Shown here: positions 1 to 64,000 of the stretch, piece by piece
Layout: each line of letters opens with the position of its first letter
Position numbering within the stretch: the first letter of the stretch is position 1
DNA from: Panorpa germanica
Taxonomy: Eukaryota; Arthropoda; Insecta; Mecoptera; Panorpidae
DNA: 64,000 bases
Reading direction: 5' to 3'
Assembly (NCBI GenBank): GCA_963678705.1
Contig: OY783203.1
Location: 45,198,347-45,262,346, forward strand
Notes under the pieces: generated by a model
The model's input: only the letters and a program-made list of their open reading frames with translations
What the model was told of the DNA's origin: nothing
Databases searched by the model: none
Position numbers and translations under genes: made by a program

Positions 1-3000
1 ATTAATACAGGACTGCCTCTATACACTAATTACAAAGCATTTTAATTTATAATTGATTAGATACGTAAAGTGGCTACTATCCCATTAATATCCGAAAATG
101 TATATATTTTGAAAGTTAGATATACTTGCTTCTATATTATGTGCAATTTCCGATTCTTGGATCTGATACACAACAGTGTATACATGCAGTTGCAGATTCT
201 CTGGTTGAATCTGATACAATTCAACGCAACAATATTTACCTTGTCCGTTCACTCGTAGATATATATAACTTCCTTACATACAGAATATAGAATCAACATA
301 TAGAATCCCTACAATAATAAAACGGAATATAAATTTGAAGTTTCTTAAATATCCAATAAATCATAATGTCTTAGTATGTGTGCCTATAACTGAGGACACG
401 TTATTAAACTTTACCAAACACGTGTTTGCTTCTTATTAAGTACAATATAGCATAAACCCAGCGTAACACATGTGTTGAACACCGAAAACAGTGAACAGTG
501 AACTCTAAACACTATCCCGTGTTTCTGTTTGTGCGGTTTGTGGATGATGATGACGAGTTCGCAAAGTCGACGAGTATCGCAATTTCAACATTCGCCAACA
601 TATTAGCATAGCAAACACTCGTATAATATATGATACGAACCAGCTGTTAGAATGTCAACCACTACTATTCAATTTCTATAGAATAAATTAGTACTACAAA
701 TATACCAATTAAATAATATTTTTGTTTATACATTTGTACGAGTATGTGTTAATACGAAAATAATTTGAATTTACTTTCGTATGTTTTTAACGATATATTT
801 AGAACTTCGTTCTTTCTTTAAATTTAGTAATTATTATTTAAAACTGGTCTTGCACAAAATAGGGTATTTAATTTACAATTTTTTGTTGCACCTGACATGG
901 TACATAACTGCAGAGTTTTTATAAAAGAAACGGCAGTTGTCAAATAAAATTATATCATAATTCACGTTTTTATTTAGTCATATTTAGTTATGTCACTTTG
1001 AAGCCAGTTACTTTATTATGTCGTTCTTTTTATTTGAATTCATAGTCAGTGCCTGTCTAAACTGTTTCCCGATTCCCTCCTCACTCTGGGTGCTTCTCAA
1101 CTTTCATTCGTAATCGCAATTTCAAGATCTATTTCTAGCCACTGTCTTTTTCTTCCCTAATCATATTGTCTTAATTTAGCACCTGCTGTTTTCTTTATCC
1201 TTGGGGTGGCACTGCCCCGAGTACTATAATAAGCAAGCGTTCTTGAATATACAACAGCATTTTTGATTAACAACTTTAAAGACCTCAAGAAATGACCCTA
1301 TAGAGTCAGATCTTCATAATTAATATTCTTTCATACGTCAAATATTCATAAATCTTACATACGAGTACTTCGCACTGTGTACCACTTGTACGAGTACTCA
1401 GGGCGCTGTCATATACTTGATCGCTATGCTAACATAATAAATGAATAATTGTTATGTGAAACCAATCCTCGGAAAGAAGACAGATCCGATGTGACCTAAT
1501 TTATCTTGTCAAGACATGATGTTGATTAATATCATGAGAAATTTTGCGAATGTCACTTTTATTTTTAATATTCTCCACTTATGTCATATCATCTTCACAT
1601 AATTTGAACTCTTGTTGACATTTATAAGAAATAAAAAGGAAAATCTTTGTTCTGAAATATTTTATTTGTTTTACTTCTTCAAATTTAGGGCACTTGTCCG
1701 ATATGTAATAGAAACGTATAAAAAAATCTCTTATCCTTGAGTATTACTTGTATAACATTGAAGTATAACTGACTACAATGACTTTTCTCTCAACATTTTT
1801 GGCAGAACACTCAATAGATTGTTTAACAATTCTTATGGCCCTTTCACACTGCAAACGTTTTTTGTGATATGCGATTTTATGACGAGGGTGTAGTCGCATT
1901 AGCACACTTTGTCTTGCGAGGAAATTTGTATTTTAATGTTTATTAATACATCACTGCAACTAATTCTGACATCACTGACACTGACAAGTACGAATAGCTT
2001 CGTACAAAATGTATGGAACAATATCATTTTTCGCTGACACTGAACGGTACGGTATTGATCGTCACGAATAGGCCCTAAAGAAGATGAGATGAACCGTCGG
2101 TCTACTAGAAAGCCGTTGTCGCATGTAGTAGGCTGCAGTGTGAGAGTCTTACATTCTTACATGATATATCCGTAGCCAGGGTCTTACTTTTACAGTGACT
2201 GTCCTCCTTTATTTCCTTTTACGCTAGCTGCAGTAAGGATTCGACAGTCAATTCTATACATAATATTTTTATAACAGCATGTTATATGAAGCCCAACATT
2301 ATGTTTTTCATTCAAAATTTTCTCAATTTCTTATTTTTACTTTTATTATATTTTACCTTTTATATGCAATTCTATAAAAACGCTTGGATTTTATATACAT
2401 GAATAAGTACAAAACTGTTTACTAAGGCTCATTGAAAATTGTATTGTAAAATTCCTTATTAATATGAAAGTAGACGTCCCAGTGGCTAATTTGATATGAC
2501 ATCTCATTCACTATCTGTCACTGCAAAAATCACAAGATATTGAAACAATAGTCAAAATAAAACTCGCTTAACATTAAAAACTGAATACACAACTAAATTA
2601 TTTTCACAACTAAGTTATTAAAGGGTTATTTAAGTTCAAAGATTCTAACTCTTAATTATATACAATTATCTAGATTACGAAATATTTATTTAACAGATAC
2701 AAGTCAAGTCGTGTTATTGGGTATCTGATTATGACATCACATGTTAATTAATGTCGTATGCTAATTATGTTCTATTCGCAACAAAGTGTTCATTGTTTAG
2801 AGTTTGGAATGTTTATATTATGAAAGATTTAAAAAATGCAGAGATACACGTACTGATATCAGCGAATGTCAAAATGTAACTGACTCTAACAATGTAGAAA
2901 TGTTTTGTAAGTGTCGAAATAGCAACTACAGCGACCTCAATCCTTATTGAAAGCATTCATTAAAATAATTTATCTAATGCTCGCATTTACCATTTGTAAT

Positions 3001-3085
3001 TGAACAAATAAATATGAGTAATCGAATAAAAGTGTTTATTTACAAAAAAAATCTGTCTGTCTCATAAATAAACTGTGAACATGTT
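1..3085. other. Non-coding AT-rich region, no gene recognised
   Basis: No open reading frame longer than 62 codons lies here, and none resembles a known protein or is flanked by matching splice sites. The stretch 1842-2080 begins and ends with GGCCCT-type sequence in roughly opposite orientation and may be an old short element, but the match is too weak to call. Three copies of the octamer TACGAGTA occur near 737, 1370 and 1388. Confidence 0.6.
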
Positions 3086-3879
3086 AAGGGGTCTTTATTA
3101 AGGACGCGCAATTCTCAAATGTAAATAAAACAAGTTGTGTTTGAGATATTTTATGGCATTGTGGCAAGTATGGATAATATATATGGAATGGAATATATAT
3201 TTGACGTTTGTTATATTGATTTTGAGAGCGTCAATTGTTTCCGGTTTATTCGCATAGACCTGCAACTTGTGATAGCCTCAAAGAAAGAAGTCTAAAAACG
3301 TTCAATCGTACGATCTCGATGAATAGTTCACGTCGCCGGCGCGCGAGTTAAACATGCCCAAAAATCGCTGCAGAATATCCATCGTAACATGTCCTGTGTG
3401 TCTTGTAGGACCCACACGTTATCGGTATTCATATCATCCAGTTTAGGCCACTAGAAGTTGCTTATCATCGAACTGTAGCGCTCGCTGTTAACGGTTATGG
3501 CAACGCCTATTTCCTTTTAGAAGAAGTACGGACCGATGATTCCCCATGACCAAAATCCGCACAACAGTGACTTTCGTGGGATGCATTTGGTGCTGGTGTA
3601 CTTCGTGGTGGATTGGTATCGCCCTAAATCCGACAATTTTGCTTGTTCACATATCCATCCATCCAAAAATGGGCCTCGTCGCTAAAGATGTTCTTTTGCA
3701 GAACATTTCTCGAATGGAGCAGTGACTTTAATGATTTGCACACGATGTTCAATGCTTTAACCTCATGTTGATTTGTCGTACACTACTAAATAATTGACAA
3801 CAAATTTGACAGATGTCACTTTAACAACATGGCTGCTATAACCTAACAAGTTTCGAGCGTCCCTGTTAAAAACCCCTTT
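3086..3879 (-). mobile_element. Decayed mariner/Tc1-type DNA transposon
   Basis: Reading the minus strand between about 3730 and 3380 gives transposase pieces in shifting frames: FSDEAHFWMDGYVNKQNCR, then KVTV followed by CGFWSWGIIGPYFF, then TVNSERYSSMISNF and WPKLDDMNTDNVW. The EAHF and GIIGPYFF blocks are typical of the catalytic domain of mariner-like transposases. In-frame stops and frameshifts separate the blocks, so it is inactive. The ends are imperfect terminal inverted repeats: AAGGGGTCTTTATTAAGGAC at 3086 and its approximate reverse complement ending with AACCCCTTT at 3879. The element is about 0.8 kb, shorter than the usual 1.3 kb, so it is also internally deleted. No clear TA duplication was verified. 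Confidence 0.8.
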
Positions 3880-4512
3880 GTTACCAAAACGGCATTAAAA
3901 TATCGATGGGGTTCTATTGTATGGCCATTTTCTTTCCATATGTGTACAGGTTATAAACTGTGGCTTTGATTATGGGCTACATACTTGCATATTATGTCTA
4001 TACGTCTTGTTAATTATTATTTAAACTTTCTAATACCATTTTGTCACTTATGTACGTGCTGATGTATTTGTTGTAAATACAGGTATTTAAATTATGGATG
4101 TCACTTTCCTTCCCCATTCTATAAATCTTGGTCTCTTAGCAACAAAGCCACTAATTTCTGAACTTGTATTACCCATATAACGGTTCGAGTATGTCAAACT
4201 AAAGATTTGCAAATGATATACAAGTATTTCGCAAACGTATTATATTCAAATTTTTTTACATAAATTATAAAGATCACTTGTTATTTCCAAAGACTTCAAT
4301 GAAACACAAAAAAATATGTAGCGAACAATTCAACTGGAAATATCTGGATATGTATAATATTTCGGAATATTTAGTACACTGGAGTTAAATAAAAAAAAAG
4401 ACCGTGCTTTTTTACTTTTTATAAGAACTTGTTATACAAGGTCCATAATCCATATACTGACAATACTGGGTACATTACACACATACTAACATAAAGTTCT
4501 AGCCATTTTTAT
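3880..4512. other. Non-coding AT-rich spacer
   Basis: I see no exon, RNA gene or clear repeat here. The sequence is AT-rich with scattered homopolymer runs. Confidence 0.5.
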
Positions 4513-4637
4513 ATGGAAGTGCCAGACAGCGTGTCGGCACTGTCGGCCGGCAAGTTGGTCTTCACTCTTCAAACCTCAGTCCGCGCAGTCCCAGCACTTA
4601 CATCGGCCGCACGCCGCACTTTATCTCGCTTACGCTT
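4513..4637 (+). other. Short GC-rich coding-like island, origin unknown
   Basis: This patch is much richer in G and C than its surroundings and is open in one frame (a 65-codon reading frame runs from 4513 to 4710, rich in Ser, Ala, Leu and Arg). Composition suggests a fragment of a retroelement or a processed coding sequence rather than native intergenic DNA, but I recognise no family in it. It abuts a short inverted-repeat element. Confidence 0.25.
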
Positions 4638-4827
4638 AAGTGCCATTCCCACCTTAGTTTTAATTTTATGTTTTAACCTTAAATGTAAGTTTCATCTTGT
4701 GAAAATATAAAAAAATACAAATAAATTTTATTAAATATAATAATTAATATAAAGTAATTTTATTCAAAATAAAAACTTAATTATAAAAATAAAAATTTAT
4801 ATTATAACACTAAGTGGGAATGGTGCT
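4638..4827. mobile_element. Small MITE-like element with ~15-bp inverted ends
   Basis: AAGTGCCATTCCCAC at the left is matched by GTGGGAATGGTGCTT at the right, an inverted repeat with one mismatch in 15. The 160 bases between them are almost pure A and T with no coding potential. Size and structure fit a non-autonomous TIR element; superfamily unknown. Confidence 0.5.
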
Positions 4828-5237
4828 TTAGACGTCTGACTGAATTTGTTAAACTATGATGACGTAAACATAGTCGATCATTTATTCTAAATATAATTTA
4901 GTTGTATGAAATTTGAACTAATAGAAAGTTTTTTGCTAATTTTAAATTGGGACAATGTACATTCATCATCATTATATCTATTAATCAAAACGATTTTGAC
5001 ATCTGTATACTTTTTTTAAATTATTTAATTATATACTATTTAACTTATAGTCTTGCTTGTAATATTTTGATAAATTGAACTTAAATTGATCTGAATTATA
5101 ATGGCTTCTTTACATAAATTGACGAATTATAGTTCTATGACTTAAATTTTATTAATTTTGGTAATATTATAAGCCAAATGAATACAACAGAGCGTAAAAG
5201 AGATAACATACTTAACACAGATCTGTTATCCATATAA
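4828..5237. other. Non-coding AT-rich spacer
   Basis: Nothing recognisable was seen. Confidence 0.5.
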
Positions 5238-5438
5238 AACATAACTGACCTATCCCTTAATACTAGGACACGTTACGTCATAAATATGGTCGACATATGT
5301 AGCGCTAAATCCAGAATTCAAATTTGTCTGTTATTATTGCTATATTTCTTTTGTTTTATATTGTTATATATTGCTTTTAACATCAATTTCAATCAACAAT
5401 TATGAAATCAACCCTTAGAAAATGAGTACACAAGCCCA
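5238..5438 (+). repeat. Degraded partial copy of the 635-bp TIR element
   Basis: The stretch ends ACATCAATTTCAATCAACAA, then AAATGAGTACACAAGCCCA, which closely follows the right end of the element at 41706-42340 (AAATGAGGACACAAGCCCA). The GCGCTAAA and CAGAATTCAAAT blocks also correspond. The left half of the element is missing or too diverged to align by eye. It shows that the 635-bp family is older and dispersed, not unique to the 41.7-46.9 kb structure. Confidence 0.65.
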
Positions 5439-6166
5439 TTAAAGCCTGGCACGTCAATAACTTATCCAAGAAATACACAACATCAAATGACAGTTGCAGG
5501 ATACCATTAACGATCTGGTTTCTCATCTCATCAAAATGCAGAACAAGCAATAAAAAAAGGACAATAATTAGTGAGTAGATGACCCAGTTGTTGAAAAAAC
5601 CGACAAATAAAAAAAAAGATTGTAATAGTAAACAGAATATTCTTTAATTAATGTATTAAGTAATAAAGACTTTAAATTGTTCGCTGCCATCGACGTATTA
5701 GCGTACCAAGTGTAAAATAAAATAAGAAAAAATGAATTTTTATTACTCAATAGTTGTATTATTCTTTTTTTCTGATTGCTTAATAATTTATAATTTAGTA
5801 TAGAATGAATAACTTTTTTTATTTTACTAATTGGTTTAATGACCTATGTCATTAGAGCAACTAACACATATATCTCTCTCTGTTTTTTAATACACAATCT
5901 ATATAATTAATTGAGCTTAATTTAGCTGCTCAACAATTTAACGTCAACCACATCCATCTTCTCTGCGACGAGATTTAAGTAATTATGAAATCGTTTTATT
6001 TTAGAAATCTTTATTTCTATACTATTTATAAGTAAATCATATTGTTAATTAAATTGTGGTTACGCCGACATAAAATATTTTTAGGTTAGGGTTAACGATA
6101 TATGCTACTTACATTTTTTCTTTTCTACATTTTTGCAGTTGTAAAAATAACCTCTACATAACAAGT
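5439..6166. other. Non-coding AT-rich spacer
   Basis: No coding exon or clear repeat was seen. The one minus-strand reading frame (5568-5750) has simple-sequence composition and no splice context. Confidence 0.5.
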
Positions 6167-6598
6167 TTAAGAGGGCAGTGGAGCTACTCATTCATTGGGA
6201 ATGTTTTTCTGAACATTTTCCAACAACGTTTTCATAGAGTTTAGATATTATTACATACATTACAATAAATTTGTGCTATGTAGTATTTTATCTATGGAGT
6301 ATTATTATGTAAAAGATTGAACGTAAAATAATTAAATCGCTTCATGCATTCACGAGTCCAGGTCCAAGTTCGAGAAAAATTATACAGATTTTTCTTTATG
6401 TATAAAAATTCAGTCTGCGTATGTTTGTGCTCGCAAAACTCGGAAAGTAATCGGTCGATTGACTTGAAATTTTGACACAATGAATTTATTTCTTTTGTTT
6501 CTTTCCAGTTGATCGTCGTCACAGCGTCAATTTTTTTTCTAATCGTTATATATTTTGACTAAATACATGGTGCCTGAACTATTTCTGTGCCCTCTTAA
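6167..6598. mobile_element. ~430-bp MITE-like element with TTAAGAGGGCA ends
   Basis: TTAAGAGGGCA at the left and TGCCCTCTTAA at the right are perfect 11-bp inverted repeats, and the reading TTAA/TA at the ends could include the target duplication. A minus-strand open frame inside (6292-6522) reads like translated repeat DNA, with no domain I recognise. I infer a non-autonomous DNA transposon. Confidence 0.55.
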
Positions 6599-7856
6599 TA
6601 CCATGAATAATATATTATTTTTTGGACACTTCAAACAATTCATACATTTCATAATGGTAGATACATAAACTCGTATTTGTACTTAACACAAGGTTGAACG
6701 TTTGCACATATTTTTAACAGTTATGCAAATGTCCTTTTGTGATTATAAATATTATAGTACTCTTACAATTGGTCAAGGCAACAATAAGTTAATTTCCAAC
6801 AATCAACCTTCAAACTTCGCAAATATATTAATTAATAGTCATTATATTTTATGTAATTATACTTTATCTTAATGTTGGATCATTTATTCGATGTTTTCAT
6901 TATCGTAATGAGAATGAATGTTGTGGTAAATATAAACTTCATCGAAAATGAATTCACTTAAAATAATTAATTTAATTTATCGATCATTAAAACTCGCAAT
7001 TTGTTTCCCGTTGTTTGTCATTTAGGCCCTCCGCACACGACGCGACTGGTTGCAAACCTTAGCCCCGAATCTGCCCGAACCGAATGTTATTACAACCTAA
7101 TGTAAAATAAAGATATCTGTGTTCAGCATGCCTTTGTTAAGTTAAGTATGTAATTATACAATAAAGTTTGAATTACACAAATTTATTAAAACCTCAACTT
7201 CTTCATAAACTGGCAAGAATAAAATTGATTTTAATTATTCGATTCCTTTTTTATTTCATTCAATCTTCTATCTGCTTTAATCTTCGTAGCTAAAGTTTAA
7301 TTTTTCAGAAGTTTTAAGAGTTGAATTTTGTACAAATGTTGGTTTCCAACAATGGAGTTCCAATCATTTTTAATAACAGCTTTATTTAAAGCAGAATAAA
7401 TGTTTCTCAATTTGCTTAATTAAAACTTGATTTGACATTATAATATGCGCTTAAGTTGTTGAAGGACTCCATCTGTTTTTGAATGCTTAATTATTTGAAG
7501 TGACTCATGAAAATCTATGGCAGTTCAAATTTAGTTGTAAAAATAAGTTAAGTTTGCATGAATACAGCTTATGTTTGTTGGAGATGTGTTTCAACTTATC
7601 TGACTTAGAAATTTTAGCAGTAATACACTTTTGAATCTTATGACAGATACACTTAGGGCTCAGTTTACAATAATATTCGTTTCTCCCCATCCCTATGAAA
7701 ATTGTGCAGTGCAATTTATTTCACTAGTTCACTTGGTGACAGGTAAGAACTTTTATATTATTATAAATTGAACTAGAATTAGTATTTCTGTTATAAGACT
7801 CATTGATTTCATCGTATACTATTTAGAAATATTATAATTGAATGAAATTCATAATA
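6599..7856. other. Non-coding spacer
   Basis: AT-rich DNA without supported exons. A GC-richer patch at 7022-7085 starts with GGCCCTCCGCACACGACGCG and resembles one end of the small palindrome at 7857-7910, so the two may be relics of one element family. Confidence 0.45.
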
Positions 7857-7910
7857 AGGGGGACAGCACACTAGCTTAGGACAGTCGAGTCTCCAGTGTG
7901 CGGCCTCCCT
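7857..7910. repeat. 54-bp palindromic element
   Basis: AGGGGGACAGCACACT is followed by its approximate reverse complement AGTGTGCGGCCTCCCT, separated by about 20 bases. This can fold into a hairpin. It looks like the joined ends of a TIR element after loss of the interior, but could also be a very small MITE. Confidence 0.45.
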
Positions 7911-9200
7911 AAATAATTATTAAACTAATAAATCTTTCTAGCACTTAAAATAACTCATACCTTTCTTTAAAATTCTTATTAAAGATTTAGAAGACGCTCA
8001 GTTATTTCTGTTCTGCTTATTGTTAGACTGATTAAGCCATTACTTAAGTAATTAGGAGGGATTACAAGAAAGCATTTATTATTGAATCTAAGTTAAGTTT
8101 TTCAAAGTAAAAACAAGCAAGATATAGAGTAAAAGCATATGTTACTCTGGATGGATACAACGACTAGAAACAGAATTTACTAGATGTATGAGAATCAGCA
8201 CCAGATTGTCTATCTCGATAGATTTTGGATTCGCTAAAAGTCAAGCCAGATGGTTAATGATCCGCTCTCTGCGGTAATTTGAAATAGCCGAGCCGCGCGC
8301 CTCCGTCATATGCGATCGTCTGTCATCCTATATACTCATGTATATAAATACACGTTCTACATAGAATTTAAAGTATTGAAATAAAACAAAGTATACGATA
8401 AGTGAATACATCTAGTGTATTTTCGCAGTAACCAGTTATGATAATATTAGTATTTTGGCAGTTGGCATCATCATTCATTTATTTTTAATTGAACTCATTT
8501 CTTTGTGATGTGCCCCAATGTGCCCCAATGTTCCCCATCTCTCACACTGTACAATCATTTTTGTTGGCTGTCACTCATATTGTCAGTTACTTCTTTATAA
8601 GTTCGCCAATAAATAACCAATTCTTCTTAACGAATGTTTGACCTATTTTATTATAATTTTGTAACATATCAAATCTATTTAAATGTTTTATATTTTATTT
8701 TTATAACAACGTTCGTAAAAAGGATATTTGCAAATATACATGTAAATACAAAGTATATGTACTCTATTAATGAACATAACCTATATTGACAAATATTTCA
8801 AGCGCGCGTAATTCAAACAGTTTATTTACAGACATCTGTTAACCTTGATAAAGGCTTATTGTTTGTTAGCGTAACCTACTGTTTATAGTATTATTACCAG
8901 TTATTAAATATTTGTTCAAAGATATTATTTATTAAGTATAACATTAGTTATTTATAGAGATAATATAGATGACATTCATATTGAAATATTAAAATGCTTA
9001 ACAGTCTGTAAGGTCATCTGCTTTTAATTGTTTAATGGACACGGTCACTTCCTTCTAATTGAAATCGATAATATGCATTTGTTATGCGTATGCGACATGA
9101 TGTTAAATGCATATCATTTGCATAATTAAATAAAACGTATTTTAATGTTTTGTTTGATTACTATTTTATTTATATTATATAAGCAAATTATACTCCAAGG
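7911..9200. other. Non-coding AT-rich spacer
   Basis: No exon is supported. A small direct repeat of TGTGCCCCAA lies at 8511-8530. Confidence 0.5.
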
Positions 9201-9465
9201 AGTCATTCATTAATTACGTCACACGCAAAGAAGGTGGTGGGAGGATCGACAAAATTTAACCAGACGTGTGAAGAATGGGGCAGGAATCTCAGGGGCCACT
9301 TTGTGACGTCTCATAATCTAAAATTCGACATCCACAAAAAAAGACCAAATTATTTTTTTTATCAAATGAGCTACGTCGTAACAGAAGAAGCTATGTGTGC
9401 TTAGACGTGACATGGAAAGGAGGGGGTAGGAAAAAAAACCATGAAATTTGTGTGACGTAAGTTGT
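9201..9465. mobile_element. ~265-bp MITE-like element (ACGTCACAC ends)
   Basis: The left end AGTCATTCATTAATTACGTCACAC has a partial inverted counterpart GTGTGACGTAA at 9450-9460. The interior is G-rich on the plus strand (GTGGTGGGAGG, GGAGGGGGTAGG) and unlike its AT-rich neighbours. I have seen ends of the form TTACGTCACAC in dispersed insect repeats, but the exact family is not certain. Confidence 0.45.
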
Positions 9466-12400
9466 GTATAAACATTTACATTCCGTATCCTTTACACTTA
9501 CTACAGTAGTTCTTACCGGGTATTGATTCTGTTTCAAATAGAATAGTTGTATTCTATTATATATGTCTATTTAGTCAACTTTATGAATAGCTGAACTTGA
9601 ATTTCTCTAAATTTAAATATATTTACAAATTCCTGAATGTTAATTGATTAAAATATAGTTCAAGTAAGCTTTGGGATCACAGTTCACGAATACAGAAATC
9701 AGCAATCAGCGATACAGTAAATACAAGTATTATGACAGCTGCTTGACATGCAAGATCACTATTTTGGCAAAGCACGCAAGAATGTTCACAATAAACTAGT
9801 ATTAACATGTAGGTTGTTGTAACTATTTCATTATTACTTTCGTCATTTTTAAAATGGTTTACAAGTAATAAACTAAATTAATTAACTATATCTTTAAGTT
9901 TAAGTCTTGAAATTCTTTGAAGTCTAACTTTTTCTTTCACCATATAAATTATTAGCGACATCTGTACTCGGATAGATGACCTATTTTACCTAGCTTGTCA
10001 TTGTTTTTCTTATATTTGTCACGTTCATTTTCTGGGAGACGCTTCTTTTGATGCCAAATATAACATCTTGTAACATAATAAGGAATTCCCTAATCACGTT
10101 TCGACGTGGAAAATCCTATTAAAAGTCATGTACAACATAACAGAAAAATGCTTAAAATAAATATAAATTTTGGGAAATGTGTTTTGAACTTTCCTTGTGA
10201 CTACATTTACATATAAATAAGATATTATTTTCTTTTAAATTGGCTATACGCAAATGTATACGCTACTCTTGATACAATTAGATAAATTACAAGTAAAATG
10301 GGAAAACCATCCTAATTAAATATTGTTTTTAATTGTATCTAGTTTCGGAAATGACTTAAAACAAACACTTCGGTGTTTGTTCACTTCATGTGTTGTTAGA
10401 TGGTTCTATCAGAATTGTACTAATTAAAATAAATATAACATAAATAATAACATAAATGCACGTTGTAGCTTTGTGATATTCATTGATCTAATATTTTGAT
10501 CAGTCTCCGGACATATTGACCAAGAATTTTTATCGAGAGTACTTTCACCTATGCGTTACATATTATAATAGGATGGAGACATTTTAAACTGTTTATTTTA
10601 TATTATTTTTATTATATATTGATCGTCCAGTTTAATAGTGAGACATCTCCGAATATTGACTTTTTGAAATAACGACGAAAGTAATATTCGAGTGACAAGC
10701 ATTACAGATATAATTTTATTTGGTTGCTTTTATGAGTTATCTGAGTAATAAATCAGATAGAGGGTATAATTTTATAAATTGCATTCTCAACTGAATTTTC
10801 GTTTTTCCTGAGATGTCTCACTAATGAACTGAACGATTGAACTATATCTAATAAACCATGTATTTTTGACTGACATCACAAATGTGACGGGTGGTTTTGT
10901 GGATCTTGACTAGATTATGGCAATGTTGAGCTGATGATTAATTAGTTTTACCCTTAAGCTATTAATCATAATATAACAGACTTAGAACTATTTCATTATT
11001 TATTAGAGTAGCAAAATGTTATAACTGAGTAGTAACCTTTCTTCCATCGACCCCTAAAAATGTTTTATCGATCTTCAAATTTCAGATGAATATTGTTTAG
11101 GAAGATAGCTATTATTTATGTCAAATTTTAAACGTTCAAAAATTTTCGAGAATTATTAGTAAACGTTTTCCTTAGCATATAAACAAAAATTTTAAAAAAT
11201 ATCAAAAATTGGTTCACCCTGGAACAACCTTAAAGGTCTTTGACATCATGCCGTCAAAACCGATAAATTTTATAGGGCGCATCATTCGTTTTGCTTACAG
11301 AACACAACAATTAAAGCAGTGTACTGAAATTAAAAAAAACCATTTACGCAAAAAGTGTGCAATACTTTTATACAGACCACACTATTAAAGTTAAAGTTTT
11401 TATTATTTTTAGAATCATCAATGAGTCTCTCATCTGTTGTCTGTCGATTGTCGACTGTCGTCTGTCTATTGTAGAGACTTGATACTCGAGACATGCGCAG
11501 GTCTCATTGCAACCTTGACCGCTACCTTGAAACCATATCAACAATGATATTAACCCACAATATTGTTGCAGCGGAAGTGATTAATCTGCAATACAAATGT
11601 GATATAACTGTAGATAAACGAACTAGTACGAGTATAATCATTTTTACTTAACATCAATAAAATGAAATGCTGTTTAAGCACGTATAATGTCCATTACACA
11701 CATATGCAATTTCATGCTTTATCTATCACTCAGTAAATTGAAGGATTTTTGCTGCAAACAAATATAAACAATTACATTATAGTTCGAGGGAATTTGTAAA
11801 TTTCGTACAAACGTAACATTATTTTAGAGCTAAGTTTTTGGTATTTTAATGTTGCCTACTTTATCTTCTAATTTTGTTGGTGACTTAAAAAGTAATTCGT
11901 GTGTTAAAACAAATAGATGAGATCAGATAGACTCCGAAATTTGAACTAGAAGTAAAGGTCGTTTCTTTAAATAGTATGATTTAAGTTAAACCATGTAATT
12001 ATTAAAATATGTATATAAATTTCCAAAATAAACTTTAAATTTCAGTAGCAACACATGAATTTGTTTAAAATTTACAATTCTAGTTACACTCGTCCGATTT
12101 ATGAATAAATGCCCTCGGATTATTGTCTATCACTTCGCGAACCGAAGGCTTTAATAATAATGATTGTTGAAACACGACAACAAAATCAAAACAATTACTT
12201 TGACATTGTTCTAAAAATCTGTGAACCAAGGACTTCATTTTTTAAGATTTTATTATGAACCAGTCTTTAACATACTTCTTTTATATTTACAAGGTTTCTT
12301 TACACACCTTAATCTTAAAGAAAGTATGAATAATGCTCAAGGAGGTATTAATATTCTCTAGTGTTAGTCTGTGCTATACAGTTCAGTGGTTTGCTCGACA

Positions 12401-14387
12401 ATCGACACTTAAAAACGTTACGTTACGTTTACGTTGCATTGCTTTGTGTCATTCGCCTAACGCAATGTCAATTGTGTGTGACTGTGTGACAATGTGACAC
12501 TGATCAACAATCGCGATGCAAAAACTTTTATCAATCAAATAATATTTAAACACTTTGATTAAAATAATCTTAAAAAGTGAATAAGTACTTATAGAAAGTT
12601 TAAAGTACTATAGAATTATTAGTTTGATTTTGTCCTTCAACGAATTTAAATTATTGCCATTGTAATTATATGTAGGCCAACGACCAAACATGACTCCTCT
12701 CCTCCTAAAATGAACGAACCAACCTATTACAGTGGTTGGCAAATTACTCCGAAACTTAGTGAGGAGGTGATAAAGTCTTAATTACTTAAATTACTTGTAA
12801 GAGAGAGGAGCGGAAATATAGCAAAGGAAGAGCAGAATCGGGAAAAGATGAACGGCATTCGAACGAGTCGATTGCCGATGGCGTTGAGGCATAGACGTCA
12901 GCCTGCTATGTTGCTAGGTGTGAGAATCGGAGTAGCGCCTAAATGTGCAATATATTTGGCTGCGGTGTAGTTTAAATATAATAAATGAGATTTTGACAGC
13001 ATATAAACTGATAAAATTAGTAGCAGCTTGTTGACAATAAAATCAATAATATCGAAAATACATATTGAAAATTCAATTCACATATAAAGGAAAGTTGTCG
13101 CTTGCGACGGGGGGTAGACTCTAGTTAGTTTAAATTTTGAATGATATGATGAAGAAACAATTTAACATAAAAACATTGTTGAATATTTAGCGGCAATGTA
13201 ACAATTATTATATACGCTCTTCGAACAAATATATAAAATTTAATGATATAAAATATTAAAGTAGAGAATAAAATTAATGTGAGTTATGTTTCAATAAAAT
13301 GAAGTTTGATAAATAAACAAATATCAAAGTACGAGTACAAAATATATTGAGTGTTAGTTTGCGTCATCACTCACCAGAGTATGAACTTCGAAGTCATCAG
13401 CAGTCGGTATAGTCCAGTCAAAAATGAAAAAATGGTGTAAATTTCGAAGTGGAATATAATAAGCTAACTTCTATAAATCTTTGTTTTGATATTTAATAAG
13501 TTTTGAAGTGTTATAGATATCTTGTTTCATAAGTAACATTGAAGAGCAGAAAATTGTCTACGAATTTTATTTTATGCATTTTTAACCGCATAATTAACCG
13601 TTTCCGAGATATGGTGTAAAGAGTAGCAGGCGCGGAATTTTTTTCAAAAAGTGTTTTTTATGTATTTTACGTAATTGAAGCAGCTTTTATTTATCGTGAA
13701 AATATTTGAAATATGTTTAGCGGTTGAATATTGAATCCTTCATAAAACAGGGAAAGAGAGGAAAGTTTAAGTGGCTCCACATCTATAAGTTATCTACTCA
13801 ATAGCCCTTTCACTGTACCAAATTTCATATTTCTATCAGAAAGCCTCTCTTCTGCTCCTCTCACTCTCTGCCCTATATCTCGGGAGCGGTTGATCATACG
13901 AAAAAATGCATAAAAACAAATTTGTAGAAGATTTTATGATGTACAAGTTTCACAATGACATCTGACGTATAGCAACCGAGATCTTTTCCAAAAACGAATT
14001 TTTGTGATCTTCGACCTCTAATATGTAGAGACTCGGATACGAGATTATATGATACTTCTTAGCGAGTCTTCAGAACGTCAAAACAATAGTCTATTAAAAA
14101 TTTCAGCTTGTTATAATATCTTTCATTCCGAAGCTACATCCTTATTTCACTAGACTAGTTTTCAATAGTCAGTGGAGTCAGTAAAGTCAATGTATACGTA
14201 CCAGCGCACTGTCTTGGTTTATTTAGTGTAAAAGCACATTTACATAAATTATGTAAATTGTTTGGAAATTGCTGCATTCAAATAATGTTGAATATATGTA
14301 TAATGAGCAATAATGTTATAGATGTAACGTTACTAAGTTTATATGTATATACTATGTACTCTATACGTTTGCAAAACGGTTGCCAAA
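9466..14387. other. Long non-coding region
   Basis: About 4.9 kb without a supported exon. A GC-richer stretch at 12810-12960 has no recognisable protein. Paired blocks near 13560-13660 and 13860-14000 (GAGATAT / TATATCTCGGGAGCGG, both next to AAAAATGCATAAAAA-like sequence) suggest a decayed dispersed repeat. Octamer TACGAGTA occurs near 11627 and 13330. Confidence 0.5.
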
Positions 14388-14645
14388 AGCACGGTTTGGT
14401 GAAAGGGGAAACTGATAGTTCAAAATTATATACAATACCGATGCTATGTCATCGGGTTCGATCCTTGGACCATCAATATATTTCATTGGTTTGATTGTTA
14501 TCAGAATTAATTTGATTATGCGCTCATAATCAAAAAACTTCTGAGGCAGCAATGTAGCCCATAAATATGGCGACACTACACTATAAATAAAGATACCATT
14601 GTATATGGTCGTTAGTGACGGAACTTTATGCCGACGTTAAATAAA
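14388..14645 (+). mobile_element. SINE copy (tRNA-derived family), diverged
   Basis: GGGTTCGATCCTTGGACCA near 14454 is a pol III B-box-like sequence, followed by TTTGATTGTTATCAGAATTA, TTGATTATGCGCTCATAATC, and a tail GCCGACGTTAAATAAATT. The same order of blocks recurs in the copies at 15.3, 19.6, 21.0, 27.8 and 29.3 kb, which defines the family. Confidence 0.65.
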
Positions 14646-15235
14646 TTAAATGAAATTGTACACTGTACTATGCAAATTAATATCGAAATAAAATGTAATA
14701 CAATTTCCATTTACTTTATGTGTAATTTTATTGTCCAATTAATCAAATTATTAACGTAAAATGGTTATATGTAAATATTATACACGGTATAGCGAATTGT
14801 GTACACACATTAACCTGCTGTATGACGTCATACGCTATAAATGTCACAGCCTTCAGTTTACATACAGCACTATAGTAAACAGAAACAGTTTATGGATTTG
14901 TAATTAATTAATGAAAAAGTAATACTTACTTTATGACTTTAAAGTAGTGATAACCAAACTAAACCCAATGTGTTTGACATCGATGTTGATATCGAATACT
15001 CTTATATTATCGTAACACATATGTCCCTACACTTTCAAATGTGATCCCTCTGGAACTATATCATTGATCCGATGCTGAGTCTCATCACCAAAATTATTTA
15101 TATCAGCTCATCGTCTAATTCGGTAACCTCAATGTCATTTCAATGAACTTTTTTGAATCTTAGTCCCGCATCAAAATTTGTTGGGGGCCCAAATGATGGG
15201 TAAAGATTTTTCACAAAAGGAACAAAGATCCTCGC

Positions 15236-15829
15236 CAACACACACACACAAGTGACGACACAAGTAGTCGAGAGCATTGATGCTTGACTCTGACTACTAT
15301 GTCTCCGGGTTCGATTCCCGGGCCAGTGTTATATTATCTGGGTTTGGTAACAATCAGATTTAATTGATTATGTGCAACAATAATCATGAATATGAACAAA
15401 GAAAACACGATAACAAAAAGAAATAATCGATAAAGAAAATAGACAGAGGAATAAAAACGAAAAAAGAAGAAAAACTGCTTTATTAAAAAGAAAGGAATTA
15501 TAGTTGAAAGAACAGAAGAGTAGAAGTATACAATATTAGACAAAGAAAAAATGCTAGTAGAAGAAAGAACCAGAGAATGCAATGGGTGACATCATAGTGG
15601 AGGCGATGTATCAGATCGTGATGCAGTTGAAATAGAAAAAGATGGGTAATGGAAGCATAGATTGAAGAATTTAAATAGAATAAATGAAATAAGCTGATAA
15701 AATAGAAAATTATAAATTGTATAGATTATGTCCTATAAAATGTTGATAAAAATGTAATATATATTAGTTTAAGTGCTAATAACTCAATAGTTGATGCACT
15801 ATAAATAAATAAATATTAAAAAAAAAAAA
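15236..15829 (+). mobile_element. Intact-looking SINE/retroposon insertion with target-site duplication
   Basis: The insertion is bracketed by AAAGATCCTCGC at 15224-15235 and again at 15830-15841, a perfect 12-bp target-site duplication. It begins with a short CA run, then a tRNA-like head containing GGGTTCGATTCCCGGGCCA (a near-perfect pol III B box) and the shared body (CTGGGTTTGGTAACAATCAG), and ends with ATAAATAAATAAATATT and a run of A. The tail plus duplication show target-primed insertion, so it was mobilised by a LINE. The 3' part (15590-15800) is longer than in other copies and may be a different 3' module. The minus-strand frame at 15334-15582 is a shadow of this repeat. Confidence 0.85.
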
Positions 15830-15841
15830 AAAGATCCTCGC

Positions 15842-17479
15842 ATTGAATTAAAATAATTATATATTGATTATACGTTATTACTTACAATTAATACTCCTAA
15901 GAACTAAGCTAAGTTTGGCCTAAGAGTTTAAGTGAGATTGTGGATAACATTTTTCGAATTTTTGCTTACACACGTTTGGGGCTCCTGTAGCCGAAGGGGG
16001 GGGGGGGGGATATTGTATCATTGATACGGCATATACGGCGGTAGCTGCGCCGCTGTTAGGAAGCCTTTTTATCCCTTCATGGAAAGAACTGTTCAACCGC
16101 AGCGTCGTCAGTGAACCGAACAAATGCTTTGGTTGGCATTAAGGATGTTGCCAGTCTAATTTAATGAGTTTATAACGAGATAAAGCTGCTGTATGCGGCC
16201 GTGCGTTATCGTGAATCCACTAAACATAAAATATGAATGTTACATTACATTTATATAATATCTTTTCTTAAGCACAACCTAGTAATATTAGTATTTGAAA
16301 TACGAATAAATAAAACACGAATAAATAGGTCAGAGAGCATTGTAAAGAACATAAAATTGTTTACGTGATCTCCTTAAAAAGTTTTGTGAGTGTGGTAATT
16401 CACAAAATGATAGATTTACTTCTCAAAGAGCACTAAAAATAGATCACAAAACATTGCATATTAGGAAAAAACCGTTTTCATAAAATTTATATATATTTAA
16501 TATATATTTCCTTTTTATATTACACGCATCCCAAAATGTTTTAGTATTGAATTTGGACGGACTCGACTGTTTTTTCACCGACTCCGCAGCCCTGATGAAG
16601 AATGCCCATTAAATTGTTGTTTGCGAGACAAAACAACCAGATTTTATACTCGTACTGTATGTTTATCCAGTTATTAATTAATTTATCGAATGAAGTTAGT
16701 ATAATCTGCAAGTGATGACCTTTCTGCTAAGTTTCCTTATTGTGTTGTATATTCATTGCGCACTTATCTCAGGTTCTATTCTATCTAGTATACATTTGTG
16801 ACAGATTCCAGTCTATCCAGCGTTCGGCTGGTCGGCGACGCGGCGGTCTACAGTCCCTCGATCATCAGTCTGTGTTATTGATTCTTTCATTCATTTATTA
16901 TGTAATATTTGTTTTTATGACCTGTTTTTTTAACAACGAGTATATTAATATGAGTTTATGTCATAATAGTTGACATAATTCAATTTCAATGAGCAATGGC
17001 ACGTGTCAATAAACTGTTCATTTACGTCACTGGAATTATGGAGATGTACTTTACAAATTACAATCTTCGAAAATTGTAAACAAGTTTTTTTTATTGTAAC
17101 ACATTGTTTAATTATTCTAACAGGATATTTTTAGAATTGAAATACATTACATAAAATCAAAATGTACAAATATTATGTTGAAGTTAAACAAAATTCCTCG
17201 TTTTCCCACACCCCACTTGGGGTGCATTTTTTGTAACATTTTACAGTTTTTATAATAAATGACCTTTTTCCTTTTTTTTAGCTCTCATGGCAATTTATAC
17301 TTTTTTCAGGAAATTATCTTTTAACTCCTTTTCCTAATTTCTTTTTAACTTAGTACACATTTTAATCAATACAATTTTTTTTAGATATTTTGTAGCATTT
17401 TTTTTAAAGATCTGTCTCTCGTCTTTTTACTGTTTTCTTACAATTTTCTTCCTTATTATATTGCATGTGACGTTACAAC
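15842..17479. other. Non-coding spacer with simple repeats
   Basis: Contains a G homopolymer of about 13 near 15997-16009 and a short GC-rich patch at 16820-16860. The plus-strand frame over that patch (16740-16973) has no splice context and no recognised domain. No gene is supported. Confidence 0.45.
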
Positions 17480-17720
17480 GCTTCTGACACCTCCCGCCTT
17501 CATTGTCACATCTTGTCACAATTTATGGATTCCTCTCTTATGTCTTCAAAGTCTTCATTTCTCTCTTGCATATACTGTATTACATTCCCTCTCTTTCTTC
17601 CCTCTCAATATGTGCTACCTTTCTCTTCATTACCCATTCTGAATTTGGAAATTCTCTTTATGTTCCTTATCTCCTTTTCTCCAATGAACGCTGGTATCAT
17701 CCTCTCACATATCCTCTTGT
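17480..17720 (-). pseudogene. Probable decayed LINE ORF2 C-terminal fragment
   Basis: On the minus strand, frames from about 17700 downwards give RMIPAFIGEKEIRNIKR, then ISKFRMGNEEKGSTY with a stop and frame disruptions after it. The pattern basic-x-x-F-R-x-G-N-E followed by tyrosine resembles the region after the reverse transcriptase in non-LTR retrotransposons, where a phrase like RFRLGNE-x-x-x-x-YW is common. Stops make it non-functional. The long plus-strand frame here (17503-17829) is pyrimidine-rich and is the complement of this remnant. Family-level assignment rests on memory of LINE consensus only. Confidence 0.4.
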
Positions 17721-17829
17721 ATCTCTCATTGTGCTTCCCTTTGTCAATTTTCAATCATTTCAATCATTACCAGTGAAAATAGAAGAATTACTTAGAAGAA
17801 GAAGACAAAAGTGTAGAAATGTAGAATAA

Positions 17830-19599
17830 AATTTTATATATAATCGTATAATAAACCTTATGCATATTGTCCATAAGATTCATTCACTTATGGTTCTAAT
17901 GCCAAGTTTAATACGGAAGGTTCAACGAATAATCTTACTGACTACTAATTTTAAAAATATGCTTTATGATTAGTAAAATTATTATTGTCACTCAGTATAC
18001 CAAATTATTTTCTGTTTAAAGTCTCTGGTTATTACTTATTAATAAAACACAACTTTAATAGAGATCAAATTATTAATAAAATAAATGAAGACCATTTAAA
18101 TATAATATTCAAGCCGCTGTTTTAATTAAGCAATGTAGTACAAGTATTTATTTTGAATTGTTTTGTTGGTGCTTAGTTTAAACGAAATCTGATATGTATC
18201 GTATCATGGATCGTGTCAAGTATAATCTAGTATTCTAGCATTTTAACATTCTCTATAAACTCAATGACTAGGGCTGTTCTTGTATATTTGCATGTGCCAA
18301 ATAGAATTCCCTGACCTATTTATTCCAGTTACATGCATGCTGCATGTGTGAGTGCAGTGTTAGAGTATTTTGTGGTTTACATATGGTTACAGTTACAGCA
18401 GCTATGTGTAATGCTACTACATTCATTAAATCTGTTGTTAGCTAAACTCTAATATGTCACAGGTTAACTAACTGCTAGTATAGTAGTAACTATGTTCCGT
18501 GCAGTGCCGTAAGTCCGTAACGTCGTACAAAATGAAGAAAAACTCACTAAAGCATCGTTATCGAAATATCTTTAAACCCCATCAATTTTGTCTGAATTTG
18601 TTTTCAGATAATATTATAGATAATTAGGATATAATACTGAATTGGCACGAGCAGTTTTCTTCGCGTTTAAACGTGCATTTTTGTGTTATTATTTCAAGCG
18701 AGTTTTTAAGAAGAGAGTTAAAAATTAATTGCCAATTCAATTCAACTGATAGTTATTATTTTTGTACACAAGTTGACTAAAATAATTATTTAAAAATCGG
18801 CGTCAAAAAATAGCGAAGAACGTAGTCGATGCCGGGCCAAGAAAGTCTGGCTCTCATTTCAAAAATTCGTACTAATTTGATTTACGACCGTCGCTAGTGT
18901 ATGCAGTGTAAGAAAATTAAAAATATTACTTATAAAAGAATCCACAAAGCAAATTGTAAAGAACTATAAGATACTTTAATAAAAATTGTCGTTAAAAACA
19001 ACAACACGTTTTGGTTATTAGTGCAAACATTATCACTTATAAGGTGAAGTTGATCAAGAAAAAATTAGACAAGACATATATTACTCAAGTAAATCATTCA
19101 AAGAAATAGAAGTACTATTTGCAGACTACTTCCCTTTAAAATGATGATGACTATGCGTTTTATCGATAAAACATTGATTTGAAAATCCGGTTTTTCAAAA
19201 ACTTATAAATATTATCCGCCATTGGTTCCATTGTATACTTGAGATAAAATTATGTAGAGGAATCGTTAAACATGTAAATTATTGATGTAGTGGTATTGTA
19301 CTACTGCAGTTTCTTTAGAGAAATAGGCACGTCTTCTGGTGATTCATAATATACACTTTAAAACGGTCGTCCTCATCATAGCTTTGTTTTTGTGAGTGGA
19401 AGTAAATTTCAATATACTCTCACTTCCAAGTCTGAGTAGACTTTTATTGAGGCGGTTTATTTTTTAATATGTCATTGTCAACTACATTTAATTCTTTTAT
19501 ATGGTGTTGACAATAAATATTACAGCAATTATATCTTTAAAACATAATGGCTTCTACTAATTTAAATATATGAGACAATCTTATTAATAATTCAGACGA
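17830..19599. other. Non-coding spacer with one dispersed repeat
   Basis: The block at 18841-18920 (AGTCTGGCTCTCATTTCAAA, AAATTCGTACTAATTTGA) recurs at 24412-24500, so it belongs to a dispersed repeat. No exon is supported. Confidence 0.5.
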
Positions 19600-19725
19600 C
19601 ACAGGGTCCGAAGACTGTTCCATCCCCGGAGTGGAGTTATATTTTCTGGATTTGGGTATTACATTACAGAAACTGTTAACATAGTAGGAGGTAGTGGTAG
19701 AACACAGCATCGGAAATAGACAAGA
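19600..19725 (+). mobile_element. SINE copy, partial
   Basis: GGAGTTATATTTTCTGGATTTGG-like body and ACAGCATCGGAAATAG tail blocks match the SINE family seen at 21.0 and 27.8 kb. The B-box region is mutated (CATCCCCGGAG). The minus-strand frame here is a shadow. Confidence 0.5.
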
Positions 19726-21002
19726 AGCGCTAGGTGCTAGTGCGGTAAGAGCGATAGAGTGCAGAGGTTCTGTGTGATAGGGGTACTGCAAGCATGTACC
19801 GTGATGCTGGAAGTGGTTTCGGCATGTTAAGTAATAAATTTATCTCACAACCTATTCCTAAAAGCTGTAATTGTAACGAAAATAAAAATAAGAGTATTGA
19901 ACATAAAATATGTATGTAACTGGTAAAATAACAATTCTTTTATTATCATTATTACAAAAGTGTTATAAACAGGACCTGGAATGTTTTCAGTGTTGTCCAA
20001 GAGCCAGTTACCCATTTTAATTAATTGTCTGATTTCGATCGGCTCTCTGATCATATGTAGTTAATTGATGCAAAATTCAATTCCATCTTGGTTCAATTTT
20101 TACAATCTTCTAGCGACCATTCCTCTCATACCTACCATTGGCACTGCTTATAATTTCCCTAATTGAAAATAAGATCATAATGAACATATGTCTGATAGAG
20201 AAATAAAATAAGATTGTAAAGTTTCCATAATTAGAAACACTTATGTAATCAGTTATAGAACAAAGTTTTATTTTTATGTAATTGTATTTACCCTGTTACG
20301 GAAACTTTATTGAAAGGTGAAACGTGCTGATAAAGTTACAGTTTAACACTTTTGTTATAATACGGTCTTAGATACATCAAAACTGTCAAACAAGAAACAA
20401 ATTCGTCATTAGAGCTAGTGCTCATGACGTAGGGAGGTTATAATTACGTTGAGTAGATGAAATGTGATAAACTTAATACGTATTACAGATTTCTGTGTTC
20501 TGTGTGCAAAATTTTAATATAAATTTTAAAAAGTCCATCAGAAATATTAAAATTTAGAATAGGATTACGAGTGTGCTTAAGTCTATATGGGTAGTAATTA
20601 TTTGGTTGGGAAAAGGTGAAATGGATGTGGACACGAACCAGAGAAATTCGTCGTCATTTAAGCGCACTGGGTTGAAAATAAGAGCGACTCGTTGCCTTTA
20701 ATAGTTATGGGTGGCCCCTCTAAATAAACTTATATCTGTCCAGTATGAATTTATATAATATTAAAGTATTCTATCTAGTCTACATTTATAATTCATTGAT
20801 TCACTGTAATAAAGTGTAAATATTTTCGCAGTATTACAATAAATAGCAGAGACGGGCGTAACTATGCGGAGGCAAAAAAGGGTAAAAAATGAAGTTGATA
20901 ATAGTCCTTATTAGGTTAGGTATTGCGATTGTGCTTCTAATATTTTCCATTTCAAATGCTTATTTCCATTTAATATTGTAACTGTATTAATAGTTATATC
21001 GA
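19726..21002. other. Non-coding AT-rich spacer
   Basis: No exon or clear repeat was recognised. Confidence 0.5.
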
Positions 21003-21275
21003 CTGATGACACAGTGGACGAGAGCATTGATGTTTGACGCTGACTGTTGTGTCTTCAGGTTAGATTTCCGGATCATTTACATATGTATATATTTTCTAGG
21101 TTTGGTTGTTATCAATTTATATTGATTATGTAGATACATAATCGTACACTTATTAAGTAATGGTGTAGCATACATACATGAGGCCACGATGCCACAAATA
21201 CTGCCAACATTGAAGGAACTCGTCGGTGATAGGACTCAGCATCGGAAATAGGTCGACGTTAAATAAATTTAATAA
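21003..21275 (+). mobile_element. SINE copy, near full length
   Basis: Starts with GATGACACAGTGGACGAGAG and CATTGATGTTTGACGCTGAC (head), then a decayed B box (CAGGTTAGATTTCCGG), the TTTCTAGGTTTGGTTGTTAT body, CATGAGGCCACGATGCCAC and CTCAGCATCGGAAATAGGTC, ending GACGTTAAATAAATTTAATA with an A run. This copy shows the full module order of the family best. Confidence 0.7.
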
Positions 21276-24200
21276 AAAAAAAACTTATATCGACTGTATA
21301 GTCAAAAATGTAAAATATCATCTTTGGATATTTGATCATTTTAGTTTACCGTGAATAGAATCAATAAATTGAATATCTTACTGTTTTATTGGAAACAAAT
21401 ATAAAGCAGGCTCCGAAAAAAATATATGCCCCGTTTGCGTCTTAGTTTCGGGGCCTCTAAATGGCTACTTACGCCTCTGGTAGCAGACTGCAGCTCTTTC
21501 AACCAATCTAATGATTACGGTGGCCAACGTTGTCTTTAAACCATCAACATCCCAATTTATGTCAAAATGAATTTCCCTGCTCGATACCGTGTTACTGTTT
21601 TAGTAGACTTTATTTTAGTGAAGTTGTTGCAGTTATTTTATTATTGTAACTTTATTCCGTGTGAAGTCGCGTATAAGGAATTCTTACTTTGTATATTCAA
21701 CACGAAGTAGTGGAAATATATGTTATTTTAGTTTTTAAACAAGTTATACAATTATGAACTAATTATTTATGAAATTTGTTATTATTTTAAAACGATAAAT
21801 TAGAGCTTGTTTTCAAAACACAGCATTTTCTTAGTCGTCTGTAATACTAGATGCATATTACAAAGAACAATATACTCACATATATTTATTATGCATATTA
21901 GGTATATAATATATTTTCAATTTATATTAAAAACAAACAATGAAGTATTTTTAAAATACTTTAGAGTAATCCTGGTCTAAATTTGATAGTGTACTGCCCT
22001 TACTGACCTAAAATGACAAGCGGAGATTTGAAATATGAAATTTAATTGTCATAAGATTAACCACCATGTGCTTTTTTAAATTTATTTTAATTTCATCGTA
22101 CGAGTATATATGCTAAAAGAACGTAGCAATAAATCAATGAAATATATGAATTTATGCTAAGAGTATTGTTAGTCCACTACATAAATTTATTATTAACATT
22201 TAGGAAATTAAAGAGTGAAAATGGAGAGAATTCTTTACAGGACGTATGAAAAAACAGTTGATAAATTTAAAAAGTTGAAAAAGTTTGTCAAAGTAGAAAA
22301 AGTTTTAATTATTCGGTAATAAAAATAAACTTAGTGTGTAGGTCGAAGTTAGTGAAACAAAAGTAACATATATTGACAACAGATTTGGAGGTACCTTGAG
22401 GGTGTATGAATGAAAACGTGATTGTAATGATACCAACAAATGTTTAGGAATAACTTAAAAAAGAATTATTTCAAGCAAATATTTTTGAAGAAAAAAAAAT
22501 TCATTCAAAATATATTCCTTTTAAATTAAAGGGTCTTTTTAAAGTAAATGATGTTTTTACGACAAACATATCAATGCCTATGAATCAATGGCATTCACCC
22601 AACAATAGATAAGCTTTAGACTACCCTACAAACAATATAGATCAGAGTCGTATAAAATTCGAATATGATATTCTCAGACATGACCTATTATCTGAATCGA
22701 TATTTGGGCGATATAGGGTGACTTACGGCTAATAAAAGAAATCGTGTTCGTTTCGACGGTGTTTCTGATCGAAAACTAAGCGAAAAGTTTCAAAAGCAAA
22801 ATGCATTATCACACGTTTACGTAGATTTGAATTAATCAATTGCTACATAGCTCCTTCTAAAATAATCTAGTCGAAATTGGTTAATACTCGTATTAATCAA
22901 ATATATTTTCAAACTGTGGTTTAGAACGTGCTTCGAAAAATTTTACACAAAGGCTAATCAGACATATTCGACATTACTACGATAGAAAAAAATGTTTGTA
23001 GAATAGTATTACATATTTTTTAATGAAGAATTTAAATAAAATGTAATCATGCCTGATCTATTGATCTGCGTCACTGTAGATATTGAACACCTTTACAACA
23101 TGTACTTCAATTGTGTTGTGCTCAGTCTTATTGTTCTATTGTTACAAAGCAATGCATTTAGTAATTAAGTGCTCATGTTAAAATCACGTTGTGTTTGTTT
23201 GAACTCAGCGCAAAACTCGTAAAATATTATAATGTTAATGGCTTCATTTGTGAAAGAAATTACAATTACACAGTTGAATATGTATATGAAAATATCGTTG
23301 TTTCTTTTCTTTAACTGTAGACTCACTTCGCGGTTCTCGCACTGTGAACTGAATAACAAAGGTTGAGCATTCTAAAAGAAATGTGTTGTCAAAGATTTAT
23401 AATACTCGTAATAATGAACACGTATCTGATTGTTGAAAACAAATTTGTCACTAGTTATAGTAATAGTTGTTAATAGAAGTATATACAGTCAAAGCAAATT
23501 TTGCACAACAGAAATCAAGAAAGAAACCATCATCTTTAACGAAAATCCAATTCTGAAAATAGTAATCATTTCACTTATATTTGATTTGTACAAAGCTTAC
23601 CATAATAACCAATAAATGCAAATAAAAGTATATGGTTATGTTTTCATTCACATTTTTTTTTTATTTTTTGAAAGGACCCAAACTGTGCGTGCCCAAGACT
23701 TATTTTTGTTCTTAATAAAAATGACTTACTTTGTTAGCACTATAACTGTTGGAAGAAAAGACCGATCCTATGTTTTTTAAAAGCATTTGTATTCTCCTTT
23801 GAACAATGATTGCCCCCGTCTAATTGTTTAGCATCATTAACGCTATGTTCTTTTTAATCATTTTCTCAGTGTGGCTCAATACTATTAATCCATGTTATAA
23901 ATAACGGTTGTTTATAAATGGAAAACTACTACACAAGTTTCTTAAGTTGTGTGTTTACAACTTGAACATTTTATAGTGTTTATGTAATAATGAAGTCCGA
24001 AATCTGTTTGATACACTCGTATGTTCTGTGCATTTAGTAGAAATAGCAACAATCCAACCAACTGGAAAACATTAAACATGATTGAAAAATATGGGCTACA
24101 TTAATTTAAAATTAATTCGTAAATTCGTATATAAATCAGATCTGTTCGATCACGATCTTTGCTCGCAAGACTCAGGAATACAGGCCCAGGTAATAATGTC

Positions 24201-25895
24201 ATATGAAATAAGCAGTTTTGCATACCGAAAAAGCGGCGACAAGCGTAAATCATTCGAAGAAAATTTGTGGCTCGGTCGTTTACTTTTTTTTTTACTTTAC
24301 TTGCAGATACTTATTTATAGAAGTAATTAAATGTATATGAAAATTTACTATAATTAGTAATTTTTAGTTTTTAATTATTAGTTTAAAATATATATTTAAA
24401 AACCAAAGCTAATAGTCTGGCTGTCATTTCAAAAATTCGTTATTGCGCATGTGTACTAATTTGACTGCGTGCAAAACTGCTAATGTAAATACAGTAATAA
24501 AATTTAAAAACAAATACTTTGAACAATATCTGACACTATCTCCTGATACTGACAATATCAGAAAATGTGACAAAAGGCTCTTCCCCGTCACTAGATTTTG
24601 AGTATAAAGTATTATCCTCCTGTGTAAAATGTTTTACGGGCGCCTCTGTAAAAATTAAATATTAATATGTGCTTTTGGAAGTAATACATCGTTAAGTTTA
24701 TTCAAGTAATAGATATTGTGAAAGACAAATAGAATAAGTCCTCTTGTGGATTAGATCTTGTTTGTTAAGTGTGTCAAAGGGAATTAATTTTCACCTAATT
24801 ATAATAAAACAAATACTCGTACGGAAACGAGGCGGGCGCACATTCCTCATTTCACGGTAACATCGATTATCACAAAATAAGCGATCAAATACACATACCA
24901 GAAGACCACAGACTCCGATATATCTGTTAGAGGTTTTGTAAGAGTATATTAAAATTAGTGACGTCAATTAATTTTGTAATTCAGTTTTTATAGATGCTAT
25001 AGCTGTTGAATTAATAATACGTGGATCACGGCACGATGCGGCGCGGCTCGGCGCCTTGAATCTCGAAATAGAGGTCGAGCGATCTAATCTAAGGAACGGA
25101 ATAGTTTTATAAAATCATGCTAGTATCAGACTAATGTAAGATTCGCATCAAATGGAATGGTCAACTAAAAATACTTTTGGCAATATTGTTGTCTAGTACT
25201 TATATTTGGTATCACTATTGCTAATTTATCTCAGTAATTAGATCTTATTTATTATGCATACAGTGGTTTAGACAACATGTTTATAATGTTCGAAATGAAT
25301 TTTATTACCGGAACCAAAATTCTGTAAATGTGTACTGTAGTGTAGGAATGTAGAAGTAAGGAATTACGTCAAGAAACGAAAATTGTAAAATCAATGCTAC
25401 TATTGTTTTGGCTTGCATTTTACAAACATTTAAATTAATTTTTATTTATTTAATAAATGTTACGCGGCTTCGACCGTTTCGACATCTCTCGCGACCGCCT
25501 GATCTGACCTTCGTTGGTCTGGTCATTCCTAAAGTAGAAGCTCAAATTTTATGTAATAGGGAATTAATTTAGGTCAAGTTCACATGCAGAATTTTATTAG
25601 TGGCGTCCCCGTCGAGAGCGGTGAGATAAATGTACCATCCAAAATTTTACCTCTCGTTTATACCGGTAATTTAATTCCTTTCACCTTTCACCTTTCATGA
25701 ACTCTTAACGAAATTATTTGTAATATAGAAGATGCCAGAGTAATTAAAAATTGTTGAAGTCATAACTGATATAACTAATAAAGTACAAAACATGACTCAA
25801 CAGTTGCAGTTTAAATACACATTACCTAACTGTATTACAAAACAAAATGTTTTTTTAAAAAGTGAGATTGCACTTGTAAGTGATGTGCACTTAAT
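21276..25895. other. Long non-coding region
   Basis: About 4.6 kb without a supported exon. Reading frames at 23430-23615 and 24082-24330 lack convincing splice sites and similarity. The repeat related to 18841-18920 lies at 24412-24500. Five octamers TACGAGTA/TACTCGTA fall near 22098, 22886, 23402, 24813 and, just beyond, 26632. Confidence 0.5.
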
Positions 25896-26556
25896 AAGTT
25901 CGTAGGATAACAAATAAATTATTGACAAATCTATATGATTTTTAGATAGTACCAACTTCAAACGATCTGTGTCAAAATTTCATGATATTCCATCCACTAG
26001 TTTACAAGTTACAACGGTTTTAGGGATGCTACTTTTGTAATTTTCAAAACATTGGAAAAATCTAAATTTCGTGTGTTCATAAAACTTTGCTTTTTAATGA
26101 AAAATACCGTAGTCTGAATGACACTTGTCAAGCACAGCATTGACTTATGAAGGACGTAATAGCGAAGAAATGGTCCCAAATAAAGAAGAAATAAGTGCTT
26201 TTTCTCGAAGATACTGCATCGTGTCACAAGTCGATCGCAACAATGGAAAAATTTAACGAATTGTGCTTCTAATTTCTTTTGCATCCACCGTATTCTCTAG
26301 ATTTAGACCCCCGTGACTATTATTTGTTAGTAATTCTCAAAAAAACGCTCGCCGTAAAGAGATGTGACTTCAGCGCATAGGCGACCGCCGAAACAGAAGC
26401 GTATTATGAAGGGTTGAACAAATCGTTCTATAAGAAAGGCCTAGAAATGTTAGAGAAGCGTTAGAATGAATGTATCACTCTTGAAGGACACTATGTTGAT
26501 GAATAAAGTAAAATTTTGTCTAAAAGTTGTTGTTTTATTAACTATCCTACGAACTT
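25896..26556 (+). mobile_element. Internally deleted mariner transposon
   Basis: The ends AAGTTCGTAGGATA (25896) and TATCCTACGAACTT (to 26556) are perfect 14-bp inverted repeats. In the plus strand near 26230-26500 the frames give ATMEKFNELCF, HPPYSLDLDPRDYYLLVIL, then TAETEAYYEGLNKS and FYKKGLEMLEKR, which is the C-terminal third of a mariner transposase (the HPPYSxDLxPxDY block carries the last catalytic Asp). A stop and frame changes interrupt it. At 0.66 kb it is half the usual length, so the N-terminal half is deleted. The minus-strand frames over it are shadows. Confidence 0.85.
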
Positions 26557-27841
26557 TGTGAGTGCGGTACTTAAAGTAATTAAAATTCAAATTTTGGGAG
26601 AACAATATATACATAGTTACTAATACTAATACTCGTAGTATATGAAAAACTATCAATAGTTCAAAATTTTCTTTGTTTCTAGATTTCTACAATAATAAAG
26701 AACTTTACAAAATATTAAAAGATTAGAAATAATGTAGAATACGATATGTCGTAACGAGTAAGAATAGCATTTGTTGACAAACAAATGAAATATATCGGCG
26801 TCTAACTGTGATCAACAAAGTATACACATTGTGTAATATTACAATATAAATAGAGAATTAAGGAGGATGTCTGGAATTTTATTTCATACACTCATATATC
26901 GTCTTTATTCAGATAAAAGTCACTAGTGATTTTTTGACAAAGGTACTAATCCAAAATTGTAAGTTTTATTAGGAAAATGCAGATATGATATAACAGAAGT
27001 TTAACTGACTATTGAAAATTGACCATAAGTCTACTATAAATAAACTTCGTAAAAATCAAATACATCAGCATCTCCCTTAAATTATAATGCAAATAAGAAC
27101 GACAAACGTATGCTAGAGCTATTTGTTTTTGTCTTTTGAGTCGGTGGAAGTCGAAGCGTTTTTCAGGGTCAACTAGATTTAAATTCAGTTCAGCAATACA
27201 TTTGTAGACGTAGACGACGAGGCACGCGTAAATCACAGGATATATGTGTAGTGGGGTAAATCACATATTGTAGTTCATATGTTTTTCGGTTTTGTTAAAA
27301 TGTCAAAACAATGATTTATACAAGTTTTTTCTTATTAAATTCATTCCGAGGTTAAATCCTTACATAACTGGGTTAAGTAATTTATATAATATTATGACTA
27401 TAAATAAAAAATATTTGCATTTGTAGATCAAGTCCATCATAACTACTTCAACTTTTTCGAATTAAGAATTAATGAATGACCACTTACGTCTATTTACACA
27501 TTCATCTTTGCAAATTAAATGTGACATTTACGAGTATTAAATCATATTATAATTTATCAATCCTGAAAGAGTGTATCTGATCGAATGAATAATTTTGTTA
27601 ATAGATAATATATTCGCCCAAGTGTACGACATGTTGACATCGAACATTATGAATATATTTAATCATATTGTGAACACCACTAATTTTCTAAAGATACAAA
27701 ACAATATTCTAACATCACAAATTCCAGTGTCGCAATGTTAGCGCACTAATCAAATATTACAGCTATTTTATGTAAATATTTTGAATCGTTCGCGCAGTTT
27801 CCTGAAATATTATTACTACAAGTTTATTATTATATTTTAAA
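26557..27841. other. Non-coding AT-rich spacer
   Basis: No exon or RNA gene was recognised. The minus-strand frame at 27009-27236 lacks splice context and similarity. Confidence 0.5.
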
Positions 27842-28040
27842 GATGGCGCTAGAGTATTTATGCTTGACGACAGCTGTTATGTCTTCGGGTTCGATCCTTA
27901 GATCAGTGTTATTTTTTCTGGTTCTTTTTTAAGAAAGTTAAATTCAATATGTGTTAACTAGAGGTTTATATGCGTATAAGAGGCAACAACACCATTAAAT
28001 AGTACTCAACATCGGAAATAGCCAACGTTAAATAATAAAA
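27842..28040 (+). mobile_element. SINE copy, internally deleted
   Basis: GCGCTAGAGTATTTATGCTT head, GTCTTCGGGTTCGATCCTTA B box, TTTTTTCTGGTTC body, and ACTCAACATCGGAAATAGCC with CAACGTTAAATAATAAA tail. Module order matches the 21.0 kb copy with the central part shortened. Confidence 0.65.
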
Positions 28041-29261
28041 TATATCCTGATCTGAATATTATTAGATCCAAATTTACATAAATGTTTCCATATAAACAGT
28101 AATATTTTTTTTGTATTAATTACACATAATTTTATTTAGAATGTAAAGTCTGTCATATGTAAATTTGATAACAATTTTTACCGAGCACTTGTATATTGTT
28201 TGCAAAACAATATATTATTCAAATGAGACATCAGTAAACTTTATTCAAAATAATAATATTTAGGTTTAAAAGATATCTTTATTATTGTACATTTCTTACA
28301 AGAAGTTTTGTTTTTACATAGCTATTTGATAAACGATAAAACGAGTTTGGCAGCCTCAAGCCCATGTAGACATATTGTATCATATGATATTTCATGCCAC
28401 AGTTACAACTCCTTACAACATGAGCAAAAAACTGGTTTTCTAAATTGATGTAAATGACATCATTATTATGACGTTTTATAGTCTGATAGTAAGAGTATTA
28501 CAAATTATTTGATCCAAAATTGCTTACTGTACTAATTATAACTATAATAATTAATTTTTTATTACATGCTAATATGCGTGTATATTAAGAAGACACAGGA
28601 CGAAACTGATGTCTTATATTTAACAATGTTTGCTAATTTTCAGGTCACTTAATTAATGGCATTAGAATTTTCATATAAGTCTAAGTTGACTATAATTCTG
28701 AACTGTAACAATGAGGTCGGTATTTATTCCATGACTGAAGAAAAAATGACAACGGTTATACAGTTATTGTGAGCATCATAACCCAGTAGCGGCGGGGCCT
28801 TTAGCAAAATTATTATTGTACGTTCATTATATTTGTAGCTGTTCTATCATAGCGAGTGCTTGTACTTTACTCGGACCTATTCTGTCCAGTGAAATCTCTG
28901 GGTTTCACAGAAAAACATTGTTAAGCTATAGCTGAGACATAATTTGTCCCCGCTTCCAAACGCTTATCAATCCACTTTTCCACTTACTCTCGTAGCTAAC
29001 TGGTTCACGCACATACACCAAGGACACTTTCTAATTGTTGAAATGAGGGAAAATACTCGTTATGTGCAGTTGAATTTTAATGTAGAAGGTGCAAGTACTG
29101 TGAACAAGTTACTCACAATAGTTCAGTGTAGTTTTATGGTACAATTATTGAAATAAGTGGTAAAGATGAGTAGTGACTACTATTTAACATTTAAAATATA
29201 GTTACAATTTTCATTAAGAATTTATATAAAAAATATTAAATATTTTAACACTTTTAGACTG
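28041..29261. other. Non-coding AT-rich spacer
   Basis: No exon or clear repeat was recognised. Confidence 0.5.
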
Positions 29262-29505
29262 CTTATCGGGTAGACACCTTAACGCCAGACTGCTGTACCT
29301 TTTGGTTCGATGCAGAGTTATATTTTCTGGGGTTGATATCAAAATTAATTTGATTATATGCTCTCATAATCATACATCTGATAAGACAGCGGTGTAGTTC
29401 ACATACATGAGATCATGATACTTAGACACTACCAACTTGGTTAAGAGATCGTTGGTGATGAAACTCAGCATCTTAAATAGGTCAACATTAAATAAACTAA
29501 ATTAA
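29262..29505 (+). mobile_element. SINE copy
   Basis: The B-box region is TTTTGGTTCGATGCAGAG, followed by TTATATTTTCTGGGGTTGAT, TTTGATTATATGCTCTCATA, CACATACATGAGATCATGAT, ACTCAGCATCTTAAATAGGT and CAACATTAAATAAACTAAAT. All modules of the family are present but diverged. Confidence 0.65.
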
Positions 29506-30242
29506 ATTTTTATGTTCAAAAAAGTATTTTATTACTATCGCAATCTGCGATTATTTTCATCATTTAATTTTTACAACGGCTCGAAACTTTCTCTACCAAT
29601 GTTTTTGAAAACAAGGTATTTTGTAGAAAAACTGTTCCTCAAACTTTTAGCATTAGAATTTTTCTCCCAATTTCCATCTTAAAGAAACTGTACAGACTTG
29701 AATTTTTTATGAAGATTCTTGAACAGAAACAAAAATAAATCTCCATGTTTAAATTAAATCACAAAATTAAATCCAGTGCCGCAGAGAAATACATATCTTT
29801 ATAAAAAATAACATTATGCAATAAGACTAAGTTAAGAAATAAACTTAATCAAATCAAACATATTATATAGATGTCGGTATTTGCTATTTTAACTAAAACG
29901 TCATTGTATAAGTGTTGTATAAGTTGTTAAATTCATTTGAACTAGTTCTGTGGCCTCTTAATTAGTAGGTAAATATTATACAGTCTCGTTATCTTCGCTT
30001 AAACAGAGAATTATATTTACATTCTATGCCCGTGTTTTTGTGCCGTGGTTGAATTGAACGTCTGGAGTTTGCCAAGGAAATAATTTAGTTTAGACGTGAA
30101 ATAAGATGTTTTTTTAAATATGATGAAAGATAAATATGATTACACTACTTACTGTTATTTCTTAAAGATTTTATTTATTTCGGTGTTCTCTCAATTAAAA
30201 GTCAATAACTACATTGAATTAATTTATTAATAATCAATTCCA
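29506..30242. other. Non-coding AT-rich spacer
   Basis: Nothing recognisable was seen. Confidence 0.5.
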
Positions 30243-30350
30243 GACGTCGCAGGGAACGAGAGCATTGATGCTTGACTCTGAATATTGTGTCTTCCAGTTC
30301 GATTTCCGGGACCAGAGTTATAATTTTCTGGGCTTAGTTACAATTAAATT
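30243..30350 (+). mobile_element. SINE head fragment, first of an inverted pair
   Basis: GAACGAGAGCATTGATGCTT and GACTCTGAATATTGTGTCTT are the family head, followed by CCAGTTCGATTTCCGGGACC (B box) and TTTTCTGGGCTTAGTTACAA. The 3' modules are absent. A second copy in the opposite orientation starts about 90 bases downstream. Confidence 0.65.
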
Positions 30351-30439
30351 TAATTGAAAAAAAAAACTGCTTAATAAAAGAGATGCATATAGTTGAAAGA
30401 ATAGAAGTTGTGCACAGGAAGGACTAAGTTTACGATTAT

Positions 30440-30553
30440 GTAATGTTATAATCAATTTGATAAAAACTAAACCCAAATAATATAACTCTGGTCCGGTTAT
30501 CCAACCCGAAATGATAGTCTGGCGTCAAGCTTCAATATTCTCGCCCACTGTGT
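30440..30553 (-). mobile_element. SINE head fragment, second of an inverted pair
   Basis: Reverse complement of the family head: AACTAAACCCAAATAATATA, ACTCTGGTCCGG, GCGTCAAGCTTCAATATTCT and CGCCCACTGTGTCA. With the copy at 30243-30350 it makes an imperfect inverted repeat of about 110 bases. Confidence 0.65.
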
Positions 30554-32689
30554 CATATATATATATTCATTTATAAAATGTCATTTTCTTGTAACGACAA
30601 ATCGTCATTAAAACGAAAATAAATCTGACTAATAATAGGTCTATTGTTTAGAATTGTCGTGGTCAGCAGCTTATTTATTAAATTTAATAATGTATAATAG
30701 AACTCTTAATTCAATCAATTTAGGCTCCATTTACTTTCATTATAAGTCTCGGGATGTTACACTTAATATTATTAAACTCATAAAGAAAAAATTCAGGGGC
30801 TTGTAACATTTTATCAATTTAATTTCTCAAAAATAATTTTTCAACTTCTAAAAATCCTCATCCTTAGGAACTCGTGTTTTATGGTCTTGCATTATACGAG
30901 AGTTAACTTTGGCTCAGACTGTTTGTTTTCGTGCATATTGCGGCCGATAAAGATGTCTGTTCTAACTGGGCGATAACCCCAATGATAGTTGGCTTGGTGC
31001 CACGTCTGAAATACGAGCTACATATTCCTTCCAAGTTAAATAAACTGCACATTTGTGTTAAATAAACTGAGTTTGGTGGAGAACAATGGTCCAAGGTCAC
31101 GGTTGTATTGTAGATATCACTAAAGTCTTTAAAATTAACGAGTAACTAAAATTCTTTACAGCCAATAAGTCAGGCTCATTGTAAGACATAAATACTCCTG
31201 ATATATATGTAACATCTTTTACATCCTTTTTGTATTGCTTCGACCTACTTGAGGCAGTGTATGTAAAAAGGTTTACTTGGCTCCTGCTTTTAATCTAAGG
31301 ACGCTTACCAACTTAACAAACCGAATAATGCTTTGACTTATCAAAGCCAAACTTTCCGAAGTTAGAAACTGTAAAATAATAGATCACGTACATAGTGTTT
31401 GGCAACACTGTGGGGAAGAAGGTGAGGAAGCAATGACGTCGTGAACTGAAGTGATTTTTTGTAAATTTTGACACCTTTAATTTTTATTGAACAGAAAAAT
31501 ATGACTGTTTCAATCGTTTATATCTTCTATAATATTGCGAATTGTATCAAAATAATTGATTATTTGAGGCTTTGATAGACATCTTTATCAATATACAGTA
31601 CACTTCCCAGTAAACAATTTAGTTAAGTGTCCTGTTTTGTGACGTTTCTATCACTATTGCACTTCAATTATAGTTCGCATCAACTTTATGTTCATTTGGT
31701 TTCCGACAGGTGGAGTAGTTTCGCCATTTGTAGCCGATACAATTAACATTTCATATGAACGACTGTGAGAAACTGAAATATAAATAAACTCTTTCATGAC
31801 AAAAAAATCATACGCATCTTCAATATGATAGCAAAGTGAATCCAAAATGTTTACTGGGTTTTATATAAATTCAGATGTGGTTTACAACCCAATTAATTAA
31901 TTGTATGTACATTTTTATATTTGTCTTAATAGAATCCTACATCCCTGACCTCTTCACTTGAATTACGGTGTATTATAGCATTATCCCTGGCGTCTAGTGT
32001 TACCAGTTATTATGATACTAACAAATTCTTTCCCACGTGATAATTGCTGTCTGTTTACTTATTATACAAGACAACGCATCAAAACATACAGATCAAGGGC
32101 TGGGGCAGGCTAGGGTCGGCGGTCTGCGGTCTGAGTGGGTCTGAGGTTTGCATAAACATTGACTCCCGTATAGAGATAAGAACATTGTAGTGCAACAGAA
32201 TACCAGCGTATGTAAATATTTAATTTTATTGAGCCTTGTAGGGGTCCTTGCATGCTAAATTATTTATATTTAAAACGTATGATAGGTGTTCATTTAATAC
32301 TGCCGTGATAAGAATTTTGTTTTTATTATTGGTACTTTATCATGAAATCATGTAAACATTGTAGAGTCACTTTGACATCATATTGAATAAGCGTATGAGT
32401 TTTTTGTCTTGAAGCAAGTCAATTTAATTTCACTTGTTCAAAAGAAATGTCAGTGATATGAACTACAAATGACAAAATCACTTCACCTGGCCTCACTACC
32501 GTACCAGTATTGAATGAAGTTGCAAATAAACCGTTAAAGTGTAACAGAGACAGATATATCTTGTTTCTTACTTTGTTAAGTTCTGGTGAAATGAATGTGA
32601 AATTTTATCTCTATTAAAACAAATATTTTCAAATATAAAAAAGACAACAACTATATCTCTATGTAAATGTATGTATAAATGTGAACTAC
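30554..32689. other. Non-coding spacer
   Basis: No host exon is supported. A GC-richer patch at 30900-31100 carries a minus-strand frame with no recognised domain and may be transposon-derived. Confidence 0.45.
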
Positions 32690-32843
32690 ACCACTACTTA
32701 AGAAGTTTATGATTTTGTATGTACATAATCAATTTAACTTGATAACAACCAAACCCAGAAAGTATAATTCTGGTCCGAGGATCGAACCAGGAGTCACAGC
32801 AGTCAGTGCAAGCATCAATGCTCTCGCCCACTGTACCGCTACA
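32690..32843 (-). mobile_element. SINE copy, partial
   Basis: Reverse-strand copy: ATAATCAATTTAACTTGATA, CAACCAAACCCAGAAAGTAT, CTGGTCCGAGGATCGAACCA (B box complement), and AGCATCAATGCTCTCGCCCA with CTGTACCG. Confidence 0.65.
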
Positions 32844-33581
32844 GGAGTTGTATGAGTATATAAGATTTTCTATAATTAAGATTTATTTTACTTTATTGAA
32901 AGGAGCAGTCAGTCATCTGTCAATTTAAGTAAAAAATAGAATTTGGCAAAAGGACAAAATATTTTTAGCGTCACTGACCTACAATATTGTTAAAAAAGGT
33001 TTCGGAGGCTCGAATCTCCGAATTGCTGAATCGTCGAATCATCTTCGCCCGCTGAACAATAACAGCTAGCAACGCGTTTACTAATTAATGATTTAATGTT
33101 CCGTTTACAGTCTGTCGTTGACCGTGGGCAAACGCACTTTGTTTTATTTGACTCTTTGGGCTTCTAAATTAATATAACCCAATTGTTTTGTTAACTACGT
33201 AATTTAACATAAGCGTCAACACACAACGTGTGCAGTGAATTGGTTTAAAAGTAAGTGTCTATTATAAATCATAGATTCATATTGAATGTTATCGTTCACT
33301 ATTTGATTTGTTATTAATTTAAATCAAATAATAAACCAATTGGAATATGTTCTTAGTCTTAATTTTATAAAACGGTGCTTTATATATGATATAGATATCT
33401 ATTAATTCTTTAGGTGTCTAATATTTTCTTAATTGATCAAAATATTATAGAAGGTTTATCAGCTTAAATTACATGAAAGTTAAAGGGCCAAGCGCTGCGT
33501 CAAAAATGAGGTTATGTACATCATTTACAAGATTTCTAAAAATAAACTGATTTTGAGTGGACAAATATGTGGACAAATATC
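32844..33581. other. Non-coding region upstream of the aminotransferase/PP-loop gene
   Basis: A GC-richer patch at 33000-33250 ends TTTAAAA before GTAAGTG at about 33250, which would suit a short 5' untranslated exon of the gene whose coding part I first see at 34086. There is no transcript evidence, and I see no start codon in a supported frame. Confidence 0.3.
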
Positions 33582-33823
33582 GGAGCCTATTTTGTAACTG
33601 CTTACCTGACGTCTGTTAACTTCTGACGATTTTTCAAATCACTATAATTTACAAATTAGGTTACTTATGAGAGTTTCAAGGTATGGGGTCCATTTTACTC
33701 TTTATTTAAGCTGTTCTGATAGTTTTGCGTAAACTTACATAGCTTAATTTAGAAAACATACAGGCCTTTGAAAAATCGTCAGAAGTTTTCAGACGTCAGG
33801 TAAGCAGTTACCAAATAGGCCCC
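33582..33823. mobile_element. 242-bp MITE with ~58-bp inverted ends
   Basis: The left end reads GGAGCCTATTTTGTAACTGC, then TTACCTGACGTCTG and TTCTGACGATTTTTCAAA; the right end is its reverse complement from CTTTGAAAAATCGTCAGAAG to ACCAAATAGGCCCC, with only a few mismatches over about 58 bases. The interior is non-coding. It sits directly 5' of the first recognised coding exon of the downstream gene, so probably in its first intron or promoter. Confidence 0.8.
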
Positions 33824-34085
33824 AATAGTAAGTGCTAGAGTATTTTTTAAAATTTCAAAATACACAAACAGTAAATAGCGGATGAAGAATGGCAAGTTAC
33901 GTAGAGTGTCGACTCATCTTACGGATAGTGAAATCTAAAATATATACTACACAGATTAAAATCTGCGTCCATTGTCTTGTCAAATGTTTTTGCAAACCCT
34001 TATAATATGTATAATAACAACATTTAACTAATATTTGAGTTTAACATTGAGGTTTTTTAAAAAAGGTATTTTTTCCTCTTTCCAG

Positions 34086-37000
34086 TGGTATATGCAGATT
34101 ATGCCTCTTCTGGACGTTCATTGAGTTTTTTGGAGGATTATATCCTCCGAGAAGTAGTACCGGTACATGGATCTATTGGAAGTGTCTCCTCTGTTACAGG
34201 ATTACAATCTGATTTATTCAGGTGAGTTTTGTTAACAAAATATTCGATACGAATGTCATGTACCAACATGACAAAACCATATTAATACCATTTCATATTT
34301 ACTACTTAAATACTACATTCATATTGTTAGAGCTATATACTTTCTGGGCCATTTATAGCCGAGATTGTTTCAGTTATGACTACGGTGTCTCTGAATTCAA
34401 ACAGAAGCGTCCTGCTGAAGATAGGACAGGATTATTTATTTACTATAGATATTTCTAATGAAATTATAGTAGTCCTATTTAAATATTTGTAAAAGTTTAA
34501 AACCATATTACATTCAATATAAGTGGTTTAAGTGTGGCCTATCGATAATATAGCAGGCGCTAAAATTATTCCTGTTTTCTTAACAGAATAAAACAAAACA
34601 TTATTTTCTATTCTGGGACTAGCGCTATTAGACCTGAGTTATGGACAACGTTGAATAAATTAAAAAAATGCTTTGGACCACTTGGTAACCACTTTGGGGA
34701 TCCCCAATCTAAAGTAATTGAATGACTGAGTATAAATGTTAAATCAGAAATATTATAACTTATCCTCAGGGCCAGCCCGAACAAAAGCGGGGTTCCGTAC
34801 AACGTTGACTTGCGGGGTAGCCTAAGCCTCTTTAAAAGAAATGCAATCATTTTGATTTTGCAAAATCAGTCAACGTCTTGTGCGCTCGCATCGTTCACAC
34901 CCTGCTCGGGACGACCCTGTATATCAAGTAGAGTTTGTAATAAGTTATAAAATACTACATTTAACAGACAAGAGGCTCGTGATATTATTCGCTCAGCTGT
35001 AAAAGCTGCAGATGACGAGTCCGTTGTATTCTGCAACGCAGACGGGATTCCTTCACGTCTTCGAGGATTGCAATCGCAAAATGGACCAATGATTTTGTTT
35101 GTTGGAAGTCGTGAAACCAAAGAGAATTTGAACTCGTGGGAACGTATGGGTGCTGAGGTAAATATAATTATTATATATAAGCGTACTCTAGCGCCTTGAA
35201 GATAGTCCACCATTGCTTCCCCTTATCCAAATGATTCTAATATTGGACAATATTCTCAAATTTACGTATTTATTTAAGAAGTTAGTGTTTTAAAAAGAGT
35301 GTTCCTTAATTTAATTAAACTTAGTTTAGCTTAATTTAATTTGCTAATTTAAGTTTGCTATAATATAAGTTTAATATAAACAAAACAAAAATAACATTTT
35401 GCAGATTATACGAATCGGTGAAACTCGTGAAGGTTTTCTTGATCTTGTCACTTTGGAGGCTGCTTTAAAAGCTCGTATCAATCAAGGACGGTTGATGGCT
35501 GGTTGGTTTCAAGCTGCCTCCAAAGTGACAGGTATTCTCGCTGATGATGTCGCAACTACAATACTTCTGCATCAGGTATACCACAAATAATTATTCTACA
35601 TAGAACTATAAACTAATTCGTTTGTTACAATAATGCACTCACTCATTTTACAGTATGGCGCACTCGCACTTTGGGATTACTCCACGGCAGCACCATCTTG
35701 CGTGTTAGATATGAATCCACGACTTCCTGGAATAGATATGCGCAGTGTTTCCAAAGATGTTATGTTCTTCTCTGGTCAAAAATTTATAGGCGGTGTCCAA
35801 ACACCCGGTAAGTTGTATTTTTCGTATTTACGATAACTTTTACAATTAAAATGTAGGAATGATAGTAATTGCAGCATCTTTGTGTAGGCATTTTAATTGC
35901 AAAGAATACTCTTCTCGGAAGCGGACCTAATACGGATTGGGGTCCTCCAGCTCTTGTGGAAGCTGTACGTGCAGGATTGACAGTACAACTTAAATGTACA
36001 TTGGGACCAGCTTTCATAATGCAACGTCATGAATCACTTGCTAGGCAAGAACAGCTTCAATATTTTAATTAAATACAAAAGAATCTCTTATATTAATTTG
36101 AATCTATTTGTTTAGGCAAATATTATCACATATCGCAAAAATTCCAGAGATAATTCTTCTTGGAAATGGCTCCCCTTCCACAAAAAGAATTCCTATAATA
36201 TCTTTTATGGTGCGTCATCCTCGTGGGGCCTTTCTTCATCATAACTTTGTCTGCTGTGTACTAAATGATGTTTTTGGGATTCAAGCCCGTGGTGGTTTCG
36301 GAAGAATTGGCCATTTAGCAGACATTTTAGGTATTGATAATGAGCTAGCAAAGAAATATGATACTGTTCTTGAAAAAGATGAAATGGGAAACGGATTAAG
36401 GTATAATAAATTTTGAAATCCTACTTTTAGAGTCACTATTAAAATATTGAGTTTATATTTGAGTATTTATTACGTTACAGTGAAGATTCATCTGAATCAC
36501 ATATGGAGGTTTTACGTCCTGGGTTCTCACGTATCAGTCTGCCTTTTTTTCTATCAGATCCTGAATTGGCTTTCGTATTGGAAGCATTAAAGATGGTTGC
36601 AACCGAAGCATGGAAGTTATTGCCACAGTACATTGTACAGCCGGAGACTGCACAATGGCGTCATCACACAAATGCCATGGTTAAAGATCGTAAGTGGTTG
36701 GCCGCAATTCGTTATACTGATGGTAAGATGATGTGCAATGAACGTAGAATTTCAGGACCAGGTGTGTTTCCACAAAATTTCTCTGATTGTTTAAAAACGG
36801 CCAGAAACCTATTCAGTAGAGCTAGAAGAATGGCGCAAAGATTTCTTTTACCAGAAGAAAGTGGTCTTCTAATTAAGGAAATTGATGAGCTGCGTTGGTT
36901 TATGCTACCATCTGAAGCACAGAGTTTATTGCTTGGAAACTCTCAAAGCGTCAAGCAAAGTGTTCCTTTTGATCCCATAGTGTACTCCTCTAACAGAAGA

Positions 37001-39573
37001 TCCGTATCGGGAATTGATTTAAAGGAATCACAATCACAAATCCATAAAAATACTCCACGTCATTACAGTTTGTCTTCACTGGATGTAAGACCATTTACCC
37101 GTGCTACTCCTATTCAAATCCCTTGTCAAGACTCACTAGTTACCCCGGCGGTTAAATTTTTAGTTGGTGAAGTTGAAACCCCACCAATTTGTCAATCACC
37201 ACCTCAGATTGCCAATTTATTAAATGCTGAAGCGATAAGAACTCGTTGCCATAGCTTAGGTTCTTTCGAAGTATCACCACAAATATTAAGTCCACAAATT
37301 CGAGCCAGTGTTGGTGCAACAAACGCTCCTGTGCATACAAACTCTAGTAGTCAAACAGATCTGCATTCCATGATAACTTACGGTTCTTCTCCTAATTCTT
37401 TCTTTATCAATAACAGCCCGCCGACTGTAAGTAATACTAACGAAGAAATGCAAGCATACGTTAAAGAAGTAACAGAAGAACTTGCAACTGAAATAAAATC
37501 TGAAATTCGTGAAGTGATTAATACTGTTGAAGATGTTCTGGAAAACACGGACACCATAGACATTAGTCATGCAGCACAGATGACTAGACTTAATTCCTCA
37601 GGTGGTAAAAAGAGGAATTCTTTGTCAGCCAATGATATTGCAGAGTATTTAATGGAAGTATCTAAAGAAATGACAAGTGAAGTAAAGTCTGAAATAAGAG
37701 AAGTTGTAAATGCAGTTGATGAAATGATGTCACCAGACATACATTCACCACTTCATTCACGAAAGAATTCTCCTCCAGATATTATGGGTGCTAAAAAATC
37801 TATTCATAGCCCAATTTTGCAGCACAGATTATTTGATGTTTCACAATTACATAGGAAGTCGGATCATAGCAAAGCTTCATTAGGTGCCCATCAACGTTTT
37901 AGTGATGTAACTCTTGAAACGCAGAGGGCAAAAGCTATCGAACAGCAAAATGACACTAAAATAAAAAGATCTGATTCCTTTCCAAGTCCCTCAGCTAATG
38001 CTTCTGAAACGAAATTTCATCAACAAACCGCCGATTCTCCAGAGACCTCCACGCCAGACTGCCCATATACAGGTACCGTTTCAAAACACATACATACCAA
38101 AGTACTTGTCGATGGTGTAAAACTTTCTAACGAAGAAGAACTTGTTGGTAAAGATTGTAAAAAACTGTATAATCAAATTGGAGGAAATACAAATGGTATA
38201 AGCTCTCATGACAGTGGAATAAATTTATCTTTCCACGAGCAGGAAGAATCCTTGATTCAAAACCGTAGAACGAACTCTGAGCCAAGTGGTGGTATTCAAA
38301 GACAAATTTGTACTAACAAATTTAAATCGCACAGTTTACAACATAAAATGATGAGCGATCAACACGAAGTTCCTGACATAATAGAAGGTGTGGCAGTTTC
38401 CAACAACAAAATCGAACAAGAATCCACAGCGGACCAAGTAATGGAAGAACAGGAAGAAATTAAATTTCATAAGCTTCCAAATAATCTTTTTAATCAAATA
38501 TTAGAGGTAAATTAAAACCATTAATTTCATATAAATAAGTCGTTGTATTTAATTCTGAATTATTATTTTAGACCATTGATAAATTTAATATGATCAATTC
38601 TGGTGATCGAATCCTAGTTTGCCTAAGCGGTGGTGCAAACTCTTTAAGCCTTTTGCATGCCCTAAACCAAGTTAGGGAGGAACGCAATATGTCTTTTGAT
38701 ATTGGAGCAGTAACAGCTGGAAATCCTCGATGCGATCCACGAACTTTGATGTTGTATTTGAAATCATTGAATGTTCACTACATGTTGCAAGAACCAGGTA
38801 ATTATTGTAGACAAGTATCTTAGTATCTACCAGTACAATGATTAATGTACAGTTGTATGTTTACAGCTGCTCAAGGTGATCCGTTAAACCCCCGTGACTC
38901 ATTGTGTGCAGCAGCTATACGTGGAGGATATAATGTTTTAGCAGAAGGTCATAGTTTAGAACAACTTGCTGAGGCTTTCTTATCATCTGCTTTCAACATG
39001 GGAAAAATACAAGCCTTAAATGCCAAATACACTGTTAAGTAAGTAATTACTATATTAATATTTTAGTAAGTGGCTGGTCATTTAATACGTCACATGGATA
39101 TGTCCTAGTTACAGTCACACGAAAGATTACTACTAAAAATGCTTTAATTTATAATTCGAAAAATGTAAATGTTAAAATATATAAATCGCTAGTTATCTCT
39201 TAAACATAAGACTTACATTATATTTATTTTAGGGCAAACTCTATACAAATTATCAGGCCGCTAATATTTGTACGTGAAAAATTATTACAATTCTTCAGCG
39301 AAGAAAAGCGTTTACCATCCCGGCCTCCTGCTCCAGCCGGTTCTCACAGACTGATGTTGCAACAGCAGGAACTACTAAATCCAAGCCTCTACGACAATTT
39401 ACGTAATGCGCTACGTCCACTTGTAGACTGCAATATGTAAGTTCTATTCACCAAAATTAAAGGTTGTTTTTATTTATAAAGAATTAAAAATTAAAGATTT
39501 GTATTACTACAGAGAAGCCAATGGAGATTCAATAACAGCAGATGCCAAATGCAGCTTGAAAAGTGAACAATGA
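34086..39573 (+). CDS. Class V aminotransferase/TtcA-like PP-loop fusion protein (5' incomplete; likely pseudoenzyme)
   Basis: Exons by phase-consistent splicing: 34086-34221, 34968-35157, 35405-35575, 35654-35807, 35888-36044, 36116-36400, 36481-38506, 38572-38797, 38867-39038, 39233-39436, 39513-39573 (stop TGA). They give 1259 residues plus a missing N-terminus. Residues ~1-440 are a PLP-dependent class V aminotransferase (cysteine desulfurase-like): VVYADYASSGRSLSF start, ALALWDYSTAAPSC, and the PLP lysine in SGQKFIGGVQTPG. Residues ~500-950 are a Ser/Lys/Glu-rich linker with a duplicated helix. Residues ~960-1240 are a PP-loop ATPase like bacterial tRNA 2-thiocytidine synthase TtcA (LVCLSGGANSLSLL, EGHSLEQLAEAFL, IQIIRPLIFVREK). 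The pairing suggests a persulfide donor joined to a tRNA thiolase, but several catalytic residues are lost (see findings), so function is uncertain. Intron 5 has a GC donor. The first coding exon was not found between 33824 and 34085. Confidence 0.85.
36045..36115 (+). other. GC-AG intron in the fusion gene
   Basis: The reading frame joins only if the upstream exon ends at CTTGCTAG and the intron starts GCAAGA, ending TTGTTTAG. Joining gives ...HESLARQILSHIAK..., in frame with the downstream exon. Shifting the junction within the shared TAGGCAA does not produce a GT donor. The intron is 71 bases. Confidence 0.8.
37441..37735 (+). repeat. Duplicated ~33-residue helical repeat inside the linker
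   Basis: Two copies in the large exon: one with EELATEIKSEIREVINTVED (37465-37540) and one with KEMTSEVKSEIREVVNAVDE (37666-37725). They share the core SEIREV-x-N-x-V-D/E and have a heptad-like spacing of hydrophobic residues, so a short coiled coil is likely. The copies are about 190 bases apart. Confidence 0.7.
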
Positions 39574-39681
39574 ATTTTTTATTAAATTACATTAATATTA
39601 TTTTTATTATTTAGACATAAAGATATTAAAATATTAATAGAAGTATTGAGGATAAATGTATCAAGTAACTAATAATTAGGG

Positions 39682-39687
39682 AATAAA
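39682..39687 (+). terminator. Candidate polyadenylation signal
   Basis: AATAAA lies 109 bases after the stop codon of the fusion gene. Others follow in the AT-rich downstream sequence, so the true 3' end is not fixed. Confidence 0.35.
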
Positions 39688-41705
39688 CTTGTGTTCATTT
39701 GCGAAATATACTTGGAGAATTCAACCATAATTAATATAGATGAACTTTTTATAATAAAAAGAGAGCTTTTATGTAGAGAGTATTTGAATAATAAGTATAA
39801 ACCATTTAATTTTTATCACTCAGGAATTTAACTTATGGAGTTCTTATTGTAAGGTTCTTATTTTATTATTAAAAATTCTCGAACCCCAAGGCTATAATCA
39901 TACTCTGAAAAAGACGTTTTTTTAATAAATGTTAAAATATGTTTAGTAACTGTTATCGTATGTGGAAATAATTTTATAGACCTGATTATTAAAATGTTGA
40001 TTACATTTAAATTAGATTTCATTCATATTGAAAGATTTATTATAATTTATTTTCCCATCATTTTTTCATTATTTACAAATGTCTGTTCTGAAAGAGATTT
40101 TATTATATTCAAAAGTGATAGATAGATGTGTTAAACTTTTACGTACTAGAATTATATTGAAAAACATTGTTCTATGTTAAAAAGTTAGAAATTGTTTTAT
40201 ATTGAACTATTATGACAAACTAAAGAAATTTATTTTTAAATTAATATTTAAATACATACTCATTTATCATGTTATCTCTAATAATTTTATTTGATAATTT
40301 TATTAAGAGAAAATCATAGAATTTTTAAATAATTCTATAAAATTTAGTATTAGGTTATATTTTAAGACTTTATAACTAAAATTATGTTATTGTATTTGAC
40401 CAAGCGCCAACTGCAGATTTATGCTTCATGTTTTATTCATATTTAATTATAGTTTTACACATCCTTTTGATATGAAGGCTTCCTAAGTATTGTTTTTTTT
40501 TTTAAAGAAAACAGACACAAAAATATAATTAACTGTATTTGTATGTTTAGTTAGCTATTACCATTACTATTCTGATAATGTGATGATATTTACTACGATT
40601 ATATAGAAGAATATTCAAGTTATTGAAAATATATTCTATTAATATTTAAAAATGTTACTATATTTACTAAAAACTATTATAGTGTCATATCTTTGTACAA
40701 CTGTTGTAACTGAGAAAGAAATAAATTTTCTTGAAATAAAATATATTTTTGTTATTTATAATTCATAAATATTAATGTTACATTTATAAAATTCTTTCTC
40801 ATTTTGTTCTATCTAGCCAAGATATGGTTCACGTGGACATGATCATGGACACAAATCGTTTGAAGCAATATTAATGTCAAATTAATTAATAGTTACGAGA
40901 ATATTTAAATATTCTCTTCACAAATAATTATTTGTGCTTATACTATGTTAAGCATAGATTTGCTCTCAATTATAAAAGTTATATAAAGAGGATATACCAT
41001 AGGTATTCATACGTTTGTCTCTAGCTTACTAAATATTATTTTCTCAAACTCTTGAAATGTATTCAAGAAACTTATTAATATATATTCAACGCAGTTTTAT
41101 TATATTTTTTCATACGTCCATACGTTCATACGTTTTATTATATTTTTTCTACGTCCAAAATATTCTTAATAAATGAACAATGAAGATTATACAGTTTGAT
41201 TTCCTTTTGTAATCCTTTAATATTATAACTTTAAGTAGAAAACATATTGTGAAATAATTAACTAACATTTTCTTTTAATTTGCAAATAAATTAAATAGTA
41301 GAGATAGTGTAATTTAAAAATTAATTGATATACATTCATTGTATGTTGAAAGAACTGTGTAATCTTCTTCAGTTTTAATGTAAATGTACAACCTAATACA
41401 ATAGAGTTACATTTCATAATTTTATATGTTTTTAACGCAATATTTTTACTAAGGAAGAGTAATATAAAAGTTTTATGAAATTTGTCTCATACCCCACCTC
41501 TGGTTTATAATGTAAAATCGAATTATTACAATTCGCATATCATACATTTATTTTAATTTTAAATGATTATTGTAATAATAATTATGATTCTAGTTTACTA
41601 TGTAAGCATTTATTATTTATATTATGACATTGAATAAAATAGTTTATTTGTACATATGTGTTTTAAATTTAAATGTAATTCAGGAAACATTGAAACTATA
41701 TTTAA
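39688..41705. other. AT-rich 3' flank, no gene
   Basis: About 2 kb of very AT-rich DNA, in part probably 3' untranslated region of the fusion gene. A small local duplication of CATACGTCCATACGTTCATA lies near 41110-41135. No exon was recognised. Confidence 0.5.
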
Positions 41706-42340
41706 TGGGCTTGTGTCCTATGTCTTAATTTCTATAAAAGTGTACTATATATTGATAAAGTGGGTTACTAGAACCTCAAATGTTCAATTATTTTTTAATA
41801 ACTCCTTATATGTTAGGAGATATTAACAATTAAAAAAGTCATTTTGTCTCTTTAATTATTAAAGGGATTCAACGTTGTACAAACTCCAAATGCATGTGAC
41901 ATCACAATCCTTGTGTAAGGTTACCAACCTTACAGATCATAAATCTCTGCTATATGTATTTATATATCAAAATATCAAATAGTATTTACAGTTATTTCAA
42001 GGAACAATAAAATTTCAATATTATGTCTGCCTTAACAGGGTTGAATAAAGTAAAAACTTATTATTATTTGACTTGACTGGATTGTTTGAGTACCAACAGC
42101 TACAAAACATTACCACAACACTGACCTACTCAACAAATAACTGACGTTAAAATGCATTTCATGTCATACAAATATGGGTGACCATTTCTAGCGCTAAAAC
42201 TACAATTCAAATTTTTAATTGCTATATCTCCGTCAATATTTAGATATTTAATAAAATAGACACGCCAATACACATTTATTAACATCAATTTCAATCAACA
42301 ATTGAAAAATCGACCACTAAAAAATGAGGACACAAGCCCA
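41706..42340 (+). mobile_element. 635-bp TIR element, left copy
   Basis: Begins TGGGCTTGTGTCCTATGTC and ends AAAATGAGGACACAAGCCCA, so its own ends are inverted repeats of about 14 bases (TGGGCTTGTGTCCT). The interior is AT-rich and non-coding. A copy of the same length lies in the opposite orientation at 46233-46867 and matches along its whole length with few differences. No target duplication was obvious. Confidence 0.85.
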
Positions 42341-42392
42341 TTATTATTATTATTATTTAAAATTAATAATTATCCATATTTAATAAATAGTT

Positions 42393-42925
42393 AGCTTAAA
42401 TCTAAACTAAGACGCCATCTGCTAAGCAATAGCTACACCAGGATAGTCCTGAATTTCTTTAAAAGAATGCGCTGCATCAGTCGTGTAATAAACCGCCTGA
42501 TCGTTATACTACTATAAATACACAAAGGTAGTTGCATTCTAAAATTAATTCTTTGCTAGAATTTAAAAGACATAGGTTTTATCAATTTCAACAAGAGTTT
42601 AATCTTCTTTAATTCAGAAAACGTTGATTCATAAAACTATATTTAATTATTACTATTATTTTTTAAAATTATTAATTAACACTATTTAATAATTATTTAC
42701 CTCAAATTCAAACCAAGCTGCCATCTACTAAGCAATAGCTATAACAAGGACAGTTATGGATTTCTTTAAAAGAATGCGCTGCAGCAGTCGTTGTATAAAC
42801 CGCCTGACCGTTACACTACTATAAATACACAAATAGAATTGCATTCTAAAATTAATACCTTGGTAGAATTAAAAATACAAAGGTTTTATCAATTTCAGCA
42901 AGAGTATAAACCTTCTTTCATTTCA
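42393..42925. repeat. Direct repeat pair of ~230 bp
   Basis: The block 42407-42620 (GCCATCTGCTAAGCAATAGC, TTTCTTTAAAAGAATGCGCT, CTATAAATACACAAA) recurs at 42720-42925 (GCCATCTACTAAGCAATAGC and the same following blocks) with an offset of about 305-310 bases. Both carry ACACTACTATAAATACACAA-like sequence. They lie between the left TIR element and the tandem array, and probably form the 5' part of the Helitron-like unit. The frame at 42791-43015 is accidental. Confidence 0.75.
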
Positions 42926-43026
42926 AGGAAAGCAGAAAATATCATGGACACTTTTTATAAAAACAAAAAAAATTACATTTCTTTAAAATTCTTGATGCAG
43001 TTATGTTCGCTATGAGTTAAAAGAAA

Positions 43027-44338
43027 GAACTGCTTCATTACTTTTTAAATAACTTCGCGTGTCTGGCTTTTACGCGACTTTTTTAAAATTCATGGACTTT
43101 TTTTTCTAATTTTTTTAAAAGATACCTTAAAATATTTTAATGCGGTTATGTTCGTTAGGCTTTAAAATAAAGAACTGCTTCATTACTTTTTAAATACCTA
43201 CGCGTGTCTGGCTTTTATGCAATTTTTTTAAAACTCATGGACTTTTTGTTTTTAATTTTTTTTTTCGATTTCTTGAAATATTTTGATGCAGTTATGTTCG
43301 TTAGGCTTTACAATAAATAACTACTTCATTACTTTTTAAATAACTAAGCGTGTCTGACTTTTACGCGACTTTTTTAAAATTCATGGACTTCTTTTTCTAA
43401 TTTTTTTTTCTTGATTTCTTGAAATATTTTGATGCAGTTACGTTTGTTAGGCTTTAAAATAAAGAACTGCTTCATTACTTTTTAAATAACTAAGCGTGTC
43501 TGGCTTTTATGCAACTTTTTTAAAATTCATGGACTTTTTGTTTTTAATTTTTTTTCTTGATTTCTTGAAATATTTTGATGCAGTTACGTTCGTTAGGCTT
43601 TAAAATAAATAACTGTTTCATTACTTTTTAAATATCTACGCGTGTCTGGCTTTTATGCAATTTTTTTAAAACTCATGGACTTTTTGTTTTCAATTTTTTT
43701 CTTTCGATTTCTTGAAATATTTTGATGCAGTTATGTTCGTTAGGCTTTAAAATAAATAACTGCTTCATTACTTTTTAAATAACTAAGCGTGTCTGACTTT
43801 TACGCGACTTTTTTAAAATTCATGGACTTCTTTTTCTAAATTTTTTTTCTTGATTTCTTGAAATATTTTGATGCAGTTACGTTCGTTAGGCTTTAAAATA
43901 AAGAACTGCTTCATTACTTTTTAAATAACTAAGCGTGTCTGAGTTTTATGCAACTTTTTTGAAATTCATGGACTTTTTTTTCTAATTTTTTTTTCTTGAT
44001 TCCTTGAAATATTTTGATGCAGTTATGTTCGTTAGGCTTTAAAATAAAGAACTGCTTCATTACTTTTTAAATATCTACGCGTGTCTGGCTTTTATACAAC
44101 TTTTTCAAAATTCATGGACATTTTTTTTCTAAATTTCTTTTTTGATTTCTTGAAATATTTTGATGCAGTTATGTTCCTTAGGCTTTAAAATAAAGAACTG
44201 CATCATTACTTTTTAAATAACTAAGTGTGTTTGGCTTTTATGCGACTTTTTTAAAATTCATGGACTTTTTCTTCTAAATTTTTTTTTTATTTCTTGAAAT
44301 ATTTTGATGTAGTTACGTTCCTTAGGCTTTAAAATAAA
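43027..44338 (+). repeat. Tandem array, nine units of ~146 bp
   Basis: Units start at about 43027, 43172, 43318, 43464, 43610, 43757, 43903, 44049 and 44195, a period of 144-147. Each unit reads GAACTGCTTCATTACTTTTT, GCGTGTCTGGCTTTTA, TTCATGGACTTTTT, a T-rich stretch, TTGAAATATTTTGATGCAGT and CGTTAGGCTTTAAAATAAA. The units differ by scattered substitutions and by the length of the T run. Confidence 0.9.
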
Positions 44339-44865
44339 GAACTGTTCAATTTAAATTGAAATATTTGTCCTTTACTGGCTTTAGAGTAAACAATAAAAAA
44401 GTAAAAATAAATATTTTAAAACGCTGTTTATTCGAAAACGGTAAGAGATAATTAAAAATGGTTTTCAATTTTGGAATCAGCGTAAAAAACTACGTTAGAA
44501 AAGATGTATCATGTGCCAAAATAGAAAAAGTGTTTTTTGTGAAAAGTAAGAAGAGTTCTTACTTTTCTTAAAAATTGATGAAAAAAATTTGTTTATTTTT
44601 TAATGGTTTTTAATGTAGTTTTGAATGCTGATTTCAAATCTGGAATTCATTTTTATGTAAGTCTTTTGGTTTGCGAGATATAAGCATTTTAAATTAAAAA
44701 ATAGTCAAAAACTTTACACACAGATTATTCGAAAACTATAACAGATAATTAAAAATGGACTTCAATTTTGGAATCAGCATAAAAAACTACGTCAGAAAAC
44801 ACAAATCATTTTTCAAAAATATAAATATTTTAGTTTTAGGAAAAAAGGTCCATGAATTTAAAAAA
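44339..44865. repeat. Spacer between the opposed arrays, with direct repeats and a perfect hairpin
   Basis: TTATTCGAAAACGGTAAGAG with GGAATCAGCGTAAAAAACTA (from 44427) recurs as TTATTCGAAAACTATAACAG with GGAATCAGCATAAAAAACTA (from 44726), a ~75-bp direct repeat. Between them AAAAGTAAGAA-GAG-TTCTTACTTTT (44542-44566) is a perfect 11-bp stem with a 3-base loop. The spacer separates the plus and minus arrays. Confidence 0.75.
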
Positions 44866-45790
44866 GGTCGCTTAAAAGCCAGATACGCGTAGATATTTAA
44901 AAAGTAATGCAGCAGTCCTTTATCTTAAAGCCTAAGGAACATAACTGCATCAAAATATTTTAAAGAATCAAGAAAAAAAAATTTAGAAAAAAAAGTCCAT
45001 GAATTTTAAAAAAGTTGCATAAAAGCCAGACACGCTTAGTTATTTAAAAAGTAATGAAGCAGTTATTTATTTTAAAGCCTAACGAACGTAACTGCATCAA
45101 AATATTTCAAGAAATCAAGAAAAAATATTTAGAAAAAGAAGTCCATGAATTTTAAAAAAGTCGCGTAAAAGTCAGACACGCTTAGTTATTTAAAAAGTAA
45201 TGAAGCAGTTATTTATTGTAAAGCCTAACGAACATAACTGCATCAAAATATTTCAAGAAATCGAAAAAAAAAAATTAAAAACAAAAAGTCCATGAGTTTT
45301 AAAAAAGTTGCATAAAAGCCAGACACGCTTAGTTATTTAAAAAGTAATGAAGCAGTTCTTTATTTTAAAGCCTAACGAACGTAACTGCATCAAAATATTT
45401 CAAGAAATCGAAAAAAAAAAATTAAAAACAAAAAGTCCATGAGTTTTAAAAAAGTTGCATAAAAGCCAGACACGCTTAGTTATTTAAAAAGTAATGAAGC
45501 AGTTCTTTATTTTAAAGCCTAACGAACGTAACTGCATCAAAATATTTCAAGAAATCAAGAAAAAAAATTTAGAAAAAGAAGTCCATGAATTTTAAAAAAG
45601 TCGCGTAAAAGTCAGACACGCTTAGTTATTTAAAAAGTAATGAAGCAGTTATTTATTGTAAAGCCTAACGAACATAACTGCATCAAAATATTTCATGGAA
45701 TCAAAAAAAAATTTTTAGAAAAAAAGTCCATAAACTTTAAAAAAGTTGCATAAAAGCCAGATGCGCGTAGATATTTTAAATTTAATGAAA
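44866..45790 (-). repeat. Tandem array of the same ~146-bp unit in opposite orientation
   Basis: The marker GTAATGAAGCAGTT (reverse complement of the unit start) or a variant occurs near 44911, 45051, 45196, 45342, 45489, 45634 and 45783, so six to seven units are present. Together with 43027-44338 this makes an inverted repeat of about 0.9 kb per arm. Confidence 0.9.
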
Positions 45791-45890
45791 CAGTTTATCA
45801 ATTTAACCTGCAGCGTATATATCTCAATTAAAAAATTACCCCATTTAAATTAAATATATATTATTAGAAAAAATCAAGCACATAACTCAC

Positions 45891-45922
45891 ACTCGTTGTG
45901 TTGCAACGGGTCGAACAGCTAG
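45891..45922 (+). mobile_element. Helitron-like 3' terminus
   Basis: ACTCGTTG-TGTTG-CAACGGGT forms an 8-bp stem (one T-G pair) with a 5-base loop, followed by CGAACAG and CTAG, then T. Helitrons end with a short hairpin roughly 10-12 bases before CTRR and insert between A and T, so this fits the 3' end rule. I could not place the matching 5' TC end with confidence; it should lie between 42341 and 42400 if the unit includes the arrays. Confidence 0.6.
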
Positions 45923-45923
45923 T

Positions 45924-46232
45924 AACGATTCTAATGTTGAACAAAATTCTCCAATTTTCAATTAATTTATTGGAATTCTTTTATGCCATTTTTTACATTA
46001 AAAATAGAGTTTTACGTCTAAATATATAAAAAAAATTAGATTATCCGAATAGGTGAATTTCGTAAATGTGTTTTTGATCTTGTAACTTGAGAGGCTGCTT
46101 CAAAAGCATATCTATTAAAACACATCAATCAAGCACGTCCGTTGAATAGTACCCATTACTATTCATTATTTATTTCATTAACAGATGGCACATTGGTTTA
46201 AAGCAGTTGCCCAAGACAGTATGCAACACAAA
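45924..46232 (+). pseudogene. Decayed duplicate of intron 2, exon 3 and part of intron 3/exon 4 of the fusion gene
   Basis: ATTATCCGAATAGGTGAA and TTTTTGATCTTGTAACTTGA, GAGGCTGCTTCAAAAGCA (46040-46108) follow exon 3 of the gene (ATTATACGAATCGGTGAA, TTTCTTGATCTTGTCACTTT, GGAGGCTGCTTTAAAAGCT; 35405-35470). The preceding ACGATTCTAATGTTGAACAA matches intron 2 near 35231, and ATTAACAGATGGCACA (46180) resembles the exon 4 acceptor. An insertion creates a TGA stop in frame after DLVT. Intron sequence is retained, so it is a DNA-level copy, not a retrocopy. Confidence 0.8.
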
Positions 46233-46867
46233 TGGGCTTGTGTCCTCATTTTTTAGTGGTCGATTTTTCAATTGTTGATTGAAATTGATGTTAATAAATG
46301 TGTATTGGCGTGTCTATTTTATTAAATATCTAAATATTGACGGAGATATAGCAATTAAAAATTTGAATTGTAGTTTTAGCGCTAGAAATGGTCGCCCATA
46401 TTTGTATGACATGAAATGCATTTTTACGTCAGTTATTTGTTGAGTAGGTCAGTGTTGTGGTAATGTTTTGTAGCTGTTGGTACTCAAACAATCCAGTCAA
46501 GTCAAAGAATAATAAGTTTTTACTTTATTTAACCCTGTTAAGGCAGACATAATATTGAAATTTTATTGTTCCTTGAAATAACTGTAAATAATATTTGATA
46601 TTTTGATATATAAATACATATATCAGAGATTTATGATCTGTAAGGTTGGTAACCTTACACAAGGATTGTGATGTCACATGCATTTGGAGTTTGTACAACG
46701 TTGAATCCCTTTAATAATTAAAGAGACAAAATGACTTTTTTAATTGTTAATATCTCCTAACATATAAGGAGTTATTAAAAAATAATTGAACATTTGAGGT
46801 TCTAGTAACCCACTTTATCAATATATAGTACACTTTTATAGAAATTAAGACATAGGACACAAGCCCA
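46233..46867 (-). mobile_element. 635-bp TIR element, right copy, inverted
   Basis: Reverse complement of 41706-42340 over the full length (starts TGGGCTTGTGTCCTCATTTT, ends AAGACATAGGACACAAGCCC A). Few differences were seen on reading, for example one near 42176/46396. It closes the 5.2-kb nested structure. Confidence 0.85.
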
Positions 46868-48425
46868 TACGTGATTATAGCTACATATAAAGTCCATGCC
46901 ATATACAATTTATTAGTTGGAGTATATTTGATTATTTAAGTAAATTTACCTTAAACGCCAGAAATATTTGAAAATCAGAAAATATCAGAAAATTTTGTTA
47001 AACACCTGATATTTACATTTTTTTTAAATAATTCTGTTTCTTATTCTGTCTATAGAAATTGATAAAAATAGTGAGCCCTTCAGACTCTGAATGTTGAACT
47101 TGAAATTTAACTTTGCATTTCCAAATCTATTAGTTAGTAATAGTAACATAATTTATCTATATGCATTCTAGAACATTAACATTAATCAGTAAGTTTTTTT
47201 TTGTAAAATAGTGATTATATAGTTTAAGAACAAAAGAGTGGCGCCCTTGATAATAATACACAAAATTTATGCACCACACGCATTTCTGCCATTGTGCCTG
47301 GTAGAGTGATAGTTCTGGTTTTTGCATATATTTTTAAGTTTAGAGTTCTATAAAAATTACAGTTTTCGACATTGGCGTAATCCGCAGGCATTTTGGAGAA
47401 ATTCTAGACGAAAACTGTTTTTTTTTTGTTATAACTCTTTACCATCATAAAAATATTTATTATTAATATTACCCTTATGTAGGACTCAATTTAAAAAAAG
47501 ATATGCCTAACATTTTTTAAATTTCCGTGTTACCAAAATAGGTTGTAAGATAGGTTGCATTTCGTTCAGGCGCAATATTTATACAAATTGTTTCTGTTGA
47601 AATGTGAAATGTATAAACGATCCAAGTGGTCCATGACTGTAAATAAAATTATTTGCACATAAATTGCAGTAGAAAAGATTCAAGAAGAAGAGGAATAATT
47701 AAGAAGGGCTGAAATATTACATGCAATGCATTTCAAATTCCCCGCGTTAAGTTGGCTTACCAGAACGAACGAACCTTTAAACCTTTTTAAAGTGTTTTGA
47801 GACTTCTGGAAATTGTACCGGCAAGGATTGCTCATTAAATGCGTATATTTATTTGTTAATATTGACCTTTCATTATTTTTAGCACATTGTTATTATTATT
47901 TTGTTAATATTGCAATGAACACGATAAGCGGTAAAACGTAAAACAAAAAACAAGAATGTTCAAATCTTGTAATTCCTACATCTCTGGTAACATTGGCTAA
48001 CATATGATTGTCATAATTGTTTATAAAGTATAACAAAAGCAATTATTTTAACCACAAATATTTGACCGGTTAGTTACATAGTTATTTTCTTCTTATAATT
48101 GAATAAATTTCTTTACTGTATAAAATTTGATGAGAATAGAAATACTTTAAATAAATGGATAGGCCCATTGTGAAATACTTTCTAGACAATTTGAATTTCT
48201 ACAAATGGCATAAGTACCACGATTATAAAATGATCGCCCACATAATATAACGTTATCATTTTTTTTTAGATATGACAAGTGTTCTAAGTACTTCAATAAT
48301 GCCCTGTTTATGACGGTATATTTACATTTTTCAATCATTAGAAATTTATAATGTTTATTTAATACTTATCTTATGAATTTAAGTGTTAACAACTTTTCAA
48401 ATTATTATATTAGAACTTATTTATT
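46868..48425. other. Intergenic region upstream of DNAJC10
   Basis: AT-rich, no exon recognised. The last few hundred bases must hold the promoter and 5' untranslated region of DNAJC10, but no TATA box or initiator could be singled out. Confidence 0.5.
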
Positions 48426-51400
48426 ATGGCACCGCATATGAAGAATTTGTTACTAGTTTTAAGTATAATTATTCTGTGCCAAATAAGCATTATAGCAACT
48501 GTTGATTTTTACGAAATACTCGGTGTCTCCCGAACAGCAGATACTAAAGAGATTAGAAAGGCTTTTAAAAAACTTGCAGTTACATTACATCCTGATAAAA
48601 ATCCAGTGAGTACTTAAAATATAAAACCATTCCTTAGATTTTATTAAAACATGTTAGTCAATTAAGCTTTGCAAATATTTTATATTTTAACAATGCAATT
48701 AATGTAAAGGAAAATGAAAAGGCTCAGTCACAGTTCATAGAAATTGCTCGTGCTTATGAAGTTCTTAAAGATGAAAGTACTCGAAAAAAGTATGATCAGT
48801 TTGGGGAAGAAGGCCTTGATGGTGGATCAAGACCTCAATATAAGAGTTATACATATTATCGAGATCACTTTGGAATATATGACGATGATCCTTTAGTAGT
48901 AACACTTAGTAACTCTGATTATGGTAAAGAAAATAACTTACTTTAGTTACAGTAAATATAACTGGTGTTATTGATATGCAATAATTGTTGTAGATAATAG
49001 TATTGGAAGTTCTGCTTGGTTTATAAATTTATATTCTACGCAGTGCAGTCATTGTCATGACTTAGCGCCAACCTGGCGGTCTCTTGCTGCAGAAATGGAA
49101 GGAGTTGTAAGTATGAATATATTCATAATTGGTTTATATAAATAAAGTATTTATTTAGAAATATTTTTTTTAGTTGAAAGTTGCTGCAATTAATTGTGAA
49201 GAAGATTGGTCGTTATGTAGGCGGCTGGGAGCACATAGCTATCCTACATTGTTATACTTATCAGTTGGAGTAATATACCTTTTATTAGTAATTAATATTT
49301 CAAATACATAGGTTTATGTTCAATTTGTAAATTTGTCCATTTGCTTTATTTTAGGAAAAACATCCAGAACAGTTTAGGGGATCAAGAACACTTAAACATC
49401 TTATTGAGTTTGTTCTTAAAAGAGTAAAATCTGAAGTCCATAAAATTACACAGGATAGTTGGAATAGATTAAAAAATAATATTCCTTGGTTACTATTCAG
49501 TTGTTCTGATGAATCATCTATGTATTGTCCCGAATTTAATACGCAAGTTAAACTTGCAGCGATTTTGGTAAATTTTATGGAGTGTTATATTACGGGCAGG
49601 AATTCGCTATAATTTCAAGAATTTGCATGGACGCATATGCGTATCTATTTGTATCTGATATTGCAGACACACAGATTCCTGAATCTGATGCTATAGTGCA
49701 TTTCATTGTTTATAAGCGAATTCATGACCTAAGACTAATATCTTATAATCGACCTAATTGAATTCATTTACAGGAAGGTTTAGTTCTCGTCGGTGTTATT
49801 GAAGACGCCAATCTGTCTAAGTCATTTTCACTATCTGGTCAACCAGTATTCATTGATGTTGACAATATTCAACATTATTTAGAAGAGGGGTCTGACTCTG
49901 ATACAGCCAATCAAATTCTGGAATTATTACCAAATGTAGAACAGTTAAATGAAAGTGGCTTTCAGGTATAATTGTAATAAGTTATACTCGGTGTATTAAG
50001 TTTAATGTTCATAATATTTTTATTATGGTTTGACAGGATGCTAGAACGCGCTTAAGGCTGGGCTCCGAGAGACCGTGGCTAATTTGTTTTTATATGGGAA
50101 CCGCAAAAGAGTTGGATTTACAACTAAAACGACTGCCTGTTATTCTTCCTGAAGCTAATGTAGGTAAGTTACCCAACAGTTCATGATATTAGTAGTTACA
50201 TTTTATTTTTAAAACACCCTTTTGTTATGATTATTTTTTTTCTAGCGTCAGTTCACTGTGGACGGTATTCCCAACTGTGTGCCAGTTTGCACATAAATAA
50301 GTTAGTATCTAGTTTGTTATAGATCCTTTAACGCGAATTTGTTTTAGAAACGAATTTATATATTTAAGGAAGAAAGCGATATTTAGTAATACTTCAGTCA
50401 AAAATTTGAAAACAAAGTAAAGCTAATTTTATTTGTTTATCAGATATCCTACATGGGGTTCATTAAAACTAGGTGGTGCTTTTGAGCTATACCATGGTAA
50501 AGATGTAGTTTTGGATATTGCAAAATTTGCACAAGAAAGTTTCCAGTCAGTAAATTTTCATGCTCTTTCTCCGGCTGATATGCGAAATATTTTAAAAGAA
50601 AGTACGTGTATTAATTTCATATTTTAAGTTTTTTTATAATTAATTTATAATATTTTTTATATTATATTGTACTTGTTTTTTTTTAGATCAACCTTGGATG
50701 GTTGAATGGTATGCTCCATGGTGTCCACCGTGCAGAAAATTGCTTCCTGAAATCCGAAAGGCATCTACAAACTTTGGGTCTGATCAAATTCAGGTATTAT
50801 ATATCATGAGTGCATATTTGTATATGTGTTGGGTATATAATATAATTTGTAATTTATAATAATTATACTTATTCGTTTCAGTTTGGTACATTAGATTGTA
50901 CGATTCACGCAAGATTTTGTACCGAACATAATGTGAGAAGCTATCCTACTACTATTTTGTATAACTCTACAAAAAAATATGAATTTCATGGTCAACGCAA
51001 TTCGAAAGCTATCATTGACTTCATCGAAGAAATTATGAGTCCAGTTGGTATGCTCCTTTTTATGCTTTTAATTATTAAATATTAACTCCAGAATTTATGT
51101 CGGTAAAACATCGATGATTTGTATGGACTTTCGATGATTTGTTTCTACTTTCATGAAGTATTAGAAGTTACGTATTTTTTATTATTTAGAACCAGCGTTT
51201 CCACCTGCACTTACAAGTTGCATAAGGTTTAGTAGGTTTAATAGATAGTGCAAGTACTCTACATTTCTAAGGAATATTCTTGAATGTGTGTTTCTTATAA
51301 ATTAAATATGTTTTTCTGATAGTACGATAATGATAATTAAAATTGCAGTAATGCCACTCACTGAAAACCTGTTTAAAAACAAAGTTGTTCAGAAACAAGA

Positions 51401-52309
51401 GGAAGAAATGTGGCTTGTAACTTTCTCTGCACCTTGGTGTCATCATTGTCAAATACTAGAACCGGAGTGGCGTAAAATGGCAAAAGAGGTACTTGTATTT
51501 CCTTAATTATTAGAAAGGTTTTGTCGTGGAACTACCTGGAGCCGCCATCGGTTCAGATCTTGGTAGTAAATTATAATTTTTATTTTTAAAGATATTTTTG
51601 TTGTAGATGGTTCATTTGGAAAACGTATATGTGGGATCAATAGATTGTGTTGCTGAGAAGAATATTTGTTCTAGTCAAGGGGTTAGATCTTATCCAACAA
51701 TAAGGTTATATCCAAAAGGAAGTAAAGGTTTAAATACTATGGCGTAAGTAATAATACAAAATATATAATAGTTTCTAATTTTATTACTGTTTTTTTTATA
51801 CATTACTTATTATTTTAGTGTTTATAATGGACATCGCGATGCTAACAGTTTACGTCGCTGGGCTTACGGATTTATACCATCTAGAGTATCGGAAATGAAT
51901 AATAATTCATTGCGTACTGCCTTAAGTTCCGGAATGCCCATTTTAGTAATGTTCCATGCACCATGGTGTCACCATTGTGTGCAGTTTCAAGTTGAATTTA
52001 TAACTGTCTCACAAGTAAGCAAAAACAAAAATCATAAAATAAAATAAAATTAAAATAACATTACTATGATCTTTTTAGAAAATGACGGCATTAAAATTTG
52101 CTCGTGTAAATTGTGATAATGAGCCTATGGCTTGTCAATATCATAATATTAATTCATACCCGACTGTAAAATTATTTTTATCTGGAGGGTTTCAACAAGC
52201 CCTAGCAACACATCATGCAACCCAGCTGGAAAAGGATGTCCGGTATCTACTCCAGATAAATCTTCCAGGAGAAGGAACTGCTACTTATATAAATCACGAT
52301 GAACTTTGA
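48426..52309 (+). CDS. DNAJC10: DnaJ homolog subfamily C member 10 (ERdj5), ER disulfide reductase/co-chaperone, complete
   Basis: Fifteen phase-consistent exons: 48426-48605, 48710-48923, 48994-49106, 49174-49269, 49355-49567, 49774-49965, 50037-50163, 50246-50300, 50444-50601, 50687-50793, 50882-51047, 51349-51488, 51607-51743, 51819-52014, 52079-52309. They encode 774 residues (the human protein has 793). A hydrophobic signal peptide (~6-25) precedes a J domain (~27-90) with HPD at 55-57. Thioredoxin-type motifs are CSHC 149-152, CPPC 462-465, CHHC 571-574 and CHHC 683-686. Two redox-inactive thioredoxin-like domains lie between the first two motifs, as in the family. The C-terminus is HDEL (771-774), an ER retrieval signal. 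ERdj5 reduces wrong disulfides and recruits BiP for ER-associated degradation. All introns seen are GT-AG and mostly 70-300 bases. ATG 48438 is an alternative start four codons in. Confidence 0.95.
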
Positions 52310-52487
52310 CGTTCCGTTTAATATAAATTAATAGCACAAAGTAATAGAATTCTTAAAATAGCAAATATAAGGCTTATGAAAAACTAAATATAAAAAATCA
52401 AATTCCTTTTTATAATGCTGCACTCATTACTAATTTTTGAGGTATATATTCAAATGACTTTAATTCTATTTTTCTATTAAATTTTAT

Positions 52488-52493
52488 AATAAA
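52488..52493 (+). terminator. Polyadenylation signal for DNAJC10
   Basis: AATAAA 179 bases after the stop codon, in an AT-rich 3' flank. Others follow near 52530 and 52600. Confidence 0.45.
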
Positions 52494-53807
52494 GCTTACA
52501 AGTAGTCTTATTTATTATTTATTACCACTCAATAAACAACATTCTTTTAGTTAAAATGAAAGAGTGATACAGTTACCAGTTTTTTTTTTATTTGTAAAAA
52601 TATAATAAAATAAAACCATAATTATATTTTGTGTTTCTTTAACATTATTTTATATTCATATTCACTTTTCTAAACAATTTATTTACATTATTTACATAAT
52701 TTGAAATGCATAAAACGCATATGAATTAAACATACAAAATGCTTTGAAAATCATCAAAGATAAAATTTACTTTTTAATTTTCGTTTCAGTTTGTATTTTA
52801 TAATATGGAGTAATTTAATTCATTTGAAACACTACAGTTAACGTTAAATGTAAATTTTGTTGATAATTATAAATGAAAATAATAATGGACACTGGATTTG
52901 TATTTACTGACAATATTTATCTATTTTTTCTGAAAGAAACTGATTAGACAGTGTTAGTGTTTCAAACTCATTTCATTTTATATCTAAGAGAAAATAAGAA
53001 ATTCTACATCTACACAAATCGCATAAGACTTTCATATCACTATTTAATCATTAAATTTTAATGTATATATTTTAAAATGTTTTTGTATACATATATACGA
53101 GTGTAGAGAGCTATAGTGATAGAGTAGACAATCTAGACAAATAACTAGGGCGCTTATTTTGACTTCAAACTTCATCTTAAGTATGCTTCATTAACCACCT
53201 GTTGTAATTTTAGTAACAGTTATATTTCGTTTTCTTTATGGCAATAAAATATTTTAATTATACATTAGCATCATCTTGAAAGGCTATCATTCCATTGTAG
53301 TATAGTTTATGTAACACAATATTAGATATATAGAATGTTAGATTAAGGAGATATGGTATTTAATTTTTTTTAACTGTTGTGCACCGTTGATTTACTTTTG
53401 TAAAAGATGAAAGACTAATGTAATTCTCAGGTAAGTTTCATGATTATGTAATATTTGTATATATATAAATTTAATTAACCATATTATTTTTCTGTTCATA
53501 CTTGTTTTGCGTAAGTAGCGCCAAAGTAAAGTTTGTCAAATCGTTAAAATTTGTCACTATGGCTCTGAATGGATACTATACATGTATTTATTTATACATA
53601 TATATTTATATTTATGTTATAATTTGAAATCTTTCTAATATATTTCATAAAATACATTTAAAATATTTTTATTTTTATAGTGAAATTTAAATATACGTTG
53701 TATGATTCATTCAAATGACGTGCTTCAGGTGATCTTCGGGAACAAGTAATCACAAATTTAATTCTTTTTATGTTTTGTATAATTTATACCTTTTCCTTTT
53801 GCAGATC
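52494..53807. other. AT-rich intergenic region between DNAJC10 and the next candidate exon
   Basis: No exon or structured repeat was recognised. Confidence 0.5.
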
Positions 53808-53976
53808 GGAGCCGTATAATACATTCAATTATCATGTAGGTAGAGATCAGTGTACAGCGGATAATGTCTTCTTGGATAACGAGACACCATTCCGAGAATA
53901 TATTTATGAGATTTCTAAGTTAATTAAACTTTTCGGACGTTTAGAACTACTAAGTTTTAATCTTAAATCGAGTTAA
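53806..53976 (+). CDS. Possible isolated terminal exon, unknown product
   Basis: A strong acceptor (TTCCTTTTGCAG) opens a 56-codon frame, SEPYNTFNYHVGRDQCTADN onward, ending at TAA with AATAAA about 12 bases later. Its codon and residue mix (Tyr, Asp, Glu, Arg spread evenly) is more protein-like than other frames nearby. I recognise no family and found no partner exon upstream, so it may be a last exon of an undetected transcript, an exon relic, or chance. Confidence 0.25.
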   Translation, partial: SEPYNTFNYHVGRDQCTADNVFLDNETPFREYIYEISKLIKLFGRLELLSFNLKSS

Positions 53977-56378
53977 TAGTGTTCAATAAAATAAGTTAAA
54001 TTTAATTCCAATTGGATTTTCTGTTTCAATGGGCATCCATTTGCTGTAAAATATCAGCACTTCAATTTATATATTTACTTTATAATTTAATGTGGCAGTA
54101 AATTCAGATAGAAAAATCTGTTTCCAAATTTTATCTTATTATGATATAGTATAATAAGATTTGTGATTTATTGTAATTTTATTGTACAACATTGTTTAAA
54201 TTTATAGAAGTTATTCTACAAAAACACCAATAACATACCAATAATTACTTTAGTCCTTGTATCTAATAGAAAACGAAGTAGTAGACTGCGTCTTATTACA
54301 TTAACGTTGTAATAAATTTTTCTTATAGAAACAAGTCATGAATATAATGCAATATTTTATGAACATCGTAATAAATCTTTCGTATAGCAACTGGGATACA
54401 AATTAAGAATTTTTTTTAAATGGCTATAGAAATTTTCGCATACACAACATGAAGTATTTGTTTACGTGCAAATAGCTTTTTTCTCATTCCTTAATCCTTG
54501 TATATATTAATACTCTGATATTTACAAATTGTACATTACATTGTGTTGTTATTAGTTATAAGGATTAATAATTACATTTTTTTATTAAAATTCTTAAATA
54601 AAAGACATGAAACATACATTTTTTTCAAAAGTTTGTCATAAATGCTATAGAAAAACATAGTCGTCTATTTTCTTTTTGTAATCTCTTAGAAAACCAGTAT
54701 GTGGTTTCTATTATTTGTTTTGCTTGGCTGTGTTTTTATTTTATTAAACTGAACATTTTTTTTATGTAATTGTTACAAAAGTTAAATTATAGTTAATATA
54801 TGCAGTCCTAAATAAAATCTCGAATATTTAAAATGAAATATTGCGTTTGATTTATCTTAGATTTCCAATAATGGCTTCTCCTCACATAGTCTAATTTTTA
54901 TATCTCAACATATAATTGTCACACTTCGTTACAATTGACACACTTTGCAATATGACTGCTTTGAGTGAACAGAGGTTTTTTTTTAAACTTTTGAAATATT
55001 TATAACTTCAAAATAAATTTTAATTTGTGTATTTTACTGGGAACATATTCCGTATATCATCACATGAATACAAAATAAGAAGAAGACGAAACTCATATTA
55101 ATAGCTTTTCAAATGTCCTACCCATAATGGCCCCATAAAATTTTTGCACAAAAGCAGATTGAAAGCCCTTTCGTTTACAATTCAATAGTCAGACTGACAT
55201 TTCCATGGATTAGTCCAGTGGTGGAGAACCTATGACACGCCAACAGTTTAAGTCAATCATGACCACATCACGTGAGAGCTAAAAAAGGGTAATTTAAGAT
55301 AAACTGGAAGGCAATGTGACTAGGTACAATTGATTTTGTGTGGAACCAAAAAACTAAGTAATTGCAAAGAGTTTGTTGTACGCCAGCAATTAATTCTGTA
55401 TTATTATATTATTTATACATTTTTGGCACGTACTCATAAAAAGGTTTACCACCACTGGATTAGTGTGTCAGGCTATATATATAAATTCTGCTGTATTTGT
55501 AGATATAATGAGGATAACTATGCAAGTAATGTCGACTTTTAGACAATATTCTGACTTCTAGATTTAAATTTGTACAGAAACATACAAAGTTTGCTTTAAC
55601 CTAATATCTGATTCATGCATATTTTTTTATTAATACATAAATGTCTTCTTAGTAACTTCAAAATATTATAAATAAATATTCCGTATTACAATATATAATA
55701 TATATTCTTAAATATTATTATTCGAGATTTAGATTTAGATAATTATTAAAGATAATTCGAGATAATATTAATTTCTTTTAAATCTTATAGCTAAACAATT
55801 TGTGATATGAAATAACAAAATTGGTTTGTAAGGGACAATAAACTTAATATTTATAAATGTAAATATATTGAAAATATGAATAATATAAGTAATTAGTTGG
55901 AATTTGTTGTACTGATCAATCTGTTTTGTAAATAGAAATTGGTTTTTCTAATCAGGTACAGTATTGTTAAAACAAATTTTGTTATTTCAGGAAATTTTGA
56001 ATGCCTATCGAAATTGACTACGTAGTTTTAGTACTTATACGTATTAAAGATTATTTCAATACCGAATGGTCAAATTTCAAATGAAAAGGTCTAAAAAATG
56101 AAGAGGATATCCGATGTTCTAATTGGACCGTAAAACTGTTTGGGTCTTTAATACTAGCTATAACTATACTTTAATTTATTTACTATTTATACTTTTACTT
56201 GAATTCAAATAACTAAATAGCTAATTCATTTCTGGAATATTTGTTTAAAATACATTCTCTTTAATTTGAAAAAAAATGTATATTTATTGAGTATGTATAT
56301 ATGTATATTATATATATTCTTTTGTTATGAATTAAGAAATGTAACATTTATTTATAATATAAATAAATAAATAAATAT

Positions 56379-56379
<1 letters not shown>
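53977..56379. other. AT-rich non-coding region
   Basis: No exon is supported. The frame at 55330-55542 lacks splice sites and similarity. Confidence 0.5.

Positions 56380-56452
<73 letters not shown>
56380..56452. repeat. (CA)n/(TA)n microsatellite
   Basis: A short ACACACACA run leads into about 33 uninterrupted AT dinucleotides. Such a run is self-complementary and likely to vary between individuals. Confidence 0.95.
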
Positions 56453-56454
<2 letters not shown>

Positions 56455-57245
56455 CAGTTGAACACGATTTTTGTTCTAATCCAAATAATTATATATTAAA
56501 TGTGAGTGAATATTTGGATTTTCTTTATTATTTAATTTGATAAATATTCTAAGAAGCAACGCATTTTTAATCTAAGCTAGAATTACAATTAACGACAGAC
56601 TGTTAACATCTCTTAGGCGTTTCATTCATACAAGTAAATATCCGTATATTTAAGATATTTCTGTAAATACTTAAGAGTATTACAACTAACCGTAATAGCA
56701 CATTTGTGGGTGATTCACACGTGGGTTTTGTAGTTGCTATACAGAGTAGATGGGCAGAGTAGATGGTTAATTAAATCTATGGCGTTATTTATTAGATTAT
56801 ACTTAGCCAAATAAACCCACTCTACGTTAAATACATATTTAACATATAATACATATACAATACATTACGGTTTGCTGATTAACAGAAACTAGAAGATACT
56901 TTTTTTTAAATTCATAAAGTTCAGAATGAATGTATATTATTTCTTACGTATCGTTATATTTTTATTTAGGTATTTAGATTGTATGAAAGAAACGCTCCAT
57001 TTAAAATTACTTAAAATATCAATTCACTTAATTATCTATAAATTAAACATTATTTTTATTGTAACTATTTAATGACGCAGCACTAGATTATCTTTTAAAT
57101 CGTTTCTGCAATTTAAATATATTTTTTACACCAGTTCTCCGTTGAACATTACCAAAAGTCGACTTGACGCTTCTATATTTAGTTCTTGAAAGTTTTCGAC
57201 AAATAATTTGTGAAGTTTATTACATGGCATACGTAAAATGAACAC

Positions 57246-57251
57246 TTTATT
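57246..57251 (-). terminator. Candidate polyadenylation signal of the glutamate receptor gene
   Basis: TTTATT on the plus strand reads AATAAA on the minus strand, about 135 bases after the stop codon at 57384. Confidence 0.4.
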
Positions 57252-57269
57252 TGTATTTACCATTTGCCA

Positions 57270-57303
57270 TATGCCAAAATGCCAAAATGCCAAAATGCCA
57301 AAT
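57270..57303. repeat. Tandem ATGCCAAA repeat
   Basis: Four near-identical copies of the 9-base unit AAATGCCAA/ATGCCAAA in a row, within the likely 3' untranslated region of the glutamate receptor gene (minus strand). Confidence 0.8.
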
Positions 57304-57383
57304 AAAACATATAGAGTATCTTGGGACAATAAAAGTCGCACGACACTACCCACAATTATATATATTCCTTAATAAATTCGACC

Positions 57384-60300
57384 TCAAGGTGGTTTGATAT
57401 CTTCTTTGTCCTTTAAGGCATTTAACAAATGTATTCGTAGTTGAAAATCTGAACTTTCTAATAATCGCATAAGATCGTCTTTGGATAACTTCTTCAAAGG
57501 TGATTCCGCAATTGTTTTTGCGTGGGTGAATTCTTGGAATTGATCGTACATGCTGCTGCAGGTGTCGTACTTGCTCCGATCATTTCTTTTACTCTTTTTT
57601 CCTTTTTCTGGTTTAATATTATCATTTCTTTGATTCGTATTCTCTAAATGTGCATCTAAACTTCGTGTTCTCTGTTCATAGTATTTACTGGTAGCGTTTT
57701 GATGCCTATACTTTCTAGAGGAGTTTACTTCTTGACGGTGTCTGGATGTATGCTCCAATGATTTCCCTTTGTCTTGGTCTACGATTTTAGTAGTAGACTC
57801 CATTTTCTTTGTTTTGGGATGCGCTGGGAAGGCTTCTTGGTGTTGTTGTTCTTTAGATTGTTGTTGGTGATGAGATTGCTGCCGCTGGTGTGGTTGCGAA
57901 TCATACTCGTGCTGATTCATGTTCTTCTTATGGTCCGAGTGTTCAGCGGACTGTTGTTTCACCGGGTGATGTTGTACAACAACATTATGCTGATTCGGAA
58001 CATAATTTCCCGTTTGCTCACTTTGGCTTCGACATACATGCCGTTTTTTTAATGCCATTTGATTATGCAGCTGATCCAATGTTTGTTTTCGCAACTTGAC
58101 TATTTCTGGGTCTGCCGTTTGCCGTGCCTCTTTTTCTCTAGCACTTATTTCTGCAGATATAGTGTGTGGCTTTAAATCCAACTCAGGCAAACACTCTGCA
58201 CTTTTTAGTTCCAAATTATTCTCATATAAATCTAATCTCAAAATGGGTCGTTTCTGAGTAACTACTCCTCTGTAAGAGCCCTTTGGAGGAGCAATAGTTT
58301 TTGCTTTGCATTTTGGAATAGTTTCATTTTTATTGCTTAGGGGATATTGACTAAGACTTAGTTTGCTATTAAAATCTGGAGGACTGGTGTTTAGATCGAT
58401 GTCTCTACTTAATCGACGTCCTATGTTGTCTAATCTACTATTATGGTCATTAAATATACTTTCTGAACTAAATCTCCTAACATTCAAAGAACTGTTAGAA
58501 AATTTATTATCATTTTTTTTAAATAAATCTTTTTTACTAAATAATTTAAATTTTTGTCTATCGAGTGTTGCGCTATGTTGTGGAATTGGCTCATTTATTG
58601 ATACAGCAGACTTATTCATATTACTGGAGCTGCCGATGTACTTTTGGTTCTCTTGATGTTTTGCTTTAGTGTCCTTACATAACGTTGCTGGTTTTGGAGG
58701 TAATGGAGGTTTCTGAGAAGGTTCCGATAATTCTGTTTCTTGAAGGACTTGTAATGAAGAAACGGAAGGCAATGATGGCAGTGAGGGCAAAGAAGGCAAA
58801 GAGGGAGATCGCGATGTCTTTTTGGAACTTGAGGTAGGTAGTGAGTGCTGCGTGTGACTTTGTGGAACTGGCTGTTTTCTTTCTTCTTGTTGAACCCTGT
58901 GATGAAAAACCAATTCTAGTAATTGAAAAAAAAAAGGATATGTAAAATATTTTACCGTCTGATTTCTTGAATCATTTCAAAAAATTGTGCCTTGCTCTTT
59001 CTTCTCCGCCTTTGTTCATGTTCCTTCTGAAACAAATAAATTTTAAACAAACTGCACTGATAAATTTTAAACAATTTGCAATGATTTGCAAATGATTTGT
59101 TGTTCCAACGTACCCGTTTGACGCTCTTTTGAAACAGGCTGGTAATCTGACCTTGCCTCAGTGTGTTAACAAGCTCCCGAGCTGCATGATGGGGAGATAC
59201 TAGCTCCACACAATTAATAAATCTGTACAATTTCTGTAATAAAATATATTAATGTTATAAATATTGTACAAATTGTTTTTAAATAATTGACATGGTTTAC
59301 CTGACTGAAGAACATTATATTGCGACTCTTCCAAATACTGTTTCGTGGCTTGTGTCTTAAAATGGGCAATGTATATTTATAAAATAAGTGCTCAAATAGT
59401 AGAATTAAGAACCCTAAAAATATTCCAAATCCCAACAACAAGAAAACACCAGACACAGCTTCGATACCTTTAAACAATTTACATTTTATAAAAAAAAAGT
59501 AATTTAAAAAACTTATTTGTAGTTTAATATTTAGTAATAGGTCACAGTACCTAAAGGTCTGGGTTGTGCAATAATATCGTTATCTAATCTGAAGCATGGC
59601 AAATCTCCAAACCATTTGTGATGCAAAATGTCTAAAAATCCGTTATTAGAATAAGTGGACAACACTGTCGAAATACTATCCTTTAGTGGAAAACCTTTCG
59701 TCATTCCTGAAATTATTGTTTTTATATATATAATTGTTGAAATCTTGCAATACCTTATAAAGAATTTCAATTTTACCAATTGCGTATGTATCATGATTCA
59801 TCAAAGTTTCACCAATCTTCTTCAATTTACATCCATTGTCTGTACCTCGATAGTAATCTAAAATGGAGGTATCTGCTACCAGCACATCAAGAGATCCATT
59901 TCTGTACATAGGAACATATACCGCACTTTTCAGAAAATGGCGGAAAATTATTTAAAATGTAAATAATTCGAATACACCTACCTTAGTTTAGTAATTCCAT
60001 CCTCGACATTTACAAGGCTGTACTTGCGAACATGATCCCACAGCTGTAGGCTGTTTTCCTGAATATAAGACTCTGCAGCAGAAGCACGGGGAACGCCTAC
60101 ACGTTGCGTCAGCAACTGAAATTAGTAAACCTTGTTTAAACGTACTGTTCTGCCCTATTCATAATGTCACTTTTTATAAATACTTACATCTTTATCGTTT
60201 TGATAGTTATTAGAATTTTGGAAAAATAACCCAGCAATAAGTGCGGCGATGTTGGCAGTATAACTAGCTACAAAGATTACGGAGAAACCGCCCCAAACGT

Positions 60301-61460
60301 TGATAAGAAATTTATTAGGCCAGCATTTTGGTGCTTTAAAAGCAACAAGGTGTCCGCAAAGTAGACCCCACATAACCCAAAGGGCAGAAGATATGCTAAA
60401 GTTTTTACTTCGTTGTCTACCCCATGGGTTCAATCCAAATGGTGACAACCATTCGTAGACCGCCACTGACAAAGCTGTTATGTTCAAGGAAACAAAAATA
60501 GCGACCCAGAGCTCGAAACTAAATGGTAGAAGAAATGCTAGCAAAGGAATTTCTGTTGTACCTTTCGTTGAAGCTAAAAATGATACACTTGAGTAAAAAT
60601 ATGGAGTTGTAAAATCAATAACTTCACTTCGAGCTGATGAGACACTCAATGGCGCGAATGTGAGGTGTGCACTCCCAGAAATCAATTCACCCATTATTCC
60701 ATTCCATTTCGGCTCTGGGGCTTCTGGTTGTTGTATGAAAACTTCACCATGTTTAAACTGTTCTTTCTTAAAATATTTTCCATTTTGAAGCAAATGTTTT
60801 CCACCATTTTGAAAATAAATGCCATTTTGAATATCAAAACGGCTCCTCAATAAGTCAAATTTCTTAAGATTTCTTGCACCAAAATATCCATCATTTACGA
60901 TGTATAAGTAAAAACCAAAATTCAAGTCCTGAGAAATATGCTCCAAAAGATCCATAGAAAATCCGTAGCAGCACATTGTAGAGTACTTGTCGCTTTGTGA
61001 GGGTTCGTACGAATCTTCATTAGCCTGCTGCTCGGATTGCTCTATTTCCTGCAGAACTAGACTCATATTGTAACGACCCGTTGTGAATATGTGGTAGCAC
61101 TTCAGTCCACGAAGACATGTACCATCGTCGCTCAAGGAACTCTGCATGACAAACGGGGGCGAAATGGCGGTCACTATTTTAAACTTATTCAGTTTATTTC
61201 TAGTTTTATGTAAATCAGATATAATTATGTCTCCTCCAGGCCATACTATCGTGTTCAGGTTAACGTTGTTGCCCAAAATGTAGCCAACGTTTCTCCATTT
61301 GACAGGCATTTCACCATCACTGTTGCTATTTTCGTAGTTTCCGTTTTCATTTGAAACAAGATTTATAACTTCAAAGTTTGAGATCAATATTTTCTCCGGG
61401 TACAAAAAATTATGATGACTTTTCCCAGACAGCACTGCAGTGGTTGTTGATTTAAGTTCC
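57384..61460 (-). CDS. Nmdar2: NMDA-type ionotropic glutamate receptor subunit, Nmdar2-like (5' incomplete)
   Basis: Minus-strand exons: 61460-60188, 60115-59982, 59925-59777, 59706-59551, 59467-59301, 59233-59114, 59026-58956, 58896-57384. All phases match and give 1193 residues without the N-terminus. Order: end of the amino-terminal domain (VGYILGNNVNLNTIVWPGG), ligand-binding S1 (FKIVTAISPPFV to SSARSEVIDFTTPYF), M1 (FELWVAIFVSLNITALSVAV), pore loop M2 (ALWVMWGLLCGHLVAF), M3 with the gating motif SYTANIAALIAG, S2 (RASAAESYIQ, VLVADTSILDYY, GFPLKDSISTVLSTYSNNGF), M4 (GVFLLLGFGIFLGFLILLFE) and a tail of ~500 residues rich in Gln, His, Ser and Lys with PPLPPKP. The channel sits in the plasma membrane. 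Features shared with GluN3 make GluN3 an alternative label. It is convergent with DNAJC10. Confidence 0.9.
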
Positions 61461-63011
61461 CTGTAAAAAACAAATTCAGAAATAAATAAAGCGACATTGT
61501 ATTATTACGTTAGTTTATACTACGGTCATCTGCGGCAGTTTTAAGATTTTGCCTCCCTGGCAAACTATTTGTTAAAAGTAGGCGTAAATAAGCCTGTAGT
61601 TATAAATACTGATATGTATACATTTTAACAATTGCTTTATTACTAATTGTAACTAATGAAATACTCATTTAACTACTTTATCAATATAAAGTCGAATTTA
61701 AAAGTACACAACCGAATTGTCAACGTTTGATAACGTTTGTCGTATACTCGTGTGTATAATATTTATCGTTTCAATTCATATTTATTGGTTAGATTACCAA
61801 AACTAAATTCTAAGCTCTTAAGTCTTTTAAGTCGTCGATTTAATTCCCTTCAAAGTCTTGAGGGTTGTCCTGGAATGATGAGTTGGTGTCTCTTGGCATA
61901 CTGGTACGAGTATCTCTGCTAGCATGTTCCCTAGGGAGCTCTTGGAACATGTTGCCTTAGCGGAAGTCGGAAAGGACGAAAGACGAGAAGGCAGGCTAAC
62001 TGTCAACTATTAACTTAAACAAGGCAACAATTACTATTCATTTATTAACTTAAACTTGTGTTGCCAATCAGTCGGGACGAATTAAGTTCTAAGAAAAATC
62101 TATTTTCTATTTAAATTGATGACGAAAGATAACGGATACCGGATAAACGGATAACGAATATCTGAATAAGGTTTTGTGGGAAAGATAAACTGAAAAATTT
62201 GCCCGAAAAATTAAAAAGTTCTCGAAAAACTGAAAGTGCTTTTAATGACGAAAAACTGATTCAGTTGCTTATTTTCAGTTGAACTGTGAAATTAATTATT
62301 AAAATATGACAGGATAACGTCTGTCGGGCAAGCTACTAATCAATAATATCAATAGATTTTCTTCACGTGAAATTGTACAGTTACAAATGGTAGTTACTTT
62401 GCAATAGATAATAATAATAGATAGATTCAATATTAGTTACAAATATTACATTCTTTACATTGAAAATATAATTGGTTTAATTTGCTAATGGTTTAAAAGT
62501 GGAAAGCTTTTAAAAGCCACTCTAGATCAGTGTAGAATCAAAATACTAATGCATCACAATGAAACAGGGTTTTTGGGTTTTTGATATAAAAAGTCATAGA
62601 AAGTGGTCGTTTATCCAGAAACAATCAATGTTTCATGAACTGATCCACATAATTAAATTTTATTTGAAGTTAAAAAATGAGGAATGAGACTATTACAATA
62701 TATTTTCTAGATACTATCTTACCTAAAAAAGAGTTTATATTAACAGAAGCAAATAATGCTAATATTTGTCTGTTCTGTTGACTATAGAAAATGATTTTTT
62801 GGTGGAGACGCTGCTTTATATAATATTCTGATCATTAAATAAATATGGTAGAAATATAGATAAACTTATACGTTTTATGAAAGTTGAGTTTACGAAGTTT
62901 CTTTTTGCCGATTAAATTTATAAGGTGATAATACAATTTTGTACGAAATATTACAAAAGTTATCTAGAGAAGTGTGGAATAATGTCCCTTTGTACTTTTC
63001 CTGTATTTTCT
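61461..63011. other. Intron or 5' flank of the glutamate receptor gene
   Basis: The exon ending at 61460 starts with a partial codon after a TTTTTTACAG acceptor, so more exons lie upstream on the minus strand. I found no convincing amino-terminal-domain exon here. A GC-richer patch at 61850-61990 contains a short palindrome around CCCTAGGGAGCTC. Confidence 0.55.
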
Positions 63012-63236
63012 CTATTGCTCTGTTCTTCTGTAACTGTAGTCCATTGTCGTTTGTCGTCTCACTATTTTATATGTTCGCCAAAGGAGATATTCACGAGTCA
63101 CAGCTGAGATAAACGTCCAACCGTAAAGGACTATACTTCCAAGCGTAGCTTTAGCACTGTAGCAAGATAGTGCTCGACGTAACCCTTTTCCACCGCTAGT
63201 CAGCTTCACGCAAGGAATTGGACACAAATTGTACAT
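63012..63236 (-). pseudogene. Possible LINE reverse-transcriptase remnant
   Basis: The minus-strand frame contains GGKGLRRALSCYSAKATLGS followed by IVLYGWTFISAVTREYLLW and RTYKIVRRQTTMDYSYRR. The pattern L-x-S-I-x-LYG followed by a basic R-x-x-K-I-x-R-R stretch and a Tyr is like the region just after the reverse transcriptase of R1-type non-LTR elements (…LYGAPVW… then RxxQRxxxRxxxxYRT). The patch is GC-rich for this locus. No splice sites fit the receptor gene. The assignment is from memory of the family and is tentative. Confidence 0.35.
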
Positions 63237-63429
63237 CGGACATTAGGGTTTTTTAACAGAATCAAACTCTAGTAGACATAACTGCCGGATTAAAGCAGCG
63301 CGGTACCTGTAGCAGACATATTATTGTAATTTCATTATATCCTTATTGGTAGTTGTCCTGATACAGCGAATGCTTGTGCATTACTCTTACAATTTATAGA
63401 ATTACAGTTTATTCTTATAAAATTTTTCA

Positions 63430-63635
63430 GGACCGTGTGGTATTTTCGTAATATACCTCACTATTTTACGAAAAATAATACAGTTTTTACTGTGATTTGT
63501 AGTTACTGTGAAATAACGCAGGACATACTTTTTTTTAATAAGAAGCAGGAGGTACAACTGAAAATAACAACGACAGAAGTAAGAAGAGCTCGTGTTTGTA
63601 TAATAAATTGCGGTTCACATTTTGAAAATGAATAA
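63430..63635 (+). other. Unassigned reading frame behind an acceptor site
   Basis: TTTTTCAG at 63423-63430 opens a frame that runs to TAA near 63635 with AATAAATT close behind. It contains CSYCE and ends RARVCIINCGSHFENE. No family is recognised and no upstream exon was found. It may be a repeat-derived or chance frame. The rest of the window to 64000 shows no feature. Confidence 0.2.
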
Positions 63636-64000
63636 TAAATTATTTTTACCAAAAATTTTGTTTTATTTGTCCATTTAGCAATCGAAATTATTCTCCCTCA
63701 ATTTGGTTTGTAAGCTCTAATTCTGAGAATTGGTATGATATCAGCTTAAATGATACCTTAAAAGAAAGGCTAATAAGGCAAAAAGGTTTGAAGGATCGAA
63801 GCCATTTTATTTATTTTTCTAAATGCCACACAAACTATAAAAGGCGTCTAGTATTTTTTTTAAATAACACAGATGCTTGGAACTTGCTTGGTTTATTAGA
63901 TTAGGTACATATCTGAAAAACCCAAAAGAATAGAACAATTACCATACCAACTTAAGTTAGGGCACTATTGGCATTTAACTGTCAGAAATTAGATTTTTTT

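Follow-up and report, generated by a model that had tools for sequence, protein, structure and literature searches.

Does a gene whose two enzyme-like halves have both lost catalytic motifs, and whose reading frame is intact, still encode an enzyme, a protein kept for another role, or a gene in decay? This question is raised by a locus in the window (the whole stretch of DNA analysed, 64,000 nucleotides), where 11 in-phase exons on the + strand (34086-39573) give 1,259 open codons with zero stops (Table 1). Introns between these exons have GT donors in nine cases out of ten, the sole exception being the GC-AG intron at 36045-36115. The preliminary description had counted 11 coding exons without a stop; its frame and phases were reproduced, but 34086 is not where the gene begins. 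An initial coding exon was predicted from the family profile 55,542 bases upstream of 34086, outside the window (3' end at G000:C21:45176889), coding for MGSVRK...GPYGRRK followed by a split Val codon and the donor GTAAGT, with an intron 1 of approximately 55 kb. A search for an upstream exon inside the 64-kb window found none. With exon 1 upstream of the window, the predicted gene thus comprises 12 coding exons and 1,318 amino acids. The motifs read in the preliminary description (SGQKFIGG, RGGFGRIGH, SGGANS, DSLC, EGHSLEQ, and PPAPAGSH) were all correct, while its assumption of Lepidoptera as the host group is probably wrong, given the mitochondrial order Ile-Gln-Met. Searches for the gloverin and 30K lipoprotein families gave no match, nor did those in the control genomes, which makes their absence uninformative.

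Table 1. Positions in the window of the exons and of the motifs compared with relatives.
Feature	Position	Strand	Location or remark
Exon 2, first in window (VVYADYASSGRSL...)	34086..34221	+	start of domain 1
Exon 3	34968..35157	+	domain 1
Exon 4	35405..35575	+	domain 1
Exon 5	35654..35807	+	domain 1
Exon 6	35888..36044	+	domain 1; GC donor
Exon 7	36116..36400	+	domain 1
Exon 8	36481..38506	+	2,026 bp; domain 1 end and Ser-rich linker
Exon 9	38572..38797	+	PP-loop domain
Exon 10	38867..39038	+	domain 2
Exon 11	39233..39436	+	domain 2
Exon 12	39513..39573	+	C-terminus and stop codon
ANTHTE of relatives, here GSIGSV	34169-34186	+	exon 2
GSGATA phosphate loop, here NADGIP	35035-35058	+	exon 3; with two flanking residues
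GPYEHHSN, here GSRETKEN (EHHSN to ETKEN)	35104-35127	+	exon 3
SNVTG, here SKVTG	35519-35533	+	exon 4
WDYS, Asp kept	35672-35683	+	exon 5
SGQKFIGG, PLP lysine kept; SPHK to SGQK	35771-35794	+	exon 5; His before lysine lost
GGCxCAGPYGH catalytic-cysteine loop, here GGFGRIGH	36291-36314	+	exon 7
PGFSRIS, Arg kept	36518-36538	+	exon 8
LRWFMLP	36890-36910	+	exon 8; near domain 1 end
Helix-like repeat, copy 1 (AYVKEVTEELATEIKSEIREVINTVEDVLEN)	37454..37546	+	helix judged by eye
Helix-like repeat, copy 2	37643..37729	+	14/37 identical to copy 1, ungapped
Three R-x-x-S-x-P motifs, 14-3-3-like	37760-37777, 37967-37984, 38267-38284	+	stretch 37760..38284
SGGKDS (6/6 compared proteins), here SGGANS	38626-38643	+	exon 9
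CSLC, here DSLC	38896-38907	+	exon 10
GHHxDD, here GHSLEQ (EGHSLEQ)	38944-38964	+	exon 10; with one flanking residue
PCNLCGSQ, here PPAPAGSH, then 8-aa deletion	39324-39347	+	exon 11

Residues lost and kept in the two domains

Domain 1 shares 30-39% identity with a bacterial SufS-like family among the matches listed (32-39% in the 80 genome loci kept), the best E value among these being 4e-91. The domain passed the gathering cut-off of Pfam Aminotran_5 (PF00266; 35.8 vs 21.5 bits) but failed that of the SufS model NCBIfam TIGR01979 (30.2 vs 475.1 bits), and the bacterial family matched the SufS profile with a best value of 4.6e-41, whereas the insect domain 1 alone reached only 0.00067. For the bacterial set, 80 of at least 574 confirmed genome loci were kept; plasmid records with a match numbered at least 79 for domain 1 (7 fetched) and at least 45 for domain 2 (6 fetched). 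Among 139 near-invariant columns, 54 were lost and 85 kept in domain 1, while any of the 87 bacterial relatives loses 21 at most. A separate alignment yielded 143 near-invariant columns with 58 lost, four of which precede the first window residue and were left out of the 139-column set. The comparison also took in two desulfurase chains from outside the family; of the 139 columns, one chain differs at 78 and the other at 82. The loss count by itself proves nothing; it is the identity of the lost residues that matters. No enrichment of the losses was found at the columns shared with desulfurases (22/57 shared vs 32/82 unshared; Fisher p = 1.0), and the same test at three conservation levels detected no clustering (p = 0.76, 1.0, and 0.63).

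The lost elements align with EHH, SxHK, the glycine-rich loop/hairpin, and RxGHHCA of cysteine desulfurases. We take the lost family histidine to be the EHH acid-base histidine of SufS, and two elements presumably belong to the PLP pocket, namely the phosphate loop and the GTP-turn Thr, the latter also lost in domain 1. The nucleophilic cysteine of RxGHHCA is absent, the region reading RGGFGRIGH, and a beta-latch-like segment of approximately 25 residues after the PLP lysine is absent in comparison with the bacterial alignment. On the retained side, the PLP lysine of SGQKF aligns with SSHK/SGHK of the two desulfurase chains. The Arg of PGFSRIS, presumably the substrate-carboxylate arginine of SufS, is conserved in the bacterial family; the desulfurase fragments compared end upstream of this residue. 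PMC8300815 places the nucleophilic cysteine of SufS in RxGHHCA and deals with the roles of the His and the Lys. Also described are an insertion or beta-latch of SufS after the PLP lysine (PMC8300815, PMC10011822) and an element helping the positioning of SufE (PMC10011822). PLP binding by domain 1 may have been retained but is weakly supported, because the lysine and the aligned Asp are kept while the phosphate loop, the EHH histidines, and the GTP-turn Thr are gone.

Domain 2 matched the TtcA model with an E value of 2e-28 and 99.5 bits, below the curated cut-off of 272, and shares 26-30% identity with six TtcA-type proteins. From these similarities, we regard domain 2 as TtcA-derived. Two CxxC motifs supply TtcA with the three cysteines of its cluster (PMC5372739); only one of the four CxxC cysteines is left in domain 2, and five of the six compared proteins have both motifs complete. 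Approximately nine residues are deleted ahead of the GHHxDD site in exon 10. Departing from SGGxDS by Lys to Ala and Asp to Asn, SGGANS is a mild change that alone does not exclude ATP binding. As the deletions in both domains lie within exons, they are not skipped exons. The lysine, Asp, and Arg kept in domain 1 make some cofactor chemistry conceivable and SGGANS is still PP-loop-like, both of which speak against a pseudoenzyme.

Linker, copy number, and genomic surroundings

The linker carries two helix-like repeats, for which an assignment as an AKAP-type helix was dropped on inspection by eye. R-x-x-S-x-P occurs three times against 0.28 expected (p = 0.0014), being one of five patterns tried and picked after the sequence had been read.

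The preliminary description had raised the question of a second, catalytic paralog; a search made exon by exon, with the limits that this entails, found neither a second copy nor such a paralog in the same genome. An intact bacterial query run over the genome retrieved the gene's own exons and one weak, stop-containing match. A Pfam search of the same genome, in which 12 of 20 candidates were scored, did not return this gene itself, and a diverged paralog may thus have escaped it. No TtcA gene was found near the bacterial homologs of domain 1 at any of 87 loci (flanks of up to 5 kb, shorter at contig ends). Relatives of the window protein were absent from viral contigs searched with the protein's own patterns and from phage records; when the bacterial alignment was used instead, 12 weak matches of 22-27% identity turned up at viral-contig loci.

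Competing readings of the gene

In both domains, an enzyme fold was found together with the loss of catalytic residues, the combination that marks a pseudoenzyme. We infer from the sequence that the locus is probably a single-copy insect gene for a double pseudoenzyme, the folds of which are kept for a non-catalytic role as a scaffold or regulator. One chain would then join a SufS-like class-V PLP fold, a long Ser-rich linker, and a TtcA-like PP-loop fold, and, with the folds persisting, the protein would, without turnover, hold partners together or regulate them. Dimerisation of the class-V half is probably preserved, and the linker would be a region for phosphorylation and docking, for which 14-3-3 is a candidate reader. 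Weak binding of a nucleotide or tRNA may persist in the PP-loop half. Control of the scaffold or regulator by phosphorylation is speculative. As a tentative possibility, a fusion enzyme for sulfur donation and sulfur insertion may have become, in an insect lineage, a scaffold under the control of phosphorylation, in which both active sites were dismantled by loop deletion and point changes, and the dimer platform, the docking linker, and the 55-kb first intron (for which a regulatory use is assumed) were kept.

The protein could instead be an activator that forms a complex with a live enzyme such as NFS1 or CTU1 and controls it, the role proposed for Ctu2 towards Ctu1; the genome does carry an NFS1-like gene, whose cysteine loop reads SGSACTSAS, and a CTU1-like gene, in which SGGKDS and GHNADD are both present. 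The beta subunit of tryptophan synthase uses PLP. In plants, a noncatalytic paralog of this subunit activates the alpha subunit (PMC12727527), and although Ctu2 is without cluster cysteines, neither Ctu protein is dispensable in vivo (PMC10067955). We nevertheless consider the activator unlikely, as the two domains are SufS-like and TtcA-like, not NFS1-like and CTU1-like, and the region aligned with the SufE-positioning element (PMC10011822) is gone. Still less probable is a changed enzyme, with a different active site built from the lysine, Asp, and Arg that remain and with a new reaction: the three residues are indeed kept, but changes or losses affect the phosphate loop, both EHH histidines, the cysteine loop, and the segment by which SufS adds to the active site of its neighbour, and the motifs of domain 2 are lost as well.

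Motifs and segments missing from both domains could also belong to a pseudogene in decay that is still free of stops. The GC content at codon positions 1, 2, and 3 is 0.514, 0.406, and 0.276, respectively, with an intron GC of 0.283, and the excess of GC1 and GC2 over GC3 holds separately in domain 1, the linker, and domain 2. When neutral decay was simulated, all 60 runs had acquired stops by the time 5% of the amino acids had changed, although constraint lost very recently would escape this test. The codon-position composition and the simulation argue against a dying gene, and with 1,259 stop-free codons in the window and 85/139 columns kept, we regard decay as very improbable. Barely credible is an artefact, be it an assembly error or another isoform restoring the motifs, for the deletions are in frame, inside exons, and at several separate sites. 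When the window was scanned for the motifs on both strands, the few loose matches (e.g., GSGAT at 6174 and HHN at 28771) all lacked family-like flanks on inspection by eye, and a tblastn search (E <= 1) with 87 bacterial proteins matched the known exons and a few single stray places. Altogether, the loss of motifs from the two halves of a gene whose frame is intact, as proposed earlier, is upheld by the alignments to the 87 bacterial relatives of domain 1 and the six TtcA-type proteins, while retention of the protein is backed only indirectly, through composition and simulation.

Comparison with known systems

Pseudoenzymes as such are already known. A literature search at the level of titles and abstracts, one query of which missed the family names, found no description of such a fusion among the matches listed. 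If the double pseudoenzyme is real, two unrelated sulfur-handling enzymes in one chain, both without their motifs and with no catalytic copy found elsewhere in the genome, would be a clear-cut example of reuse as structure, and the gene would serve to test whether sulfur or tRNA biology in insects is controlled without catalysis.

The bacterial 'aminotransferase class V-fold PLP-dependent enzyme' family (e.g., WP_265385135.1 of Rhodococcus antarcticus) is alignable over approximately 415-490 residues and shares the N-terminal GPYGxRR and, in part of its members, the C-terminal LRWFxLP, but differs in that its active-site blocks are at least 95% conserved per column in 87 proteins. SufS, the type II cysteine desulfurase, has the same fold as judged from the profile match of the bacterial family, and its lysine and Asp are kept in domain 1, which in contrast lacks the catalytic cysteine, the EHH histidines, and the glycine-rich loop or beta-hairpin. 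TtcA, the enzyme for tRNA C32 2-thiolation, shares the PP-loop fold with domain 2, which differs by SGGANS, DSLC, GHSLEQ, PPAPAGSH, and two deletions. To our knowledge, there is no fusion of Ctu2/Ncs2 to a PLP fold. Ctu2/Ncs2 resembles domain 2 as a PP-loop relative without cluster cysteines that is thought to support a live partner (PMC10067955), but differs in belonging to the Ctu1/NcsA branch.

Reading frame and genomic setting

On splicing, the 11 exons in the window give 1,259 codons with no stop, in agreement with the intact frame claimed in the preliminary description, and the remaining two frames contain 82 and 112 stops. The first of these exons begins within a split codon, and no upstream exon fitting it was found inside the window. 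We scanned 100 kb upstream with a profile of the 14 residues preceding the breakpoint in 87 bacterial relatives. The best position in the right phase and followed by GT was RGGCFFGPYGRRK, with the donor GTAAGT and a profile score of 9.9 (runner-up, 0.8); one other upstream position scored 13.4 without a GT donor. In the frame of the former, an ATG (MGSVRKIVNRKFGDD...) comes right behind a stop codon and opens the exon's reading frame. Profile, phase and donor together suggest that this is the first coding exon, with which the full-length protein would be 1,318 aa.

Features of the gene, its surroundings and two bacterial relatives (positions in the window unless a contig or locus is named)
Feature	Position	Remark
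Window exons of the gene under study	34086-39573 (+)	
End of predicted upstream exon	G000:C21:45176889 (contig with the gene)	55,542 bases ahead of window exon
GC-AG intron	36045-36115	within conserved domain 1
Exon searched for in the insect genome	36481-38506	no second copy found
Putative inverted, satellite-bearing element (large)	41900-46673	downstream of gene
Reading GIQRCTNSKCM*HHNPCVRLP	41900 (+) and 46673 (-)	
Tandem arrays	42977-44348 and 44835-45795	~147-bp unit, consensus units oppositely oriented
530-aa open stretch	57384-58976 (-)	Ser/Gln-rich, adjoins receptor-like stretch
444-aa open stretch	60167-61501 (-)	resembles part of an NMDA-type glutamate receptor
Bacterial relative, Sagittula	L003:3917-7406	near L-2-amino-thiazoline-4-carboxylate hydrolase
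Bacterial relative, Rhizobium	L005:3842-7056	near MBL-fold hydrolase and TauE/SafE-type exporter

Of the 20 matches from a COX1 search of the insect genome, 19 fall outside the mitochondrial contig, which has the remaining one; these 19, spread over several contigs and seven of them containing TAA or TAG, are likely nuclear copies of mitochondrial DNA. The tRNA order on the mitochondrial contig is Ile, Gln, Met; that of ditrysian Lepidoptera is Met-Ile-Gln, so a butterfly or ordinary moth is an improbable source of the window. The gene content and proteins of the mitochondrial contig read as those of an insect.

Changes in the two enzyme halves

Domain 1 scored 35.8 bits with Pfam Aminotran_5, and most of it was matched by 79 plasmid records and at least 574 confirmed genome loci, 80 of these 574 being kept (best E = 4e-91, 32-39% identity). 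The annotated bacterial matches are named 'aminotransferase class V-fold PLP-dependent enzyme'. Their kinship to SufS shows in the PDB matches (E <= 1e-8 for 43 sequences, 4.6e-41 for the top one); the best value for insect domain 1 alone was 0.00067. When 87 bacterial proteins, 7 from plasmids and 80 from genome loci, were aligned, 139 columns were conserved at >=95%, of which the insect has lost 54 and kept 85, and the largest loss in any bacterial protein was 21; this count alone is no proof of inactivity because two desulfurase chains, enzymes outside the family, differ at 78 and 82 of the columns. Among the losses are the ANTHTE and GSGxT loops, EHHSN, PGGGTV...REEGGT and GGCxCAGPY, together with the SPHK His and the SNVTG Asn; the PLP lysine is kept, as are one Asp and, close to the domain's end, one Arg. 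We presume pocket roles for the Thr of GSGxT and that of the GTP turn, the His preceding the lysine, the Asn of SNVTG and the kept Asp. Columns shared with the two desulfurase chains were lost as often as unshared ones (22/57 vs 32/82; Fisher p = 1.0), and thus the change is broad rather than confined to the pocket. In SufS-type desulfurases, the lysine is described as binding PLP, the cysteine as the nucleophile, and His as acting in acid-base steps (PMC8300815; PMC11408855). The neighbours of the two bacterial relatives in the table hint that the intact family is tied to cysteine/sulfur metabolism.

The top family for domain 2 was TtcA (NCBIfam PRK10696; E = 2e-28, 99.5 bits, below the cut-off of 272). 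Against six bacterial TtcA-type proteins, SGGKDS and the first CxxC (both 6/6) read SGGANS and DSLC, GHHxDD (5/6; GHHRED in the sixth) reads GHSLEQ, and the second CxxC region (5/6) reads PPAPAGSH, with gaps of ~9 residues ahead of GHSLEQ and 8 near the end. TtcA is described as possessing two CxxC motifs, three cysteines of which hold the cluster (PMC5372739). The Asp-to-Asn change of SGGANS, taken alone, would not exclude ATP binding. Altogether, the two alignments bear out the earlier claim that both halves have lost catalytic features with the PLP lysine kept.

Fusion and copy number

No TtcA gene was found in the 87 bacterial loci of the domain 1 family (flanks <=5 kb, shorter at contig ends), the search working in all six TtcA loci used as positive controls; within the present comparison, the fusion is thus confined to the insect. 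The insect genome, 464 Mb in 249 contigs, was searched in three ways for a catalytic paralog, the check proposed in the preliminary description, and none was found. The intact bacterial query yielded four matches, all pieces of the gene under study, and one further weak match (E = 0.26) with stops. Pfam Aminotran_5 yielded eight, which we take from their translations to be PSAT, NFS1 (four pieces), MOCOS, ALAS and AGT (five loci inspected); this search is of limited sensitivity, as it scored 12 of 20 candidates and missed the gene under study. The TtcA model recovered the gene itself and, in two pieces, a CTU1-like gene, which carries SGGKDS and GHNADD.

Selection, linker and possible role

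GC at codon positions 1, 2 and 3 is 0.514, 0.406 and 0.276, with intron GC of 0.283, and the pattern is present in domain 1, linker and domain 2 alike; GC3 at the intron level, with GC1 and GC2 away from it, would be expected under long selection on the protein sequence. In simulated neutral decay (60 histories at each of four change levels), no history was still open at any level (mean of 4.9 stops at 5% amino-acid change), which argues that the motif losses accumulated under selection, a recent release being still compatible. The interdomain stretch is Ser-rich (72 of 543 residues tested) and includes two helix-like repeats (14/37 identical). Five patterns, chosen after the sequence had been read, were counted in the linker against shuffling: R-x-x-S-x-P (3 vs 0.28 expected, p = 0.0014), R-x(2,3)-S-x-P (4 vs 0.55, p = 0.0018), RSxSxP (1 vs 0.03, p = 0.03), RxxS (8 vs 4.8, p = 0.08) and [RK][RK]xS (2 vs 0.74, p = 0.17). 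The linker is a candidate 14-3-3 binder, a lead rather than a result.

In the reading that we regard as most likely, the protein serves as a scaffold or regulator without catalysis, in which a phosphorylatable linker would join a dimeric class-V fold to a disabled PP-loop domain. A changed enzyme is less likely, and so are a dying gene, against which the simulated decay speaks, and an artefact. The main rival to a scaffold or regulator is a role as the dead partner beside NFS1 or CTU1, which might be analogous to what is described for Ctu2 (PMC10067955).
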